Assembly: GCA_900095875.1 (NCBI GenBank)
Contig: LT608311.1
Location: 1,550,001-1,614,000, forward strand
Length of the DNA stretch: 64,000 bases
Origin: Caecibacter massiliensis
GTDB lineage: Bacteria > Bacillota > Negativicutes > Veillonellales > Megasphaeraceae
Direction: 5' to 3'
Part shown: in pieces, positions 1 through 64,000 of the stretch
How the letters are laid out: each line of letters starts with the position of its first letter
How positions within the stretch are numbered: the first letter of the stretch is position 1
Translations under genes and position numbers: made by a program
Notes under the pieces: generated by a model
What the model was told of the DNA's origin: nothing
Seen by the model: only the letters and a program-made list of their open reading frames with translations
Databases searched by the model: none

Positions 1-67
1 GAATGGGTACGGGAAGCTGCAAAATAATAGATATTATAACGGGTAAAGCATATAGGGGGAATATATC

Positions 68-931
68 ATGAATATAAAAAAATTAGGGAAATTTGTCATC
101 ACAGCCGCTTTGATTGGTGTCGTCGCAGCCGGCCTTGCCGGATGCAGCAAGAAAGATAGTGCCGCAGCCGGCGATGGCGGCAAGAAAAAAGTCGTCAACG
201 TAGCGTATACGAATTACTATGTACCTTATGATTTCGTCAATGACAAAGGAGAAGCCGACGGCTTTGAAGTAGCAGTCATGAAAGAAGTTGCCAAAAAACT
301 GCCGCAGTACGAATGGAAATTCACGCCGACCTCGGACGACGATCTTCTGATCGGTGTCGAATCGGGGAAATACACCATTGGTACCAAGGGCATCTGGAAA
401 ACGGCAGCCCGGGAAAAGAAATATCTCTTTACTGATAATTACATCGGTGCCAGCGTCATAGGCCTGGTCATCCGCAAAGATGAAGCCGATAAAGTAAAAG
501 ACATGGATTCCTTTGCCCAGTACAGTGGCAAACTCGTGCCGATTGCCCCACAGGATGCGCGCTACATGGTCATTGATACATACAATAAAGAACATCCGGA
601 TAAGCCCATCGACCTGAAATCGTCGGAAGCATTCCAGATTGCCGATGCCTACAGCTGGGTCATGGAAGGCCGCTATGATGCCTATCTGGAAGTTGAACTG
701 AGCTACAAGAACAATATCGTCAAAGACGACGCTCCGTACCATCAGTTCAACGATCAGCTGACCTATATCCGCTACAAAGGCATCCCAACTTATCCGCTGA
801 TCAATAGGAAAGAAACGAAATTGAAAGATGAAGTCGATCAGGCTATCAAAGAACTTCGTGATGAAGGAAAGATTGCCGAACTGGAACAAAAATATTTTGG
901 TGAAAGCCTGTCCCAGTATATCGGACAGTAA
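68..931 (+). CDS. Amino-acid ABC transporter substrate-binding lipoprotein
   Basis: A 287-residue family 3 (polar amino acid) solute-binding protein that should capture an amino acid outside the cytoplasmic membrane and hand it to the permeases encoded next. The N-terminus has a Lys-rich start, a hydrophobic core and a lipobox L-A-G-C with the lipidated Cys at residue 26. The mature part shows the family layout (VPYDFVNDKGEADGFEV near residues 53-69, the ligand-binding entry strand). The ATG follows a GGGGGA ribosome binding site. It is first in an operon with two permeases and an ATPase, 19 bases before the first permease. The ligand (cystine, Glu/Gln or other) cannot be told from sequence. 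Little upstream sequence is available for a promoter. Confidence 0.9.
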   Translation: MNIKKLGKFVITAALIGVVAAGLAGCSKKDSAAAGDGGKKKVVNVAYTNYYVPYDFVNDKGEADGFEVAVMKEVAKKLPQYEWKFTPTSDDDLLIGVESGKYTIGTKGIWKTAAREKKYLFTDNYIGASVIGLVIRKDEADKVKDMDSFAQYSGKLVPIAPQDARYMVIDTYNKEHPDKPIDLKSSEAFQIADAYSWVMEGRYDAYLEVELSYKNNIVKDDAPYHQFNDQLTYIRYKGIPTYPLINRKETKLKDEVDQAIKELRDEGKIAELEQKYFGESLSQYIGQ

Positions 932-950
932 GTGAGAGGAGGAGTGCTTT

Positions 951-1745
951 GTGAATAGTACGAGAGTATTTGATCCGTCCATGATCGTACAGGTCATACC
1001 GGACCTTCTGTCCTATCTGGACGTGACTTTGCTCGTAGCCGTCACAAGTATCCTCCTCGGCTCTCTGCTGGGGATGATACTGGCCTGGGCCAGGACGGGT
1101 CACCACCGCGTGCTGCGCTGGATTGCCAACGGTTACATCTATATCATGCGCTGCACGCCCTCCATTGTCCTGTTGTTCATCGTATTCTACGGTCTGCCGA
1201 AACTGGTGGAGTCGATGACCGATTATGATATCAACGATACAAACCGTGCCGTCTTTGCCATCATCACCTTTACGTTGTTATTTGGCGCCTATATTTCTGA
1301 AGTATTCCGGGCCGCCTATCAGGCTGTCCCCAAAGGGCAGTATGAAGCGGCAGTCAGCATTGGACTGACCCCGTTTCAGGCATTCCGCCAGGTCATGCTG
1401 CCCCAGGCTACAGTCATAGCCCTGCCGAACTTTGGCAATTCCGTCATCAATCTGTTGAAAGAAGGGGCCCTGGCCTACACCATCGGCCTCATCGATATGA
1501 TTGGCAAGGGAAATCTGATCATTGCCCAGAACTTTGGGGCGTATGGTGTGGAAATTTATCTGGCCTGCATGATTGTCTACTGGATTATGACGACCTGCAT
1601 TGCCAAGGGATTCCTCCGGTTGGAAGAACATCTTGACAAAGGGCAGAGCCTGCGGGCAAAGAATCCGGCACAGGCAAAAGCACGCATACTGCCTGTATGG
1701 AAAAGCGTACCGGCGCTGATGCGGCGCATTCAGCGTCAGGGCTAG
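951..1745 (+). CDS. Amino-acid ABC transporter permease (first of two)
   Basis: A 264-residue HisM/GlnP-type inner-membrane permease. It begins with GTG after AGAGGAGG, and no in-frame ATG gives a better start. The typical EAA-loop of the family is seen around residues 130-145 (GQYEAAVSIGLTPFQAFRQV), where the ATPase docks. Several hydrophobic segments span residues 15-220. A basic tail of about 30 residues extends past the usual end. It pairs with the next permease, so the channel is probably a heterodimer. Confidence 0.9.
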   Translation: MNSTRVFDPSMIVQVIPDLLSYLDVTLLVAVTSILLGSLLGMILAWARTGHHRVLRWIANGYIYIMRCTPSIVLLFIVFYGLPKLVESMTDYDINDTNRAVFAIITFTLLFGAYISEVFRAAYQAVPKGQYEAAVSIGLTPFQAFRQVMLPQATVIALPNFGNSVINLLKEGALAYTIGLIDMIGKGNLIIAQNFGAYGVEIYLACMIVYWIMTTCIAKGFLRLEEHLDKGQSLRAKNPAQAKARILPVWKSVPALMRRIQRQG

Positions 1746-1761
1746 AAAAAGGAGTAACCAT

Positions 1762-2469
1762 ATGGAACTGGATTATACATTTATGATAGAAACCTTTTAT
1801 AAGGTATGGGGGGGCATTGGCACGACACTGGGACTGACAGCCCTGAGCCTCCTCATCGCGGCACCGATTGCGTTTTATATGGCGGTCCTCCGCATTAAAG
1901 GCAATCTCATCGGCAGTGGCATTACCCAGGCTTATATATCCTTTGTCCGGGGTACGCCTATTATTCTGCAGATTCTGCTTCTTTATAGCCTGCTCCCAAG
2001 CTTTCTCAACGTCGTTGTCAAAGCATTGGGCTCAGACTTCAATGTCTTCGACAGCGTCGACCCGTTCTGGTATGCGGTTGTCGTCTTTTCCCTGAATACC
2101 ATCGCCCTTTTGGCAGAAGTATTCCGCTCGGCTCTGCTGAGTATCCCTAAGGGACAGCTTGAAGCCGGCGTTTCTATCGGCCTTTCGGAATTCCAGACAT
2201 ACTGCAAAGTCATCATTCCCCAGGCTATGGTCGTAGCGCTGCCGGCGGTCTGCAATATTACGGTCAATCTGATCAAAGGGACTTCCCTGGCATTCCTTAT
2301 GACTGTCAAAGATGTCCTGGCTATCGGAAAAATTGCCGCTTCCTATGGTTATAACTATATCGAATCGTACCTGGATGTGTTTATTGTATATCTCATCGTA
2401 TGTACGGTCATCCAGCTGGCATATAAATTTGCAGAACAGCATGTAGGTGCCTTCCGGGCCGGTGCATAA
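1762..2469 (+). CDS. Amino-acid ABC transporter permease (second of two)
   Basis: A 235-residue permease of the same His/Glu/Gln/Arg family as its upstream neighbour, 16 bases after it. The EAA-loop signature [20 protein letters not shown] lies at about residues 130-149, and [18 protein letters not shown] near residue 62 is the family-typical second membrane segment. Start is ATG behind AAAAAGGAG. It should form the membrane channel together with the preceding permease. Confidence 0.9.
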
Positions 2470-2486
2470 GAAAGGAGATTTATCCC

Positions 2487-3236
2487 ATGTTATTGTCAAT
2501 TAAGCATGTCCGCAAGAGCTTTGGCGATCTGGAAGTACTGAAAGACGTGCATATGGATATTGAAAAAGGCGACGTTGTCGTCATTCTGGGCCCCAGCGGG
2601 TCGGGCAAGACGACATTCCTGCGCTGCCTGAATTTTCTGGAAAAGGCCGATGCCGGGGAAATGGATTTTGCCGGTATGCACATCGATCTCAGCCATCCTT
2701 CGACAAAAGATATTACGGCCGTGCGGAAAAAGACGGCTTTCGTATTTCAGGGATACAACCTCTTTGCCAATAAGACAGTCCTTGAAAATGTGACTCTCGG
2801 TCTGACTACGGGCAGGGGCATGAAAAAAGCCGATGCCGAAGCCATTGCCCGCGATGCGTTGCAGCGTGTCGGCATGGCGGAACGGATGGACTATTATCCG
2901 TCCAAGCTTTCCGGCGGCCAGCAGCAGCGCGTAGGAATTGCCCGGGCCATGGCTGTCAAGCCCGATGTCATCCTGTTTGATGAACCGACATCGGCCCTTG
3001 ATCCGGAACTGGTCGGGGAAGTACTGAAAGTCATGCGGGACCTGGCAAAAGCCGGAACGACCATGATTGTCGTGACCCATGAAATGAAATTTGCCCGCGA
3101 TGTGGCAACCCACGTTATTTTTATGGATGGCGGTGTCATCGTTGAAGAAGGGACGTCGGAAGATATTTTCGAGCATCCCAAAGAAGAACGGACTAAAAAG
3201 TTCCTGCACCGTGTCCTCTGCCATACTTACGAATAA
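2487..3236 (+). CDS. Amino-acid ABC transporter ATP-binding protein
   Basis: A 249-residue GlnQ/HisP-type ATPase that powers the transporter. Walker [10 protein letters not shown] is near residue 34, the signature LSGGQQQR near residue 138, and Walker [14 protein letters not shown] near residue 158, followed by the H-loop VVTHEM. The ATG sits behind AAGGAGAT, 17 bases after the second permease. It ends the operon and is followed by a hairpin terminator. Confidence 0.93.
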
Positions 3237-3240
3237 TCAG

Positions 3241-3289
3241 AGAGGAGCTATTTCTGACAGATTCTGTACGGAACATAGTTCCTCTTTTC
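3241..3289 (+). terminator. Intrinsic terminator after the first ABC operon
   Basis: An 11-bp stem (AGAGGAGCTAT at 3241-3251 with ATAGTTCCTCT at 3275-3285, one G-U pair) is followed by a short T tract. It starts a few bases past the ATPase stop codon. Confidence 0.7.
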
Positions 3290-3299
3290 ATTATGTGTA

Positions 3300-3328
3300 T
3301 TGACGCAACAGACAAACCTGTATATGAT
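3300..3328 (+). promoter_or_regulatory. Sigma-70-type promoter of the M20 peptidase
   Basis: TTGACG (3300-3305), a 17-base spacer and TATGAT (3323-3328), 26 bases before the peptidase ATG. It lies directly after the terminator of the ABC operon, which supports separate transcription. Confidence 0.65.
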
Positions 3329-3354
3329 GATGGTATCTAAAGGAGGAATGCAAT

Positions 3355-4692
3355 ATGGCTTTTACAGAAGAACAGAAACTGACAGATCATCTGCAGCACT
3401 TTATTGCCTGTCAGACCATTTCTAATGAAGATCTGGATAAAGTGGACTGGCGGGAATTTACCAAGCTTCATGCCCTGCTGGAAGCCTACTATCCTGTTAT
3501 ATATAAACTGTTTGAAGTCATTCCGGTTGGCCGGGCGGGCCTGCTGTTTCATTATGATTCGGGCCATCCGGAAAAAACGCCGCTCGTACTCAGCGCCCAT
3601 CAGGACGTAGTCGAACCGGGAGCCCTGGAACTCTGGAAGAAAGAACCCTTTTCCGGCGCTTACGAAGATGGTATTATCTGGGGACGGGGCACGACAGACT
3701 GTAAACACCTTTTCCTGGCAGAAATGGAAGCCGTGGAAGCAGCCTTTGCCGATGGATTCCGTCCTTCCTATGACCTCTACATTGCACTGGGATACAGTGA
3801 AGAAATTTATACCATCAGTGGGGAAGATGGCGGACGGCTTCTCAAGGAAGCACTGGCGGCACGGGGCGTTCATCAGATCGTTCTCTTTGACGAAGGCGGC
3901 AGTGTGACGACCGACGATAAGGGGCACCGCATTGCCCACGTCGGTCTGGGAGATAAGTCGCAGATTGTCTACGAACTCTATAAAGACGGGACAGGCGGCC
4001 ATTCCAGTGTACCGGGACTGCATACGGATATGGGAGCTCTGGCCCGCTGCATCGTGGCACTGGAAGATCATCCCCGTCCGTATAAACTGACGGATTTATC
4101 CCGGGGTCAGCTGAAAGGTATGGCTAAACTGGAAACGGGGGATAAACAGCGGATTTTCAGTGACCCCGACCGGTACTGGGATGAAGTGTGTGAACTGGCC
4201 CGTCAGGATGCCCGCCTCGATGCGCTGCTCCATACGACGATATGTGTGACCATGGCCCAGGGAGCCCAGCAGCCTAACGTCATCCCGGCACACGTAAGCG
4301 CTACCATCAGTGCCCGCGTACTTCCCGGGGAAACGGGGGACGAAATTCTGGCGTATATCCAGCAGCACCTCACCGGTGGCATTCAGGTCCGCCGCGTATC
4401 CGGCATTGACCCGGTCAACGAAGACACCCCGGACAGTGAAGAATTCCGTCTGGTCGAACAGACTATCCACGATGTATACGGCGACGATGTCATCGTCATG
4501 CCGGAACTGATGCTGTTTGCGACAGACTCCCGCTATTATAAGGACATTGCTAAACACATCTTCCTTTTCAGTGGCTATGAACAGGACGATACGTGGGGGC
4601 CCATGCACGGTGTCAACGAACGCATTCCTGCTGCCGCACTTCCGGGATCTCGTAATTTCTTCCGCAGACTGATGGAAAATTACAATGCATAA
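3355..4692 (+). CDS. M20-family metallopeptidase (carboxypeptidase/dipeptidase type)
   Basis: A 445-residue zinc-dependent M20 peptidase or amidohydrolase with no signal peptide, so cytoplasmic. Metal and catalytic motifs are all visible: AHQDVVE (His82, Asp84), WGRGTTDCKH (Asp115), YSEEIY (Glu149/Glu150) and LFDEGGS (Asp179). A dimerisation insert with GGHSSVPG follows at about residue 210. Start is ATG behind AAAGGAGG. Its place after an amino-acid transporter fits peptide or N-acyl amino acid use, but the substrate is not determined by sequence. It is transcribed on its own and converges on the XRE regulator. Confidence 0.88.
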   Translation: MAFTEEQKLTDHLQHFIACQTISNEDLDKVDWREFTKLHALLEAYYPVIYKLFEVIPVGRAGLLFHYDSGHPEKTPLVLSAHQDVVEPGALELWKKEPFSGAYEDGIIWGRGTTDCKHLFLAEMEAVEAAFADGFRPSYDLYIALGYSEEIYTISGEDGGRLLKEALAARGVHQIVLFDEGGSVTTDDKGHRIAHVGLGDKSQIVYELYKDGTGGHSSVPGLHTDMGALARCIVALEDHPRPYKLTDLSRGQLKGMAKLETGDKQRIFSDPDRYWDEVCELARQDARLDALLHTTICVTMAQGAQQPNVIPAHVSATISARVLPGETGDEILAYIQQHLTGGIQVRRVSGIDPVNEDTPDSEEFRLVEQTIHDVYGDDVIVMPELMLFATDSRYYKDIAKHIFLFSGYEQDDTWGPMHGVNERIPAAALPGSRNFFRRLMENYNA

Positions 4693-4704
4693 CAGAATAA
4701 GCCT

Positions 4705-4751
4705 AAAAAAACTGGTTTATGGAGTATTTTGTTCCATAAGCCAGTTTTTTT
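4705..4751. terminator. Bidirectional terminator between peptidase and XRE gene
   Basis: A near-perfect inverted repeat (AAAAAACTGGTTTATGGA and TCCATAAGCCAGTTTTTT) has A and T runs at both ends, so it can stop transcripts from both convergent genes. Confidence 0.85.
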
Positions 4752-4753
4752 AC

Positions 4754-5455
4754 TTATACGAAAGATAGCATGTTGTATTGCTTCATGCGGCGGATATCCT
4801 CTTTGGAAATCATCAGAGATTTGATGAGGTCGTCTGTTTCCGGGAGAATTTTTTTTGAAATAAGCATTTTGGTAGCGACGGGCATTAATGGTCGGGAAGA
4901 AACGCCGAATCCCATGGCCCATTTGGTGGGAGCATCTAAAAACGACGCGAGGACACGGATAATATATTTTTCTATATAGGTATCCTGCTTCTGGAATTCC
5001 ATAGTGGTCAGGGCGTCGTAATGGGATATTGTTCCTGTATAAGTGTTTTCACAATTCTGATATTCATCATAATTCTTTATATTCATGTACATGATGGCTG
5101 GAAATATATGCTGATTTTCCGGAAATACATCGATAATCGTGCGGTTCAGATGGTTATTACGGCCATCATACATATATATGTACATGTGATTCAGATTTTT
5201 GAAGAAATTGGGAACGGTTACAGTTTCTGTTGGGACATTTTCCGGTGGCATGTATAATAACTGCTCGAGGCGGACCTGTAATACCTGTGCAATATCGAAC
5301 AGGGTATCCAAATCCAAAGAAATTTTACCGCTTTCATATTTGGAAACTGTTGCTTTGCTCTTACAGATACGATCCGCCAGTTCCTGGACGGTCAGCTTAT
5401 TCTTTTTCCGGAATGTACGGATTGCCTTACCCGTATTTTCTGTTACCAGAGACAT
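4754..5455 (-). CDS. XRE-family transcriptional regulator with unknown C-terminal domain
   Basis: A 233-residue protein with a Cro/C1-type helix-turn-helix at residues 10-65 (LTVQELADRICKSKATVSKY contains the recognition helix). The remaining 165 residues match no family I recognise and may sense a ligand. I chose the internal ATG at 5455 because AGAGGTGA lies just upstream; a longer reading from 5509 has no such site. It is divergent from the PLP enzyme and CoA-transferase. Two palindromic boxes in the shared gap are plausible targets, so I infer that it controls itself and those two genes. Confidence 0.85.
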   Translation of the reverse strand: MSLVTENTGKAIRTFRKKNKLTVQELADRICKSKATVSKYESGKISLDLDTLFDIAQVLQVRLEQLLYMPPENVPTETVTVPNFFKNLNHMYIYMYDGRNNHLNRTIIDVFPENQHIFPAIMYMNIKNYDEYQNCENTYTGTISHYDALTTMEFQKQDTYIEKYIIRVLASFLDAPTKWAMGFGVSSRPLMPVATKMLISKKILPETDDLIKSLMISKEDIRRMKQYNMLSFV

Positions 5456-5567
5456 GAAATCACCTCTGATGTCATTGTACACGTTTTTTTGTTTCTTTAA
5501 AATATTCAAAATAAAAAAACAATTGAAAAAACATGTCTTCTGATGAAATTGGAAGATGATTGGCTCT

Positions 5568-5590
5568 TATGTTTCGCTTAAAGAAACATA
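5568..5590. promoter_or_regulatory. Palindromic operator candidate, box 1
   Basis: TATGTTTC, seven bases, GAAACATA: a perfect 8-bp inverted repeat in the gap between the XRE gene and the PLP enzyme. A second, inverted version of the same sequence follows 11 bases later. Confidence 0.55.
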
Positions 5591-5601
5591 ATGGCTATGT
5601 T

Positions 5602-5622
5602 TATGTCTTTAAACGAAACATA
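5602..5622. promoter_or_regulatory. Palindromic operator candidate, box 2
   Basis: TATGTCTTTAAACGAAACAT, read on the opposite strand, repeats the core TATGTTTCG-TTTAAAG of box 1 with two bases fewer at one end. It ends 7 bases before the -35 of the first plus-strand promoter. A paired site of this kind fits binding by a dimeric XRE regulator. Confidence 0.5.
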
Positions 5623-5629
5623 GGGGCTT

Positions 5630-5658
5630 TTGCCAGTGGACATCGGAACTGATATAGT
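5630..5658 (+). promoter_or_regulatory. Promoter P1 of the PLP enzyme/CoA-transferase operon
   Basis: TTGCCA (5630-5635), 17 bases, TATAGT (5653-5658), right beside operator box 2. The first of three promoters with almost the same hexamers and the same spacing. Confidence 0.55.
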
Positions 5659-5726
5659 ATAAGCATAAACAGAGCGCTCTTACCTATAATAATTATAATT
5701 CTGAATAATCACATATTTGTAGAAAA

Positions 5727-5755
5727 TTGGTAAATATGTGGCATGCCGGTATAGT
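5727..5755 (+). promoter_or_regulatory. Promoter P2 of the PLP enzyme/CoA-transferase operon
   Basis: TTGGTA (5727-5732), 17 bases, TATAGT (5750-5755). Confidence 0.5.
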
Positions 5756-5764
5756 ATAAAATAT

Positions 5765-5793
5765 TTGCCGGGGGATGCATTTCTTGATATAGT
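5765..5793 (+). promoter_or_regulatory. Promoter P3 of the PLP enzyme/CoA-transferase operon
   Basis: TTGCCG (5765-5770), 17 bases, TATAGT (5788-5793). It is nearest to the gene, about 45 bases upstream of the ribosome binding site. Confidence 0.55.
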
Positions 5794-5846
5794 AATTATA
5801 GCAAGGCGTCTTATGGTATATTTTTTAGCAAGGGAGAGTGGGATAC

Positions 5847-7061
5847 ATGAAGTATAATTTTGATGAAATCGTCGATAGGAGACATACGAATGCACTCAAT
5901 ACGGATGGGTTCCGTGGCTACATTTTCCATGATTTTGAAGGGAAAAAGACCTTTCCGTTCAAGGACGATGAATTTGTCCGCATGTGGGTAGCCGATATGG
6001 AATTTGCCATGTGCCCGGCTATTATCCAGGCAATCAAAGACCGGGCCGACAAGCGCATTATCGGATACAGCCAGGTGTTTGAACCGGAATTTTTCCAGGC
6101 TTACAATGCCTGGAGTGAAAAGATGTACGGCTGGACCTATCCGAAAGAAGAAATCTGCTTTTCCCTGGGAATCATACCGGCTTTGTATACGCTGGTAGAT
6201 CTGCTCCTGGGCGACCATGATTATGCCATCATCAATACGCCGGCATACGGATATTTTCAACACCCTGTCGATGAACGGCACAAACACGCTATTCATAATA
6301 AGATGAAATGCGATGACGAAGGCAACTGGTCCATCGACTTTGATTCCCTCGAACGGGATGCAGCCAACCCGCTGGCCAAGCTTCTCATCTGGTGTAATCC
6401 CCAGAATCCGACGGGACGCGTCTGGACGGAAGAAGAACTGCGGAAAGTAGCAGCTATTGTAGAAAAATATAATCTCTGGATCATCAGTGATGAAATCCAT
6501 TGTGATATACTCCGGCAGGGTGTCCATCACATTCCTATGGCTAAAATTATGCCGGATTATCAAAAACTGATTACTTGCACGTCAGCTTCCAAGTGCTTCA
6601 ATATGGCAGGTATGATGTTTGCCGAAATCATCATCCGCGATAAAGGGCTGCGCGATCTCTATATCGGTACGACCAATGCCTATGCTATGAACGTAAATCC
6701 CCTTTCTATCGCCGCCCATCAGGCAGCTTACGAACACGGGAGTGAATGGCTGGACCAGCTCAAGACGTATCTGGACGGGAATTTCCAGTTTGTGAAGGAC
6801 ACTCTGGACAGAGAACTCCCGGATATCACCTTCCAGATTCCACAGGCAACCTATCTGGCATGGGTCAACATGAATCCGTATCTCGGCGATGTGGAAGATA
6901 TTCCTGACTTTATGGCCAATAAAGCCGGCGTACTGCTGGAAGGAGGAGATGCGCTCTTTGTCGATAACGCCAAGGGCTATATCCGCCTCAATCTGGCCAT
7001 GCCGCGCTCTATCATAGCCGAAGGGATGAAACGCATCGTCAAGGCCATCAAGGAACGATAA
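5847..7061 (+). CDS. MalY/PatB-type PLP-dependent C-S lyase or aminotransferase
   Basis: A 404-residue fold-type I PLP enzyme. The Schiff-base lysine is K249 in TSASKCFNMAG, and the NPQNPTG and SDEIHCDI (Asp215) motifs that bind PLP are present. Family members cleave cystathionine or cysteine to pyruvate, ammonia and a thiol, or transaminate. Start is ATG at 5847 with AGGGAGAG eight bases upstream; an in-frame GTG three codons earlier overlaps that site. A CoA-transferase follows 48 bases later and the two are probably co-transcribed. I infer that the amino-acid carbon ends up in a CoA-thioester fermentation step. Confidence 0.87.
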   Translation: MKYNFDEIVDRRHTNALNTDGFRGYIFHDFEGKKTFPFKDDEFVRMWVADMEFAMCPAIIQAIKDRADKRIIGYSQVFEPEFFQAYNAWSEKMYGWTYPKEEICFSLGIIPALYTLVDLLLGDHDYAIINTPAYGYFQHPVDERHKHAIHNKMKCDDEGNWSIDFDSLERDAANPLAKLLIWCNPQNPTGRVWTEEELRKVAAIVEKYNLWIISDEIHCDILRQGVHHIPMAKIMPDYQKLITCTSASKCFNMAGMMFAEIIIRDKGLRDLYIGTTNAYAMNVNPLSIAAHQAAYEHGSEWLDQLKTYLDGNFQFVKDTLDRELPDITFQIPQATYLAWVNMNPYLGDVEDIPDFMANKAGVLLEGGDALFVDNAKGYIRLNLAMPRSIIAEGMKRIVKAIKER

Positions 7062-7109
7062 TAGGGATTGTCAGGCAGAAACGGCGTCAGTCAGATGGGA
7101 GATGAGCTG

Positions 7110-8447
7110 ATGGATTACCAGAGTGAATACATGAGCAAACGCTGTACACCGCAGCAGGCAGTGCAGCTGATCCGCGACGGGGACTGGGTCGATTACACCC
7201 AGGGTATTACCTTTCCCCAGCTTCTCGATGAGGCCCTGGCAGAACGGACAGGGGAATTGGCCGATGTGAAGATCCGCTGCATGTTCTGCCTGAAACGGCC
7301 GCAGATATTGGAAAAAGATCCCCATAGCGTATCTTTTACGTATCATACCTGGCATAGCAGCCAGATAGACCGCAGGGATGTCAATGAAGGCCGGGCTTAT
7401 TTCGCCCCGATTCAGTACAGTCATCTGGCAGAATATTACCGCCGGGGAATGGCACCGGTCGATGTTGTCATGATGACCGTTTCTCCCATGGACCGTCATG
7501 GGAACTTCAGTTTTGCCTGCAATCCGTCGGCCACTCAGGGCGCTCTCGATGCAGCAGACCGCATCATCGTCGAAGTTAACCCCAACCTGCCGGAAGCGTA
7601 CGGCCTGGGAGGAGATTTTATTCATATTTCCGATATTGATGCTATCGTGGAAAGTGATGTACCGGTGCTTACGGCACCCAATCCGCCCGTACAGGAAATC
7701 GATAAGAAAATTGCGGCCTGGCTGCTCCCCTATCTGAAAGACGGTATGACGCTGCAGATCGGTGTCGGCGGTATTCCCAATGCCCTGGGGATGCTCATTG
7801 CCGATTCGGATCTGAAAGATCTGGGCATGCATACAGAATATCTCAGTGATGGTTGCCTGAAACTGTATGAGGCAGGGAAGATAACGAATCGCAGAAAAGA
7901 ACTCCTGCCGGGCAAAGGCGTGTATGGTACTTGTGCCGGCAGCACGGAACTGTACGATTTCGTCGATCACAACCGGGCATTACTATCAGCCCCTATTGAA
8001 TATGTCAATCACGTGGATCAGATCCGTCAGCTGAACCAGTTCGTTTCTATCAATGGCTGCCTGGCCGTCGATTTATATGGACAGGTTTGCTCGGAATCGG
8101 CTGGCCTCCGGCATATCAGCGGCTCGGGGGGACAGGTCGATTTTATTAGCGGTGCCTTCTGGTCTCCTCATGGGCAGGCCTTTCTGACTATGCCTTCGAC
8201 GTATACAGACCGGCAGGGTATCGTACATTCACGCATACAGCCGTTTTTCTCACATGGCGATATCGTTACGACGGTACGGGCCATAGCTCCGTGTATCGTA
8301 ACGGAATACGGGATAGCAGAACTGGAAGGCAGGACGACGTGGCAGCGGGCAGAAGCTCTCATTGCCATTGCCCATCCCGATTTCCGCGAATCTCTGATCC
8401 GTGCGGCGGAAGCCCAGCACATATGGCGCGCTTCTCATAAACGATAA
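7110..8447 (+). CDS. Acetyl-CoA hydrolase/transferase family CoA-transferase
   Basis: A 445-residue enzyme of the 4-hydroxybutyrate/butyryl-CoA:acetate CoA-transferase family, which swaps CoA between an acyl-CoA and a free acid in fermentation. The glutamate thought to carry the CoA ester is E243 in HTEYLSDG; QIGVGGIPNAL lies earlier and HISGSGGQVDFI later, both family hallmarks. I chose ATG 7110 (MDYQSEYMSKRC), which matches the usual family start and has GGGAG upstream, over TTG 7068 or ATG 7095. The acyl specificity (butyrate, propionate, hydroxybutyrate) is not readable from sequence. Confidence 0.87.
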   Translation: MDYQSEYMSKRCTPQQAVQLIRDGDWVDYTQGITFPQLLDEALAERTGELADVKIRCMFCLKRPQILEKDPHSVSFTYHTWHSSQIDRRDVNEGRAYFAPIQYSHLAEYYRRGMAPVDVVMMTVSPMDRHGNFSFACNPSATQGALDAADRIIVEVNPNLPEAYGLGGDFIHISDIDAIVESDVPVLTAPNPPVQEIDKKIAAWLLPYLKDGMTLQIGVGGIPNALGMLIADSDLKDLGMHTEYLSDGCLKLYEAGKITNRRKELLPGKGVYGTCAGSTELYDFVDHNRALLSAPIEYVNHVDQIRQLNQFVSINGCLAVDLYGQVCSESAGLRHISGSGGQVDFISGAFWSPHGQAFLTMPSTYTDRQGIVHSRIQPFFSHGDIVTTVRAIAPCIVTEYGIAELEGRTTWQRAEALIAIAHPDFRESLIRAAEAQHIWRASHKR

Positions 8448-8464
8448 TATTACTATCAATAGAT

Positions 8465-8524
8465 AAAAGAGAGGGGGCCGCAACATGAACGGGAATGTTC
8501 ATGTTGCGGCCCCCTCTCTTTTTA
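8465..8524 (+). terminator. Strong intrinsic terminator
   Basis: A perfect stem of about 26 bp with a six-base loop (8491-8496) and a T run. It ends the CoA-transferase operon and lies between convergent genes, so it may also stop the znuA transcript (A run on the other side). Confidence 0.93.
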
Positions 8525-8529
8525 TTTAA

Positions 8530-9450
8530 TTACGATTCCTGGAGGGATGTGTATATTTTTTCCAGATTGTCTTCCATGACAGAAAGGTACGTTTCGTCCT
8601 CGTCTCCTTCTTCCAGCGTATCTATCGATTCCAGGCTGGCTCCTGTTTCCTGGGCCAGGGTTTCCGCTATTTTGGGACTTTCCATGTTTTCTACGAAAAT
8701 GGTCTGGACATGGGCGGCTTTGCAGGCATCAGCCAATTCTGTCATATGACGGGCACTGGGTTCTCCCGAGGCAAAGACATTAGTCAGACTGAGCTGGCGG
8801 AGGCCGAAGTCCCGGGCCAGATACGCAAAGGCTGCATGACCGGTGACGAACGTCCGGGATGGGGCCGTATTAAATTTCAGCTGGTACCGGGCGTACAGCG
8901 CATCTGTTTTCTGGACAAATTCCATATACCGCTGGGTATAATAGTCTGCATGGTCCGGGTCAGCTGCGGCGAAAGCATCGCGTATGTTGCGCGCTTCTAT
9001 CTTGGCATTTTTCAGACTCAGCCAGACATGAGGATCGGCCTGTTTTTCCGGCTTCCGGCCGGGCAGAATCTGCTTCATTTCTACATAGTGGATATCGGCT
9101 CCGTCTGATGCCGTGACAACGGCAAGCTGTTCATTTCCCGCTGCTTCTACCGCTTTATCAGCCCAGGTTTCCAGTCCACAGCCGTTGATGATAAAGATAC
9201 GGGCCTGGGATAAGGCCGTCAAATCGGATGATTTAGGCTGGAAGTCATGCGGTTCTTCCCCTTCCGGTATGATCATGTGGATATCGACCTTGTCTCCGCC
9301 GATGGCATGGGCCAGTTCTCCCATAGCGTGGAAGGAAACGACGACCGGGAGTTTTCCCGCTTCTGGAGGAGGTGTTTTTTTGTTTTCCGGGGCACATCCG
9401 CCGAGCAGGAGAAGCAACAGGATAGTGAATATATAGAAAAGACGTTTCAT
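8530..9450 (-). CDS. znuA: Zinc/manganese ABC transporter substrate-binding lipoprotein
   Basis: A 306-residue cluster A-I (ZnuA/TroA) metal-binding protein. The signal peptide ends in L-G-G-C with Cys19 lipidated. Metal-site regions typical of the family are present: the His in VVSFHAMGELAHAIGG, EEPHDFQP, DPHVWLSLKNA and TGHAAFAYLARDFGL. The His-rich loop seen in many zinc-specific members is absent, so manganese remains possible. It is divergent from the matching ATPase and permease genes across a 120-base gap with a palindrome. Confidence 0.88.
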   Translation of the reverse strand: MKRLFYIFTILLLLLLGGCAPENKKTPPPEAGKLPVVVSFHAMGELAHAIGGDKVDIHMIIPEGEEPHDFQPKSSDLTALSQARIFIINGCGLETWADKAVEAAGNEQLAVVTASDGADIHYVEMKQILPGRKPEKQADPHVWLSLKNAKIEARNIRDAFAAADPDHADYYTQRYMEFVQKTDALYARYQLKFNTAPSRTFVTGHAAFAYLARDFGLRQLSLTNVFASGEPSARHMTELADACKAAHVQTIFVENMESPKIAETLAQETGASLESIDTLEEGDEDETYLSVMEDNLEKIYTSLQES

Positions 9451-9491
9451 ACAGGCAGCTTCCTATCTTATAAATGAAAAAGATATATAAA

Positions 9492-9506
9492 TGCAAATCA
9501 CTTGCA
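9492..9506. promoter_or_regulatory. Candidate Fur/Zur-type operator
   Basis: TGCAA, five bases, TTGCA: a perfect short palindrome overlapping the -35 box of the znuC promoter and sitting between the divergent metal-transport genes. A Fur-family gene is encoded downstream in the same operon. It does not match the published Bacillus Zur consensus, so the assignment rests on position. Confidence 0.4.
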
Positions 9507-9531
9507 CTTGCGGTTAGAATTAGGATATAAT
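9502..9531 (+). promoter_or_regulatory. Promoter of the znuC operon
   Basis: TTGCAC (9502-9507), an 18-base spacer and a consensus TATAAT (9526-9531), 40 bases before the znuC ATG. The -35 box overlaps the palindrome. Confidence 0.6.
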
Positions 9532-9570
9532 ATATTACACTACTTGTCAATATACAGAGGAGACTGCCTT

Positions 9571-10248
9571 ATGATTACCATATCTCATGTCTATTACGCA
9601 TATGAAACGGGGACACCCTATTTGCTGCGCGATTTGAATCTGACTATCCACAATGGGGATTATATCTCTATTGTAGGAGAAAACGGATCTGGAAAAAGTA
9701 CCTTCATAAAATTGCTTCTCGGGCTGTTAAAGCCATCCAGGGGCACACTGGTCAATGATTTCAAGCGGACCAGCTACGTGCCCCAGCGGTTTGAAACGCT
9801 GAACCGCCAATTTCCCATTACGGTGCGTGAAGTGATGAATACATACCGTAAAGTCCTCGGCATAAAGGATAAAGAAGCGGTCAGCCATTATCTGGGGCTC
9901 ATGAAAATGGATGCCTACGGGGAATCACTCATCGGAAACCTGTCAGGCGGGCAGTGCCAGAAAGTATTCATTGCCCGGGCTCTCATGGCCCATCCAGACC
10001 TTCTCATACTGGACGAGCCGTCTACGGGAATTGATGTCAAGTCCCAGGCAGAATTATATCCGTTCCTGAAACAGCTCAATACAGAGCATGGCATCACCAT
10101 CGTCACAGTGGAACATAATCTGCGGGCGGCTATGCGCAATTCCCAATATATGTACCACGTAGCCGGTGGCAGCGGTCATCTCTGCTCGCCTGATGAGTAT
10201 ATCCGCGAATATGTTTCTGAAAATACAGGGAGTGAATCCTATGTTTGA
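9571..10248 (+). CDS. znuC: Zinc/manganese ABC transporter ATP-binding protein
   Basis: A 225-residue ATPase of the metal (ZnuC/MntB) family. Walker A GENGSGKST is near residue 35, the signature LSGGQCQK near 126 and Walker B LLILDEPSTGID near 146. Start is ATG 9571 behind AGAGGAG; an upstream in-frame start at 9502 lies inside the promoter. Its last codons overlap the permease start by eight bases, so the two are translationally coupled. Confidence 0.9.
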   Translation: MITISHVYYAYETGTPYLLRDLNLTIHNGDYISIVGENGSGKSTFIKLLLGLLKPSRGTLVNDFKRTSYVPQRFETLNRQFPITVREVMNTYRKVLGIKDKEAVSHYLGLMKMDAYGESLIGNLSGGQCQKVFIARALMAHPDLLILDEPSTGIDVKSQAELYPFLKQLNTEHGITIVTVEHNLRAAMRNSQYMYHVAGGSGHLCSPDEYIREYVSENTGSESYV

Positions 10249-11059
10249 ATACACCTTTATGCAGAATGCCTTTATCGTAGCTCTTCTCATATCTCTCGTC
10301 TGTCCCATGATAGGCATGTTCCTCGTCCTGCGCCGCTACTCTATGATTGGAGATACCCTGGCCCATGCATCGCTGGCAGGGGTTGCCGTGGGACTCCTCA
10401 TCGATGTCAATCCTATTATCAGCGCGTTTTGCCTGACCAGCTTTTTTGGCGTTCTCATCGAAGTGCTGCGCAACATGTTCCGCCGCTACGCCGAACTCGT
10501 GCTGATTATCGTGCTGTCACTTTCCGTCGGCATTGCCATTACCATCATCAGTGCCGGACTGGTCCATACGAATGTAGAGTCCTTCCTGTTTGGCAGTATC
10601 CTTACCGTATCGCAAGCGGATGTATGGTCTGTGGTCATCCTCAGTATCATTTCCCTCACTACGATTCTCTGGCTGTATCCCCAGCTGGTCATGATTACCT
10701 TTGATGAAGACGGGGCCCGCATCGCGGGCATCCGCTGCCGGGCTATTAATTACATTTTTGCCATTCTCGTAGCCGCGACGATTTCTGTTTCTATCCGCAT
10801 CGTCGGTATCCTGGTCATCAGTTCACTCATTGCTCTGCCGGTAGCAACGGCGCTCCAGCTGCAGCAGGGGTTCCGCCGTACACTGCAGTGGTCTGTCGTA
10901 TTCAGCTTTATCGATATTTTATCCGGACTGTTTGTTTCGTATTGGATTGATGCGGCACCAGGTGGCGTGACGGCTATTACTTCCGTATTGCTGCTGCTTC
11001 TGGTCATTGCTGGCAGACAGCTGCGGACGGTATTGGAAAAACGGCCGGAAGGGGTGTAA
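10241..11059 (+). CDS. znuB: Zinc/manganese ABC transporter permease
   Basis: A 272-residue ABC-3 family inner-membrane permease with about eight hydrophobic segments. Characteristic stretches are RRYSMIGDTLAHASLAGVA (residues 32-50) and the SVSIRIVGILVISSLIALP region. It starts with ATG inside the last codons of the ATPase gene. A Fur-family gene follows after four bases. Confidence 0.9.
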   Translation: MFEYTFMQNAFIVALLISLVCPMIGMFLVLRRYSMIGDTLAHASLAGVAVGLLIDVNPIISAFCLTSFFGVLIEVLRNMFRRYAELVLIIVLSLSVGIAITIISAGLVHTNVESFLFGSILTVSQADVWSVVILSIISLTTILWLYPQLVMITFDEDGARIAGIRCRAINYIFAILVAATISVSIRIVGILVISSLIALPVATALQLQQGFRRTLQWSVVFSFIDILSGLFVSYWIDAAPGGVTAITSVLLLLLVIAGRQLRTVLEKRPEGV

Positions 11060-11063
11060 CAGG

Positions 11064-11522
11064 ATGGCAGAATTGCAAAAATATGATTTGTGTCTCCATA
11101 AATATGGCATGAAAAATACGCGGCCCCGGCGCTGGGTACTGGAAGTGCTCCTGCAGCAGCAAGGACTGGTGACGGCGGAAGAAATTTATCAGAAGCTCCT
11201 GGCTGGAGGGGCATCGGTCAATGTTTCTACAGTATACCGCGTACTCGATTTATTTGAAGAAAAAAAACTGGTGGAAAAAGATTTCCTGCCGGAAGTGCGC
11301 CGCTACGGGTATTTTTTGCGCGTACCCGGTCATATTCATCACCTCATCTGCATCCGGTGTCATAAAAAAGTAGATATTTCGGCCTGTCCTCTTTCGGCGT
11401 TTGAAAAACAGGTTGCAGCAGAAACAGGATTTGAACTGGTAGGGCACCGGTTGGAATTATACGGGCTGTGCCGGGATTGTCAGGAAAAGGAAAAAAGGGA
11501 GGGAAAAGAATACCATGAATAG
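11064..11522 (+). CDS. zur: Fur-family metalloregulator (Zur-like)
   Basis: A 152-residue Fur-family repressor. The winged helix lies at residues 20-75 (VSTVYRVLDLFEEKKLVEK), followed by the metal-site segment HIHHLICIRCHKKVDI. Two Cys pairs (CIRC and CRDC) form the structural zinc site. Position in the uptake operon favours a Zur role, although Mur or PerR types cannot be excluded. ATG 11064 follows AGGGGTG; a longer reading would run into znuB. Its stop overlaps the next start by eight bases. Confidence 0.85.
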   Translation: MAELQKYDLCLHKYGMKNTRPRRWVLEVLLQQQGLVTAEEIYQKLLAGGASVNVSTVYRVLDLFEEKKLVEKDFLPEVRRYGYFLRVPGHIHHLICIRCHKKVDISACPLSAFEKQVAAETGFELVGHRLELYGLCRDCQEKEKREGKEYHE

Positions 11523-12285
11523 TCAATGGATTGAAGAACATCTGACGCCATATCTTCCGGCCGGCACGGACTTGTCCATCTATTGCCGCCCATTGGAGCA
11601 GGGAACTCCCGTTGTCTATCATGAACGGGTCCTGCCGTCGGCCAGTCTGATAAAATTACCCATCATGAGTACATTGTTCCGCAAGGAAAAGGAAGGGACG
11701 GTATCTTTTTCGGAAAAGCTGCGGATTACCAGTCCCGTAGAAGGCGGATCCTATTATAAACGGGGCGGGACACTGGCCACGATTTCCGAGCTGATTTTTC
11801 ATATGATCGTCGAAAGCGACAATACGTGTACCAACGTTCTCATCGACCGCCTGGGAATGGATGCGGTCAACGAGGAAATCCGGCGTCTGGGAATGACTCA
11901 CACTATCCTGCAGCGCAAGATGATGGACTTTATCGCCAGCCGGGATGGCCGGGAAAATATGACGACCGTGTCCGATATGGGGCGCTTTTTTTCGCTCCTT
12001 TCACGAGGACATGCCGTCGATGCCGCCCGGGATCAGCGCATGCTGGATATCCTGAGCCATCAGGAAGATAACTGCATCCTACCGGCCCAGCTGCCTCATA
12101 CGGTACGGGTGGATCACAAGACGGGGGAACTGGATGGCATATACCATGACTGTGGACTCATTTATGCTCCGTCCGGACCGTTCATTTTATGCCTCATGGC
12201 GGATGGCGTATCCGATGAACCCCGTCTGTTTTATGGGCTTTCGTATTTTACCCGGGCGGTATATGACGAACTGGCCCGGTCATAG
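11515..12285 (+). CDS. Class A beta-lactamase-like serine hydrolase without signal peptide
   Basis: A 256-residue protein with all the class A active-site motifs: SxxK (S44-L-I-K47), SDN (101-103) and KTG (202-204). A glutamate at E147 (RENMTT) is a candidate for the general base. Family members hydrolyse beta-lactams or act on peptidoglycan-like substrates in the envelope. The protein starts directly at its mature domain, with no signal peptide or lipobox, so it is predicted to stay in the cytoplasm, which is odd for this fold. It overlaps the Fur gene and so belongs to the metal operon. Resistance function is not established. Confidence 0.75.
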   Translation: MNSQWIEEHLTPYLPAGTDLSIYCRPLEQGTPVVYHERVLPSASLIKLPIMSTLFRKEKEGTVSFSEKLRITSPVEGGSYYKRGGTLATISELIFHMIVESDNTCTNVLIDRLGMDAVNEEIRRLGMTHTILQRKMMDFIASRDGRENMTTVSDMGRFFSLLSRGHAVDAARDQRMLDILSHQEDNCILPAQLPHTVRVDHKTGELDGIYHDCGLIYAPSGPFILCLMADGVSDEPRLFYGLSYFTRAVYDELARS

Positions 12286-12336
12286 AAATACGGCAATCAG
12301 ATATATTCAGACATATTATAAATTTTTTAGAATACT

Positions 12337-12359
12337 TTTCTACAAAAAGGCTGTAGAAA
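12337..12359. promoter_or_regulatory. Inverted repeat upstream of ArsR gene
   Basis: TTTCTACA, seven bases, TGTAGAAA: perfect 8-bp arms. A TATAAT lies at 12374-12379, so the right arm falls where the -35 box should be. This placement fits an autorepressor operator for the ArsR protein. Confidence 0.45.
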
Positions 12360-12435
12360 TCATGCGCATATGATATAATAAGATATTCAATAATATGTGG
12401 TAGTCATATGCCAGACGGAATAGGGGAGAGAAATA

Positions 12436-12750
12436 GTGGCAGAAAAGGAAACATCACAGCAGGCTCCGGTGCCACAGGAATATATCGTGCCGCTGGCAGG
12501 TGTTTTCAAGGTCCTTGGTGACCCGACGCGCCTGCGCATCCTGCAGGTACTGATGGGAGGAGAGTGTTGTGTCAGTGATCTGGCGGACAAACTGGTCATG
12601 GAACAATCGGCCGTATCCCACCAGTTGCGTGTCCTCCGGGATGCGGCGCTTGTCCAGTTCCGGCGTCAGGGAAAAACGGTTTATTACTCCCTTGCCGATG
12701 AACACGTATATACCCTGCTGAAAGTAGGGCTGGAGCATGTGGCGGAATGA
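12436..12750 (+). CDS. ArsR/SmtB-family transcriptional repressor
   Basis: A 104-residue winged-helix regulator that starts with GTG behind AGGGGAGAG. The DNA-binding part VMEQSAVSHQLRVLRDAAL is typical. The helix that carries the metal site in ArsR/CadC (ELCVCDL) reads ECCVSDL here, so one conserved Cys is replaced and an adjacent Cys is added. The tail EHVYTLLKVGLEHV resembles the alpha-5 region, with one His in EHV and a second in GLEHV. No metal transporter lies beside it; SixA, ThiD and a secreted protein follow with 20-30 base gaps. Inducer unknown. Confidence 0.85.
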   Translation: MAEKETSQQAPVPQEYIVPLAGVFKVLGDPTRLRILQVLMGGECCVSDLADKLVMEQSAVSHQLRVLRDAALVQFRRQGKTVYYSLADEHVYTLLKVGLEHVAE

Positions 12751-12776
12751 GCCGTAGCTGAGAGAGAAGGATTTAT

Positions 12777-13274
12777 ATGTATATTTGTTTGATGCGTCAC
12801 GGTAAAGCGGAACCATACAGGGACGGGCAGGATGACAGCGGACGCGTTCTGACCAGCCGGGGTATACAGGATGTCCGTGATATGGCGGCATTGGCCCGGA
12901 AATGGTGGCCCGGTGGTACGACCCGCATCTGGACGAGCCCGCTTATCCGGGCCTGTCAGACGGCAGATATCATGAGCCAGTCCCTGCAGCCGGCCGCCAT
13001 CCGCACGGATTGCTACATAGGCGATGGCGACCTTTCCGGCCTGTATGAGGAGCTGAAGGCCTTGCCGGAAATGGATACACTGCTGATTGTCGGACATCAG
13101 CCGTATCTGGACCGGTGGACCGAAGCCTGGACCGGTTCTCCTGCAGGATTCAAGACGGCCAGTATGGCCCTGGTTTCGTATGATCCCTATGATGGGAACT
13201 TCGGAAAGGGAAAATTGCTTTTATATCTGCACCCGGCTGGCGCGCGCCTGTTCCTGGGACAGGCTGCCCAGTAA
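12777..13274 (+). CDS. sixA: Phosphohistidine phosphatase SixA-like
   Basis: A 165-residue histidine-phosphatase-superfamily protein. RHGKAEP (catalytic His8) and the second His in IVGHQPYL are present. E. coli SixA removes phosphate from His in phosphorelay or PTS proteins. Start is ATG behind GAGAGAAGGA, 26 bases after the ArsR gene. Its partner here is unknown. Confidence 0.8.
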   Translation: MYICLMRHGKAEPYRDGQDDSGRVLTSRGIQDVRDMAALARKWWPGGTTRIWTSPLIRACQTADIMSQSLQPAAIRTDCYIGDGDLSGLYEELKALPEMDTLLIVGHQPYLDRWTEAWTGSPAGFKTASMALVSYDPYDGNFGKGKLLLYLHPAGARLFLGQAAQ

Positions 13275-13304
13275 TGTGATTTTGACTCTTGGGAGGTTTT
13301 ATAT

Positions 13305-14105
13305 ATGAAACATGTGTTATCGATTGCCGGTACAGATCCGTCCGGTGGTGCCGGTGCGGCAGCGGACTGCAAGACCTTTTGTGCCCACGGCTGTTTTGCC
13401 CTCAATGTTATTACGGCTGTTGTTTCGCAAAATACACAGGGCGTACGCGGATATATGGATGTAACGCCGGATCTCATTGCCGACCAGATTGATGCTGTCT
13501 TTGAAGATATCGACGTAGATGCCGTCAAAATAGGCATGGTAAGTGTGCCGGAAACGATTCGCGTCATTGCCGATAAACTCCGGCAGTATCAGCCGCGCTT
13601 TGTCGTCATTGATCCGGTCATGGTAGCTACCAGCGGACACCGGCTGCTCGTCCCCGAAGCGGAACAGACGCTGAAAGAAGTCCTGCTTCCACTGGCCGAT
13701 GTCCTTACGCCAAACATTCCTGAAGCAGAAGTGCTGACGGGAAAGACGATAGAAAACCTGTCCGACATGGAAGATGCGGCTAAAGCTATCAGTGCCATGG
13801 GTGCCAGGGCCGTCCTGGTCAAAGGCGGGCACCGCGTGGAAGATGCTACGGACATTTTATTTGACGGTCAGGAACTCCATTACTTCAAGGGCAAACGCGT
13901 AGACAGTACGAGTACCCACGGTACAGGCTGTTCGTTGTCAAGCGCCATTGCTTCAGACCTGGCTAATGGCATGAGCCTTACCGATGCCGTGGCGGAAGCC
14001 AAGCAGTATGTGTATGAAGGGATTGCCCATGCCGAACCGATTGGCAAGGGGCACGGACCGATCCATCACTTCTATGAATTATATAAAAAGGCGGGCCTGC
14101 AATAG
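13305..14105 (+). CDS. thiD: Hydroxymethylpyrimidine/phosphomethylpyrimidine kinase
   Basis: A 266-residue ribokinase-fold ThiD, which phosphorylates HMP and HMP-P for thiamine synthesis. Start IAGTDPSGGAGAAADCKTF is diagnostic, and the C-terminal GTGCSLSSAIASDL holds the anion hole and catalytic Asp region. Start ATG follows TTGGGAGG. It is in an apparent ArsR-SixA-ThiD operon with no TPP riboswitch in front. A pyrimidine permease of the CytX type lies about 29 kb away and may supply HMP. Confidence 0.9.
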   Translation: MKHVLSIAGTDPSGGAGAAADCKTFCAHGCFALNVITAVVSQNTQGVRGYMDVTPDLIADQIDAVFEDIDVDAVKIGMVSVPETIRVIADKLRQYQPRFVVIDPVMVATSGHRLLVPEAEQTLKEVLLPLADVLTPNIPEAEVLTGKTIENLSDMEDAAKAISAMGARAVLVKGGHRVEDATDILFDGQELHYFKGKRVDSTSTHGTGCSLSSAIASDLANGMSLTDAVAEAKQYVYEGIAHAEPIGKGHGPIHHFYELYKKAGLQ

Positions 14106-14125
14106 CCCCGGTGTGAGGTGATACT

Positions 14126-15055
14126 ATGTTTACAAAAAAACTGAAAAAGGCTGCCCTGGCAGCGGCGGCAATTTGTACCATCGGCGGAGCGGCCTTTGCG
14201 GCGACACCGCAGCAGACCTATATGGATGCAGTGAATACGATGAGTACCCATCCGGAAGGGACGTATACGACCCAGGTGAAGATTGTCATGCCCTTTGTTG
14301 GTACCGTTACGGGCCATCAGCAGGCGTTTATCCAGCTGGAACCAGAAGCAAAAGCCCGTTTCGACACGTGGGCGACAAGCAGCCAGGGCGGGGATAGTGA
14401 AAAAGTTTCCGGTTACATGGAACAGGACGGGGCCAGACTGGTCATTTATTATCCCCAGACAGAACGGAATAAAAATAAGTCGTCCAAAACAGTATGGAAG
14501 AAAGCATCTATACCTCTGAAAGACGGCCGTTCTATGGCAGAAATCATTCGTCATGAACAGCACAAAGATGTCCTGAATGGCGTTAAATCGGTGACGGCCC
14601 TCGGCGGTGACCGGTATAATGTCGTCTATGATATGTCCCGCATTTATAAAGATGGCGACGAAAAGGAATGGGAAAAACAGGGACTTACGAAAGCGGAGGA
14701 CCGGGAACTGTTGAAATCCGTCCTTCTGGCTCTGAAGGACAGTGGCGATGTATCGGCCCAGCTGACCATTGACCCCCGTTCCCACCGGATTACCCATGTC
14801 TCGGTACCGCTGACGGCACAGATGCGGTCTGTCACATCGGCTATAGCCGATAAGGCAGCAGATTATGCACCGGACAAGAAAGCGGAACTGGCTATGGCCA
14901 AACAGTTTGCCATGAATAGTACGGTATCTTTTGACTGTGACTGGTCTCTGCTGCCTCAGGGGATTGATCTCACTGTACCAGAATCAGTTAAGAAAAAAGC
15001 GGTAGAAGATAAAGATGGCAATATTCTCGTGCTTCAGGTCGGCGACCAGAAATAA
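14126..15055 (+). CDS. Secreted protein of unknown function
   Basis: A 309-residue protein with a clear Sec signal peptide (KKLKKAALAAAAICTIGGAA, cleavage likely after AFA at residues 25-27). The mature part is rich in charged residues and beta-strand-like patches and has no membrane segment, so it is predicted to be periplasmic. Its pattern of alternating strands loosely recalls LolA/LppX-type lipid-binding folds, but I cannot assign a family. It follows ThiD by 20 bases and ends the ArsR-led operon. Confidence 0.75.
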   Translation: MFTKKLKKAALAAAAICTIGGAAFAATPQQTYMDAVNTMSTHPEGTYTTQVKIVMPFVGTVTGHQQAFIQLEPEAKARFDTWATSSQGGDSEKVSGYMEQDGARLVIYYPQTERNKNKSSKTVWKKASIPLKDGRSMAEIIRHEQHKDVLNGVKSVTALGGDRYNVVYDMSRIYKDGDEKEWEKQGLTKAEDRELLKSVLLALKDSGDVSAQLTIDPRSHRITHVSVPLTAQMRSVTSAIADKAADYAPDKKAELAMAKQFAMNSTVSFDCDWSLLPQGIDLTVPESVKKKAVEDKDGNILVLQVGDQK

Positions 15056-15222
15056 TATATGCTTTTTGCCAGGCATATAGTGTATATTTTTATCGTTATT
15101 TTGAAAAATTCTTGTCAAAGAAAATCGATAGTTATTGACAGATAGCCCAAAATAAAAGAAAATAATAGTAAGTAGTTTGAGCGGATACAGCACGAACCCA
15201 AATATGTATAGGAGGTAAGAAA

Positions 15223-16884
15223 TTGGCTAAGAAGGAAAAACTTCTTGTAATTCCTCTGGGAGGCCTGGGTGAAATCGGTAAGAACATGACCGTTATCCAG
15301 TACGGCGATGATATTGTTGTCATCGATGCCGGGCTGGCATTTCCTGACGATGACATGTTCGGTATCGACCTGGTCATCCCCGATATGAGTTACTTGATTG
15401 AAAACAAAGATAAAGTACGGGCTATTGTCATTACGCATGGTCATGAAGACCACATCGGCAGCTTATCCTATCTGCTGAATGAAGTGAATGCGCCTGTATA
15501 CGCGACGAAACTCGTCTGCGGTCTCATTGAAGGAAAGTTAAAAGAAAATCATATTACAAATTATCAGTTAAACGAAGTGCATCATGGAGATGAAGTGCAG
15601 ATCGGCTGTATGAAGGTGGGGTTCATTCATACGAATCATTCCATCCCCGATGCGAGCGCTCTCTACTTCCGTACGCCTGTAGGTACCATTGTCCATACGG
15701 GTGACTTCAAGATGGACCTGACACCGGTAGACGGACTGCCTATGGATATCCACAAATTTGCCGACCTGGGCCGCCGCGGCGTACTGCTTCTCATGTCAGA
15801 CAGTACCAATGCGGAACGGCCGGGGTATACGGAGTCGGAAACAACCGTCAGTGTCGCCTTCCGCAAAGCCTTCGGCGAAGCGAAAGGCCGGATTATCCTG
15901 GCGACATTTGCATCTAACATTTCCCGTATCCAGCAGGCTATCAATACAGCCGTACTGTTCAAACGGAAAGTTACTGTCCTCGGGCGCAGCATGGTCAATA
16001 ACGTGCAGATTGCCATTGATCTGGGCTACCTGGAAGTACCGGACGGCGTGCTCATCGAACCGGATGAATTGAACCGCTATCCAGCCGATCAGGTGCTTAT
16101 CCTGACGACGGGCAGCCAGGGCGAACCTATGGCCGGCCTGTCCCGTATGGCATCTAATAATCACCGCAGCGTCAGCATCATGCCCGGTGATACGGTTATT
16201 ATCTCGGCAACGCCGATTCCAGGCAATGAAACCGGTGTGGGCCGGACTATCGATAACCTGATGAAGCTGGGCGCTACGGTCATTGCCGGTCGGGATAAAA
16301 GAATGCATGTTTCCGGCCATGCCAGTCAGGAAGAATTGAAGATCATGCTCAGCCTGATCAAGCCGAAATACTTCATCCCTGTCCATGGTGAATACCGCAT
16401 GCTGCGGAAACACGGGGAACTGGCCGTACAGATGGGAGTGGCGAAAGATCACGTCCTCATCGGCGATAACGGGCAGATTTTCGAATTCTCCAACCGTTCC
16501 GGCCATAAGACGGGCCATGTCAATGCCGGACGCGTCTTTGTCGATGGCCTCGGCGTCGGCGATGTAGGCAATATCGTCATCCGGGACCGGCAGCAGCTGG
16601 CTATGGAAGGCGTTGTCATCGTCGTCATGACCCTGGCAAAGGGCACGAGTCATGCTCTGGCAGGCCCGGATATCGTATCCCGTGGATTTGTCTATGTCCG
16701 GGATTCAGAAGAACTCATGCGTGAAGCCCACGAAAAAGTAGCAGCTGTACTGGAACGCTGCGAAGCCGGTAATATCCGCGAATGGGCTGTCATTAAGTCG
16801 CAGGTCCGGGATACGCTGAGCCGCTATCTCTATGAAAAAACACGGCGGCGTCCCATGATTCTGCCTATCATCATGGAAGTATAG
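15223..16884 (+). CDS. rnj: Ribonuclease J
   Basis: A 553-residue beta-CASP metallo-beta-lactamase nuclease involved in mRNA decay and 5' end maturation. The zinc motif HGHEDH is at residues 72-77. Other landmarks are VHTGDFKMD, SDSTNAERPGYT and VSGHASQEELK. Start is TTG, eight bases behind GGAGGT. A hairpin follows the stop. It leads a group conserved in Firmicutes (YybS, GdpP, L9, DnaB). Confidence 0.95.
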   Translation: MAKKEKLLVIPLGGLGEIGKNMTVIQYGDDIVVIDAGLAFPDDDMFGIDLVIPDMSYLIENKDKVRAIVITHGHEDHIGSLSYLLNEVNAPVYATKLVCGLIEGKLKENHITNYQLNEVHHGDEVQIGCMKVGFIHTNHSIPDASALYFRTPVGTIVHTGDFKMDLTPVDGLPMDIHKFADLGRRGVLLLMSDSTNAERPGYTESETTVSVAFRKAFGEAKGRIILATFASNISRIQQAINTAVLFKRKVTVLGRSMVNNVQIAIDLGYLEVPDGVLIEPDELNRYPADQVLILTTGSQGEPMAGLSRMASNNHRSVSIMPGDTVIISATPIPGNETGVGRTIDNLMKLGATVIAGRDKRMHVSGHASQEELKIMLSLIKPKYFIPVHGEYRMLRKHGELAVQMGVAKDHVLIGDNGQIFEFSNRSGHKTGHVNAGRVFVDGLGVGDVGNIVIRDRQQLAMEGVVIVVMTLAKGTSHALAGPDIVSRGFVYVRDSEELMREAHEKVAAVLERCEAGNIREWAVIKSQVRDTLSRYLYEKTRRRPMILPIIMEV

Positions 16885-16904
16885 CCTAAATTGCATACAG
16901 CAGG

Positions 16905-16936
16905 CAGCGGAGGTTTATGCCTCCGCTGTCAGTTTT
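16905..16936 (+). terminator. Hairpin between RNase J and YybS genes
   Basis: CAGCGGAGG, six-base loop, CCTCCGCTG: nine perfect pairs followed by only AGTTTT. A weak or partial terminator. Confidence 0.55.
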
Positions 16937-16969
16937 GATAGCCCTTTTATCTGGAAGGAGTGGAACTCT

Positions 16970-17926
16970 ATGGAGCAGACACGTGCCGGTTACTGGACAG
17001 CAGGCGTCTTCTTTGCTGCTTTGCTGCTGATCATGGCGCTGCTGGCCCCGCTGGTGCCGGGACTGCCCTTTATCGGAGCTTTGATTCTTATATTTTACTT
17101 GCCGGTCCTGTGTGTCCAGTATGGACTTCCAGTGGCATTGCTACTGGCGGCCGGTCCTGTGCTGGTCCTGGCTTTTATGGCCTCTCCTGTGCTGGCGGCG
17201 CTGCAGTGGGGCATTCCGGCTGTCATGGCCTTTGCTGTAGGAACCGGGTATAGCCGCCGTATCGCCCCACTGCGCATCTTCGGATTTGTGGCAGGCGGCA
17301 TCATCGCCCTTGCCCTGCTCGCCTGTCTCGGTGTGACTGTCATCGGAAAGGTACCATTATACGATATGCTTCAGCAGATTGTGAACCAGGCAGCCGATGA
17401 AGCCGTAGCGTATTATATACAGAGCAATCCCGCTTCGGCCCAGGTAGTAGCTGTCCATCAGGAAGTCGAAATGCTGAAGAAGACCATTCCCGTCATGATA
17501 CCACTTCAGGTCTGCATGGGAATTCTCATGACGGTCTACCTGCAGATCCGCATTACCCAGCCGGTCCTGGCACGCAAAGGCTATAATATTCTGCCCTTTC
17601 CCCCTATCCGGCTTTGGGAAATTCCACGGGCTATGGTATACTTATATATACTGGCTATGGTCATGAAATACTGGGGGACGTCCCGGCACATTGACTGGCT
17701 GAATATACTGGCCGTCAATGCCGATCAGCTGGCCTCATTTTTTATCTGTATTGAAGGACTGGCTTTTATTCTGTACCTGCTGCAACACCGGCTTGTGTTA
17801 AAATCGGGATCGCAGGCTATGATAGTCATCCTCGTACTCTTTGTCCCCATATTCCAGATTGTGGCGTTTATTTTCGGACTCGCGGATATGCTGCTCAATT
17901 ACCGCAAAAAACGGGAAGCCATGTAA
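16970..17926 (+). CDS. YybS-family (DUF2232) membrane protein
   Basis: A 318-residue integral membrane protein with about eight hydrophobic segments, and a soluble stretch near residues 130-170. This family is found next to gdpP and rplI in many Firmicutes; its function is not settled. Start is ATG behind GGAAGGAG. It is 17 bases before gdpP and probably co-transcribed. Confidence 0.8.
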   Translation: MEQTRAGYWTAGVFFAALLLIMALLAPLVPGLPFIGALILIFYLPVLCVQYGLPVALLLAAGPVLVLAFMASPVLAALQWGIPAVMAFAVGTGYSRRIAPLRIFGFVAGGIIALALLACLGVTVIGKVPLYDMLQQIVNQAADEAVAYYIQSNPASAQVVAVHQEVEMLKKTIPVMIPLQVCMGILMTVYLQIRITQPVLARKGYNILPFPPIRLWEIPRAMVYLYILAMVMKYWGTSRHIDWLNILAVNADQLASFFICIEGLAFILYLLQHRLVLKSGSQAMIVILVLFVPIFQIVAFIFGLADMLLNYRKKREAM

Positions 17927-17943
17927 CCGCAGGAGGCGGGAAT

Positions 17944-19953
17944 ATGTTTAAAAAATTATTAACCAACCGCAATGAAGAGACCTTTATCGGCGTCGTGCTG
18001 GTACTGCTCCTGATCGTTGCCTTTTACAACTGGATTATTGCGCTCCTTGCCGGCATTGTCATCGGCGGCGTCTATGTTCTGACGCATAAGACCAATACGG
18101 AACGGAACAGGGAAATCAGCCAGCTTTTCGATGCGATTTCCCAGAGTGTAGACCAGGCATCGACCTATGCCGTCCAGAATCTGCCTATTGGCATCGCCAT
18201 TGTCGATATGGAATCGAGCCTGTGCTGGGCTAACAGCGTATTCCGAGACTGGGTCGGTGATATCGAAGACGATCAGCGGCTGGATTATATTATGCCGAAC
18301 CTCAATATCGACAAATTCTGGGGGAAATTCGGTTACTTTTTTGAACATATTGGCAAGCGCTATTATCGCGTAGTCTATAAGTATCTGCAGACAGAGGGAT
18401 CGGAAGAAGACAACTATCTCATATTGTATTTTGAAGATATCACGGAAACGGAACAGCAGAAAATGAATTGTCTGGCTGCAATGCCTGTCTTTTGTGATAT
18501 CGCCATCGATAATATGGAAGAAGTTGGTAAAGGCATGACGGCCGTACAGCAGGCGACGCTCTGGACCAACGTCAACAATTGTCTGATTGATGCGCTGACA
18601 GCACACAATGCGTTTGTCCGTTCTTATGGCAATGACAATTATATAGCCTGCCTGAGCCGGGAAGCGCTGAATACGCTGAAGGAAGATAATTTCTCCTTCT
18701 TGGAACAAATCCGTTCTATCCATACGGTCAACCGCATACCTGTTACGGTCAGCATGGGGATAGCCGCGTTTTCTGAAGATATTGTTACACAAGGAAAGGC
18801 CAATTTCAACGAACTGGCGGACAAGGCTCATTCCGGACTCGACCTGGCCCTGGGGCGTGGCGGCGATCAGGTCGTCGTCTATGAAGAAGATGGGACCGCG
18901 CATTTTTATGGCGGAAAGACCCGGTCTGTAGAAAAAAATACCCGCGTCCGTGCCAGAGTCGTATCTCAGGCTATCAGAGAACTCATTGAAACCTCTGATC
19001 TGGTGCTCATCATGGGCCATGAACGGGAAGATTATGACAGCATCGGCGCCGCTATCGGCGTAGCACGCATGGCAAAAATCGGGGGCAAACCTGTTCATAT
19101 CGTCATCAGCCGCCAGACGGAAGCCATCAGCCGGATTGAAAAGGAAATCCGCGACGTGCCGGAGTTTAAGGACCTGCTCATCACGGCCGATATGGCCGAA
19201 GTGGCCTGCAATGACCAGACCCTGCTGTTCATCGTCGATACGCACCGGCCGGATATGACCGTGGCACCGCAGCTTCTCGATAAGACGGAACGGCGTGTCG
19301 TCATCGATCATCATCGCCGCAGCAGTGATTTCATCAAAAAACCACTGCTCGTGTATACGGAACCGTCCAGTTCCTCGACGAGCGAACTGGTGACAGAATT
19401 ACTGCAATATTTTGACGAAGACCCGGAACTGCAGAAAATCGAAGCGACCGCCCTCTATGCGGGCATCGTCGTCGATACGAAGAATTTTTCTGTCCAGACG
19501 GGTGTGCGCACCTTTGACGCGGCTGCCTATCTGCGCCGCTGTGGCGCAGATCCGGATATTGTCCGCGAATTGTTCAGTTCTGATTTTGATTCGGTCAAAC
19601 TTAAGGCACGGCTGCTGTCGGAAGCGCGCATTGCTGATGGTATCGCCATGACGAGCTGTCCCAAAGAGGTTCCCAACGCTCAGATCATATCCGCCCAGGT
19701 AGCCGATATGCTGGTCAATATTACTGATGTAGAAGCAGCCTTTACATTTTATGAATTACCCGATAATATCATAGGTGTCAGCGCCCGTTCCAAGGGTGAT
19801 ATCAATGTGCAGCTCATTATGGAAGCCATTGGCGGCGGCGGCCACCGCACGGTCGCCGGCGTACAGCTCAAAGGGCGCACGCTCATAGAAGCACAAGATG
19901 AAGTCATGGATGCCATCCATGAAGTACTCGATAAAGGGAGAGATACAGTATGA
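17944..19953 (+). CDS. gdpP: Cyclic-di-AMP phosphodiesterase GdpP
   Basis: A 669-residue protein with the GdpP order of domains: two membrane segments (residues 13-50), a PAS-like domain (about 65-165), a degenerate GGDEF (about 175-305), then DHH and DHHA1 phosphoesterase domains. HEREDYDSIGA, DTHRPD and IDHHRRS supply the metal ligands, and GGGGHRTVAG marks DHHA1. It should hydrolyse c-di-AMP to pApA at the inner membrane. Its stop codon overlaps the L9 start by four bases, so L9 translation is coupled to it. Confidence 0.93.
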   Translation: MFKKLLTNRNEETFIGVVLVLLLIVAFYNWIIALLAGIVIGGVYVLTHKTNTERNREISQLFDAISQSVDQASTYAVQNLPIGIAIVDMESSLCWANSVFRDWVGDIEDDQRLDYIMPNLNIDKFWGKFGYFFEHIGKRYYRVVYKYLQTEGSEEDNYLILYFEDITETEQQKMNCLAAMPVFCDIAIDNMEEVGKGMTAVQQATLWTNVNNCLIDALTAHNAFVRSYGNDNYIACLSREALNTLKEDNFSFLEQIRSIHTVNRIPVTVSMGIAAFSEDIVTQGKANFNELADKAHSGLDLALGRGGDQVVVYEEDGTAHFYGGKTRSVEKNTRVRARVVSQAIRELIETSDLVLIMGHEREDYDSIGAAIGVARMAKIGGKPVHIVISRQTEAISRIEKEIRDVPEFKDLLITADMAEVACNDQTLLFIVDTHRPDMTVAPQLLDKTERRVVIDHHRRSSDFIKKPLLVYTEPSSSSTSELVTELLQYFDEDPELQKIEATALYAGIVVDTKNFSVQTGVRTFDAAAYLRRCGADPDIVRELFSSDFDSVKLKARLLSEARIADGIAMTSCPKEVPNAQIISAQVADMLVNITDVEAAFTFYELPDNIIGVSARSKGDINVQLIMEAIGGGGHRTVAGVQLKGRTLIEAQDEVMDAIHEVLDKGRDTV

Positions 19954-20396
19954 AAGTAGTATTATTACAGGATGTAAAAAAATTAGGTAAAAAAGGCGAT
20001 ATCATAGAAGTATCCGAAGGCTATGGCCGCAATTTCCTGCTGCCCCGCAAATTGGCTGCACCGGGAACATCCGGCAATATCAACGATGCCAAACAGAAAA
20101 AGGCTGCCGCTGTCCACAAGGCACAGGTCGCTTCTGATGAAGCCCTTATCCTTGCCAGCCAGCTGAAAAAGGTAGAACTGACGATTCCTGTCCGCGTCGG
20201 AGAAGGTGGAAAGATTTTTGGCGCTATTACGGGGAAAACAATCAGCGAAGCCGCTAAAGCGCAGTATAATATCGATTTAGACAAGAAGAAAGTAGAAATC
20301 AAGAATCCGATTAAAGCTTTGGGAACGTACGATGTCGTGATTCATGTCCATCCTACTATTTCCAGTGAAATTAAAATTCATGTCGTAGAAGAATAA
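19950..20396 (+). CDS. rplI: 50S ribosomal protein L9
   Basis: A 148-residue L9. The N-terminal rRNA-binding domain (VLLQDVKKLGKKGDIIEVS, then GYGRNFLLPRKLA) is followed by the connecting helix and a C-terminal domain from about residue 80. Full length. It starts in the ATGA overlap with gdpP and ends 16 bases before the Lon-family gene. Confidence 0.96.
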   Translation: MKVVLLQDVKKLGKKGDIIEVSEGYGRNFLLPRKLAAPGTSGNINDAKQKKAAAVHKAQVASDEALILASQLKKVELTIPVRVGEGGKIFGAITGKTISEAAKAQYNIDLDKKKVEIKNPIKALGTYDVVIHVHPTISSEIKIHVVEE

Positions 20397-20412
20397 TTCC
20401 TGAGGTCAGCCT

Positions 20413-22320
20413 ATGAAAGAATTACTGGATAAGCTGCTGCAGCGTCATAAGTATCTGGAACCGACTGCGGAAGAAGAACTGCGCCGTCAGGTGAATGTCC
20501 TGTACGGTGCCTTTACCGGCCTGATCGGTCCGGAAAAGATGGTTCTCCGGGCCAGCAAATATTCGGCTTTGGCGTACGTTCATTCGGAAGACCCCCGCCG
20601 TCGTATCGTCGGGCTGCAGCGGCTGGTCTATGAAGATGCGTCATATGATAAGGTGCCTTCTGATGACGAAGTTGTCGATGTCCTGAACGAGCTGGAGAAT
20701 GTGCTGGCAGAAATGCTGGCCCGTCAGGCCGTGGAAGAACGGCTGGAAAAGAAAATCAGCCAGCGCATGGAAGAAAAGCAGCAGGAGTACGTACAGGAAA
20801 TCAAAATGGAGCTCATCAAGGAGGAACTCCACGATGTGGAAACACCGCAGACGAAAAAAAAGCTGGACGATCTGCAGCATCTTGATTCCATTCATCTGAC
20901 AGAATCGGTCATGCAGCGCGTCCGGCCTAAAACGCTTTCAGCCATTGTAGGTCAGGACCGGGCTGTCGAAGCGATGGAAAGCAAGCTGGCATCGGTGTAT
21001 CCCCAGCACTTGCTCCTGTACGGGCCTCCCGGCGTGGGAAAAACGACGGCAGCCAGAATTGTCCTGAATGAGGCAAAAAAGCTGCCTTTTACGCCCTTTG
21101 GACCAGATGCGCCCTTTGTCGAAACGGACGGGGCGACACTGCGCTGGGATGCCCGCGATATGACCAATCCGCTCATCGGATCGGTCCACGATCCCATCTA
21201 TCAGGGTGCCCGTCATGACCTGGCTGAAACGGGGATTCCCGAACCAAAACCGGGACTGGTGACGGAAGCCCACGGCGGCATTCTGTTCATCGATGAAATT
21301 GGTGAAATGGATCCCATGCTGCTCAATAAACTCCTGAAAGTACTGGAAGACAAGCGGGTCCGCTTTGAATCAGCGTATTATGATGAAACGGATCCCCATA
21401 TTCCGGCGTATATCCGCAAATTATTTGCCGAAGGAGCGCCTGCTGATTTCGTGCTCATCGGTGCGACGACGAGGGATCCGTCAGAAATTAATCCGGCTAT
21501 CCGGTCCCGGTGCGCCGAAATATATTTCGAGCCCCTCGTGCCGGCTGATATCCAGCAGATCGTCACCAATGCGGCACAGTCCCTGGGTGTTACCATGGAG
21601 GACGGTGTAGCCGAACTGATTAGTACCTTTACTATTGAAGGGCGGAAAGCCGTCAATATCCTGGCCGATACGTACGGTCTGGCTGTCTTCCGCTCCGGCA
21701 GCAATGATCATGTCGTACTGACGAAAGAGCTGGTAGAGAGGGTGGCCCAGATCAGCCGTCTCGTCCCGTATGTGACCGAAAAAGCGTCATCCCTTCCGGC
21801 TGTGGGCAAAGTCTTTGGACTGGGCGTAGCCGGTTTTCTCGGTTCCGCCATCGAAATTGAAGCCGTTGCCTATCCGGCCCGTACGCCGGGAAAAGGGTAT
21901 TTCCGCTTCAATGATACGGCCGGCTCCATGGCCAAGGATTCCATGTTCAATGCCGCCGCTGTCGTACGCCGCATAACCGGTAAGGAATTGTCTGATTACG
22001 ATGTCAATGTCAACTTCGTTGGAGGTGGCAACATCGATGGCCCCTCGGCGGGTTGTGCCATCACGACGGCACTGATTTCGGCAGTTACGGGGAAAGCGGT
22101 CCGACAGGACATTGCCATGACTGGCGAAATTTCGATACAGGGACTTGTCAAGCCCGTCGGCGGTGTGTTTGAAAAAGCATACGGAGCTCGCCAGGCTGGC
22201 ATGAAAGGCATAGTGATTCCCGAAGAAAATCAGCGGGATATACCGGAGCATCATCTGAATCTTCAGATTTATAGTACCCGCACCATTGAGGAAGTCCTCG
22301 ATATCATGCTTGTAAAATAG
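20413..22320 (+). CDS. Lon-family ATP-dependent protease (LonB/LonC type)
   Basis: A 635-residue Lon-type protease lacking the large LON substrate-binding domain. It has its own helical N-terminus (1-165) with a charged coiled-coil near 105-155. Walker A is GPPGVGKT (204-211) and Walker B is LFIDE (D294/E295). The catalytic dyad is Ser545 in GPSAG and Lys588 in PVGGVFEK, 43 residues apart as in other Lons. This type is best known from endospore formers, as LonB or LonC. It sits between L9 and DnaB, 12 bases before the helicase gene. No membrane segment is seen. Confidence 0.85.
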   Translation: MKELLDKLLQRHKYLEPTAEEELRRQVNVLYGAFTGLIGPEKMVLRASKYSALAYVHSEDPRRRIVGLQRLVYEDASYDKVPSDDEVVDVLNELENVLAEMLARQAVEERLEKKISQRMEEKQQEYVQEIKMELIKEELHDVETPQTKKKLDDLQHLDSIHLTESVMQRVRPKTLSAIVGQDRAVEAMESKLASVYPQHLLLYGPPGVGKTTAARIVLNEAKKLPFTPFGPDAPFVETDGATLRWDARDMTNPLIGSVHDPIYQGARHDLAETGIPEPKPGLVTEAHGGILFIDEIGEMDPMLLNKLLKVLEDKRVRFESAYYDETDPHIPAYIRKLFAEGAPADFVLIGATTRDPSEINPAIRSRCAEIYFEPLVPADIQQIVTNAAQSLGVTMEDGVAELISTFTIEGRKAVNILADTYGLAVFRSGSNDHVVLTKELVERVAQISRLVPYVTEKASSLPAVGKVFGLGVAGFLGSAIEIEAVAYPARTPGKGYFRFNDTAGSMAKDSMFNAAAVVRRITGKELSDYDVNVNFVGGGNIDGPSAGCAITTALISAVTGKAVRQDIAMTGEISIQGLVKPVGGVFEKAYGARQAGMKGIVIPEENQRDIPEHHLNLQIYSTRTIEEVLDIMLVK

Positions 22321-22331
22321 GGGAGAATAGT

Positions 22332-23657
22332 ATGGAACAACGGATTCCGCCGCAGAATGTCGAAGCAGAACAGGCCGTACTCGGCGCCATGATGCTCGAC
22401 CATAATGCTGTCATCACGGCTATGGAAGTCCTGCAGCCCCATGATTTTTACCGGGAAATACACCGGACCATTTTTGAGGCTATGGAAAACCTGCACCGTG
22501 AAAATAAGGAAATCGATCTGATTACCTTACCGGAAGAGCTGCGCCGTATGAAAAAACTGGATGCAGCAGGCGGTCTGGAATACGTCCTCAGTCTGCCCAA
22601 TCTGGTGGCGACGGCAGCCAATATTGAATATCATGCCAATATCGTCAAAGACAAGGCAATGACCCGTGATCTCATCACGACATGTACGGATCTGACGACA
22701 GAAGCCTACGATGGAGAAAAAGAAGCAGACGAACTCATAGACGATGCGGAACGAAAAATATTCCACCTCGCTGAAAATAAAAAAAGCGGCGACTTTGATC
22801 CTGTCGGAAAAGTCGTCGAAGACACGCTGGATAAGATATCCAAGCTTTATGAAAATAAAGCCGGCCTGACGGGGCTGCCTACGGGATTCCGGGACCTTGA
22901 TAAGCTGACGTCGGGCTTGCAGCCATCAGACCTGATTCTCATTGCAGCCCGGCCGAGTATGGGCAAGACGGCCTTTACGCTGAATATTGCCCAGAATGTC
23001 GGTGTGCGTCAGCATAAGACGGTCGCTTTTTTCTCTCTGGAAATGAGCAAGGAACAGCTGGTGCAGCGGCTGCTGTGCCAGATTTCCCATATCGATTCCC
23101 AGAAGCTCCGGACAGGCCAGCTCAATACGGATAAGGACTGGGCCCAGCTTACCGATGCGTGTGACAAATTATATCAGGCGCCGATTTATATCGATGACAC
23201 GCCGGGGATTTCCGTATCGGAAATGCGCTCCAAGGCGCGGCGGCTGAAATCGGAACACGGTCTGGATTTGATTATCGTCGATTATCTGCAGCTCATGCAG
23301 GGACGGAATTCAGAAAGCCGACAGCAGGAAATTTCGGAAATTTCCCGTTCACTGAAAGCACTGGCAAGAGAGCTGAAAGTACCTCTTATCGCCCTTTCCC
23401 AGCTCAGCCGCAGTGTAGAAAGCCGCCAGGACAAGCGGCCCATGCTCAGTGACCTCCGCGAATCGGGGGCGTTGGAACAGGATGCGGATATTGTTGCCTT
23501 TCTCTACCGGGAAGATTATTACGATAAGGAAACAGAGAATCAGCATATTACGGAAGTCATCGTGGCCAAACACCGCAATGGCCCGACGGATACGGTTAAA
23601 CTCTACTTCCGTGGCGAATATACGCTGTTCCTGAATCTGGACCCGACTCACGAATAA
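22332..23657 (+). CDS. dnaB: Replicative DNA helicase
   Basis: A 441-residue hexameric helicase (dnaC in Bacillus naming). The N-terminal primase-interacting domain begins PPQNVEAEQAVLGAMM. The RecA-like domain has Walker A ARPSMGKTAF near 205 and LIIVDYLQLMQG near 318. No intein. Start is ATG after GGGGAGAA. It ends the housekeeping cluster at a terminator. Confidence 0.96.
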   Translation: MEQRIPPQNVEAEQAVLGAMMLDHNAVITAMEVLQPHDFYREIHRTIFEAMENLHRENKEIDLITLPEELRRMKKLDAAGGLEYVLSLPNLVATAANIEYHANIVKDKAMTRDLITTCTDLTTEAYDGEKEADELIDDAERKIFHLAENKKSGDFDPVGKVVEDTLDKISKLYENKAGLTGLPTGFRDLDKLTSGLQPSDLILIAARPSMGKTAFTLNIAQNVGVRQHKTVAFFSLEMSKEQLVQRLLCQISHIDSQKLRTGQLNTDKDWAQLTDACDKLYQAPIYIDDTPGISVSEMRSKARRLKSEHGLDLIIVDYLQLMQGRNSESRQQEISEISRSLKALARELKVPLIALSQLSRSVESRQDKRPMLSDLRESGALEQDADIVAFLYREDYYDKETENQHITEVIVAKHRNGPTDTVKLYFRGEYTLFLNLDPTHE

Positions 23658-23687
23658 AAGATATTTTGCTTTTACCCATATACCCAG

Positions 23688-23735
23688 ACGGGGCTGTAAC
23701 AACACGGTTCTTTCCATGTTGCTACAGCCCCGTTT
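23688..23735 (+). terminator. Terminator after dnaB
   Basis: A 17-position stem with one mismatch (ACGGGGCTGTAACAACA and TGTTGCTACAGCCCCGT) followed by TTTT. The right arm contains the last codons and stop of the convergent queG gene. Confidence 0.85.
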
Positions 23736-24594
23736 TGGCATGTACGATATCGAGATTGCGCAGGAGAATCTTTTTCCCCCGCCAGGAAAAAGGCCGGTTC
23801 CCGTAAGTTGTGCGGAACTGGCGGTTCGTAAGTGATTCTATATCTTCTTTCCGCAGCATCGTAAGGCGGTTTTGACGGAATTCCACTATGGGAGTTATGG
23901 GAACACCCTTATTATGGGGACAGACCCGCTGACATTCATCACAGCCGAAGATGAGCGGTGTCCTGGCTATAACCTCCATTTCCCTATCGGTAAGGGGTTC
24001 CTTCTTCTGGGTAAGATAGGATTTGCAGAGATGATAGTCATATGTTCCCTCCGACAGGCAGCCGCCAGGGCATATGCGCTGGCAGGCACCGCAATGGAGA
24101 CATTCCCTGTCCATAGGAGCGTCCGGTGTGAGAGGCAGTGTTGTCAGGATGGCACCGATAAAGCAGTACGATCCATACACGGGATGGATGAGACATTGAT
24201 TGTCACCTACAAATCCCAGACCGGCCTCTACGGCCAGCAGCCGTTCTGTGAGAGGGGATGTGTCAGCAATGCAGCGCTGTGTACCGCCATACGAGGTCAG
24301 GATAGCAGACAGCTTTTCCAGATAGGCTGGGACGATGAGATGATAATCTTCGAGCTGACAGTAGAGCGAAAGATTCGTCTTTTCTGTCTCTCTGTTGTAA
24401 TAGGGAAACAGAATGACGACGGCGGCCTTGCAATCCGGTAACAGAGACGTCAGGTCATAGCGCTCCATTCCCTTTCCCGATGCCAGCGGACAGACGGGCT
24501 GCTCTGTTTCCGGAACGGGCAGATGGGCGCTGGCGATGCCGGTACAGGTAAGGCCGAGCCTGCGGGCGGCGTCTTTTATGAAATCAGTGTTCAT
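23722..24594 (-). CDS. queG: Epoxyqueuosine reductase-like iron-sulfur protein (short form)
   Basis: A 290-residue QueG-family protein, which reduces epoxyqueuosine in tRNA to queuosine using cobalamin. Two 4Fe-4S motifs are intact (CLHCGACQRICPGGC near 167 and CDECQRVCPHNKG near 218). IADTSPLTERLLAVEAGLGF corresponds to the active-site Asp and cobalamin region. It is about 90 residues shorter than E. coli QueG, lacking the C-terminal HEAT-like part, and GFVGDNQ replaces the common GxxGKN. It may therefore be a QueG paralog. Its start overlaps the GntR stop by 11 bases. Confidence 0.78.
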   Translation of the reverse strand: MNTDFIKDAARRLGLTCTGIASAHLPVPETEQPVCPLASGKGMERYDLTSLLPDCKAAVVILFPYYNRETEKTNLSLYCQLEDYHLIVPAYLEKLSAILTSYGGTQRCIADTSPLTERLLAVEAGLGFVGDNQCLIHPVYGSYCFIGAILTTLPLTPDAPMDRECLHCGACQRICPGGCLSEGTYDYHLCKSYLTQKKEPLTDREMEVIARTPLIFGCDECQRVCPHNKGVPITPIVEFRQNRLTMLRKEDIESLTNRQFRTTYGNRPFSWRGKKILLRNLDIVHAKTGL

Positions 24595-25357
24595 GGACTG
24601 CTTCTGATACCGGTTCTTCCAGTTCCGGCGGCAGGATCATCCCTTCTACGGACAGGGACTCTGTGGGAAGTGTATCGGCAGCCAGTGCCGGCGTGTGGCG
24701 GAGAATATAGTCATGAGCCGTTATATAGCAAATGCCCAGATGGCTGTCCATGGCCTGGCAGGCTTCGTGTGTGTCTTTGTTTTCCAGGGCATGGACAATC
24801 CGCCAGTGCTCTTCCGCTGCTTCGGCACAGCGGCTGCGGCGGCTGTATAAAGAATTAATGCCGGTCCGTTTGATTTTATCCCGCATTTCTTCAACGAGAC
24901 GGCGCAACATCAGATTGCCGCTGGCGACGATGATCGTGTTGTGGAACTCCGTATCGGAACGGATGAATTCCTGATAATCCGGTGCCGCCTGGGTCTGCTT
25001 ATACTTAAACAGCTGCTGCTGCACCGTCTGGCGCAGGACTTCCAGATGGTCGGCAGAGATATGTTCGCAGGCCAGCCGTACGGCAAGAATTTCCAGGGCT
25101 GTCCGGATCTGGAAGATGTTTTTCAGATCCTGCATACTGAGCCCCTTGACCAGGATACCCCGCTTGGGAATATACTGGATCCAGCCTTCTTTCTGCAGCT
25201 GCAGTGCAGCCCGGCGGACAGGTGTGCGGCTGATTTGAAGTTCCGCGGCCAGCGTGCGTTCGCTGAGCATCTGGCCATTGACGTAGGTCTGATCGAGAAG
25301 CCGCTGTTTCATCGTACGGTAGACCTGCATCTGTAAGGACTGATTTTTGTATTCCAT
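24584..25357 (-). CDS. GntR-family regulator with FCD ligand domain
   Basis: A 257-residue FadR-subfamily regulator. The winged helix is at residues 8-75 (LAAELQISRTPVRRAALQLQ). An all-helical FCD domain follows at about 95-220, with its metal-site pattern DTEFHNTIIVASGNLML and a later His in EEHWRIVHALENKD. It usually senses small organic acids. It is translationally coupled to the QueG-like gene downstream, an unusual pairing, and divergent from an unknown membrane protein. Confidence 0.85.
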   Translation of the reverse strand: MEYKNQSLQMQVYRTMKQRLLDQTYVNGQMLSERTLAAELQISRTPVRRAALQLQKEGWIQYIPKRGILVKGLSMQDLKNIFQIRTALEILAVRLACEHISADHLEVLRQTVQQQLFKYKQTQAAPDYQEFIRSDTEFHNTIIVASGNLMLRRLVEEMRDKIKRTGINSLYSRRSRCAEAAEEHWRIVHALENKDTHEACQAMDSHLGICYITAHDYILRHTPALAADTLPTESLSVEGMILPPELEEPVSEAVHEH

Positions 25358-25395
25358 AACTATATCAACCCCTTTGTGTTTAATGAGCTATCAGT

Positions 25396-25425
25396 ATTAT
25401 ATCATATCCCACAATAGTTTGTTAA
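25396..25425 (-). promoter_or_regulatory. Promoter of gntR-queG
   Basis: On the minus strand TTAACA (25420-25425), 18 bases, TATAAT (25396-25401), 39 bases before the GntR start codon. Confidence 0.6.
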
Positions 25426-25470
25426 CCAGTGGTGGCTGTCTTTGGCATATCCAGAGATGGCAGGCTATGG

Positions 25471-25476
25471 TATAAT
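25471..25476 (+). promoter_or_regulatory. Extended -10 element of the small membrane protein gene
   Basis: TG-G-TATAAT, an extended -10 about 37 bases before the ATG at 25513. I see no convincing -35 at the right distance. Confidence 0.4.
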
Positions 25477-25512
25477 AAGGGCGTCGGGGGATGTGGGATG
25501 GGAGGCTGAATC

Positions 25513-26022
25513 ATGACCAGGGAAGAAATATCGCAGCATTTCGGCTGCGGTACAGTGGAACAAGCATATGAAAATTCCAAATGGTTTTCTGTCTTTATGC
25601 AGCTTCTGTTTACGGGCGTCGGCATTTATTTCTTCTGGCTCATGCTGGCAGAAACGACACTGGCAGCCAAGCTGGATAACATAGCCGTCCTGATTTTTTG
25701 TCTCTGGCGTATCGACCGGCAGCGCGATGTCATTTGTTACGTCACGGCAAAGGGGCTGGTCGTCCGACGGCAGTTTATGTCTCTGGAAGAGTTTTTTGAT
25801 GAACAGCTCCATCCGGACCGCAATCTGGTGTTTATCCGCTATGAAGATATTTTTGAAATTTCCGACAACTGGAAGGAAATACAGCTCGGAGCGGCAGAAG
25901 AAGGCGGCCTGGCCGTACTGCCCGTTCATCTGCAATTTCTTCCCCGGCAATATAAGCAGGAAATCATGGACCGTATTAAAAAAGAACAAGAAACGGATGA
26001 TAAGGACGACAAAAAGGGATGA
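25513..26022 (+). CDS. Small membrane-anchored protein of unknown function
   Basis: A 169-residue protein I do not recognise. A short N-terminal helical part (residues 1-20) is followed by two hydrophobic stretches (28-46 and 52-68, the second weaker). Then comes a soluble domain with beta-rich character (VTAKGLVVRRQFMSLEEFF onward), like small PH-like membrane domains. A very charged Lys/Asp/Glu tail closes it. ATG follows GGGAGG. It stands alone between the divergent GntR gene and the ABC operon. Confidence 0.7.
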   Translation: MTREEISQHFGCGTVEQAYENSKWFSVFMQLLFTGVGIYFFWLMLAETTLAAKLDNIAVLIFCLWRIDRQRDVICYVTAKGLVVRRQFMSLEEFFDEQLHPDRNLVFIRYEDIFEISDNWKEIQLGAAEEGGLAVLPVHLQFLPRQYKQEIMDRIKKEQETDDKDDKKG

Positions 26023-26091
26023 CAGGCGTTTTTATCCAACTATGTGTTATTGCACTATCCTGGTCTGAACTATGATAATTCCGTATACCTT

Positions 26092-26125
26092 TTTTACTTT
26101 ATTATTTTAATAAAATAAAGTAAAA
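26092..26125. promoter_or_regulatory. Long AT-rich inverted repeat upstream of ABC operon
   Basis: TTTTACTTTATT (26092-26103), ten bases, AATAAAGTAAAA (26114-26125): perfect 12-bp arms. The same TTTTACTTTAT occurs a third time at 26140-26150, 33 bases before the start codon. It looks like a multi-site operator for the binding-protein genes. The base composition is too A/T-rich for a terminator stem. Confidence 0.5.
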
Positions 26126-26182
26126 TATAGGCATTGATGTTTTACTTTATAGTCCTTGAACAGGATGTGGGGGAGCGATCAG

Positions 26183-26983
26183 ATGAGACATTGGCAGAAA
26201 TATGCCGCAATAGGCATGACGGCTGTACTGGCTGCCGGTCTTATGACCGGTTGTGGCAGTGATAAAAAAGCAGAACAGGGTGCATCAGGAGAAAAAAATA
26301 AAATCGTCATCGGTCTCGATGACAATTTCCCGCCTTTCGGATTTCACGATGAAAGCGGGGAACTCGTCGGCTTTGATATCGATATGGCAAAAGAAGCGGC
26401 CAAACGCCTGGGCATTGAAGTAGAATTCAAACCGATAGACTGGGACAGCAAAGAAACGGAATTGAACAGCAAGAAAATCGATGCCATCTGGAATGGCCTG
26501 TCTATTACACCGGAACGGGAAAAGAATATCCTCTTTTCCCGGCCGTATGAAAACGGGCCGCAGATTCTCCTCGTACGGGCCGATTCTCCCATCCAGGGAA
26601 AAGCGGACCTGGCAGGCAAAATCGTAGGCACGCAGCAGGGCAGTACCGGTCTGGAAGCCATCAACCAGGAACCACAGCTGCGTGATTCCTTCAAAGAACT
26701 CAAGCAATATTCGGATAATGTGACGAGTTTCATGGATCTGGAAGTCGGACGTATTGATGCCGTCGTCGTAGCCAAGACGACAGCCGCTTATTTTATGCAG
26801 AAGAACAAGGCGAACTTCCGCATCATCGATGTAGGATATCCGGATATCCCCAGTGGCGTCGGCATGCGCAAGGACGATACGGCACTGAAGGCAAAACTGG
26901 ATAAAGTGCTGGAAGACATGCATAATGACGGTACGAGCAAAGCCATCTCGGAAAAATGGTTTGGCATTGATATTTCGATGTAA
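26183..26983 (+). CDS. Amino-acid ABC transporter substrate-binding lipoprotein (copy 1)
   Basis: A 266-residue family 3 solute-binding protein with lipobox M-T-G-C (Cys24). IVIGLDDNFPPFGFHDESGE (residues 41-60) starts the ligand-binding lobe. I use ATG 26183, which has GGGGGAG upstream, instead of the TTG at 26156. The next gene is a close paralog with the same mature N-terminus, so the system has two alternative receptors for one permease and ATPase. Polar amino acid ligand, not specified further. Confidence 0.9.
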   Translation: MRHWQKYAAIGMTAVLAAGLMTGCGSDKKAEQGASGEKNKIVIGLDDNFPPFGFHDESGELVGFDIDMAKEAAKRLGIEVEFKPIDWDSKETELNSKKIDAIWNGLSITPEREKNILFSRPYENGPQILLVRADSPIQGKADLAGKIVGTQQGSTGLEAINQEPQLRDSFKELKQYSDNVTSFMDLEVGRIDAVVVAKTTAAYFMQKNKANFRIIDVGYPDIPSGVGMRKDDTALKAKLDKVLEDMHNDGTSKAISEKWFGIDISM

Positions 26984-27000
26984 TAAGGAGGATATGAAAT

Positions 27001-27804
27001 ATGAACTTAAAAAAAGTAATACTGGCAGGCACGCTGGCAGTCACGACGGCAGCCATGATTACAGGTTGCGGCGGACAGGATAAAAAGGCAGCAGACCAGA
27101 AGCTGCCTGATAAAATCGTCATCGGCCTCGACGATAATTTCCCGCCTATGGGATTCCGCAATGAAAGCGGCGAACTCGTCGGCTTTGATATCGACCTGGC
27201 AAAAGAAGCGGCCAAACGGCTGGGTGTGGAAGTAGAATTCAAGCCCATTGACTGGGACAGTAAGGAAGCGGCCTTACAGAGCAAGCAGGTAGACCTCCTC
27301 TGGAATGGCCTGACTATTACCAAAGACCGTTCGGAAAAGATAGCTTTTTCCAAGCCGTATATGAAAAACGCTCAGCTTCTCGTCGTGCGGGCGGATTCCC
27401 CGATTACGGACCGGGCTGGTCTTGCCGGAAAGATCATCGGTACCCAGGAAGGCAGCAGTTCTATTGATGCTCTGGATAAGAATAAAGAATTTGAAAATTC
27501 CCTTCAGGAAGTCAAGAAATACGGCGATTTCGTCAACGCCTTTATGGACCTGGAAATCGGCCGGACTGACGGTGTCCTCGTCGATAGCGTAGTCGGCCGC
27601 TATTACATGACCAAGAAAGAAGGAAAGTTCAAAGTCATCGATGATAAGATGGGCGATGAACAGTTTGGCGTCGGCATGCGCAAGGACGACAAAGTGCTTC
27701 AGGATAAGCTGAACGACGTCTTGAAACAGATGACAGAAGATGGTACAATGACTAAGTTGTCCGATAAATGGTTCGGGGAAGATATTACGATTCCCGTTAA
27801 ATAG
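27001..27804 (+). CDS. Amino-acid ABC transporter substrate-binding lipoprotein (copy 2)
   Basis: A 267-residue paralog of the preceding gene with lipobox I-T-G-C (Cys23). The two share the stretch GFDID-AKEAAKRLG and the AVEFKPIDWDSKE-type segment, but differ in the second lobe, where ligand selectivity often lies. ATG follows AAGGAGGA, 17 bases after copy 1. A tandem duplication with later divergence is likely. Confidence 0.9.
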   Translation: MNLKKVILAGTLAVTTAAMITGCGGQDKKAADQKLPDKIVIGLDDNFPPMGFRNESGELVGFDIDLAKEAAKRLGVEVEFKPIDWDSKEAALQSKQVDLLWNGLTITKDRSEKIAFSKPYMKNAQLLVVRADSPITDRAGLAGKIIGTQEGSSSIDALDKNKEFENSLQEVKKYGDFVNAFMDLEIGRTDGVLVDSVVGRYYMTKKEGKFKVIDDKMGDEQFGVGMRKDDKVLQDKLNDVLKQMTEDGTMTKLSDKWFGEDITIPVK

Positions 27805-27831
27805 TGTATAGTGTTGCTGTATCTGGTGGAG

Positions 27832-27855
27832 GGGCCGCCTGTGTCTGGGCGGCCC
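27832..27855 (+). other. Intra-operon GC hairpin
   Basis: GGGCCGCC, eight-base loop, GGCGGCCC, without a T run. It lies between the binding proteins and the permease gene. Such hairpins often protect upstream mRNA and lower downstream expression, which suits a transporter needing excess binding protein. Confidence 0.5.
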
Positions 27856-27897
27856 GCTTGTTTGTCCTGACACAGGTACATAGTAAGGGAGTGCCTT

Positions 27898-28548
27898 ATG
27901 GAGTATTTATTGCATATCGTGCCTGCCGTAGCCGTGGGGCTGCAGGTTACGCTGAAGATTTTCATCATTACTATTGTGCTCAGCCTGCCTCTCGGGGTGG
28001 TCATGGCTATAGCCCGTATTTCAAGAATCAAGCCCCTCAGCAAGTTTATGGGAGCCTATATCTATATCATGCGGGGCACGCCGCTCATGCTGCAGATCCT
28101 CTTTATCTATTATGGCCTGCCTTTTATCATCGACGGTCTGAAACTGGCGGACTTCCCGGCAGCCATCATCGCCTTCGTCTTTAACTACGCCGCATATTTC
28201 GCTGAAATTTTCCGCGGCGGCATCCAGTCTATTGACAAAGGCCAGTATGAAGGGGCTAAAGTTCTGGGTATGACCTATGTCCAGACCATGCGCCGCATCA
28301 TCCTGCCCCAGGTCGTAAAACGCGTCCTGCCGCCGGTGGCGAATGAAACCATCAACCTGCTGAAAGATACGTCCCTGGTCTATATCCTGGCCATGAATGA
28401 TATCCTGCGCATTACCCGGTCCATCGTACAGCGCGATTTTGATACGACCGCCTTTATCGTAGCCGCCGTCTTCTATCTCTTCTTTACGTTTATCCTCACC
28501 AAGGTATTTAGTTATCTGGAAAAACGCTTTGCCGTATACGATGAATAG
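27898..28548 (+). CDS. Amino-acid ABC transporter permease
   Basis: A 216-residue HisM/GlnP-type permease with about five membrane segments. [19 protein letters not shown] (residues 59-77) and the EAA-loop [20 protein letters not shown] (112-131) are typical. It is the only permease of this operon, so a homodimer is expected, in contrast to the two-permease system at the window start. Start ATG follows AAGGGAG. Confidence 0.9.
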
Positions 28549-28559
28549 GAGGCACTACG

Positions 28560-29327
28560 ATGAGTTTTATTGAAATGAATCATATCCGTAAACAATTCGG
28601 GAATCTGGAAGTACTGAAAGATGTGACGCTGCATATGGAACGCGGTGAAGTCATTTCCATCATCGGTCCATCCGGCAGTGGCAAGAGTACCTTCCTGCGG
28701 TGTCTCTGTCAGCTTGAAACCATCAATCGAGGAGAAATCATCGTCGATGGACAGTACATGGTCAAGACGCCGGAAGGCAGCCAGCGCGCCATCTACGAAC
28801 CGGCTTCCCGTGTACGGGCCATCTGCCGCCGCATGGGCATGGTATTCCAGCATTTCAACCTTTTCCCCCACATGACGGTCCTCGATAATATTCTCGAGGC
28901 TCCCCGTGTCGTCAAGGGAATGAAGACGAATGAAATCCTGCCTATAGCTGAATCACTCCTCAAACGGGTCGGCCTGTGGAGTAAGAAGGACGCCTATCCG
29001 TCCCAGCTTTCGGGCGGACAGAAACAGCGTGTGGCCATTGCCCGGGCTCTGGCCATGCAGCCGGATATCATGCTCTTTGACGAACCGACATCGGCACTCG
29101 ATCCGGAGCTGACCGGAGAAGTACTGCGGACTATCAAGCAGCTGGCCGATGAAGATATGACCATGATCATCGTGACCCATGAAATGGCCTTTGCCAAAGA
29201 AGTTTCCGACCGGGTCCTGTTCATGGCAGACGGTATTGTCCAGGAAGAAGGAAATCCGGAACAGATTTTTGAACATCCGCAGAATGAACGGACCCAGAGT
29301 TTCCTGAAATCCATGCTGCGCTTTTGA
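28560..29327 (+). CDS. Amino-acid ABC transporter ATP-binding protein
   Basis: A 255-residue GlnQ-type ATPase. Walker [10 protein letters not shown] near residue 36, signature LSGGQKQR near 147, Walker [14 protein letters not shown] near 167. It has the short insertion after the Walker A lobe (residues 70-92) that is common in this family. ATG behind TAGGAGG, 11 bases after the permease. Confidence 0.93.
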
Positions 29328-29331
29328 TCAA

Positions 29332-29373
29332 AGCTGCACTGTATATTTTTTAGATATATGGTGCAGTTTTTTA
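29332..29373 (+). terminator. Terminator after second ABC operon
   Basis: CTGCAC and GTGCAG arms flank an inner TATAT/ATATA stem, followed by six T. It begins four bases after the ATPase stop. Confidence 0.8.
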
Positions 29374-29444
29374 TTTCTCCCACGGATTCCGGTATTTATG
29401 ATATAATGGAAAGGTAAACAATTCGAACGAAAGGCTGTGGTATT

Positions 29445-30887
29445 ATGATGAATCGGATTACCTTGCCGTCTGGCCTTGTATTGGATATGTCCCACCTTTA
29501 CGGGCCGGATGCCTTGATAACGGAACGAGAAGTGGAAGAGTTTGCTCCTGTCTATCAGAAAGCTCACTCTGTCATGATGGAATTGCGCCAAAAGGGAACG
29601 GTTGCCGGCCACCTTTCTAAAGATGGGGAACCGGAAGCGGTACTCTTTCCGCAGCTGCCGTATATTGCAGAAGGCAATATCAATAATCCTGAACGCATCG
29701 TGGCATTGGAAGAACTGGGACGGACGGTGCGCAACCGCGTCGATGCCGTCGTATTCTTCGGCATTGGCGGGTCGTATCTGGGCGGCAAAGTCCTGTTTGA
29801 TGTCCAGTGCGGCGAATTCTGGAATCTTAAGAGTCAGAAAGACCGCAACGGATATCCTAAGGCATTTTTTGCCGGTAATAATGTCGATGCCCATAAGTTG
29901 TCCGGCCTGATTCAGACAATGCGTGCAGAAAGTACGGGACAGCAGGATTACACGGTCATGGCCGTCGTTATATCCAAATCGGGATCTACCATCGAACCCA
30001 TGTCGAATTATATGATTTTCAAAGAAGCCATGGAAGTTGCGGGGATTTCTATGGAAACCGTAGCCGTCACCGATCCCCATGAAGGAGAAAAGGAAACGCT
30101 GCTGCATACGCTGGCCCGTGAATCGGGCTGGCCTATCTTCTACGTACCGGACGGCATCGGTGGCAGGTTCAGCGTCTTTTCCGAAGTAGGACTCATCGTC
30201 GGAGCCCTTACGGGATTTGATATCCGGTCCTTCCTTGCCGGTGCCCGTGAAGCGGATCAGGCTGTCAAAAGCGATGACATCACGAAAAATCCGGCCCTTC
30301 TCAACAGTGTCCTGAAATTCCTGGCCGGAAGCCGCCATGGGAGAAACCTGGAAGTTCTCATGCCCTATGCCGACAATCTGAAATCTTTATCCGAATGGTA
30401 TATCCAGCTCCTGGCAGAATCACTGGGTAAACGGCTGAATAAAGAAGGGCAGGTCGTCCATTATGGACGGACGCCGATCGTCGCTGTCGGTACGACGGAT
30501 ATGCATGCCCAGACGCAGGAACACCAGGAAGGCCCCCAGGACAAAGTCGTCCAGTTCGTCTCCATCGAAAAATGGCCTGATGATCTCGTCGTTCCCCATA
30601 CGTACGATTCCTTTGCCAAACTGGCTGCCTTCAGCGGCCTGCCCTTGAGCCGGATCCTGGAAGCGGCGCGCCGGGCTAATGAAGAAGCCCTCATTGGAGA
30701 TGGCCGGCCCAGTGCCAATTTCATCCTTCCTGAACTGAACGCCTTTTATCTGGGAGAGCTCATGTTCCTGCTCTGCTGGTCCATTGCCTATGAAGGGGAA
30801 TATGCCGATGTCGATGCCTTTAACCAGCCGGGGGTAGAAATATACAAACGCTATCTGGGGCAGCATCTGGCAGAAATGAAAAAATAA
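29445..30887 (+). CDS. pgi: Glucose-6-phosphate isomerase
   Basis: A 480-residue phosphoglucose isomerase interconverting glucose-6-P and fructose-6-P. GIGGSYLGGK (near 106) and SKSGSTIEPMSNY (near 182) are sugar-phosphate contacts, and the later GGRFSVFSEVG and QEHQEG segments hold catalytic Arg, Glu and His residues. ATG is doubled at 29445/29448 and either may be used. TATAAT at 29402-29407 is the likely -10. GalE follows after 81 bases. Confidence 0.93.
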   Translation: MMNRITLPSGLVLDMSHLYGPDALITEREVEEFAPVYQKAHSVMMELRQKGTVAGHLSKDGEPEAVLFPQLPYIAEGNINNPERIVALEELGRTVRNRVDAVVFFGIGGSYLGGKVLFDVQCGEFWNLKSQKDRNGYPKAFFAGNNVDAHKLSGLIQTMRAESTGQQDYTVMAVVISKSGSTIEPMSNYMIFKEAMEVAGISMETVAVTDPHEGEKETLLHTLARESGWPIFYVPDGIGGRFSVFSEVGLIVGALTGFDIRSFLAGAREADQAVKSDDITKNPALLNSVLKFLAGSRHGRNLEVLMPYADNLKSLSEWYIQLLAESLGKRLNKEGQVVHYGRTPIVAVGTTDMHAQTQEHQEGPQDKVVQFVSIEKWPDDLVVPHTYDSFAKLAAFSGLPLSRILEAARRANEEALIGDGRPSANFILPELNAFYLGELMFLLCWSIAYEGEYADVDAFNQPGVEIYKRYLGQHLAEMKK

Positions 30888-30968
30888 CGGGTTCGTTCCC
30901 GGCTCCGCCATTAGGCGTAGATCTGATGTCTTTCGTTTAAATTTGTAGTGAAAGGTGTACTGTGTATT

Positions 30969-31964
30969 ATGAATATTCTCGTTACCGGGGGTGCCGGATA
31001 TATTGGCAGCCATACTGTAAAAGCATTATTGGAAAAAGGTCATTCCGTAGTCGTACTGGACAATCTGTCCCGGGGACACCGTCAGGCCGTACCAGCAGAC
31101 GTGGAACTCATTGAAGAAGACATACACCATCTGGAACGGGTAAAACAAATCCTGACAGACCGGAAAATCGAAGGGGTCATGCATTTTGCCGCCCACAGCC
31201 AGGTAGGGGAATCGATGGTCAATCCGACTATCTATTATGACAATAATATAGTCGGTTCCTATTACCTGCTGGAAGCGGTCCGCCAGGCCGGTGTACCTTA
31301 TATGGTTTTTTCATCTACCGCTGCCGTATATGGTGAACCGGAACAGACTCCCATTACAGAAGATATGCCGTATGCGCCGACCAATGTCTATGGACAGACA
31401 AAATTGATGATCGAACACATGCTGGCCCAGTTCAGCCGTGCCTATGGTCTGCGGTATGTGGCCCTGCGTTATTTTAATGCCGCCGGAGCCGATGCAGATG
31501 GCAGAATCGGGGAAGATCATACACCGGAAACCCATCTGATTCCGTTGATTTTGCAGACGGCTTTGGGACAGCGTCAGAGTATCAAGATTTTTGGTACAGA
31601 TTATCCGACGGCTGATGGGACCTGTATCCGTGATTATATCCATGTAACGGATCTGGCCGATGCCCACGTGCGGGTCCTGGACTATCTGGCCCGTGGCGGC
31701 CAGTCCCAGTATTTCAACCTGGGAACCCAGCACGGCATGAGTGTGCGCCAGATGATCGAGACGGCTAAAAAGGTAACGGGCCGGGACTTTGCTGTAGAAG
31801 AAGCGCCCCGCCGTGCCGGTGATCCGGCCGTACTCATCGCAAGTTCGGAAAAGATTCAGGCCGTAACCGGCTGGCGTCCTGTCCACAGTGATGTGGAACA
31901 CATCATTGCCGATGCCTGGAACTGGCACTGTACGCATCCGGAAGGATACGGGGATGGGAAATAG
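30969..31964 (+). CDS. galE: UDP-glucose 4-epimerase
   Basis: A 331-residue SDR epimerase making UDP-galactose. NAD motif GGAGYIGSH (residues 7-15), catalytic Ser/Thr region SSTAAVYGEP and Tyr-x-x-x-Lys (YGQTK) are present, with the family C-terminus RPVHSDVEHIIADAWNWH. ATG 30969 starts right at the fold; an upstream in-frame GTG at 30948 would add seven residues. It supplies sugars for envelope polysaccharide. It overlaps the next gene by 11 bases. Confidence 0.93.
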   Translation: MNILVTGGAGYIGSHTVKALLEKGHSVVVLDNLSRGHRQAVPADVELIEEDIHHLERVKQILTDRKIEGVMHFAAHSQVGESMVNPTIYYDNNIVGSYYLLEAVRQAGVPYMVFSSTAAVYGEPEQTPITEDMPYAPTNVYGQTKLMIEHMLAQFSRAYGLRYVALRYFNAAGADADGRIGEDHTPETHLIPLILQTALGQRQSIKIFGTDYPTADGTCIRDYIHVTDLADAHVRVLDYLARGGQSQYFNLGTQHGMSVRQMIETAKKVTGRDFAVEEAPRRAGDPAVLIASSEKIQAVTGWRPVHSDVEHIIADAWNWHCTHPEGYGDGK

Positions 31965-32538
31965 GCTGTCCGCATATAGTCACCTTGTTTGGAACATTTT
32001 AGTTCATCACGCGAAAACATGGCTCCCGTATGGAGTAATCCTGGCATGTCTGACAGGAATCTGGTTTTGGTGGGATGGACCGGCATCAGATCAGAACGTA
32101 GTAGTACGGGAGACGAAGAATCATACCGATTCTCCGCCTCCTTCTTTTTTGCATAAAAAAGCCGGTCCCCCTTCAAAAGGAGAAGGAAAGTGTATCCACA
32201 GCCTGGCGGGCATCCGGCGGACAAAACCACTGGTCGATTTATTTGAGTCGCCAGTTGCCATGGAGAGTGCGGGAAAAGAAGCAAAAAAGGAAGATAATCC
32301 GGAACAGAAGAAAAAACAGAACGGCAGAGAGAAAGAGAAACTGTCCCGGCCGGTACCGCTGCCACAAGTACTGGGAGTGCTGGAAGAAGGAGGCCGGCGT
32401 CTTATCCTGCTCAGCAATGGAGTGCGGTCACAGGCTTGTGCGGCAGGAGAATCGTTTAATTCCTGGCAGATTGCTTATATTTCCCACGGTGTAGCAGGTC
32501 TTTCGAAAGAAGGTGTCATTCATGAAGTGTATTTTTAA
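31954..32538 (+). CDS. PilP/GspC-like inner-membrane protein
   Basis: A 194-residue bitopic protein: cytoplasmic N-terminus, one membrane segment (WLPYGVILACLTGIWFW, near residues 23-40), a long charged Lys/Glu/Pro linker, and a small C-terminal domain (about 134-194). The last part, PQVLGVLEEGGRRLILLSNG followed by a hydrophobic strand pair, has the pattern of the PilP/GspC homology region that docks to secretins. It starts inside the end of galE and overlaps the secretin gene by 17 bases. The family call is inference from pattern and neighbour. Confidence 0.6.
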   Translation: MGNRLSAYSHLVWNILVHHAKTWLPYGVILACLTGIWFWWDGPASDQNVVVRETKNHTDSPPPSFLHKKAGPPSKGEGKCIHSLAGIRRTKPLVDLFESPVAMESAGKEAKKEDNPEQKKKQNGREKEKLSRPVPLPQVLGVLEEGGRRLILLSNGVRSQACAAGESFNSWQIAYISHGVAGLSKEGVIHEVYF

Positions 32539-33670
32539 GACAAGGAAGACGTGGCTGCCACTGAGATTTCTGGCCATGGGGATGATGCTGATGGGATGGC
32601 CGGTACAGGCGGAAGCTCTCGATGTCCGCGTTCATGAAGCTCCGGTCCGTACCGTTCTGGCCGGACTGGCACGCAGTGCTGGAATCAACCTGGTCATAGA
32701 CGACACAGTGGATGGCACGGTGACGATGGAGCTTCATGATGTACCGGCAGAAGAGGCAATCCGCGTACTGGCGGGCAGCCAGAATCTGTTGTACCGCACG
32801 GACGGGGCCATTGCCTTCATTACGGCCGGAAGAGCTCATGATCAGGCCCGGAGCTGCTATACCTGGAAACTTCATCATGCCGATCCGGACAGTGTGCGTC
32901 AGGCGGCAGAAACGGTGGCAGGGTCTGGTCACATCGGCTATCACAGCGATACCAATGCTCTCATTCTTCATGGCTCGGCCCAGACTGCATCGGCGGTAGA
33001 CCGGCTGGTGCAATCCCTCGATGTGCCGGTGCGGCAGGTCGGTGTGGAAATAGAATTCCTGTCCCTTCAGACCGATGCCGTCAAAGATCTGGGGATTTCC
33101 TGGGACTGGACAGCCATGGAAGGCGGACCGGGTCATCAGGCTTTCCTGTACACGGGCCAGCTGCGGGCGCTGGAAAGCAAGGGTAAAGCCCGGGTCCTGG
33201 CCCGTCCTCATCTTATGGCACAGAATGGGCGGGAAGCGCAGATCCTCATCGGGGACCGCATCCCCGTCCTGACAGAACACGTGACCGATGGGGAAGTGTC
33301 CCGCACGACAGAATATGAAGATGCGGGCATCAAGCTGAGCTTTACGCCGCGGATTCATGAGGATGGCAGTGTGACTGCCCACATCCGGGCCGAAGTGGGA
33401 ACGCCTATCCTCGTACCGGAACTCAAGGCCTACCGGATTACGACGCGCCGGGCCGATACGGACGTCTGTATGCAGCCCGGGAGGGACCTGCTCATCGGCG
33501 GCCTCATCAGCCGGGAAGAAATCAATAATCTGCGTAAAGTTCCCATACTGGCAGACATCCCTGTTCTGGGAAAGTTATTCCGGTATCACTACACATCAAA
33601 AAAAGAAACAGAGCTGGTCATCCTCATCCGGTCCCGCGCAGCATCATCTTCCCCGGAATCGGTTCGTTGA
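32522..33670 (+). CDS. Short secretin (PilQ/GspD-like outer-membrane channel)
   Basis: A 382-residue secretin with signal peptide (cleavage near VQAEA, residue 27). One STN domain (about 30-100) and one NolW domain (about 110-180) precede the secretin barrel (about 195-375). The barrel shows VLARPHLMAQNGREAQILIG, DAGIKLSFTPRI and the conserved VPILADIPVLGKLFRY. This is much shorter than typical PilQ, with no AMIN domains. It needs an outer membrane, so it supports a diderm host. ATG 32522 has GAAGG upstream. No pilus motor or pilin gene is nearby. Confidence 0.83.
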   Translation: MKCIFKTRKTWLPLRFLAMGMMLMGWPVQAEALDVRVHEAPVRTVLAGLARSAGINLVIDDTVDGTVTMELHDVPAEEAIRVLAGSQNLLYRTDGAIAFITAGRAHDQARSCYTWKLHHADPDSVRQAAETVAGSGHIGYHSDTNALILHGSAQTASAVDRLVQSLDVPVRQVGVEIEFLSLQTDAVKDLGISWDWTAMEGGPGHQAFLYTGQLRALESKGKARVLARPHLMAQNGREAQILIGDRIPVLTEHVTDGEVSRTTEYEDAGIKLSFTPRIHEDGSVTAHIRAEVGTPILVPELKAYRITTRRADTDVCMQPGRDLLIGGLISREEINNLRKVPILADIPVLGKLFRYHYTSKKETELVILIRSRAASSSPESVR

Positions 33671-33729
33671 CAGGCCGTATGGAATTTGCTACCATAGATG
33701 TGTTTTCAGCAGAAAGGGGATAGGAACAG

Positions 33730-34107
33730 ATGGAAAAAATACTATGTGTAGCATTGGGAGGCGGCATCGGGGCGGCATGCCGGTATATACTGACGGAACT
33801 GTGCAATATGCATGGAGGAGCCTTTTTTCCCTATGGGACAGTACTGGCTAATGTCATCGGGTCTTTTCTGATTGGTGTCCTGTTTGTTTTTTTCAGCAGC
33901 CATTCGTCTCTTTCACCGCTGGTCAAACTCCTTTTCGTAACAGGCGTTCTCGGCGGATTCACGACCTTTTCTACATACAATATGGAACTCCTGACTATGG
34001 CCCGGACCGGCGAATTCACCTTTGCCCTGCTCTATCTGGGACTCAATGTCATCGGCGGTTTTGCGGCCTGCTGGCTGGGATACGCAGCCGGCAATGCCAT
34101 CGTCTGA
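33730..34107 (+). CDS. crcB: Fluoride channel CrcB/FluC
   Basis: A 125-residue four-helix membrane protein that exports fluoride as a dual-topology dimer. GGGIGAACRYIL (residues 10-21) and GGFTTFSTYNME (near 76-87, with the Phe and Na-site Thr residues) are diagnostic. ATG follows GGGGATAGGA. The 59-base gap upstream shows no fluoride riboswitch. Confidence 0.93.
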   Translation: MEKILCVALGGGIGAACRYILTELCNMHGGAFFPYGTVLANVIGSFLIGVLFVFFSSHSSLSPLVKLLFVTGVLGGFTTFSTYNMELLTMARTGEFTFALLYLGLNVIGGFAACWLGYAAGNAIV

Positions 34108-34152
34108 TGGTATGATACTAGTTTCTATATAAATGTATTATCCAGGGACATC

Positions 34153-34201
34153 AAAAAAGACTGACCCGGAAGATCAGTTACTTCCGACGTCAGTCTTTTT
34201 G
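34153..34201. terminator. Bidirectional terminator between crcB and brnQ
   Basis: AAAAAGACTGAC and GTCAGTCTTTTT arms with an inner GGAAG/CTTCC stem; A and T runs on both sides serve both convergent genes. Confidence 0.85.
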
Positions 34202-34224
34202 CGTTTTGCTTGTTAGAATTCCGT

Positions 34225-35523
34225 TTATGCCGCTGCCTGTTCTTTTTTTCCTCTGGCAGTGTAGATTATCGTGCCGAGGACGAAGCCGATGATGAACGGG
34301 ATAATCCAGCCGAAACCGTACGTAGAAAGCGGTGTGGCAGCGACGATAGCTTTGGCAAAGCCGAGGCCGGAAAGACCGGGCAGGGATTCGAGGAGTGCGT
34401 ATATCGTCACCAGATAGACCGATCCCTTGTAAGCACCGTCATTGGGGATGATGCGGACCAGGACGCCCAGAACCAGCAGAGCCAGGCAGGGCGGGTAGCA
34501 GACGCCGAAAATCCAGCCTACATAAGTGACGATGCCGTCTACGCCAAGAAGGGCCGTAAGCGCGGAAAGAATACAGCAGACGATGGCTACCTGACGATAA
34601 GAGAAACGGCCTGTGGCCTGGCTGGTGAATTCGGCTACGGCTGCAATCTGGCCGATAGCCGTCGTCAGGCAGGCCAGTACGACGGCTATGCCCATGGGAA
34701 TCATGACGGCACCGCCTACGCGCTGGATAATCGCTACCAAAAGTTCAGCCCGGCCGATAGACTGGGGATAGTCACTGCTGACGCAGGCTCCCATGTAGAG
34801 GAGGGAACCGTAAATGATGAACAGCAGAACAAAGGCGATGATGCCGCAGCCGATGAGGCAGCGGTTGCGCTGTGCGACCGTCGTATATCCTTTGGCGTTG
34901 ATGGAACTGATGAAAACAGCGGCCATAATGAAACTGACCAGTACATCGCCTGTATTATATCCGCCCAGGAATGCGTTGACAAAGGAATTGGGAACAGCCG
35001 GATCAATGGGTGTTCCTATGGGGCTGGCGACGCCCATAATGGCGATGACGACCAAAATCAGGGCCAAAAGAGGCGTCAGGTATTTGCCCATCCGGTCCAT
35101 TACGTTGTTCTTATCAGCGGCGAAGAAGAATGAAATAATGAAATATACGATGACGAGAGGAATGAACGGTGCTGATGGAACATTGCCCTGGATACCGAGC
35201 TGGATAGCCGTGGCACACGTGCGGGGGATGGAAACGAAGGTGCAGACCAGCATCAGTGCGGCCAGCAGGATGTTATAGGTGTATTTGCCGACATGATCGG
35301 TAATGGCGTGTACATCTCCGTTGAGGCCGATGACGATGAGTGTGAAAATGGGAAGGAAAATCCCTGACAGGGTCAGACCGGAAAGACCGGCCAGGTAGGC
35401 CGACCCGCTGTTGAGACCCAGCTGGGGCGGGAAAATCAGATTGCCGGCACCGAAGTACGTAGCAAAGAAGGCAAAACCCAGAATGCATACATCGCGGAAG
35501 CGGATAGAATGAAGAGCAGACAT
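34225..35523 (-). CDS. brnQ: Branched-chain amino acid:cation symporter
   Basis: A 432-residue BrnQ/LivCS transporter with about 12 membrane segments. GAGNLIFPPQLGLNSG near residues 27-42 is the family signature. I chose ATG 35523, which has AGGAGGT seven bases upstream, instead of 35583. It lies 111 bases downstream of metY on the same strand, separated by a weak hairpin, so T-box read-through may reach it. Family members carry Leu, Ile and Val; methionine transport has also been seen in some. Confidence 0.9.
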   Translation of the reverse strand: MSALHSIRFRDVCILGFAFFATYFGAGNLIFPPQLGLNSGSAYLAGLSGLTLSGIFLPIFTLIVIGLNGDVHAITDHVGKYTYNILLAALMLVCTFVSIPRTCATAIQLGIQGNVPSAPFIPLVIVYFIISFFFAADKNNVMDRMGKYLTPLLALILVVIAIMGVASPIGTPIDPAVPNSFVNAFLGGYNTGDVLVSFIMAAVFISSINAKGYTTVAQRNRCLIGCGIIAFVLLFIIYGSLLYMGACVSSDYPQSIGRAELLVAIIQRVGGAVMIPMGIAVVLACLTTAIGQIAAVAEFTSQATGRFSYRQVAIVCCILSALTALLGVDGIVTYVGWIFGVCYPPCLALLVLGVLVRIIPNDGAYKGSVYLVTIYALLESLPGLSGLGFAKAIVAATPLSTYGFGWIIPFIIGFVLGTIIYTARGKKEQAAA

Positions 35524-35556
35524 GATAAAACCTCCTGAAATACGTATACAAAGAGA

Positions 35557-35590
35557 GCCGGCAATGACACCGTATACAGGCATTACCGGC
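35557..35590 (-). terminator. Weak hairpin between metY and brnQ
   Basis: GCCGGtAATG-type arms (35557-35566 and 35581-35590), with TCTCTTT following on the minus strand. Probably partial termination, so some transcripts continue into brnQ. Confidence 0.5.
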
Positions 35591-35634
35591 CTTCTTTGGT
35601 CGAAGTATACTTTTTTAGTGGTCCTGGTACGATT

Positions 35635-36915
35635 TTATGCTTTTTCCAAAGCCTGTTTCAAGTCATCAAGCAAATCATCGACATTTTCCAGACCGACGGA
35701 AATGCGGATCGTGCCGCTGGTGATGCCGGCCGCTTTGAGCGCTTCGTCATTCAGCTGCTGATGTGTCGTCGAAGCCGGATGTACGAGGAGTGACTTGGAA
35801 TCGCCTACATTGGCCAGATCGGAGAAAATCTGTGCAGCGTCGATGAAACGGCGGGCTGCTTCCCGGCCGCCCTGGAGTTCGAAGGAGAAAATTGAGCCCG
35901 TGCCCTTCGGGAAGTATTTCTGAGCCAGCTTATAGTACGGAGAGCTCGGCAGGGACGGATAATTTACTTTCGTAACCTTCGGATGGTTTTCCAGGAAATC
36001 GGCTACTTTCTGGGCGTTGGAGACGTGGCGTTCAATGCGCAGGGACAGGGATTCGAGACCCTGGATGAGCAGCCATGCGTTGAACGGGCTGAGCGATGCG
36101 CCGAGATCGCGGAGGTATTTGGCACGGACGCGGGTTACAAAGCTGGCACCGGGTACGTCTTTGACGAAGCTGAGACCGCCGTACGATTCATCCGGTTTTA
36201 CCAGGTCTTCGAACCGGCCGGAGCCTTCCCAGTCAAAATCGCCTTTTTCTACGATGAGGCCACCCAATGTCGTGCCGTGGCCGCCGATGAATTTGGTAGC
36301 CGAATGGAGAACGATGTCGGCGCCGTGTTCGAAGGGGCGGAAGAGGAACGGCGTAGCAAAGGTGTTATCTACGAGGACAGGGATGCCGTTTTTATGGGCG
36401 ATTTCAGCAATGGCTTCGAAATCAGGAATGTTGATAGCCGGATTGCCCAGGCTTTCCAGATAGATGGCTTTCGTCTTGTCCGTAATCAGTGCGGCAAAGG
36501 ACTGGGGATCATCGGGGTCGGCGTATTTGACGGTAATGCCGAGATGTTTGAATGTATCGGTGAACAATTCGATGGTGCCGCCATACAGCGTCGGAGCAGC
36601 GATGATTTCATCACCGGCGCCGGCGAGGTTGATGAGGGAAAGGGAAATAGCAGCAGCGCCGGTAGCCGTAGCCAGGGCAGCCGTGCCGCCTTCCAGTGCG
36701 GCAATCCGTTTTTCCAGCACATCCCAGGTCGGATTGGCAAGGCGGGAATAAATGAAGCCCGGTTTCTTCAGGCCGAACTGGTCTTCGCCGTCCTGTGTAT
36801 TTTCAAATACATAGCTTGTTGTCTGATAGATAGGAACGGCACGGGCGCCTGTTGCCGGATCGGGAACCTGACCTGCATGCTGCTGTAATGTTTCGAATTT
36901 GTAATTTGTGCTCAT
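35635..36915 (-). CDS. metY: O-acetylhomoserine sulfhydrylase (aminocarboxypropyltransferase)
   Basis: A 426-residue Cys/Met-metabolism PLP enzyme that makes homocysteine (or methionine) from O-acetylhomoserine and sulfide (or methanethiol). [20 protein letters not shown] is the MetY-type N-terminus, and the PLP lysine lies in [12 protein letters not shown] near residue 208. ATG has AGGAGG upstream. The long leader contains a Met-specifying T-box, which confirms a methionine role. Confidence 0.93.
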
Positions 36916-36971
36916 AGTGAATTCCTCCTGTGATGTAAAAATGTAATTTTTTTACTTGAAGGCGTGTTGTA

Positions 36972-37248
36972 ATAAAAAAAGCTCCCGTCCCCTTGTAAGG
37001 GACGGAAGCACCGTGATACCACCCAATTTCACCTGACTCTCACAAGCCAGGCCTCTTCAGGTACGCAGACCGTAGTCTTGAATACCATAGCACGATAACG
37101 GGTGCAACCGGACGGTCTAATTATTCGACCAATCTGCTCTGAGGCCATCTTCCACGGAATTCCCTGCGCTCCCTTTCACCGGACGGAAGCTCTCTGTGCC
37201 ATTTCCTTCCATGTACTCTTCTCTTCATTGCAACACTATCAAGTTGAT
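36972..37248 (-). ncRNA. T-box riboswitch, methionine specifier
   Basis: The metY leader reads on the minus strand as a full T-box. Stem I has AAGAGUA then CAUGGAA pairing with UUCCGUG. Directly after that arm comes GAAG-AUG-GCC, so AUG (37146-37148) sits where other T-boxes carry the specifier codon. The T-box sequence GGGTGGTATCACGG is at 37011-37024. A terminator stem GCTTCCGTCCC/GGGGACGGGAGC plus seven T follows (36973-37009). Uncharged tRNA-Met should stabilise the antiterminator and let metY be transcribed. Confidence 0.93.
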
Positions 37249-37254
37249 GACGTA

Positions 37255-37283
37255 AGTCTACCATGGAAAACAGGATTTGTCAA
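37255..37283 (-). promoter_or_regulatory. Promoter of the T-box-metY transcript
   Basis: On the minus strand a consensus TTGACA (37278-37283), 17 bases, TAGACT (37255-37260), placed just before the T-box leader. Confidence 0.75.
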
Positions 37284-37421
37284 ACTCTTTTTCAGAGAAA
37301 TTTTTAAAATATTAGAATTTAGTTCCAATTAGATGAATGCCAATAAAGGCCGTATATGTATATATTATATAAGAGAAAAGGGAAATAAAAAAATAATAAA
37401 AATATCATTCTATAGAAATGC

Positions 37422-37467
37422 AAAAAAAACAGGGACGGCTCATGGCGAGTCATCCCCAATTTTTTTG
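37422..37467 (-). terminator. Terminator after the nitrilase gene
   Basis: A ten-pair stem including two G-U pairs (GGGATGACTC with GAGCCGTCCC), five-base loop, then a run of eight T on the minus strand. The A/T-rich stretch from here to the metY promoter (about 37284-37421) shows nothing I can name. Confidence 0.75.
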
Positions 37468-37476
37468 ATTGTATAA

Positions 37477-38418
37477 TTATTCAAACTCTTCGTCGCCGTC
37501 GTTGATGTAGAATTCTAAAATATCCGGACGGGAATAGTGGCCGGTGGCATCGAATTCCATGCGGCTCATGGGAACTTTGTCCATGTCGAGGTCGGCATAG
37601 ATAATCGCTTCCTTGTTCCAGACGGGTTCTGTTACGTAATGGCCATAGGGGTCGATGATGCAGCTGCCGCCAATGCACGTTTCATCTTTCAGGCGGCTGA
37701 TTTCTTCCTGTTCCAGAAGGGTAGAGGGATACATGTCTTTAGTGAAATATTGATCGACGTTGAACACGTAGCAGTGCCCTTCGATAGCAATGTGTTTGAT
37801 CGTATCCTGCCATTCGGGGTTGTCGTTGGTATTGGGAGCCAGATAGAGGGCCACTCCTTTTTCATACAAGGCGACGCGGGCCAGGGGCATGTAGTTTTCC
37901 CAGCAGATCAGGCTTCCCATGCGGCCCCATTCCGTATCGACCATGGGAAAGTACGTTTCCGGTACATGGGAGTCGGCCCAGATATAGCGTTCGGCGCCGG
38001 TCGGTTTTATCTTGCGATGCAGGGAAACCAGTTCTCCTTCAGGCGAGAAAATCAGATTGCTGCAGTATAAGGAGCAATTGATGGGATCCCGTTCAGTAAC
38101 GCCGATGCTGACGTAGGCGTGGGCTTTTTTGGCAGCGGCGGCAATGCTGATCGTATCATCGGGGACGACGACAGCGTTGTCATAATAGACTTTCCAGTCC
38201 TTGCGGCCGTCTTCATTACGGCTGCCAACGGTAAAGCCAAAGGTCAGCCCGTAGGGATAGCAGGGGATGAGCGATTCCGGGAAAACGATGAGCTCGGCTC
38301 CGTTCTGACCGGCTTCCATGATCTGGCGCACGACTTTGTCGATCGTAGCCTTCTTGTCGAATAAGACCGGTGAAGCCTGGACAATGGCAGCCCGCAGCTG
38401 CTTTTTCAGATTTTTCAT
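37477..38418 (-). CDS. Nitrilase-type carbon-nitrogen hydrolase
   Basis: A 313-residue CN-hydrolase. The catalytic triad is visible: Glu48 in VFPESL, Lys136 in LHRKIKPT and Cys172 in LICWENYMPLA. CWENYMPL is the form seen in true nitrilases (nitrile to acid and ammonia), though cyanide or amide substrates are possible. No signal peptide, so cytoplasmic. ATG lies behind GGAGG. It is divergent from a CaiB-type CoA-transferase and shares a symmetric control region with it. Confidence 0.87.
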   Translation of the reverse strand: MKNLKKQLRAAIVQASPVLFDKKATIDKVVRQIMEAGQNGAELIVFPESLIPCYPYGLTFGFTVGSRNEDGRKDWKVYYDNAVVVPDDTISIAAAAKKAHAYVSIGVTERDPINCSLYCSNLIFSPEGELVSLHRKIKPTGAERYIWADSHVPETYFPMVDTEWGRMGSLICWENYMPLARVALYEKGVALYLAPNTNDNPEWQDTIKHIAIEGHCYVFNVDQYFTKDMYPSTLLEQEEISRLKDETCIGGSCIIDPYGHYVTEPVWNKEAIIYADLDMDKVPMSRMEFDATGHYSRPDILEFYINDGDEEFE

Positions 38419-38457
38419 GGATGGATTCCTCCGTTCATAGTGAATTGGTATAGTTTT

Positions 38458-38487
38458 ATTATATCATAGATTAGCAGATACGCTCAA
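38458..38487 (-). promoter_or_regulatory. Promoter of the nitrilase gene
   Basis: On the minus strand TTGAGC (38482-38487), 18 bases, TATAAT (38458-38463), 40 bases before the start codon. The -10 lies in one arm of the inverted repeat. Confidence 0.55.
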
Positions 38488-38505
38488 AGGAAAATCTATG
38501 ATATA
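38460..38505. promoter_or_regulatory. 13-bp inverted repeat between divergent genes
   Basis: TATATCATAGATT (38460-38472) and AATCTATGATATA (38493-38505) are perfect inverted copies, 20 bases apart. Each arm holds a -10-like element facing outward, so one regulator could control both divergent genes. The A/T-rich arms and long spacer do not resemble a terminator. Confidence 0.5.
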
Positions 38506-38531
38506 CTAGAAGCCGTGAGGTGAAATGAATC

Positions 38532-39716
38532 ATGAACAATCCCTTTGAAAATATAACGATATTAGATTTTACTCATGTCTACTCCGGGCCGTACTGCACC
38601 ATGCTCTTTGCCGACCTGGGGGCCAGAGTCATCAAAGTAGAGCGGCCGGGAAGCGGTGATGACACGCGGCATTACCTGCCATTTAAAAATAATGAAAGCG
38701 GGTATTTCGCCTATCTGAACCGCAATAAAGAGAGTATCACCCTGGATTTGAAATCGCCGGAAGGGAAAGAGATAGCCCTCGGGCTGATGAAGCAGAGCGA
38801 TATCGTCATAGAAAACTTTTCTGCCGGTACGATGGAGAAACTGGGCCTTTCCTATGAAGAAGCCCGGAAGGTCCGCCCTGACATCATCTATGCGTCCATC
38901 TCCGGATTCGGCCAGACCGGCCCCCTCTGCCATAAAGCGGCCTATGACAATATCGCCCAGGCTATGAGCGGCCTGCTGCGGGTCACGGGATATCCGGACC
39001 AGCCGCCGGTCAAAGTAGGGGTATCTATTGCCGATGCCAACGCAGGCATTCACGCGGCGTTCTGCCTGATGGCTGCCCTGTACTATCATGAGCATACGGG
39101 AAAAGGCCAGTATATCGACATTTCTATGATGGAAACGACCATGTCCGTGCTGGAAAATTTCGTCATTCAGTATACGCTGAACGGCGTCGTGCCCGAACGG
39201 ATGGGCAATGAACATTCGGCCTCGGCGCCTTTTGATGTCTATGTGACGAAGGACGACTATGTCGCTGTGGCGACGGCCAGCAACCGCCTGTTCAGCCGCA
39301 TGCAGGATGCCATGGGCATGGATATCATGTCGGACCCGCGGTTTGCCGAAAATACGCTGCGCCGCAAGAACTATGCTGAACTGAAGCCCATCATTGGGGC
39401 GTGGATGAAAGAGCATACGACGGCAGATATCGTCGCCTTGTTTGATCAGGCGGGAGTACCGGTGGCACCGCTCCTGCGCATCGATGAACTGGTACATCAC
39501 CCGCAGATACGGCAGCGCGGCATGATGGAAACGCAGCATCATCCCGTCATCGGTGATTTTGAAATGCCGGGATTTCCCGCTCACTTTTCAGAAATACAAA
39601 CTCCGGTCCGCAAAGCGGCACCGCTCCTCGGCGCCGATACGGATGACGTCCTGGCGGTCATGCTCGGCTTTAGCAAGGAAAAAATACAGGAGTTGAAAGA
39701 CCGGGACATCGTCTAG
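38532..39716 (+). CDS. CaiB/BaiF-family CoA-transferase (class III)
   Basis: A 394-residue family III CoA-transferase, moving CoA between organic acids through an Asp-anchored anhydride. DFTHVYSGPYCTMLFADLGA and KVERPGSGDD at the N-terminus, and YASISGFGQTGP near residue 115, are hallmarks. The likely catalytic Asp lies in SIADANAGIHAA. Start ATG has GAGGTG upstream. The acid it acts on may be that made by the divergent nitrilase; this is inference from context. Confidence 0.88.
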   Translation: MNNPFENITILDFTHVYSGPYCTMLFADLGARVIKVERPGSGDDTRHYLPFKNNESGYFAYLNRNKESITLDLKSPEGKEIALGLMKQSDIVIENFSAGTMEKLGLSYEEARKVRPDIIYASISGFGQTGPLCHKAAYDNIAQAMSGLLRVTGYPDQPPVKVGVSIADANAGIHAAFCLMAALYYHEHTGKGQYIDISMMETTMSVLENFVIQYTLNGVVPERMGNEHSASAPFDVYVTKDDYVAVATASNRLFSRMQDAMGMDIMSDPRFAENTLRRKNYAELKPIIGAWMKEHTTADIVALFDQAGVPVAPLLRIDELVHHPQIRQRGMMETQHHPVIGDFEMPGFPAHFSEIQTPVRKAAPLLGADTDDVLAVMLGFSKEKIQELKDRDIV

Positions 39717-39737
39717 AAAGAAAGGAATTATATACAA

Positions 39738-41675
39738 TTGGGCAGCATAAAAGTACAAAAATTAGAAAAATCGTTTGGCGTACGGAATATTTTCCACGAC
39801 GTATCCTTTGAACTGCGCCGGGGAGAACGGCTGGGCCTGATCGGGGCCAATGGTGCGGGCAAATCGACACTCCTGAAATGTCTCATCGGAGAAGAAGAGT
39901 ATGATGGAGGAACGTTTGTCCTTTCCGAAGGAGAATCGGTAGGATACCTGCAGCAGGACATCACCTATGATGATGACATAACGCTCAGGGACACGATGAC
40001 AGAGGCTTGGCAGGATGTCCTCCGTCTGGAAGGCCAGTTAAAAGATGTAGAGAAACAGATGCAGAGCCAGCCGGATAATATGGAACTGATGAACCGTTAC
40101 GCCCACATGCAGGAACGGTTCGAATGGCTGGGAGGATTCGAATATGAATCGATGAGCCGTAAGATCATTCAGGGACTGGGCTTTGGAGAAGCGGATATGG
40201 ACCGGCCCGTACAGAGCTTTTCCGGTGGACAGAAGACGCGTATCAATCTGGCAAAGGCACTGGTACGGCGTCCGGACTATCTCTTCCTGGACGAACCGAC
40301 GAACCATCTCGATATGGATATGCTCGAATGGCTGGAAGGGTACCTTTTATCCTATGGCGGGGGCATTCTCATCGTATCCCATGACCGGTATTTCCTCGAC
40401 CGGGTCGCTACGGGGATTTTGGAACTGAACCATGGGACGATCACCAAGTACAAAGGAAATTATACGCGGTATGTAGAACAAAGCCGTGCCCGTCGCAAAG
40501 CACTGGAAAATGCCTACCGGAAGCAGCAGGAACACATTCACGAAACGGAAGAGTATATCCGCAAATACAAAGCCGGAATCAAGGCCAAACAGGCCCGGGG
40601 GCGTCAGTCCCAGCTGGACCGGCTGGAACGGATTGAACTGGCACCGGAAGAAGCGACACTGCATTTTCATTTTGCCCCGGCGGAAGGCAGTGGGGAAAAA
40701 GTGCTGGTCCTCGACAATGTCTGTGGCGGTTACGGTGACAGACAGCTTTTCGATCACCTGAGCCTGCTCCTGCGCCGCGGTGAGTCGGCATCCCTCATCG
40801 GCCCCAATGGGACGGGCAAGACGACGCTGCTGCGGATGATTATGGGAGAAAAAGAACCGGACAGCGGTCATATCACACTGGGGAGCCGGGTCCGTATCGG
40901 TTATTTTGCCCAGGAACATACGGAACTGCACGGGGCATGGAGTGTACTGGAAGAAATCATGAATGCCTTCAGCTACAGCGAAGATGAAGCACGCAATGTC
41001 CTGGGGCGATTCCTGTTCACCGGAGACGATGTATTTAAAACAATCGATAGCTTAAGCGGTGGCGAACAGGCACGTCTGGCCTTATTGAAGCTATTCCTCG
41101 AAGGCCCGAATTTCCTCATTCTCGACGAACCGACGAACCATCTGGACATTCCGACACGGGAAATCCTGGAACAGGCCCTGCTTGATTTCGGCGGCACCTA
41201 TCTGGTCGTATCCCATGACCGCTATTTCCTCGATAAGATTACCGGGCGGACGCTGGTTCTGGAAAACAAGAAGCTGAAGGAATTCCTGGGCAATTACACC
41301 TATTACCGGGAAAAAGAACGGGAAGCGGCGGAACTGCAGGCACAGGAGGCAGCAGAACAGGGGAACGGAAAAACGGAAGAAAAACAAGAAGAGAACCGGC
41401 TGTCTTCCCAGGCAGCTGCACAACCGGTCAAAGCGGTTGATACACCAGCCGTGAAAAAAGCGCCGTCCTATGGGACGGCACGCAAGCTGGAACAGATAGA
41501 AATGAAGATTGCCGAACTGGAAGCGACCGTCAAAATGTATGAATTCCAGCTGAACCAGCCGGAAAATCAGACGGACCCTGATAAGGCGATGGAACTGACA
41601 GGACTCTATGAATGTACGCAGCAAAAGTTGGACGAAGCTTATGACACCTGGGCGGAACTATCAGAAAAAGAATAA
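39738..41675 (+). CDS. ABC-F family ATPase (ribosome-associated type)
   Basis: A 645-residue protein with two ABC domains and no membrane segments. Walker A motifs are GANGAGKST (near 34) and GPNGTGKTT (near 355). Signatures are SFSGGQKTR and SLSGGEQAR, and both Walker B motifs read LDEPTNHLD. The interdomain arm is near residues 250-300, and a C-terminal coiled coil begins after about 580. Such proteins act on the ribosome in translation or antibiotic protection. Start is TTG, with AAAGGA upstream; no better start exists. Confidence 0.9.
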   Translation: MGSIKVQKLEKSFGVRNIFHDVSFELRRGERLGLIGANGAGKSTLLKCLIGEEEYDGGTFVLSEGESVGYLQQDITYDDDITLRDTMTEAWQDVLRLEGQLKDVEKQMQSQPDNMELMNRYAHMQERFEWLGGFEYESMSRKIIQGLGFGEADMDRPVQSFSGGQKTRINLAKALVRRPDYLFLDEPTNHLDMDMLEWLEGYLLSYGGGILIVSHDRYFLDRVATGILELNHGTITKYKGNYTRYVEQSRARRKALENAYRKQQEHIHETEEYIRKYKAGIKAKQARGRQSQLDRLERIELAPEEATLHFHFAPAEGSGEKVLVLDNVCGGYGDRQLFDHLSLLLRRGESASLIGPNGTGKTTLLRMIMGEKEPDSGHITLGSRVRIGYFAQEHTELHGAWSVLEEIMNAFSYSEDEARNVLGRFLFTGDDVFKTIDSLSGGEQARLALLKLFLEGPNFLILDEPTNHLDIPTREILEQALLDFGGTYLVVSHDRYFLDKITGRTLVLENKKLKEFLGNYTYYREKEREAAELQAQEAAEQGNGKTEEKQEENRLSSQAAAQPVKAVDTPAVKKAPSYGTARKLEQIEMKIAELEATVKMYEFQLNQPENQTDPDKAMELTGLYECTQQKLDEAYDTWAELSEKE

Positions 41676-41771
41676 AGATGGCTCCTTTTCCTTGCAGTCA
41701 GCACCAATGTAATATATACTAACCAGTAGAGTGACATCGTGTTGACAAATACAAAGCAGGGAGTTATGTAG

Positions 41772-42605
41772 ATGAACGAAAAAATTTTGCTGATCAATGA
41801 TATACCGGGGTATGGAAAAGTAGCACTGGCAGCGATGATGCCCATTCTGGCCCATATGAAATACGATGTGTATAATCTGCCGACGGCCGTCGTATCCAAT
41901 ACGCTGGATTATGGGAAGTTCGATATCCTGGAAACGACGGAATACATGAAAAAGGCGCTGCAGGTCTGGGATGAACTGGGCTTTTCCTTCGATGCCGTTA
42001 CGACGGGGTTTATCGTATCCCAGGAACAGGCAGACATTGTGACTCGCTTCTGCCAGGAACAATCCCGCCGGGGTGTGCGCATTTTTGTTGATCCCATCAT
42101 GGGCGATGAAGGACATTTGTATAATGGCGTGGAAACAGAAACGGTAGAGCGGATGCGTAATCTGTGCCGTGTTGCCGATTACATCATGCCCAATTATACA
42201 GAAGCCGCCTATCTGGCCGGCATGGACTGTCAGGAAGGCGACCTGGACGAAACGGAGACGCGGCAGCTCATCGATGCGCTCCGCGCCATCTGTCCTCATT
42301 CCATCCTTATTACCAGCGTGCGGACCGGGGGAACCTATGTCGTGCTGGGGTATGATCATGAGCGGAATACCTATTTCCAACTGCCGTACAATCTGATCCC
42401 CGTCCGCTTCCCGGGCACGGGCGATGCTTTTTCAGCTATCCTGACAGGGCAGGTGCTGCGCGGCCATGCGCTGGAAACAGCGGCCCTTCTTTCCATGGAG
42501 AGCGTGCGGAATCTCATCGCCGCCAATATGGGGGTACAGGATATTTACAAAGGGATTCCCATCGAGCAATGCTTGAATCTCGTCGAAGAAGTACAGACCG
42601 ATTGA
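41772..42605 (+). CDS. pdxY: Pyridoxamine/pyridoxal kinase
   Basis: A 277-residue ribokinase-fold B6 vitamer kinase. LLINDIPGYGKVALAAMMPI at the N-terminus and VDPIMGDEGHLY and FPGTGDAFSA downstream are the family substrate and catalytic motifs (Asp in GTGDAF). It salvages pyridoxal or pyridoxamine to PLP and PMP for the many PLP enzymes of this cell. Start ATG after GGGAG. Monocistronic, ending at a terminator. Confidence 0.88.
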   Translation: MNEKILLINDIPGYGKVALAAMMPILAHMKYDVYNLPTAVVSNTLDYGKFDILETTEYMKKALQVWDELGFSFDAVTTGFIVSQEQADIVTRFCQEQSRRGVRIFVDPIMGDEGHLYNGVETETVERMRNLCRVADYIMPNYTEAAYLAGMDCQEGDLDETETRQLIDALRAICPHSILITSVRTGGTYVVLGYDHERNTYFQLPYNLIPVRFPGTGDAFSAILTGQVLRGHALETAALLSMESVRNLIAANMGVQDIYKGIPIEQCLNLVEEVQTD

Positions 42606-42610
42606 CATGG

Positions 42611-42648
42611 AAAAGAGCGCTGCAGCCGGAGGGCAGCAGTGCTTTTTT
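42611..42648 (+). terminator. Terminator after pyridoxamine kinase
   Basis: AAAAGAGCGCTGC and GCAGCAGTGCTTTTTT form a stem with small internal mismatches, ending in six T. Confidence 0.8.
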
Positions 42649-42695
42649 ATGGATAATGGCAGGTATATGAATCATATCAGATAGGAGAGATTGCG

Positions 42696-43061
42696 ATGTA
42701 TACGATACAAATCAAGCGGATATATGATCAGCCGGAATCGGCCGATGGTACACGGATTCTCGTAGACCGGCTCTGGCCCAGGGGAATCTCAAAGGAACGG
42801 GCCCATCTGGATCGTTGGGCCAAAGAAATCGCTCCGTCGCCGGAACTTAGGAAATGGTATGGCCATGATGCGGCGTTGTATGAAGAATTTTCAAAGCGCT
42901 ATGTGGCAGAACTTGACATGAATGAGGCAGGTGCTTCATTTCTGGAGGACTGTCGTGCCTATCTGCAGCGGGGAAATGTGACTCTCGTATATGCGGCAAA
43001 AGACACGGCACACAGTCATGCCCTGGTCCTGCAGCATTGGCTGCTTCAGGCCCTGCCATAA
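42696..43061 (+). CDS. DUF488-family protein
   Basis: A 121-residue cytoplasmic protein of the DUF488 family. RILVDRLWPRGISKERAHLD (residues 21-40) is the signature, and DRWAKEIAPSPELRKWYGHD follows. The function of the family is not settled. ATG after AGGAGAGA. The permease gene begins 42 bases after it, and the two may form an operon. Confidence 0.85.
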   Translation: MYTIQIKRIYDQPESADGTRILVDRLWPRGISKERAHLDRWAKEIAPSPELRKWYGHDAALYEEFSKRYVAELDMNEAGASFLEDCRAYLQRGNVTLVYAAKDTAHSHALVLQHWLLQALP

Positions 43062-43103
43062 CGACAGGACAGAGACATAGAAAGAAAGGATGGATGTATT
43101 TTC

Positions 43104-44270
43104 ATGAATGAAACAAAAACTTCGGTATTATCCAATGGACTTTTATGGTTTGGCGCCGGCATTTCTATTGCCGAAATTCTGACGGGGATGCTTCTGGCAC
43201 CGTTGGGGGTTGGCAAAGGGCTTCTGGCCATTATTATCGGCCACGTCATCGGCGGTGCCGTCATGTTCGGTGCCGGCGTGATTGGCGGCCGGACCGGCAG
43301 GAGCGCCATGGAAACGGTGCAGATTTCCTTTGGACGCCAGGGAGCGAAATTGTTTGCCGGGCTGAACGTCATCCAGCTCATCGGCTGGACTGCCGTCATG
43401 ATTGCCAGTGCTGCCGTAGCGGCCAATACGATTGCGGCTATCGGTACGGCCTTCTGGAGCGTCATCATAGCAGCTCTCATCGCGCTGTGGATCGTGCTGG
43501 GACTGAAAAATCTGGGACGCATCAATGTCATCGTCATAGCGGCCCTGCTGATCCTCACGCTGGTCCTGAGCGCTGTCATTTTCGGTGGTGGTGCATCTTT
43601 CCAGGCGGATGGCACGATGACTATGGGGGAAGCCATCGAACTGACCGTAGCTATGCCCCTTTCCTGGCTGCCCATTATTTCTGATTATACCCGTACGGCA
43701 GAAAAGCCCATCAAGGCGACGGCCGCCAGCTGTGGCGCCTACTTTATAGCGAGTACCTGGATGTTTGTCATCGGCATGGGGGCGGCTCTGTACACGGGAC
43801 AAGACGACATTGCCGCCATTATGCTCCAGGCCGGTATGGGGCTGATCGGCATCCTGATCATTCTCCTGTCCACTGTGACGACGACCTTCCTCGATGCCTT
43901 TTCCGCCGGCGTCAGCGGCCGCAGCCTGATCCCCCAGGTTTCCGATACGGTCCTGGCCCTTATCGCCTGTGCCGGCGGTATGGTCCTGGCCATTGCTGTC
44001 GATGCCAGCCGGTTTGAAGATTTCCTCTATCTCATCGGATCAGTCTTTGCGCCCATGACGGCTATCCTCCTTTCGGATTACTTTATCCTGCGGCAGGACC
44101 ATAGCAGTCAGAATGTCTGCTGGATTAATCTGATTCTCTGGATAGCGGGCTTTGCCCTGTACCGGGCACTCCTCGACGTGCAGACGCCGTGGGGGATTAC
44201 CTTCCCGGTCATCGTACTGGTCATGCTGGCCAGTGCCATCATTCATAAACTGTTGCCGGCCAGAGCGTAA
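43104..44270 (+). CDS. cytX: CytX/cytosine-permease-like transporter
   Basis: A 388-residue NCS1-like permease with about 12 membrane segments. LLWFGAGISIAEILTGMLLA and GKGLLAIIIGHVIGGAVMFG at the N-terminus match the CytX type, proposed to bring in hydroxymethylpyrimidine. PLSWLPIISDYTR lies near residue 186. No TPP riboswitch precedes it. The link to ThiD at 13.3 kb is a pathway guess; cytosine or another pyrimidine could also be the cargo. Confidence 0.8.
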   Translation: MNETKTSVLSNGLLWFGAGISIAEILTGMLLAPLGVGKGLLAIIIGHVIGGAVMFGAGVIGGRTGRSAMETVQISFGRQGAKLFAGLNVIQLIGWTAVMIASAAVAANTIAAIGTAFWSVIIAALIALWIVLGLKNLGRINVIVIAALLILTLVLSAVIFGGGASFQADGTMTMGEAIELTVAMPLSWLPIISDYTRTAEKPIKATAASCGAYFIASTWMFVIGMGAALYTGQDDIAAIMLQAGMGLIGILIILLSTVTTTFLDAFSAGVSGRSLIPQVSDTVLALIACAGGMVLAIAVDASRFEDFLYLIGSVFAPMTAILLSDYFILRQDHSSQNVCWINLILWIAGFALYRALLDVQTPWGITFPVIVLVMLASAIIHKLLPARA

Positions 44271-44305
44271 GGGCCGTGCCATAGCGCTCCGGCGCCGGAT
44301 AAGCG

Positions 44306-44360
44306 AAACGGGCCGGTATACCATGGATAAACGTATTCATGGTATACCGGCCCGTTTTTT
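44306..44360 (+). terminator. Terminator after cytX
   Basis: A perfect stem of about 19 pairs (ACGGGCCGGTATACCATG with its complement), 12-base loop and a T6 run. Confidence 0.92.
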
Positions 44361-44387
44361 ATAGCTGCCATGATTGCCGGAATGATA

Positions 44388-44424
44388 GGAAAAGGGCCTG
44401 GCACCTAGTGGCGTCAGGCCCTGG
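44388..44424 (-). terminator. Terminator after hsp20
   Basis: On the minus strand AGGGCCTG, 14 bases, CAGGCCCT, then TTTT. It follows the hsp20 stop by about ten bases. Confidence 0.7.
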
Positions 44425-44434
44425 ACAAAGGGGG

Positions 44435-44866
44435 TTATTGGATATCAATCGTGCCTGATTGTTCCTGCGTCTGGGGGTTGAGTTTCGGCAGGCCGATTTT
44501 CAGGACACCATTGCGGAAAGCTGCTTTAATGCCGGATTTGTCAATATTGTGGATGACAAACTGGCGCTGGAACGCTGTATTCATCCGTTCTCTGCATACA
44601 TAACTCGTCTGATGCTGTGCATCATGCTGGTCTTCTTTATGCTGGGCGGCAATAGTCAGGACATCGTTGTCATAGGTGACGCTGATGTCTTCTTTATTGA
44701 CACCGGGCAGATCCGTCGTCACAATATAAGCGGTACCCGTGTCTTCAATATCGCATTTCGGCATGCTCATCTGCGGCATACGGGAGAAAAAGCCGTCATT
44801 AAAGAAATCATCAAATACACTCGGAATAGCAAAATCATTGTTTAATACTGGAAATAAGTCTCTCAT
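44435..44866 (-). CDS. Small heat-shock protein (Hsp20/alpha-crystallin)
   Basis: A 143-residue ATP-independent holdase. The alpha-crystallin domain covers residues 36-135 (DIEDTGTAYIVTTDLPGVNK, then AFRNGVLKIGLPK with the I-x-L-like end). A short Phe-rich N-terminus begins MRDLFPVLNN. ATG is preceded on the minus strand by AAAGAGGG. A consensus promoter overlapping a CIRCE element lies about 115 bases upstream, so HrcA control at heat shock is expected. Confidence 0.93.
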   Translation of the reverse strand: MRDLFPVLNNDFAIPSVFDDFFNDGFFSRMPQMSMPKCDIEDTGTAYIVTTDLPGVNKEDISVTYDNDVLTIAAQHKEDQHDAQHQTSYVCRERMNTAFQRQFVIHNIDKSGIKAAFRNGVLKIGLPKLNPQTQEQSGTIDIQ

Positions 44867-44980
44867 AATAATACCCTCTTTCGTAATTGGTAATGCCTGA
44901 GATCATTATTTACAGGTCTGTGCATTGCTTCTGTTCTTTTGACCTTTCCTTGTAATCTTCTTACTTCCGATTACACTTGT

Positions 44981-45009
44981 ATTATACGTCTTGTTAGCCA
45001 CAATGTCAA
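44981..45009 (-). promoter_or_regulatory. Consensus sigma-70 promoter of hsp20
   Basis: On the minus strand TTGACA (45004-45009), exactly 17 bases, TATAAT (44981-44986): both hexamers perfect. Confidence 0.88.
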
Positions 45010-45020
45010 TAGAGTGCTAA
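44994..45020. promoter_or_regulatory. CIRCE element (HrcA operator)
   Basis: TTAGCCACA, nine bases, GAGTGCTAA. The right half matches the CIRCE consensus (TTAGCACTC-N9-GAGTGCTAA) fully; the left keeps TTAGC but has changes after it. It overlaps the -35 and spacer of the hsp20 promoter, where HrcA would block RNA polymerase. Confidence 0.82.
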
Positions 45021-45039
45021 GAAAAATTATTATTTTTAA

Positions 45040-45085
45040 AAAAATATCCCTGAAGCCCCCGTTGTGGGAAATTTTCAGGGATATC
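45040..45085 (-). terminator. Terminator after the glycosyltransferase gene
   Basis: TATCCCTGAA (45045-45054) and TTCAGGGATA (45074-45083) with an inner CCC/GGG pair; on the minus strand a T7 run follows. It separates the glycosyltransferase from the hsp20 promoter. Confidence 0.8.
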
Positions 45086-45095
45086 TTGCATCGTG

Positions 45096-46559
45096 TCACC
45101 TTTTGGCATGGCTGGCAGACCAGATGGTCGTATGACCGGGCAGTGAGATATGATCCGGCATCTGGCCGTACAGGGCATAATAGCGGCTGGCCAGAGCCGT
45201 ATCGTGATTCTGGTCGATGATGATCAGCTTCGGATTATTCTGCATGAGACTGTCGATGGGAGCCATGGGCATGACGTTTTTGGCATTCCAGTCCAGCTTT
45301 CCCGGCTGTAATTTCTCCAATTCACCGGAAGGTACGGCCCGGTATATCGTTTTGCCGCTATAAAACACGGCACTGGTGCTGTATCCTTTGTAAAAGCAGA
45401 TAGCCGTGTTGCTGGTGTCCATCTGGGCCAGAGTCTGACCGATGGTCTTGCCGGATTGGTGCAGCATGATGGGCGGAGCCGCCGTAAATGCGAGAATCGT
45501 ATACAGGACCCCGCCGGCCAGTGCGATTTTCCGGACAGGCAGATGCCAGTGCTGCAGCATGCCGGCACTCAGGATGGCGAGAGAAAATAGGGCGGGATAG
45601 GTATAGGTCGTGTATTTCGTGGCGACAAGAGTAAAGAAGATGAATGTTACGGCAGCATACAGGGCGAGCAGCAGCGCGCAGGAATCACTGCCTGCAAAGG
45701 GCATACGGCGTTCTTTCCTGTATTTCCAGAGAGCCCAGGGCCAGGTAAAACTCCAGGGGGCAAAACCGGAAAAAAAGATGATGATATAGAAATACCAGAC
45801 GTTTTTGCTGCCGTGTTCCGGAACGGTTGCCCGGAGAAAATTGTGGACACCGAAGAAGTTCAGGAGAAAATCCGATCCATGAACCTTGTACATGAAGCCG
45901 TACCAGAGACCGGTGATGACGAAGAAAAGGACCATGCCGCTCAGCAGATGGACGTGGAGCAGTTCTTTCAGGTCATGGCGCAGGATGAGAAATATCAGGG
46001 CAGCCAGTGCCGGCAGGGCCAGTCCTATGGGACCTTTGGTCAGTACTGCCAGGGCGGCCATGACATAGGCGGCCCAGTACCAGCGGCGGTTTTCCCTATA
46101 GCCGAGGTAGAAGAAGGCCAGGCAGGCACTCATGAAGAGGAATAACGTCGCATCAGTGATGACTGCCTTGGAGAGAAGCCAGCATTCGACGCTGGTCATG
46201 AGGATGATAGCGGCAGAAAAGGCAAGAGACCGGCCGTATACCCGGGCGGTGAACCAGTATGTGAACAGTACACCTGCCGTCCCCATCAGTGCCGACGGAA
46301 GTCGTGCCGCAAATTCCGTAAAACCGAACACGGAAAAGGAGAGGGCTAGTTCCCAGTAATAGAAAATGGGCTTATCATACCAGTAATGGCCGTATATCTG
46401 AGGCGATAGCCAGTCGCCGGAGAGGACCATTTCCTTTGCCGTCAGGGCGTAATTCGATTCGGCGGAATCGGTAATCGCCAGAAACGAATTGGCCGCCAGA
46501 AACAGGACGAGCGCGCAGATGCTGAGAACTACATAGGGATGCCGTTCGATGTACTTCAT
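45096..46559 (-). CDS. ArnT/PMT-like membrane glycosyltransferase (GT39/83 family)
   Basis: A 487-residue protein with about 12 membrane segments. The first periplasmic loop begins ITDSAESNYALTAKEMVLSG and carries the Glu-rich active-site area typical of ArnT-like enzymes (usually D/E near the start). YDKPIFYYW follows. Such enzymes move a sugar from a lipid carrier onto lipid A, protein or other envelope acceptors. ATG 46559 is used, with AGAAAGAAGG upstream. Divergent from a two-component system. Confidence 0.82.
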   Translation of the reverse strand: MKYIERHPYVVLSICALVLFLAANSFLAITDSAESNYALTAKEMVLSGDWLSPQIYGHYWYDKPIFYYWELALSFSVFGFTEFAARLPSALMGTAGVLFTYWFTARVYGRSLAFSAAIILMTSVECWLLSKAVITDATLFLFMSACLAFFYLGYRENRRWYWAAYVMAALAVLTKGPIGLALPALAALIFLILRHDLKELLHVHLLSGMVLFFVITGLWYGFMYKVHGSDFLLNFFGVHNFLRATVPEHGSKNVWYFYIIIFFSGFAPWSFTWPWALWKYRKERRMPFAGSDSCALLLALYAAVTFIFFTLVATKYTTYTYPALFSLAILSAGMLQHWHLPVRKIALAGGVLYTILAFTAAPPIMLHQSGKTIGQTLAQMDTSNTAICFYKGYSTSAVFYSGKTIYRAVPSGELEKLQPGKLDWNAKNVMPMAPIDSLMQNNPKLIIIDQNHDTALASRYYALYGQMPDHISLPGHTTIWSASHAKR

Positions 46560-46679
46560 ACCATAACCTTCTTTCTGCAAGATAGGCTTATGGTACCAGA
46601 GAAATGTTATAAAAAGCGTAAGGACATTTAAAGAAAATATAAGAAGTGTTAAATAAAAATTAAACAGAAAAAACGGTCA

Positions 46680-46708
46680 TTGCAACCGGGGCGGACGGAT
46701 AGTAAGAT
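46680..46708 (+). promoter_or_regulatory. Promoter of the two-component operon
   Basis: TTGCAA (46680-46685), 17 bases, TAAGAT (46703-46708), 18 bases before the kinase start. Confidence 0.5.
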
Positions 46709-46726
46709 AGAACGGGAGGGATGATT

Positions 46727-48199
46727 GTGACTATAAAAAAACGCCTGATCCTATCGCATATACTCGTCTTCGTCGTACCCATACTCATGACGGCCATCCT
46801 GTTTCTGATGGCTGCCGGCGGACTCTGGCTTTTTACGCAGAGTGGAAACCACGTCTACGTCGAAAGTTCCACCCAGTTTAACCGGGCCAGCGATGTGGTC
46901 CATCATTTCGTGTTCCGGGCCCTGCGCAGCAGCGGTGATGATCCGGAACATTATAAATGGATCATTGAAATGCTGTCGCCGGAACAGAGTTACGTCGTAC
47001 TGGAAAAAGACGGCGGCCGTATTTACGAATACGGCAATGGCCAGCTTGCCGGCATGATGGAAGACATTCCCCGTGATATCCGGGAACGTCCGTTTTTCAG
47101 CCAGAAGCGGGATACATACGTCCATGCCGATACGGGGCAGTTTTATTATATGGAAAAACAATATATCAATGATTCGCTGTATCATTTGTATTTTGTCAGC
47201 CGGCAGATGCCTCATGGTACGGATGATGCCGTGGAACATGCTACCCAGGGAACGCTCTTTGCCATCTTTCTCGCCTTTTTCCTGCTCCTGGCCGGGACCA
47301 TTTTCTTCCTGACGCGGTTTGTACTGCGCTATATTTTGCAGGCGCTCCGGCTGCTTCAGAACGGATCGGATCAGGTGCGGCAGGGAAATCTCACCTGCCG
47401 CCTGACCTACAACCATATGGATGAAGTAGCGCCCGTCGTCGATACCTTCAATATCATGACGGAAGAACTGGAACGGTCGCTGCAGGAACGGACTCGGCAG
47501 GAAGAAAACAGAAAGGAACTCATTGCCAGCATGTCCCACGACATCCGCACGCCCCTCACGGCTATCCGTGCCTATATTGAAGGGCTGGCTGACAACGTGG
47601 CCAATACGCCGGAACGGCGCAGACACTATATTGAGGTCATCCAGAAAAAGACAGAAGATATGAGCCGCATGATTGACCAGCTGTTCCTCTTTTCTAAAAT
47701 GGATCTGGGAGAAAAAGCATTGCCTCTACAGTCACTAGAGCTAAATGAAGTAATTTCTGATATAATAGAAGAAAATAAAGAAGGCTGGCAGTGTCATCAG
47801 GCTCTGGTAGTGTGGCAGCGTTCCCCAGAGAAACTGCCTGTGATCGGAAGCCGGGAAGTATGGCAGCGCATCATGACGAATCTGGTGGCCAATAGTATAA
47901 AATATAAAACAGAAGAAGATGTACATATCCGTATCCGCGCATGGAGGCAGGATAACACGGTCTGCCTGGAAGTCGCCGATGACGGGCCGGGTGTGCCGGA
48001 AGAAGCGCTGACGCGCCTGGCAGAGCCGTTTTACCGGACGGATAAGGCGCGGAGCCGTACTGGTGATGGCAGCGGCCTGGGCCTTTCTATCGTCGCAAGG
48101 GGGATGCAGCTCATGGGCGGGACCGTCATTTTTCTGCCGGTCCATCCTCATGGCCTATGTGTACATATGGAACTGCCTGCCGGGGGAGATGCTCTATGA
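46727..48199 (+). CDS. Sensor histidine kinase
   Basis: A 490-residue membrane kinase. Membrane segments at about residues 8-32 and 176-203 enclose a 140-residue periplasmic sensor domain. HAMP (about 200-255), HisKA with SMSHDIRTPLTAIRAY (phospho-His near 266) and HATPase (N-box LVANSIKYK, DDGPGVPEEAL, GSGLGLS) follow. I prefer GTG 46727, seven bases after GGAGG, over ATG 46721, which touches the ribosome binding site. Its last codons overlap the response regulator start. Signal unknown. Confidence 0.87.
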   Translation: MTIKKRLILSHILVFVVPILMTAILFLMAAGGLWLFTQSGNHVYVESSTQFNRASDVVHHFVFRALRSSGDDPEHYKWIIEMLSPEQSYVVLEKDGGRIYEYGNGQLAGMMEDIPRDIRERPFFSQKRDTYVHADTGQFYYMEKQYINDSLYHLYFVSRQMPHGTDDAVEHATQGTLFAIFLAFFLLLAGTIFFLTRFVLRYILQALRLLQNGSDQVRQGNLTCRLTYNHMDEVAPVVDTFNIMTEELERSLQERTRQEENRKELIASMSHDIRTPLTAIRAYIEGLADNVANTPERRRHYIEVIQKKTEDMSRMIDQLFLFSKMDLGEKALPLQSLELNEVISDIIEENKEGWQCHQALVVWQRSPEKLPVIGSREVWQRIMTNLVANSIKYKTEEDVHIRIRAWRQDNTVCLEVADDGPGVPEEALTRLAEPFYRTDKARSRTGDGSGLGLSIVARGMQLMGGTVIFLPVHPHGLCVHMELPAGGDAL

Positions 48200-48888
48200 A
48201 TGAACGTATTTTAATAATAGAAGATGATCAGGATATTGCCTTTATTGAAAAAGATTACCTGGAAATGAGCGGGTATACCGTCGTCATTGCCTCTGATGGG
48301 CTGACCGGGCTGAACGAAGCGCTGAGTGGCACGTACCAGCTGGTACTCCTCGATGTCATGCTGCCCGGCATGGACGGGTTTGAAGTCTGCCGCCGCCTGC
48401 GGGACAAGGTGGATATCCCTATTATGATCGTCACGGCCAAGCGGGAAGATATCGACAAAATCCGGGGACTGGGATTCGGTGCCGACGACTACGTGGAAAA
48501 GCCCTTTTCACCGAGCGTCCTCGTGGCCCGGGTCAAATCCCAGCTGGCCCAGTACCAGCGCCTGAAAGGGTCATCGCTCAGGAAAAAATCGCGCATTACT
48601 CTGGGAAATATTTCCCTCGACCCTGATACACACCGGGTATTTGTGGGAAATAAGGAAAAAGTCCTGCCCAATAAAGAATTCCAGGTATTGGAATTTCTTA
48701 TGGTCAATGCCGATATGGTATTCAGCAAGGAAACGATTTATGACAAGATATGGGGCATGGATTCCCTGGGCAATACGGCCACGGTGCCGGTCCATATCAA
48801 CCGCCTCCGGGAAGCCATCGAAAAAGATCCCAATAAGCCGTGTCATCTGCTCACCATATGGGGCGTAGGGTATAAGTTTAAGCCATAA
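48196..48888 (+). CDS. OmpR/PhoB-family response regulator
   Basis: A 230-residue regulator: receiver domain 1-120 with phospho-acceptor Asp53 (VLLDVMLPGMDG) and a Lys in VEKPF, then a winged-helix DNA-binding domain (about 130-230; NKEFQVLEFLMVN, ATVPVHINRLREAIE). Start ATG 48196 overlaps the kinase stop by four bases, so the pair is translationally coupled. Targets are unknown; the divergent glycosyltransferase is a candidate by position. Confidence 0.92.
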   Translation: MNERILIIEDDQDIAFIEKDYLEMSGYTVVIASDGLTGLNEALSGTYQLVLLDVMLPGMDGFEVCRRLRDKVDIPIMIVTAKREDIDKIRGLGFGADDYVEKPFSPSVLVARVKSQLAQYQRLKGSSLRKKSRITLGNISLDPDTHRVFVGNKEKVLPNKEFQVLEFLMVNADMVFSKETIYDKIWGMDSLGNTATVPVHINRLREAIEKDPNKPCHLLTIWGVGYKFKP

Positions 48889-48937
48889 CAGGCACGGAAT
48901 CCGTGAAAAATACTGGATGAAAGATTCCTTCCTATGG

Positions 48938-48943
48938 TATAAT
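48938..48943 (+). promoter_or_regulatory. Extended -10 of the DAHP synthase gene
   Basis: TG-G-TATAAT, 36 bases before the start codon. A small CACGGA/TCCGTG palindrome just after the response regulator stop may end the previous transcript. Confidence 0.45.
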
Positions 48944-48979
48944 TGAAGCTACCATTTAGTTTTTGGGGGGGTATAGTAT

Positions 48980-50020
48980 ATGGAATTGGAAATGGAGTTC
49001 ATCAGGAAACTGCCATCGCCGCAGGAACTGAAAGAAGATTATCCGGTCGAGCCGGCCATTTATGAAACGAAACGCCGGCGCGACGAAGAAATTAAAGATA
49101 TCCTTACGGGCAAAGATTCCCGTTTCCTTCTCATCATCGGGCCCTGCTCTGCCGATAATGAAGAAGCCGTCGTGGACTACGCACACCGCCTGGCCCGCGT
49201 GCAGGAACAGGTCAAGGACACGATTTATATCATTCCCCGCGTATATACCAATAAACCGCGTACCATCGGGGTAGGGTATAAGGGAATGCTGCACCAGCCG
49301 GATCCGGAAGGCAAAGAAGACATGCTGGCCGGTATCATCGCTATCCGCGATATGCACATGCGGGTCATCAGGGAAACGGGATTTACCTGTGCAGAAGAAA
49401 TCCTCTATCCGGAAAACCACCGGTATTTATCGGACTTATTATCCTATGCCGCTATCGGGGCCCGTTCGGTCGAAGATCAGCTGCACCGTATGATTGCCAG
49501 CGGCGTCGGGATTCCTGTAGGAATGAAAAACCCGACATCGGGCGATATTTCCGTCATGCTCAATTCTATCGCCGCAGCCCAGCATGAACAGCAGTTCCTG
49601 TTCCGTGGCTGGGAAGTCAAGACGCTGGGGAATCCGCTGACCCATGCCATCCTGCGTGGCTATGTGGATAAATTCGGCAAAAGCCTTCCCAACTATCATT
49701 ATGAAGACTTGCAGCGACTGTTCGAAGAGTATGGCAAGCGGGACCTGGAAAATCCGGCCGTCATCATCGATGTCAATCATGCCAACTCAGGTAAACAATA
49801 TCTGGAACAGATCCGCATTTCCAATGACGTCCTCTACAGCCGTCATATGAATAAGGACATCAAAAAGATGGTAAAAGGGCTGATGATTGAAAGCTATATC
49901 GAAGACGGAAACCAGAAAATCAGTGATGGCGTATATGGCAAATCGATCACCGACCCCTGCCTGGGCTGGGAAAAAACGGAAGCACTGATTCTGGAACTGG
50001 CAGACCGCGTAGATTACTAA
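48980..50020 (+). CDS. aroF: 3-deoxy-7-phosphoheptulonate synthase (type I, AroF/AroG/AroH-like)
   Basis: A 346-residue DAHP synthase joining PEP and erythrose-4-P, the first step of aromatic amino acid synthesis. LLIIGPCSADNEEAVVDYA (residues 49-67) has the metal-site Cys. KPRTIGVGYKGMLHQPDP and AIGARSVEDQLHR are AroG-class signatures. This subclass carries its own feedback site. ATG follows GGGGGG. A tandem-ACT protein is encoded 31 bases downstream. Confidence 0.92.
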   Translation: MELEMEFIRKLPSPQELKEDYPVEPAIYETKRRRDEEIKDILTGKDSRFLLIIGPCSADNEEAVVDYAHRLARVQEQVKDTIYIIPRVYTNKPRTIGVGYKGMLHQPDPEGKEDMLAGIIAIRDMHMRVIRETGFTCAEEILYPENHRYLSDLLSYAAIGARSVEDQLHRMIASGVGIPVGMKNPTSGDISVMLNSIAAAQHEQQFLFRGWEVKTLGNPLTHAILRGYVDKFGKSLPNYHYEDLQRLFEEYGKRDLENPAVIIDVNHANSGKQYLEQIRISNDVLYSRHMNKDIKKMVKGLMIESYIEDGNQKISDGVYGKSITDPCLGWEKTEALILELADRVDY

Positions 50021-50051
50021 CCTAAATTTCAGATATAAGGAGATAACATTC

Positions 50052-50465
50052 ATGCTTAAACAGATTTCTCTCTTCACGGCAAATACAAATGGCGCCCTGG
50101 GCCGGGTCACAGACGTACTGGCCAAGGCAAATATCAATATTTACACTATTCTGGCCAATGACAGCGCCGAATTCGGTATCCTCCGCATGATCGTCGATGA
50201 CTCGGAAAAAGCGCAGGAAGAACTGGTCAAAGCAGGCTATCAGTGCCGCATCGACAAAGTACTGGCCATTGATATGGCATCGGACCAACCGGGCACACTG
50301 AACAAAATCCTGTCCAACCTGAGCCGGGCTAACGTATTCGTCAAATACTGCTACATTTCCTTTGATCGGGAAACGTCCTCTCCGATAGCTGTTCTCAAAA
50401 CAGACGAACCGGAAACGGAAACCTTTCTCAAAGGCAAAGGCTATCGCCTGTTAGACCGCTTCTGA
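50052..50465 (+). CDS. Tandem ACT-domain protein
   Basis: A 137-residue protein made only of two ACT domains (about 3-70 and 72-137), each with the small-ligand-binding turn (ANTNGALGRVTDVLAKANIN and ASDQPGTLNKILSNLSRANV). Such free-standing proteins bind amino acids and modulate partners; in related bacteria they often lie beside phenylacetate-CoA ligase. Here the partner could be the upstream DAHP synthase. ATG after AAGGAGA. Confidence 0.85.
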   Translation: MLKQISLFTANTNGALGRVTDVLAKANINIYTILANDSAEFGILRMIVDDSEKAQEELVKAGYQCRIDKVLAIDMASDQPGTLNKILSNLSRANVFVKYCYISFDRETSSPIAVLKTDEPETETFLKGKGYRLLDRF

Positions 50466-50516
50466 TACGGCGTGTAAGCCTGATACAACATACATCCTGA
50501 TAGGACGGGTCCTGTC

Positions 50517-50559
50517 AAAAAAAGACGCAGTCTCCGCGTGGGCTGCGTCTTCTTTTTTT
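50517..50559 (+). terminator. Terminator after the DAHP synthase/ACT operon
   Basis: AAAGACGCAG and CTGCGTCTT arms, 12-base loop and a T7 run. Confidence 0.88.
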
Positions 50560-50666
50560 GAATGAGTCTTTTTATTTTACGGTCTATCGTATATAATAAA
50601 AAGCAATAAAAGAGAAGAGAGGGTTGTTTGTATATGTATATTGATGTGGTATAAGGAGGGTCTGAC

Positions 50667-50894
50667 ATGGCTAAACAACGTAAGTCTAATCGATATTATA
50701 CGGGGATGCTGGCGTATACGGAAACGCCGAAAACGATGCGCCGCCGCCGGATTTACAGCAAAATATGCCTTATTCTGGCTATTTTGTGTATGGGCGGGTT
50801 TTTCTATATGCTCGTAACTGATTCTTTTCCCGGTACGGGAAAAAAATCGGCTCAGCAGCCAGTGGCCATTACTTGTGAGAGAGATATGGGGTAG
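50667..50894 (+). CDS. Small single-pass membrane protein, unknown
   Basis: A 75-residue protein: basic N-terminus (MAKQRKSNRYYTG, then MRRRR), one membrane segment (ICLILAILCMGGFFYMLV, residues 33-50), and a short tail predicted outside. Start ATG has a strong AAGGAGG. I recognise no family. Codon use is like its neighbours. Confidence 0.65.
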   Translation: MAKQRKSNRYYTGMLAYTETPKTMRRRRIYSKICLILAILCMGGFFYMLVTDSFPGTGKKSAQQPVAITCERDMG

Positions 50895-51228
50895 AGTGTA
50901 CAAAAATTAAATTACGGGTCTCATAAAGAAAGATTATAAATAAAAGACATATCTTTGTTGCACTTTATACAATCAAAGAGGAGAAAGAGCGATATAATAA
51001 AACCATCAAACAGCTCTACTTCTCTTGCAAACACCTCACTACAAAGCAAAAATGCCTGCAGTTTAAACTGCAGGCATTTTTGCTTCTGCAATAAAAAAAT
51101 AAAAACGTATCAGCTTATACAAACTTATAAAATAAACAGTGATATAATTTAATAACAAAAATACATATGAATGATGTTCTAATGGAATAATAAAAACAGG
51201 AATTTGTTCAAAAAGGAGGTAAAGCAGT
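50895..51228. other. AT-rich intergenic region with palindrome
   Basis: No convincing gene. It holds TATAAT at 50993-50998, the 42-base perfect palindrome at 51044-51085, an ATACAAAC motif (51117-51124) and a TATAAT at 51143-51148 that may serve the following dehydrogenase gene. An in-frame stretch at 50955-51152 has no ribosome binding site and crosses the palindrome, so I do not call it. Confidence 0.55.
51044..51085. terminator. Perfect 42-base loopless palindrome, terminator-like
   Basis: Perfect 21-bp arms with no loop in the double strand, centred on CTGCAGTTTAAACTGCAG, with A5 and T5 runs in the arms. As RNA the central bases would open into a loop. It can end the small membrane protein transcript or a short RNA begun near 51005. 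Confidence 0.65.
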
Positions 51229-52125
51229 ATGAACCGTAATGTGAAAAAGAAAGTTGGTTTTCTGGGACTCGGTGTCATGGGAATGCCTATGTCGGAGAAT
51301 GTTATCAGAAAATCAGGGTGTGAGGTCTATGGATATGACGTAGTACCAGAAAAGATGGGGGCATTTTCCAAGGCTGGAGGCCATGCAGCAGCCAGTGCGG
51401 AAGAAGTTTACAAGAACTGCGACATTATTATGCAGATGCTGCCGACTCATGCGATTATCACCCATTCTGTCGAACAAGCCGTAAAATACGGCAAAAAAGG
51501 AAACATCATCATTGATCTTTCCTCGGCAGCACCGCACATTATCCTGGAATTATACCCGAAAGTAAAAGAAGCCGGGATGTATCTTCTTGATTCCCCCGTA
51601 AGTGGCGGCAACCCCAAAGCCAAAGACGGGACGCTGGCCATCATGACTGGTGGCGACAAGGATATCTTTGAAAAAGTCAAACCACTTCTTGAGTGCATGG
51701 GCGAACCGGTATATACCGGCGGTTCCGGCAGTGGTGATGTGACGAAACTGGTCAATAACACGATTGGAGGGGCTTATCTGGCCGCTATTGCAGAGGGCTA
51801 TGCCTTTGCAGCCAAGGCCGGTATCGACCTGCAGACGACCTTCGAAGCGACGCGGTGTGGTTTTGCCGGCGGCCCCCTGTACGACAATAAGGTACCGAAA
51901 ATCATTGCCCGCGATTACGAACCGGGTGCCCGCATTGCCGTCCATCGCAAAGATATTCTCAATGCCAAGAGTTATGCCCACAAACTGGGTATTGACCTGC
52001 CGATGACGGATGTGACACTGCGTATTATGGACTGGATGAATGACAATGGCTATATCGATATCGATCAGGCCGGTATGATTAAATACTTTGAAGACAAAAT
52101 GGATGTGACTGTTGGTAAAAAATAA
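51229..52125 (+). CDS. Beta-hydroxyacid dehydrogenase, copy A (3-hydroxyisobutyrate/tartronate-semialdehyde reductase family)
   Basis: A 298-residue NAD(P)-dependent enzyme. The Rossmann motif GFLGLGVMGMP (residues 10-20), substrate loop DSPVSGGNPKAKDG (122-135) and catalytic Lys in VTKLVNNT (about 173) are intact. VHRKDILNA follows near 240. The family interconverts short beta-hydroxyacids and semialdehydes; the exact substrate is not readable. ATG behind AAAGGAGG. An MFS transporter gene follows after 27 bases. The last 234 residues are almost identical to copy B 3.5 kb downstream. Confidence 0.9.
   Translation: MNRNVKKKVGFLGLGVMGMPMSENVIRKSGCEVYGYDVVPEKMGAFSKAGGHAAASAEEVYKNCDIIMQMLPTHAIITHSVEQAVKYGKKGNIIIDLSSAAPHIILELYPKVKEAGMYLLDSPVSGGNPKAKDGTLAIMTGGDKDIFEKVKPLLECMGEPVYTGGSGSGDVTKLVNNTIGGAYLAAIAEGYAFAAKAGIDLQTTFEATRCGFAGGPLYDNKVPKIIARDYEPGARIAVHRKDILNAKSYAHKLGIDLPMTDVTLRIMDWMNDNGYIDIDQAGMIKYFEDKMDVTVGKK
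51421..52125 (+). repeat. Duplicated dehydrogenase segment, copy A
   Basis: This 705-base stretch matches 54899-55603 without gaps. The encoded 234 residues differ at five positions, while the first about 64 codons are clearly more diverged. Confidence 0.85.
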
Positions 52126-52152
52126 GTGAACGGCAAAAGAAAGGTGATGACA

Positions 52153-53481
52153 ATGAATGGTACAGGAACTGTCAACGTAAGTGCATTATATAAAAAAAGA
52201 GGCTGGCATATCATATTTCCCGTATTCCTCGTCTCTGTCGTAGCTTTTCTGGATCGTGTTAATATTGCTTATGCCGGCATGACTATGACACAGACGCTGG
52301 ACTGGTTATCACCGGAAATTTTTGGTGCCGGTGCCGGCATGTTCTTTATTGGATATTTCTTTTTTGAAATCCCCGGTTCTCTGGTGGCAGCCCGCTTCGA
52401 TGCCTGCCGATGGATTGCCCGCATTATGTTTTCTTGGGGGCTGGTCTGCGGACTCATGGCATTTATGCAGAGCCCGTTCCAGTTTTATCTCTTCCGATTC
52501 CTGCTGGGTGCCTGTGAGGCCAGTCTGTATCCGGTCATTTATGCCGTACTTTTCCCTCGCTGGTTTATGGCAGATGAACTGGCCAAAGCGACTTCGCTTA
52601 TGCTGACGTCACTATTAATTGCAGCTATCATTGGTGCGCCACTGGCTGGCGTACTTCTGGAAATGCAATTGTTCGGCCTGCTCGGATGGCAGAGTCTGTT
52701 CCTGCTAGAGGCCGTACCGGCCTTGCTCCTGACTTTTGTATTTTATTTTGGCATTCCCGACCGGCCGGAAAAAGCAAAATGGCTGACTGAGGATGAAAGA
52801 CGTTATCTCGTCGATACCTTTGCGGAAGAAACACAGCGGAAAAACCGGGCCAAATCTTATTCCGTATGGCAGGCATTTACGGATAAGAAAGTATGGCTCT
52901 TATGTGTCATTTATTTTGGTCAGGCTTTGGGATTCTGGGGCTTTAATTTCTGGATGCCACAGGTATTAAAAGGGCTCTCGGGCTGGTCTACTTCTATGGT
53001 CGGCGGTATTATTGCGATTCCCATGACCATTGCCCTTGTCTTCCAGATATTCTGGGGAATCCATTCGTCAAAGACACGGGAAAAACGCTGGCACGTAGCA
53101 GGATGTATGTTTCTGGCTGCTTTCGGACTCGCGGCGGCGCCGTTCTTTACTAATCCTTTTATCAGCCTGGGCCTGATTACGCTGACTTGTATTGGCGTTT
53201 ATGGCCAGCTGGGAATCTGGTGGACCGTGCCGACTACGTTCCTGAGCGGTGCCGCTGCAGCCGGAGCCTCGGCGATGATTAATTCCATTGCCAATCTTGG
53301 TGGATATGTGGGACCATATATGTTGGGCGTAGTCAAGACGAATACGGGAACGTACGATCTGGGCTATTTTATCCTGGCGGGATCGCTGGCTTGTTCCGGC
53401 CTGCTGATGCTTACCCTGAAAAAGACAACGGCTCCCCAGACGGCAGATATTCCGACTTCATCTTCTGAAGAAGCCGGATGA
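52153..53481 (+). CDS. MFS transporter, ACS (anion:cation symporter) family, copy A
   Basis: A 442-residue 12-segment transporter. FPVFLVSVVAFLDRVNIAYA (residues 23-42), DRVNIAYAG and GPYMLG are ACS-family marks; the family imports organic anions such as sugar acids, tartrate or phthalate. I use ATG 52153, with GAAAGGTGA upstream, over GTG 52126. It pairs with dehydrogenase copy A and ends at a terminator. A paralog lies at 58.5 kb. Confidence 0.88.
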   Translation: MNGTGTVNVSALYKKRGWHIIFPVFLVSVVAFLDRVNIAYAGMTMTQTLDWLSPEIFGAGAGMFFIGYFFFEIPGSLVAARFDACRWIARIMFSWGLVCGLMAFMQSPFQFYLFRFLLGACEASLYPVIYAVLFPRWFMADELAKATSLMLTSLLIAAIIGAPLAGVLLEMQLFGLLGWQSLFLLEAVPALLLTFVFYFGIPDRPEKAKWLTEDERRYLVDTFAEETQRKNRAKSYSVWQAFTDKKVWLLCVIYFGQALGFWGFNFWMPQVLKGLSGWSTSMVGGIIAIPMTIALVFQIFWGIHSSKTREKRWHVAGCMFLAAFGLAAAPFFTNPFISLGLITLTCIGVYGQLGIWWTVPTTFLSGAAAAGASAMINSIANLGGYVGPYMLGVVKTNTGTYDLGYFILAGSLACSGLLMLTLKKTTAPQTADIPTSSSEEAG

Positions 53482-53497
53482 TGAACGTTATGAAATG

Positions 53498-53548
53498 AAA
53501 AGGACCTGTTGTATGGATAGTTTCTGCTATCATACAACAGGTCTTTTT
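53498..53548. terminator. Terminator between MFS copy A and the Crp/Fnr remnant
   Basis: AAAAGGACCTGTTGTATG and CATACAACAGGTCTTTTT arms with an inner GATAG/CTATC pair; it works in both directions. Confidence 0.92.
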
Positions 53549-53558
53549 AGTGAAGTGC

Positions 53559-54208
53559 TTAATAAAATTCTTTATTTTCGAAGATTTCGCGCAATGTATG
53601 CTTATCTAGTATTTCCAGGCTTTTGTATTGCATGGCAATAATGTTTTTCTTTGCCAGAGCATCGAGGATGCGCGTTGCCGTTACGCGGCTCATGCCGGTT
53701 ACTTCAGCAATCTGCCCATGGGTCAGTTTGATTGGGGAATTGGAAGTGGACGATATGGTAATAAAAGGCAGGCTATTTTTTCTTCGTTACGCTGAAACTG
53801 GGCATAGAAAATCCAGCTGTGAAGCAATGTGATTTTCCGCATAAAAAAGGTCAGGATACCCAGTGTTAAATCCGGATTATGGATGGCCTTCTGTAATAAT
53901 TCTGTAGAGGAACAACGATACAAGACGGATTTATTCAGCGTATCCGTGCAGACAATGCGTCGTTGTGGGTAATTGAATGCGTCTTCTCCGATGATGGTGT
54001 TGCGGGGGAAATAGCATAATGTCCGCTCCGTGCCGTCAGGATAGGGAATATAGACACGTATCATGCCACTTTGGATATAATACAAATTCTGCGCTTCTTC
54101 GTTTTTGGTAAATATGATCTGTCGCGGGTTGTAAATCTCGCGGATGCCGTATTGCCGGAAGACAGTGATGAGTTTGCTATTTAATAGGACAAATTCATTA
54201 TTTGTCAT
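53559..54208 (-). pseudogene. Crp/Fnr-family regulator split by a one-base frameshift
   Basis: The first 161 codons (from ATG 54208, behind GGAGGGG) encode a cyclic-nucleotide-type sensor domain ending in NEEKIACLLL, then run out of frame to a stop at 53723. In the -1 frame the expected HTH continues at once: TISSTSNSPIKLTHGQIAEV, then TGMSRVTATRILDAL, to a stop at 53559. The break is near 53755-53768. An intact protein would have about 216 residues, normal for the family. Either the gene is dead, it depends on frameshifting, or the base is a sequencing error. It sits next to the catabolic operons it may once have controlled. Confidence 0.85.
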
Positions 54209-54706
54209 TTCTATCCCCTCCTGTATTAGATACTGTATGGAAATTATACGGTATATTATAAGCGAACATAATAATTAGATATCGCATTTAGCTTATAGTA
54301 TAAATGAATTTTTGTCAACTAAAACGATTGATATGTAATGATTGATACACATTTTACAAATATATTAAAATTATACAAACCAATTAAATGAATATTAATA
54401 CATAATAATTAATAAAAACAAAATATAATAAAAATATCAAGAAAACTATGAATGAAAAAATATTAAGTGAAAAAAGACACAAATACGATAAAAATAAAAA
54501 ATGACATTATATTTTTTTGAAATTAAAACGATATACGCAAAAATAAAAGTAAGAAATTCACTACAAAGGTATAAAGTGATACAAACGAGTATAAGCCGCT
54601 GTGTTAAAATATACATAACAAGAAGCGATACATGATATGAGTTAAAAGAATTAAAAGCTTTAAAATAGAATATGCGAGTGCTAAGTTAGCAGAAAGGATG
54701 ACGGAA
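54209..54706. other. Very AT-rich control region upstream of the second dehydrogenase
   Basis: About 500 bases with no gene and much lower G+C than the rest. It has two ATACAAAC motifs (54373-54380 and 54579-54586), many TATA-like stretches, and a TGCTAA-G-TTAGCA palindrome (54679-54691) just before the ribosome binding site. It should hold the divergent promoters of the Crp/Fnr gene and the catabolic operon, but I cannot single out one. Confidence 0.55.
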
Positions 54707-55603
54707 ATGGAAAATCAGATGAACGTAAAAATTGGTTTCCTCGGATTGGGTGTCATGGGGTTGCCGATGGCAGAAAATGTCGTCAGGAAATCAGGCTGTG
54801 AAGTGTACGGGTATGATGTAGTTCCGGAAAAGTTGCAGGCTTTTGCCGATTTCGGCGGACATGCGCTGGGATGTGCCGAAGATGTGTATAAGACAAGCGA
54901 TATCATCATGCAGATGCTTCCGACTCATGCGATTATCATCCATTCTGTCGAACAAGCTGTCAAATACGGTAAAAAAGGAAACATCATCATTGATCTTTCC
55001 TCAGCAGCACCGCACATTATCCTGGAATTATACCCGAAAGTAAAAGAAGCCGGGATGTATCTTCTCGACTCCCCTGTAAGCGGTGGCAATCCCAAGGCTA
55101 AAGATGGAACGCTGGCCATCATGACTGGCGGCGACAAGGATATCTTTGAAAAAGTTAAACCGCTTCTCGAATGCATGGGTGAACCGGTATATACTGGCGG
55201 TCCCGGCAGCGGTGATGTGACTAAACTGGTCAATAATACCATTGCTGGTGCCTATCTGGCAGCAATTACAGAAGGCTATGCCTTTGCAGCCAAGGCCGGC
55301 ATCGACCTGCAGACGACCTTCGAAGCGACGCGGTGTGGTTTTGCCGGTGGTCCCTTGTACGACAATAAAGTACCGAAAATCATCGCTCGTGATTATGAAC
55401 CGGGTGCCCGCATTGCCGTCCATCGCAAAGACATTCTCAATGCCAAGAGCTATGCCCACAAACTGGGAATCGACCTGCCGGTGACGGACGTGACTCTGCG
55501 TATCATGGACTGGATGAATGACAACGGCTATATCGATATTGATCAGGCCGGTATGATTAAATATTTTGAAGATAAAATGGATGTTACGGTTGGGAAAAAG
55601 TAG
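54707..55603 (+). CDS. Beta-hydroxyacid dehydrogenase, copy B
   Basis: A 298-residue paralog of copy A, with GFLGLGVMGLP, DSPVSGGNPKAKDG and VTKLVNNT intact. From residue 65 on, the two proteins differ at only five positions; before it they differ at about a quarter of positions. I choose ATG 54707 because AGAAAGG directly touches the upstream ATG at 54698. It opens an operon with an MBL-fold protein and the dehydrogenase complex. Same reaction type as copy A, perhaps different expression. Confidence 0.9.
   Translation: MENQMNVKIGFLGLGVMGLPMAENVVRKSGCEVYGYDVVPEKLQAFADFGGHALGCAEDVYKTSDIIMQMLPTHAIIIHSVEQAVKYGKKGNIIIDLSSAAPHIILELYPKVKEAGMYLLDSPVSGGNPKAKDGTLAIMTGGDKDIFEKVKPLLECMGEPVYTGGPGSGDVTKLVNNTIAGAYLAAITEGYAFAAKAGIDLQTTFEATRCGFAGGPLYDNKVPKIIARDYEPGARIAVHRKDILNAKSYAHKLGIDLPVTDVTLRIMDWMNDNGYIDIDQAGMIKYFEDKMDVTVGKK
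54899..55603 (+). repeat. Duplicated dehydrogenase segment, copy B
   Basis: Gap-free match to 51421-52125. Long identical runs interrupted by mostly third-position changes point to gene conversion rather than an old duplication alone. Confidence 0.85.
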
Positions 55604-55612
55604 TGAGGCTAT

Positions 55613-56383
55613 ATGCAGATTGTGAATGTAGGAAATGCCGGAATTTATCTGACCGATGAGAAACAGTCTATTTTAATCGATGGACTGTACGGCGTCAATG
55701 AATTCTTCCATGACCGTCCGCAATTGCTTTTGAAAGCGGCTTCGGGGCAGACGCGCAGTTTCCGGAACATCGAAAATCTGCTGTTTACTCATCGCCATCA
55801 GGATCACTTTGATAGTCAGCTGGTTAATATGTACATAAAAAACAACCAGGTTGCGCATGCATACGTTCCGGCTCCTTGTAAGCCCGGACGGGCCTATGAA
55901 GATACAGAGCCCGTCGGGACGGCAGGAAATACGGAACTGTTTACCGTCGGTGCCAGTGATGAAGAAATCTTCTATCATCCTCTGAATGACACCATGTGGG
56001 CTGTCTTTTTCAAGACACGGCACATGGGAGCAGATATCTTTTCTGTCCGTCATTACAGTCTGGCTCTCGTGGGCAATGGCGAAAGCTACCTGTTCATGAG
56101 CGATGCTGACTGGAGTTGTTCTGTCCGGAATGTACAGGAAATCATCAAGGGAACAAAATTGAAAGCCTTATTCGTCAATCCCCTTTCCTATATTGATCAG
56201 GCTGGGAAATCGTGGATGCGGCGTATTCAGCCGGAATCAGTGATTGTATACCACATACCGTATACAGACCGGGGGCAGACCGGTATCCGGGCTCTTGCAG
56301 AAGAGATTGCCCGGTGCCATCACACAATGCCCTGGAAACTGCACATACTGGAACACCGGCTGCAACGATTGATTATTAATTAG
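55613..56383 (+). CDS. Metallo-beta-lactamase-fold hydrolase
   Basis: A 256-residue protein of the MBL superfamily, distantly like UlaG-type lactonases. The metal motif is THRHQDHFD (residues 62-70), an early Asp is in ILIDGLYGV, and FMSDADWS and VYHIPYTD may supply further ligands. No signal peptide. It starts nine bases after dehydrogenase copy B. Lactone or ester opening of the pathway substrate is a fair guess, not shown. Confidence 0.75.
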   Translation: MQIVNVGNAGIYLTDEKQSILIDGLYGVNEFFHDRPQLLLKAASGQTRSFRNIENLLFTHRHQDHFDSQLVNMYIKNNQVAHAYVPAPCKPGRAYEDTEPVGTAGNTELFTVGASDEEIFYHPLNDTMWAVFFKTRHMGADIFSVRHYSLALVGNGESYLFMSDADWSCSVRNVQEIIKGTKLKALFVNPLSYIDQAGKSWMRRIQPESVIVYHIPYTDRGQTGIRALAEEIARCHHTMPWKLHILEHRLQRLIIN

Positions 56384-56456
56384 GCGCCAGCCTATGTGAT
56401 AATACAAGCTAAACTTTTTTGAACTTCATTTTTTTGAAAAAGGAGAGAGATGTATT

Positions 56457-57428
56457 ATGGAAAAAACGTACGACAAGAATTTGCTTTTGGAAGCATACCG
56501 GAAAATGACGACAATCCGGGCTTACGAATCAAAAGTTGAAGAAATCTTTCTTGCCGGGGAACTGCCGGGATTTACCCATCTGTATATCGGCGAAGAAGCC
56601 TGCGGTGTCGGGGTCTGCTCTAATTTAAATAAAGATGATTATATTGAAAGTACACACCGCGGCCATGGTCATTGTATCGCAAAAGGTGCTGATGTCAAAA
56701 AGATGATGGCAGAATTGTACGGGAAAGAAACGGGCTATTGCCATGGCAAAGGCGGGTCCATGCATATCGCTGATTTCTCTATCGGTATGCTCGGTGCCAA
56801 CGGCGTTGTCGGTGCTGGGTACAACCTGGCTATGGGCGCAGCTCTGGCAGCCAAACTGAGAGGTACGAAACAGGTTGCTGTTGCATTCTTCGGCGATGGC
56901 GCATCCAACCGTGGTACATTCCATGAATCGGTCAATATGGCGGCTGTATGGAAACTGCCGGTTCTGTACGTATGCGAAATGAACCAATGGGCTTCGACGA
57001 CACCGTATCTGACTACGACATCTGTCAAAGATATTTCTGATCGTGCCCATGGATATGGTATTCCGGGCAAACATGTCAACGGCAATGATTTCTTTGCTGT
57101 ATATGACGCTGCCAAAGAAGCCATCGATTACGTCCGCAGTGGCAAAGGTCCGTATCTCCTCGAACTGAAAACCTACCGTATCAAAGGCCATTACGTAGGC
57201 GATCCGGAAAAATATCGTACAAAAGAAGAAGTACAGGAACATTTCCAGAACGATGATCCCATTAAGAATTTCCGCAAGACCGTCCTCGCCAAGAAATGGC
57301 TGACAGAAGAAGAAATGGATAAGATGGATCAGGATGCCAAAGACCTGGTACTGGAAGCTGTAAAAGAAGCAGAAGCGGCTCCCTATCCTGATGAATCGGA
57401 ACTGATGCAGAACTATTATTGCGAATAA
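56457..57428 (+). CDS. acoA: 2-oxo-acid/acetoin dehydrogenase E1 component, alpha subunit
   Basis: A 323-residue TPP-dependent E1 alpha subunit. The TPP/Mg motif GDGASNRGTFHESVNMA lies at residues 147-163, and HRGHGHCIAKGAD near 62 is typical. Together with the beta subunit it decarboxylates or cleaves the substrate and acylates lipoyl-E2. Size and sequence style fit acetoin dehydrogenase (AcoA), but a pyruvate or branched 2-oxo-acid complex cannot be excluded. ATG behind AAAGGAGAGA. Confidence 0.87.
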   Translation: MEKTYDKNLLLEAYRKMTTIRAYESKVEEIFLAGELPGFTHLYIGEEACGVGVCSNLNKDDYIESTHRGHGHCIAKGADVKKMMAELYGKETGYCHGKGGSMHIADFSIGMLGANGVVGAGYNLAMGAALAAKLRGTKQVAVAFFGDGASNRGTFHESVNMAAVWKLPVLYVCEMNQWASTTPYLTTTSVKDISDRAHGYGIPGKHVNGNDFFAVYDAAKEAIDYVRSGKGPYLLELKTYRIKGHYVGDPEKYRTKEEVQEHFQNDDPIKNFRKTVLAKKWLTEEEMDKMDQDAKDLVLEAVKEAEAAPYPDESELMQNYYCE

Positions 57429-57464
57429 TGGCAGCGAGATATTCTCCAAGGAGGTCAATATATC

Positions 57465-58442
57465 ATGAGAAAAATTACTTTTTCCGTAGCAACGCAGGAA
57501 GCGATGAAAGAAGAAATGCAGCGTGATAAAAATGTATTCCTGATGGGTGAAGATATTGCCCGTCAGGGTGGGATTTTCGGTCAGTTTGCAGGCCTGGCTG
57601 ACGAATTCGGCAAAGAACGTGTTCGTGATACGCCGATTTCGGAAACGGCTATCATCGGCGGCGGCGTCGGTGCAGCTCTGGCCGGTATGCGTCCTGTCGT
57701 CGATATGCACTTTGCTGACTTTATCGGCGTACCGATGGACGAAATCTTCAATCAGATGGCAAAGGCACGCTACATGTTTGGCGGACAGGCCAAGGTACCT
57801 ATTGTCCTGCGTGCTCCTGATGGCATGACCCGTGGTGGCGCTGCCCAGCATTCCCAGTGCGTTGAAGCCTGGTTTATGCATATTCCTGGTTTAAAAGTCG
57901 TTATCCCATCCAATCCGGCAGATGCCAAAGGTCTCCTGAAATCGGCTATCCGCAGTGATGATCCGGTTATCTATTTCGAACATAAGAAATTATTCTCCAT
58001 GAAGGGCGAAGTACCGGAAGGCGAACTCCTTGTTCCTATCGGAAAAGCAAACGTTGCCAAAGAAGGCACAGACCTGACTATCGTTTCCTATTCCTTCTAT
58101 ATGACCAATGTTCTCAAAGCAGCGGCACAGCTCGATAAAGAAGGAATCCACGTAGAATGCATCGATCTGCGTACTATTTCGCCACTCGACATGGATACCA
58201 TTTATGAATCCCTGAAAAAGACGAAGAAACTCATGATTGTACACGAAGCTGTTAAACAGGGCGGCGTCGGTGCTGAAGTAGCAGCCCGTACGGCAGAAGA
58301 AATGATTGATTACCTCGATGCACCTATCGTACGTCTCGGCGCTCCGTTTGTACCCATTCCGTACACTCCGCCTCTGGAACGGCTGGTCAAGATCGAACCG
58401 GAAGATATCATCAAAGCCGTCAAAGAAATGCTTGGCCGGTAA
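57465..58442 (+). CDS. acoB: 2-oxo-acid/acetoin dehydrogenase E1 component, beta subunit
   Basis: A 325-residue transketolase-like E1 beta. VFLMGEDIARQGGIFGQFAG (residues 24-43) holds the Glu that activates TPP, and RDTPISETAIIGGGVGAAL and VRLGAPFVPIPYTPPLE are family marks. Start ATG after AAGGAGG, 36 bases after the alpha subunit. Confidence 0.9.
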   Translation: MRKITFSVATQEAMKEEMQRDKNVFLMGEDIARQGGIFGQFAGLADEFGKERVRDTPISETAIIGGGVGAALAGMRPVVDMHFADFIGVPMDEIFNQMAKARYMFGGQAKVPIVLRAPDGMTRGGAAQHSQCVEAWFMHIPGLKVVIPSNPADAKGLLKSAIRSDDPVIYFEHKKLFSMKGEVPEGELLVPIGKANVAKEGTDLTIVSYSFYMTNVLKAAAQLDKEGIHVECIDLRTISPLDMDTIYESLKKTKKLMIVHEAVKQGGVGAEVAARTAEEMIDYLDAPIVRLGAPFVPIPYTPPLERLVKIEPEDIIKAVKEMLGR

Positions 58443-58479
58443 ATTAACAAATCATTCCTTTTACAGAAAGGGTATTTAT

Positions 58480-59793
58480 ATGGATGCAAAGTATGAAAGT
58501 ATCGATTTTACACACTTGGACCGGATGAGAAAATGGCATATCATATTTCCCGTTTTCCTCGTATCCGTTATCGCGTTCCTCGACCGTGTCAACATTGCCT
58601 ATGCCGGCATGACTATGACACAGCAACTGGACTGGCTGACACCGGAAGTATTCGGTGCCGGTTCCGGGATGTTCTTCCTCGGATATTTCTTCTTTGAAAT
58701 TCCTGGGTCCCTTGTGGCAGCCCGGTTTGATGCCTGCAAGTGGATTGCCCGTATCATGTTTACTTGGGGCCTCGTCTGCGGCCTGCTGGCATTCATGCAG
58801 AATTCCTGGCAGTTCTATCTGTTCCGTTTCCTCTTAGGTGCTTGTGAAGCCAGCCTGTACCCCGTTATCTACGCCGTACTCTTCCCCCGCTGGTTCCTTG
58901 CAAAAGAACGGGCTGCCGCTATTTCTCTGATGCTCACATCGCTGCTCATCGCCGCTATCATCGGATCGCCTATCGCCGGTATCCTGCTTGAATTTCGGAT
59001 TTTAGGGTTTGAAGGATGGCAGTGCCTGTTCCTCATCGAAGCGGTTCCGGCTCTGGTATTCACGTTCGTATTCCTCTTCTGGGTTAAAGATCGTCCCGAT
59101 AAAGTATCCTATCTGACACCGCTTGAAAAAGAATATCTGAATACGACCATCGCTGCTGAAGAAGCCGCGAAAGAAAGCGTCAAGAAGTATACTATCTGGC
59201 AGTCTCTGACAGATAAACAAGTATGGCGTCTGTGTGTCATTTATTTCACCTGGATCACCGGTTTCTGGGGTTTCAATTTCTGGATGCCCCAGGTGCTGAA
59301 AGGTGTATCCGGCTGGTCCCCGTCCCTTGTCGGCTTTGCCATTATCTTCCCCATGGGCGCAGCCCTCATTGCACAGGTTCTGGTTGGCAAGAGTTCCTCC
59401 AAGACAGGTGAAAAACGCTGGCACGTGGCAGGATGCATGTTCCTCGGTGCTGTCGGTCTCATTTGTGCTCCCTTTATCCATGATGGTCTTCTCAGCCTGA
59501 TTTTCGTCAGCATCACGGCTATCGGCGTATATGCCCCGATGGGTACCTGGTGGTCTGTACCGACAACGTTCCTCACTGGTGCAGCGGCTGCAGGTGCTAC
59601 GGCACTGATCAACTCCATCGCTAACCTCGGCGGGTATGTCGGACCGTATATGCTCGGTGTTATCAAACAGAATACGGGTTCTACTGACGGCGGCTACTTT
59701 GCCCTCGGCGCAATGCTCATCATTTCCGGTCTGGTTATGCTGACACTGCCGAAGAAGACGGCTATTGAAGAAGCGACAGAAAAAGAAAAATAA
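58480..59793 (+). CDS. MFS transporter, ACS family, copy B
   Basis: A 437-residue paralog of the 52.2-kb transporter, with the same FPVFLVSVIAFLDRVNIAYA start and NFWMPQVLKG region. ATG 58480 follows AGAAAGGG. Its place between E1 beta and E2 inside the complex operon strongly suggests that it brings in the substrate of this pathway. Loops and the region around residues 200-235 differ most between copies, which may alter specificity. Confidence 0.9.
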   Translation: MDAKYESIDFTHLDRMRKWHIIFPVFLVSVIAFLDRVNIAYAGMTMTQQLDWLTPEVFGAGSGMFFLGYFFFEIPGSLVAARFDACKWIARIMFTWGLVCGLLAFMQNSWQFYLFRFLLGACEASLYPVIYAVLFPRWFLAKERAAAISLMLTSLLIAAIIGSPIAGILLEFRILGFEGWQCLFLIEAVPALVFTFVFLFWVKDRPDKVSYLTPLEKEYLNTTIAAEEAAKESVKKYTIWQSLTDKQVWRLCVIYFTWITGFWGFNFWMPQVLKGVSGWSPSLVGFAIIFPMGAALIAQVLVGKSSSKTGEKRWHVAGCMFLGAVGLICAPFIHDGLLSLIFVSITAIGVYAPMGTWWSVPTTFLTGAAAAGATALINSIANLGGYVGPYMLGVIKQNTGSTDGGYFALGAMLIISGLVMLTLPKKTAIEEATEKEK

Positions 59794-59811
59794 TACTACT
59801 GACATGATGAT

Positions 59812-59841
59812 TTCCGGGGCAGGCTTGTCCTGCTCCGGGAA
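59812..59841 (+). other. Intra-operon hairpin before E2
   Basis: TTCCGGGGCAGG and CCTGCTCCGGGAA pair around a five-base loop; no T run follows. Likely an mRNA stability or processing element, not a terminator. Confidence 0.5.
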
Positions 59842-59871
59842 TGGATACGAATAGTAAGGAGGTTATAGCTG

Positions 59872-60120
59872 ATGGCCACTGAAATCACGATGCCCCAATT
59901 AGGCCTGACCATGACAGAAGGTACCGTATCTTCCTGGCTGAAGCAGGAAGGCGATCCCGTCAAAAAAGGCGATGAAATCGTTGAAATCGAAACAGATAAA
60001 ATCAGTAACGTTGTAGAAGCCCATGAAGATGGCGTGCTCCTGAAAATTGTTGCCCAGGAAGGCGATACGCTTCCCGTAAAAGGCGTGCTCGGCTATATCG
60101 GCCAGCCTGGTGAAAGCGTA
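59872..60120 (+). repeat. Lipoyl-domain coding repeat, E2 copy
   Basis: The first about 83 codons match those of the E3 gene (61302-61550) with two amino-acid changes (Pro/Thr at 29, Pro/His at 68). Confidence 0.85.
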
Positions 60121-61239
60121 GGAGCCCCGGCGGCGCCGGCAGCTGCTCCCGCAGCAGAAGAAAGCCCGGCCGTGCAGGCTGTGCCGGTTGTAGCAGATAC
60201 GACGCCGGCTGTCTCGACAGCCATTCCGGTACAGAATGTCAGCGTCAATGGATGGGTACTGGCTACCCCGTACGCCCGCAAACTGGCGCGTGAAGCCGGC
60301 ATTGATCTGGCTCTCGTATCGGGAACCGGCCCGAAGGGACGGGTAACCGGAAAAGATGTAGAAGAATATAAAGAAGATACCCATGTCCGTATATCCCCGA
60401 CAGCCGCCAAAGTGGCAGCCGATCTGGGAGTGGATCCGTCCATCATTACGGCCGACGGCCGTATCATGAAAGCCGATGTCCTGAAGGCAGCTGGCGTAGA
60501 ACCGGCACCGGCGGCCGCCGTAGCAGCTCCGGCACCGGCCGCACCGGCCAAGGAAGAAAAACCGGCACCGGCAAATGGTGTCAAACTGAAAGGTATGCGC
60601 AAGGTTATTGCCCAGCGCCTGGGTGATTGCTGGCGGAATACCCCGCACGTTCATCATACCGTAGAAGTCAATATGACCGAAGCGACAGAACTGCGGAAGA
60701 AATTCATTGCCATGGACAAGAAGTTCTCCTTTACAGACCTCATCATCAAAGCGATGGCAAAAGTACTGGAAGAATACACGAATGCCAATGACAGCCTCGT
60801 AGATGGCTACCTGATTCATAATGAAGAAATCAATATGGGCGTGGCCGTTGCGATTGACAGCGGACTGATTGTACCGGTCATCCGCAATGCCAACCACCTG
60901 GGACTGATGGATATCCATAAGAAAGTAGGCGAACTGGCACATGCAGCCCGCGATGGAAAACTGTCGCCGGATCAGCTGCAGGGCGGAACGTGCACGATCA
61001 GCAATCTGGGGATGTATGGATGCGATCACTTTACTCCAATCGTCAATCCGCCGGAAGCAACCATACTCGGTGTATGCCGTACGGTAGAAAAAACGATAGT
61101 CGTTGATCATCAGATTGTCATTGCGCCGATGATGAACGTCGTCCTCGGATATGATCACCGGGTCATCGATGGAGCGACTGCCGGACTGGTTACGACACGG
61201 CTTCGCGAATATCTGGAAAACCCGCTGCTTCTCTTATAA
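59872..61239 (+). CDS. acoC: Dihydrolipoamide acyltransferase (E2) with two subunit-binding domains
   Basis: A 455-residue E2. The lipoyl domain is residues 1-80 (lipoyl Lys43 in ETDKISN). After an Ala/Pro linker comes a subunit-binding domain (about 129-166, TPYARKLAREAGID and GRVTGKDV) and then a second similar one (about 174-208, SPTAAKVAADLGVD and GRIMKADVL). After another linker the catalytic domain covers 237-455 with GYDHRVIDGA (His429, Asp433). ATG behind AAGGAGG. Two such domains in tandem are uncommon. Confidence 0.9.
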   Translation: MATEITMPQLGLTMTEGTVSSWLKQEGDPVKKGDEIVEIETDKISNVVEAHEDGVLLKIVAQEGDTLPVKGVLGYIGQPGESVGAPAAPAAAPAAEESPAVQAVPVVADTTPAVSTAIPVQNVSVNGWVLATPYARKLAREAGIDLALVSGTGPKGRVTGKDVEEYKEDTHVRISPTAAKVAADLGVDPSIITADGRIMKADVLKAAGVEPAPAAAVAAPAPAAPAKEEKPAPANGVKLKGMRKVIAQRLGDCWRNTPHVHHTVEVNMTEATELRKKFIAMDKKFSFTDLIIKAMAKVLEEYTNANDSLVDGYLIHNEEINMGVAVAIDSGLIVPVIRNANHLGLMDIHKKVGELAHAARDGKLSPDQLQGGTCTISNLGMYGCDHFTPIVNPPEATILGVCRTVEKTIVVDHQIVIAPMMNVVLGYDHRVIDGATAGLVTTRLREYLENPLLLL

Positions 61240-61254
61240 TAGGTATGTAATGAG

Positions 61255-61279
61255 ACCGGCCGCCAGAGCGGCGGCCGGT
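61255..61279 (+). other. Intra-operon hairpin between E2 and E3
   Basis: ACCGGCCGCC, five-base loop, GGCGGCCGGT: ten G/C-rich pairs and no T run. It probably affects stability of the upstream mRNA. Confidence 0.55.
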
Positions 61280-61301
61280 TATCCATAGGAGGTAATACGT
61301 G

Positions 61302-61550
61302 ATGGCTACTGAAATTACGATGCCCCAGCTGGGTCTGACCATGACTGAGGGGACAGTATCTTCCTGGCTGAAACAAGAAGGAGATACCGTCAAAAAAGGC
61401 GATGAAATCGTTGAAATCGAAACAGATAAAATCAGCAATGTAGTAGAAGCCCATGAAGATGGCGTACTTCTCAAGATTGTTGCCCAGGAAGGCGATACGC
61501 TTCATGTAAAGGGCGTGCTCGGCTATATCGGCCAGCCTGGTGAAAGCGTA
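61302..61550 (+). repeat. Lipoyl-domain coding repeat, E3 copy
   Basis: Direct repeat of 59872-60120. Some 40-base runs are identical in DNA while others carry silent changes. Confidence 0.85.
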
Positions 61551-63020
61551 GGAGAACCGGCTGCCCAGGCTGCACCAGCAGCTCCCGCTCCGGCGGCTCC
61601 GGCACCGACACCGGCAGCTCCAGCACAGACAGGCAAGAAACGCATTGTCGTCATCGGCGCAGGCCCTGGCGGATATGTTACGGCTATCAAGGCAGCCCAG
61701 CTGGGAGCAGATGTATCTATCGTAGAAAATGACAAAGTGGGCGGTACCTGCCTTAATGTCGGATGTATTCCGACAAAAGCATTGATTCACGCCAGCTCTT
61801 TGTATGAAGCAGTCATCAACGATGCTGAAAAAGTCGGTGTCAGCTTTACCGGTGTCAGTGTAGACTGGGGTAAAGCACAGCAGTTCAAAAAATCCATCGT
61901 CAATCGTCTGGTCGGTGGCGTCGAAGGACTGCTGAAGGCCAATGGCGTAAAGAAATACGTAGGAAAAGGCATTGTCAAAGATGCCCATACGGTACAGGTC
62001 GGTGGCCAGCTTATCCCCGCTGATGACATTATTCTGGCTGTAGGTTCTGAACCGGTTCATCTCCGTTTCCCTGGGGCCGATTTGCCGGGTGTCATTGACA
62101 GCACGGGTGCACTGGCTCTGGATAAGATTCCTGCTTCGCTGGTTATCATCGGCGGTGGCGTCATCGGCATCGAATTTGCATCCATGTTTGCTTCCGTAGG
62201 CACTAAATGCACTATCGTGGAAGCATTGCCCAATATCCTGCCGCCTATCGATAAAGAAATCGTTGGCATGGTACAGGCGGATCTGGAAAAACGGGGCATT
62301 ACGATTCTGACGAGTGCCAAAGTAGAATCCATCAGTCAGGCTGCGGGCGGACTGGAAGTACATATGGATTATAAAGGACAGAAACAGTCTGTACAGGGAG
62401 AAAAAGTCATCATGGCAGTAGGACGCAGAGCGATGACTGCCGGTATCGGCCTGGAAGAATTGGGCGTTGCCATGAATCGTGGCAAAATTGTAACGGATGA
62501 TCATTTTCAGACCAATATCCCAAGTATTTATGCAATCGGCGATTGCAATGGCAAACTGATGCTGGCTCATGCTGCATCGGCCCAGGGCGTGGCTGCTGTA
62601 GAATACATCCTCACAGGCAAAGGCGAATATCATGCAGAAACGGTTCCGTCCTGCATCTATCTCAACCCGGAAGTTGCCAGTGTAGGGATGAAAGAAGAAC
62701 AGCTGATAGAAAAAGGCATTGCCTATAAGGCAGGTAAATTCCCGCTTTCCGGCAATGGCAAGACTCTCATTGAAAATGGCGGCAAAGGCATCATCAAGAT
62801 CCTTGCCGATACGAAGTATGGACAGGTACTGGGCGTACACATGTATGGTCCGCGGGTTACCGATTTGATTGCAGCCTGCGCACTGGCTATCCGCCTGGAA
62901 GCTACTGTCGATGAATTGATTACCACCGTGTGGGCGCATCCGACAGTGGGCGAAGCCATTGGTGAAGCAGCTTTGGATGTATTCCAGAATCCAATTCACT
63001 GGCCACCCAAGAAAAAATAA
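61302..63020 (+). CDS. acoL: Dihydrolipoamide dehydrogenase (E3) with N-terminal lipoyl domain
   Basis: A 572-residue E3. The lipoyl domain (1-80, Lys43) and an Ala/Pro linker (85-110) precede a full flavoprotein. FAD motif GAGPGGY (119-125), redox disulfide Cys150/Cys155 in GGTCLNVGCIPTKA, NAD motif GGGVIGIEFA and the C-terminal WAHPTVGEA (active-site His/Glu) are all present. It re-oxidises lipoamide and makes NADH. An E3 with its own lipoyl arm is known from some acetoin dehydrogenase systems. ATG 61302 is nine bases past GGAGG. Confidence 0.93.
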   Translation: MATEITMPQLGLTMTEGTVSSWLKQEGDTVKKGDEIVEIETDKISNVVEAHEDGVLLKIVAQEGDTLHVKGVLGYIGQPGESVGEPAAQAAPAAPAPAAPAPTPAAPAQTGKKRIVVIGAGPGGYVTAIKAAQLGADVSIVENDKVGGTCLNVGCIPTKALIHASSLYEAVINDAEKVGVSFTGVSVDWGKAQQFKKSIVNRLVGGVEGLLKANGVKKYVGKGIVKDAHTVQVGGQLIPADDIILAVGSEPVHLRFPGADLPGVIDSTGALALDKIPASLVIIGGGVIGIEFASMFASVGTKCTIVEALPNILPPIDKEIVGMVQADLEKRGITILTSAKVESISQAAGGLEVHMDYKGQKQSVQGEKVIMAVGRRAMTAGIGLEELGVAMNRGKIVTDDHFQTNIPSIYAIGDCNGKLMLAHAASAQGVAAVEYILTGKGEYHAETVPSCIYLNPEVASVGMKEEQLIEKGIAYKAGKFPLSGNGKTLIENGGKGIIKILADTKYGQVLGVHMYGPRVTDLIAACALAIRLEATVDELITTVWAHPTVGEAIGEAALDVFQNPIHWPPKKK

Positions 63021-63028
63021 CATGGTAT

Positions 63029-63088
63029 CCTTTGTCTTTTGCAAAAGCGTCCTGCAGATATATACGGGGCGCTTTTGCTTCACAAAGG
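63029..63088 (+). other. Two-tier stem-loop before lipA
   Basis: An outer stem CCTTTGT/ACAAAGG encloses an inner stem GCAAAAGCG (63041-63049)/CGCTTTTGC (63070-63078) with a 20-base loop. It lies between E3 and lipA and could attenuate or protect the mRNA. No long T run follows. Confidence 0.5.
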
Positions 63089-63107
63089 CAGGTAAGGGGG
63101 AATCCGT

Positions 63108-63989
63108 ATGAATCCAATGATACAGAAAAAGCCTGTATGGCTGAAACAACATGTATGCAATGACGAAACGTATAATCAGGTACGGGAAATGGTCAAAGAT
63201 CTGCGTCTCCATACGGTCTGTGAAAGTGCAGATTGTCCGAATATCGGCGAATGCTTTGGGCATAAAACGGCAACCTTCCTGATTTTGGGAGGCACTTGTA
63301 CACGAGCCTGCCGGTACTGTGCCGTTCATAAAGGACAGCCGGAACCGTTGTCTCCTGATGAACCACGTCACCTGGCAATGGCGGCAGCCCAACTGAAACT
63401 GAAACATGTAGTTATTACATCGGTTACCCGTGATGATCTGCCTGATGGCGGCGCAGGCCAGTTCGCGGCCTGTATCCGTGAAGTGCGTAAATTCCTGCCA
63501 CAGGCAACGATTGAAATACTCATACCTGATTTTAAAGGACAACAATCGGCACTGGATACGGTATTACGCAGCCATCCGACTGTATTTAATCATAATATAG
63601 AAACGGTGGCCCGCCTGTTTCCGACGGTCCGTCCTATTGGCAGCTATGATTTGTCCCTCCAGGTCCTCCAGTACGCATCCCGGTATGCCGTGCGGCCCCT
63701 TCTCAAGAGCGGTATCATGGTCGGTTTGGGAGAAACAGAAGATGACCTGATCCAGACATTTACAGATTTGAAACAAGCGGGATGTGATATTGTCACGATT
63801 GGGCAGTATCTCCGGCCGTCTAAATTCCATCTGCCGGTAGCAGAATATGTGACTCCGGAAAAATTTGCGTATTATAAGACGCTGGCTGAAAAAATCGGGA
63901 TTTCCCACGTAGTCAGCGGTCCGCTGGTCCGTAGCTCATACCGCGCCGGTCTGGCTGTCGAAGAAATAGAGAAATCAAAAAAACTATAA
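63108..63989 (+). CDS. lipA: Lipoyl synthase
   Basis: A 293-residue radical SAM enzyme that inserts two sulfurs into octanoyl groups of E2-type domains. The auxiliary cluster Cys38/43/49 (CESADCPNIGEC), the SAM cluster Cys64/68/71 (CTRACRYC) and the C-terminal RSSYRAG, which ligates the auxiliary cluster, are all present. It should modify Lys43 of the E2 and E3 lipoyl domains encoded just upstream. No octanoyltransferase or lipoate ligase is seen before the window ends 11 bases later. ATG behind AAGGGGG. Confidence 0.94.
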   Translation: MNPMIQKKPVWLKQHVCNDETYNQVREMVKDLRLHTVCESADCPNIGECFGHKTATFLILGGTCTRACRYCAVHKGQPEPLSPDEPRHLAMAAAQLKLKHVVITSVTRDDLPDGGAGQFAACIREVRKFLPQATIEILIPDFKGQQSALDTVLRSHPTVFNHNIETVARLFPTVRPIGSYDLSLQVLQYASRYAVRPLLKSGIMVGLGETEDDLIQTFTDLKQAGCDIVTIGQYLRPSKFHLPVAEYVTPEKFAYYKTLAEKIGISHVVSGPLVRSSYRAGLAVEEIEKSKKL

Positions 63990-64000
63990 AAGCGGTGGCG

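Follow-up and report, generated by a model that had tools for sequence, protein, structure and literature searches.

Results

A split regulator gene between two reductase operons

The window, the whole 64,000-nucleotide stretch of Caecibacter massiliensis DNA analysed here, contains a Crp/Fnr regulator gene on the minus strand (54208-53559) that is split across two frames. The gene is flanked by GarR-like reductases, MFS transporters and thiamine-diphosphate dehydrogenase subunits (Table 1). Across the regulator from reductase copy 2 lies a second reductase-transporter pair (51229-53481), whose reductase is 91% identical to that copy. Per 60-base block, the reductases are 58-83% identical over their first 240 bases and mostly above 83% identical over the remainder. 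This block pattern, together with 91% identity between the reductases as against 68% between the transporters, is what gene conversion or a later duplication would produce. Transporter 1 and the regulator are convergent, and the long inverted repeat that separates them (53498-53548) runs into a stretch of T and is likely a shared terminator; the terminator scan did not report it. Across the window, Rfam gave one match above threshold, a T-box leader at 36995-37237 on the minus strand.

Table 1. Coordinates of the regulator parts, predicted sites and flanking genes, given as positions in the window
Feature	Position	Strand	Remarks
Predicted operator TTGTAT-N4-T-N-ATAC, reductase copy 1	51107..51122	-	pattern match
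-10 box TATAAT, copy 1	51143..51148	+	22 bases after GTA-N8-TAC core; without -35 box
GarR-like reductase copy 1	51229..52125	+	best NCBIfam match 2-hydroxy-3-oxopropionate reductase, below cut-off
MFS transporter 1	52126..53481	+	D-galactonate/ACS type, below cut-off
HTH part of regulator, -1 frame	53559..53786	-	HTH_Crp_2 match 53583-53735
Sensor (cNMP-binding-like) and dimerisation part	53723..54208	-	last 12 residues, after residue 149, out of frame
Break: two bases against a three-base Tyr codon in all five orthologues	53760..53761	-	alignment, tblastn
A6 run within overlap of frames	53776..53781	-	two intact orthologues have it too; the break lies elsewhere
TGTA-N8-TACA site, regulator's own upstream region	54334..54349	.	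2 exact in window; 7/100 shuffles reach 2
Predicted operator TTGTAT-N4-T-N-ATAC, reductase copy 2	54569..54584	-	pattern match
-10 box TAAAAT, copy 2	54605..54610	+	22 bases after GTA-N8-TAC core; without -35 box
GarR-like reductase copy 2	54698..55603	+	divergent from regulator
Metallo-beta-lactamase-fold-like protein	55613..56383	+	weak NCBIfam match only
Thiamine-diphosphate dehydrogenase E1 alpha	56457..57428	+	
Thiamine-diphosphate dehydrogenase E1 beta	57465..58442	+	
MFS transporter 2	58480..59793	+	68% identical to transporter 1; family search and comparison used start 58459, seven codons earlier
E2-like acyltransferase with lipoyl domain	59872..61239	+	named from translation alone
E3-like dihydrolipoyl dehydrogenase, N-terminal lipoyl domain	61299..63020	+	named from translation alone

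The sensor frame opens with an ATG at 54208 and runs for 161 codons to a TGA stop (53725-53723). The HTH frame, shifted by -1 from that of the sensor, follows a stop at 53789-53787 and stays open from 53786 until the TAA at 53561-53559; the two frames overlap at 53786-53726. Pfam matched the sensor part to cNMP_binding (PF00027; 43.1 bits against a cut-off of 27.5, E 4.3e-11) and the HTH part to HTH_Crp_2 (PF13545; 43.9 bits against a cut-off of 27, E 2.3e-11). The reading frames and Pfam matches bear out the first-pass annotation, which described an intact HTH domain in the -1 frame. Its view that both parts read as good Crp/Fnr protein also holds, since both match Pfam and both fit one orthologous family. 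Three invariant cysteines occur in the sensor part of this family, at alignment positions 65, 87 and 147.

The break lies in a conserved tyrosine codon

We searched 61 genomes of the order and found the regulator in this genome and in five others: Anaeroglobus geminatus, Colibacter massiliensis, Megasphaera cerevisiae, a Megasphaera MAG and M. paucivorans. The five orthologues from these Megasphaera relatives are all unbroken. Each carries both Crp/Fnr domains in one ORF, which the gene in this genome does not, and at 215-217 aa they agree with the full length of about 216 residues proposed earlier. For a DAHP-synthase-like enzyme, protein identity to the nearest of the compared genomes is 78-81%.

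In tblastn, each of the five orthologues matched this DNA in two pieces. The sensor piece ended at 53762, whilst the HTH piece began at 53759 for two orthologues and at 53750 for the other three. Against the Anaeroglobus protein, the sensor piece is 62% and the HTH piece 57% identical. Chance was ruled out because both pieces align with the same orthologous family along its length. The break is flanked by the codons TTA (53764-53762) and ACC (53759-53757), and the two bases between them, 53761-53760, fall within the interval 53755-53768, where the frame change had been expected. A homopolymer slip at the A6 run was considered as the break site and ruled out, as the orthologue match continues five residues (IACLL) beyond the run.

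The arrangement around the regulator is shared among these relatives. All five have the regulator transcribed divergently from a GarR-like reductase, and in three (Anaeroglobus, Colibacter and M. cerevisiae) this reductase is followed by the metallo-beta-lactamase-like, E1 alpha, E1 beta and MFS genes, as in the window. Among 17 genomes of the family, regulator (E <= 1e-20) and reductase (E <= 1e-60) were found in the same six. In the Anaeroglobus draft (L014 828-1958, minus strand), the ORF for the operon's transporter spans just 376 aa and its end looks unrelated, probably the result of a frameshift or an assembly fault. A literature search combining Megasphaera with the name of the reductase found nothing.

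Predicted operators and promoters

The operator pattern TTGTATNNNNTNATAC had exactly two matches in the whole 2.65-Mb genome, each upstream of a reductase, but as it was written after viewing these promoters, the low count does not amount to an independent discovery. Relative to predicted start points, both reductase promoters have GTA-N8-TAC at about -41.5; each carries a TAN3T -10 box and lacks a -35 box. These are the features of an NtcA-type promoter, and the arrangement is that of class II activator promoters. At 16-18 spacing, -35 hexamers were matched at 0-2 of 6 positions in both. The window holds 32 oriented GTA-N8-TAC cores, three of which have a -10 box (at least 5/6) at 21-23 bases, and two of these three are the reductase promoters. 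An operator common to both reductase promoters, together with the divergent layout in five of five relatives, supports the earlier suggestion that the regulator is tied to the flanking dehydrogenase-transporter operons. A weak sigma-70-like site (9/12) was also seen at 54642-54671 before reductase copy 2, its count not above that in shuffles. A looser operator, TTGTA-N8-TACAA with 2 mismatches, was uninformative, giving 1012 matches per strand against 1263 in the control.

In M. cerevisiae, the five oriented TTGTATNNNNTNATAC matches fall at three places, each of them near the regulator within C159:81431-82874. The third copy in M. cerevisiae (C159:82857-82874) is palindromic and lies past the regulator's end. 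Colibacter has a single match, at the locus, and Anaeroglobus has matches at two places, one of them the locus. The M. paucivorans pair has 2 and 4 matches, none at the locus, which carries a variant GTA-N8-TAC about 360 bases from the reductase start; this site may serve the regulator's own promoter. Eleven genomes without the regulator gave 25 matches, 0 to 5 each. From site to -10 box, M. cerevisiae has a spacing of 21 bases and the M. paucivorans pair one of 22. Anaeroglobus and Colibacter also carry the site, but their best -10 boxes at 21-23 bases are weak (4/6 and 3/6, respectively), and equal or better ones are found at 17.

Relation to known regulators

Searched alone against solved structures, the HTH matched three NtcA sequences best (E 2.1e-4 to 2.6e-4), and a RVT.TR stretch is common to the two. 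The regulator could not be placed as an NtcA orthologue over the whole protein. In the whole-protein profile other Crp proteins outrank NtcA, with 4ev0 first (7.6e-13 against 9.6e-11 for NtcA), and NtcA is nearest to the HTH alone. NtcA promoters, as described in PMC3898017, have a TAN3T -10 box and, at about -41.5, GTAN8TAC. The likeness to NtcA covers HTH kinship, the RVT.TR recognition stretch, the GTA-N8-TAC operator, class II spacing and a TAN3T-like -10 box. By contrast, NtcA is a cyanobacterial Crp-family nitrogen regulator, whilst the regulator described here is found outside the cyanobacteria, lies beside one catabolic locus and is broken.

E. coli CRP shares the fold family (1hw5, E 4.8e-12) and the class II geometry. 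The CRP site is TGTGA, whereas that predicted for this regulator is TGTA. CRP contacts bases through Arg180, Glu181 and Arg185, as described in PMC12531629, and the Glu contact position is Val or Ile in this regulator family. The halo-respiration regulator CprK (Crp/Fnr; 3e5u, 2h6b) also gave a full-length profile match (E 6.2e-12). CprK comes from the same broad bacterial group as this regulator but differs in its target site and belongs to a different locus. Two further Crp-type proteins of this genome exceed the Pfam cut-off, and both have different recognition segments. Judged by these segments, neither would be expected to act as a stand-in for the regulator.

Discussion

We put a probability of about 0.58 on the reading that a dedicated activator of both operons has been lost by a recent and real one-base deletion, leaving the operons weakly expressed. 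The gene would encode a transcription activator of the Crp superfamily, with NtcA-type DNA recognition and dedicated to this locus. Its intact dimer would bind the GTA-N8-TAC sites, centred about -41.5 in both GarR-like reductase promoters, and bring RNA polymerase to these promoters, which lack a -35 box. The one-base deletion in the conserved Tyr codon, at the junction of sensor and HTH, would cut the HTH off the product. What remains would be a 161-residue protein unable to bind DNA, with both operons weakly expressed as a result. Binding, activation and loss of expression are predictions from the sequence, and we infer that the deletion lies in the cell's DNA and not in the assembly. The first-pass annotation had suggested that loss of the regulator would rewire the flanking operons. 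That the regulator belongs to these operons was supported, but the consequence is better described as an activator being lost. The two target promoters show activator geometry and lack a -35 box, and low expression would therefore be expected.

The same annotation held that the break must be recent, programmed or an error. Decay was seen in neither half, judged by identity and by codon-position ratios against intact pairs. The sensor half (149 residues) is 57-62% identical to three same-genus orthologues and 47-48% to two from a sister genus; for the HTH half the corresponding identities are 54-57% and 52-53%. Ratios of change at codon positions 1+2 to position 3 were 0.76-1.14 (sensor) and 0.90-1.07 (HTH) in pairs with the window gene, compared with 0.99-1.18 and 0.98-1.30 in intact pairs of like distance. 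The lack of decay in the HTH half points to a recent break or an assembly error, and the intact operators and promoters of the regulon likewise indicate a loss that is recent or only apparent. An assembly or sequencing error, with the gene intact in the cell and one base lost from the consensus, would fit these observations, and a single-base indel is a typical residual error. However, the missing base lies outside any long homopolymer and the genome (2.65 Mb) is in two contigs and 100% complete. Furthermore, in a 400-kb sample of this genome 93 non-overlapping genes, totalling 35,769 residues, were compared with a relative and none showed a frameshift, a count that still permits about 3% (rule of three). 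That relative lacks the regulator, so the break itself could not show in the count; the method does split the regulator when orthologues serve as queries. The count in the relative, with overlapping ORFs removed, was 0/95. Coarser passes that included overlapping and antisense ORFs gave 1/87 and 1/183 queries in this genome, both at the same place, and 1/74 and 2/142 in the relative. The candidate in this genome (window 21928-22634) resembled an antisense reading with many stops and was gone once overlaps were removed. An error is accordingly a possible but tentative explanation, and these data do not separate it from a recent mutation.

The programmed alternative fared worse. Ribosomal or transcriptional slippage, programmed or tolerated, could yield some full-length regulator, as the frames overlap, the HTH is conserved and one codon in the overlap is slippable in the P site: the Lys AAA starting at 53779, within the A6 run, stays the same codon when the frame slips by -1. 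Slippage there would, however, swap out the conserved IACLL stretch, and the two intact orthologues that share the A6 run do so with no change of frame. No slippery heptamer X XXY YYZ occurs in the sensor frame at 53790-53723. Folds at 53690-53785 and 53660-53775 are ordinary (z 0.12 and -0.19, pseudoknots outside the test), giving no sign of a stimulatory RNA structure. A third fold further downstream in the HTH (53559-53675) reached z -1.95, with 7/200 shuffles equally good. The frame change is not conserved, all five orthologues being unbroken, and slippage is thus improbable. A literature search found no ribosomal frameshifting together with the regulator family, a weak negative as the spelling 'Crp/Fnr' may escape matching. 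Low-level regulator made by slippage on the A6 Lys codon, the frame change setting the dose of an NtcA-like activator of two duplicated operons, is a still more speculative and highly improbable idea. It is least credible of all that the sensor and HTH halves function as separate proteins. The HTH frame alone makes a good domain, but its first ATG lies inside the HTH, no ATG, GTG or TTG precedes the domain core, and the halves are fused in five of five orthologues.

The favoured reading is therefore the loss of a dedicated activator through a recent deletion. The one-base break itself is ordinary. The locus offers a predicted regulon of one regulator and two promoters, with NtcA-like recognition, in Megasphaera relatives. 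As the regulator is apparently lost whilst its sites persist, this genome would provide a natural test of how far the operons depend on it.
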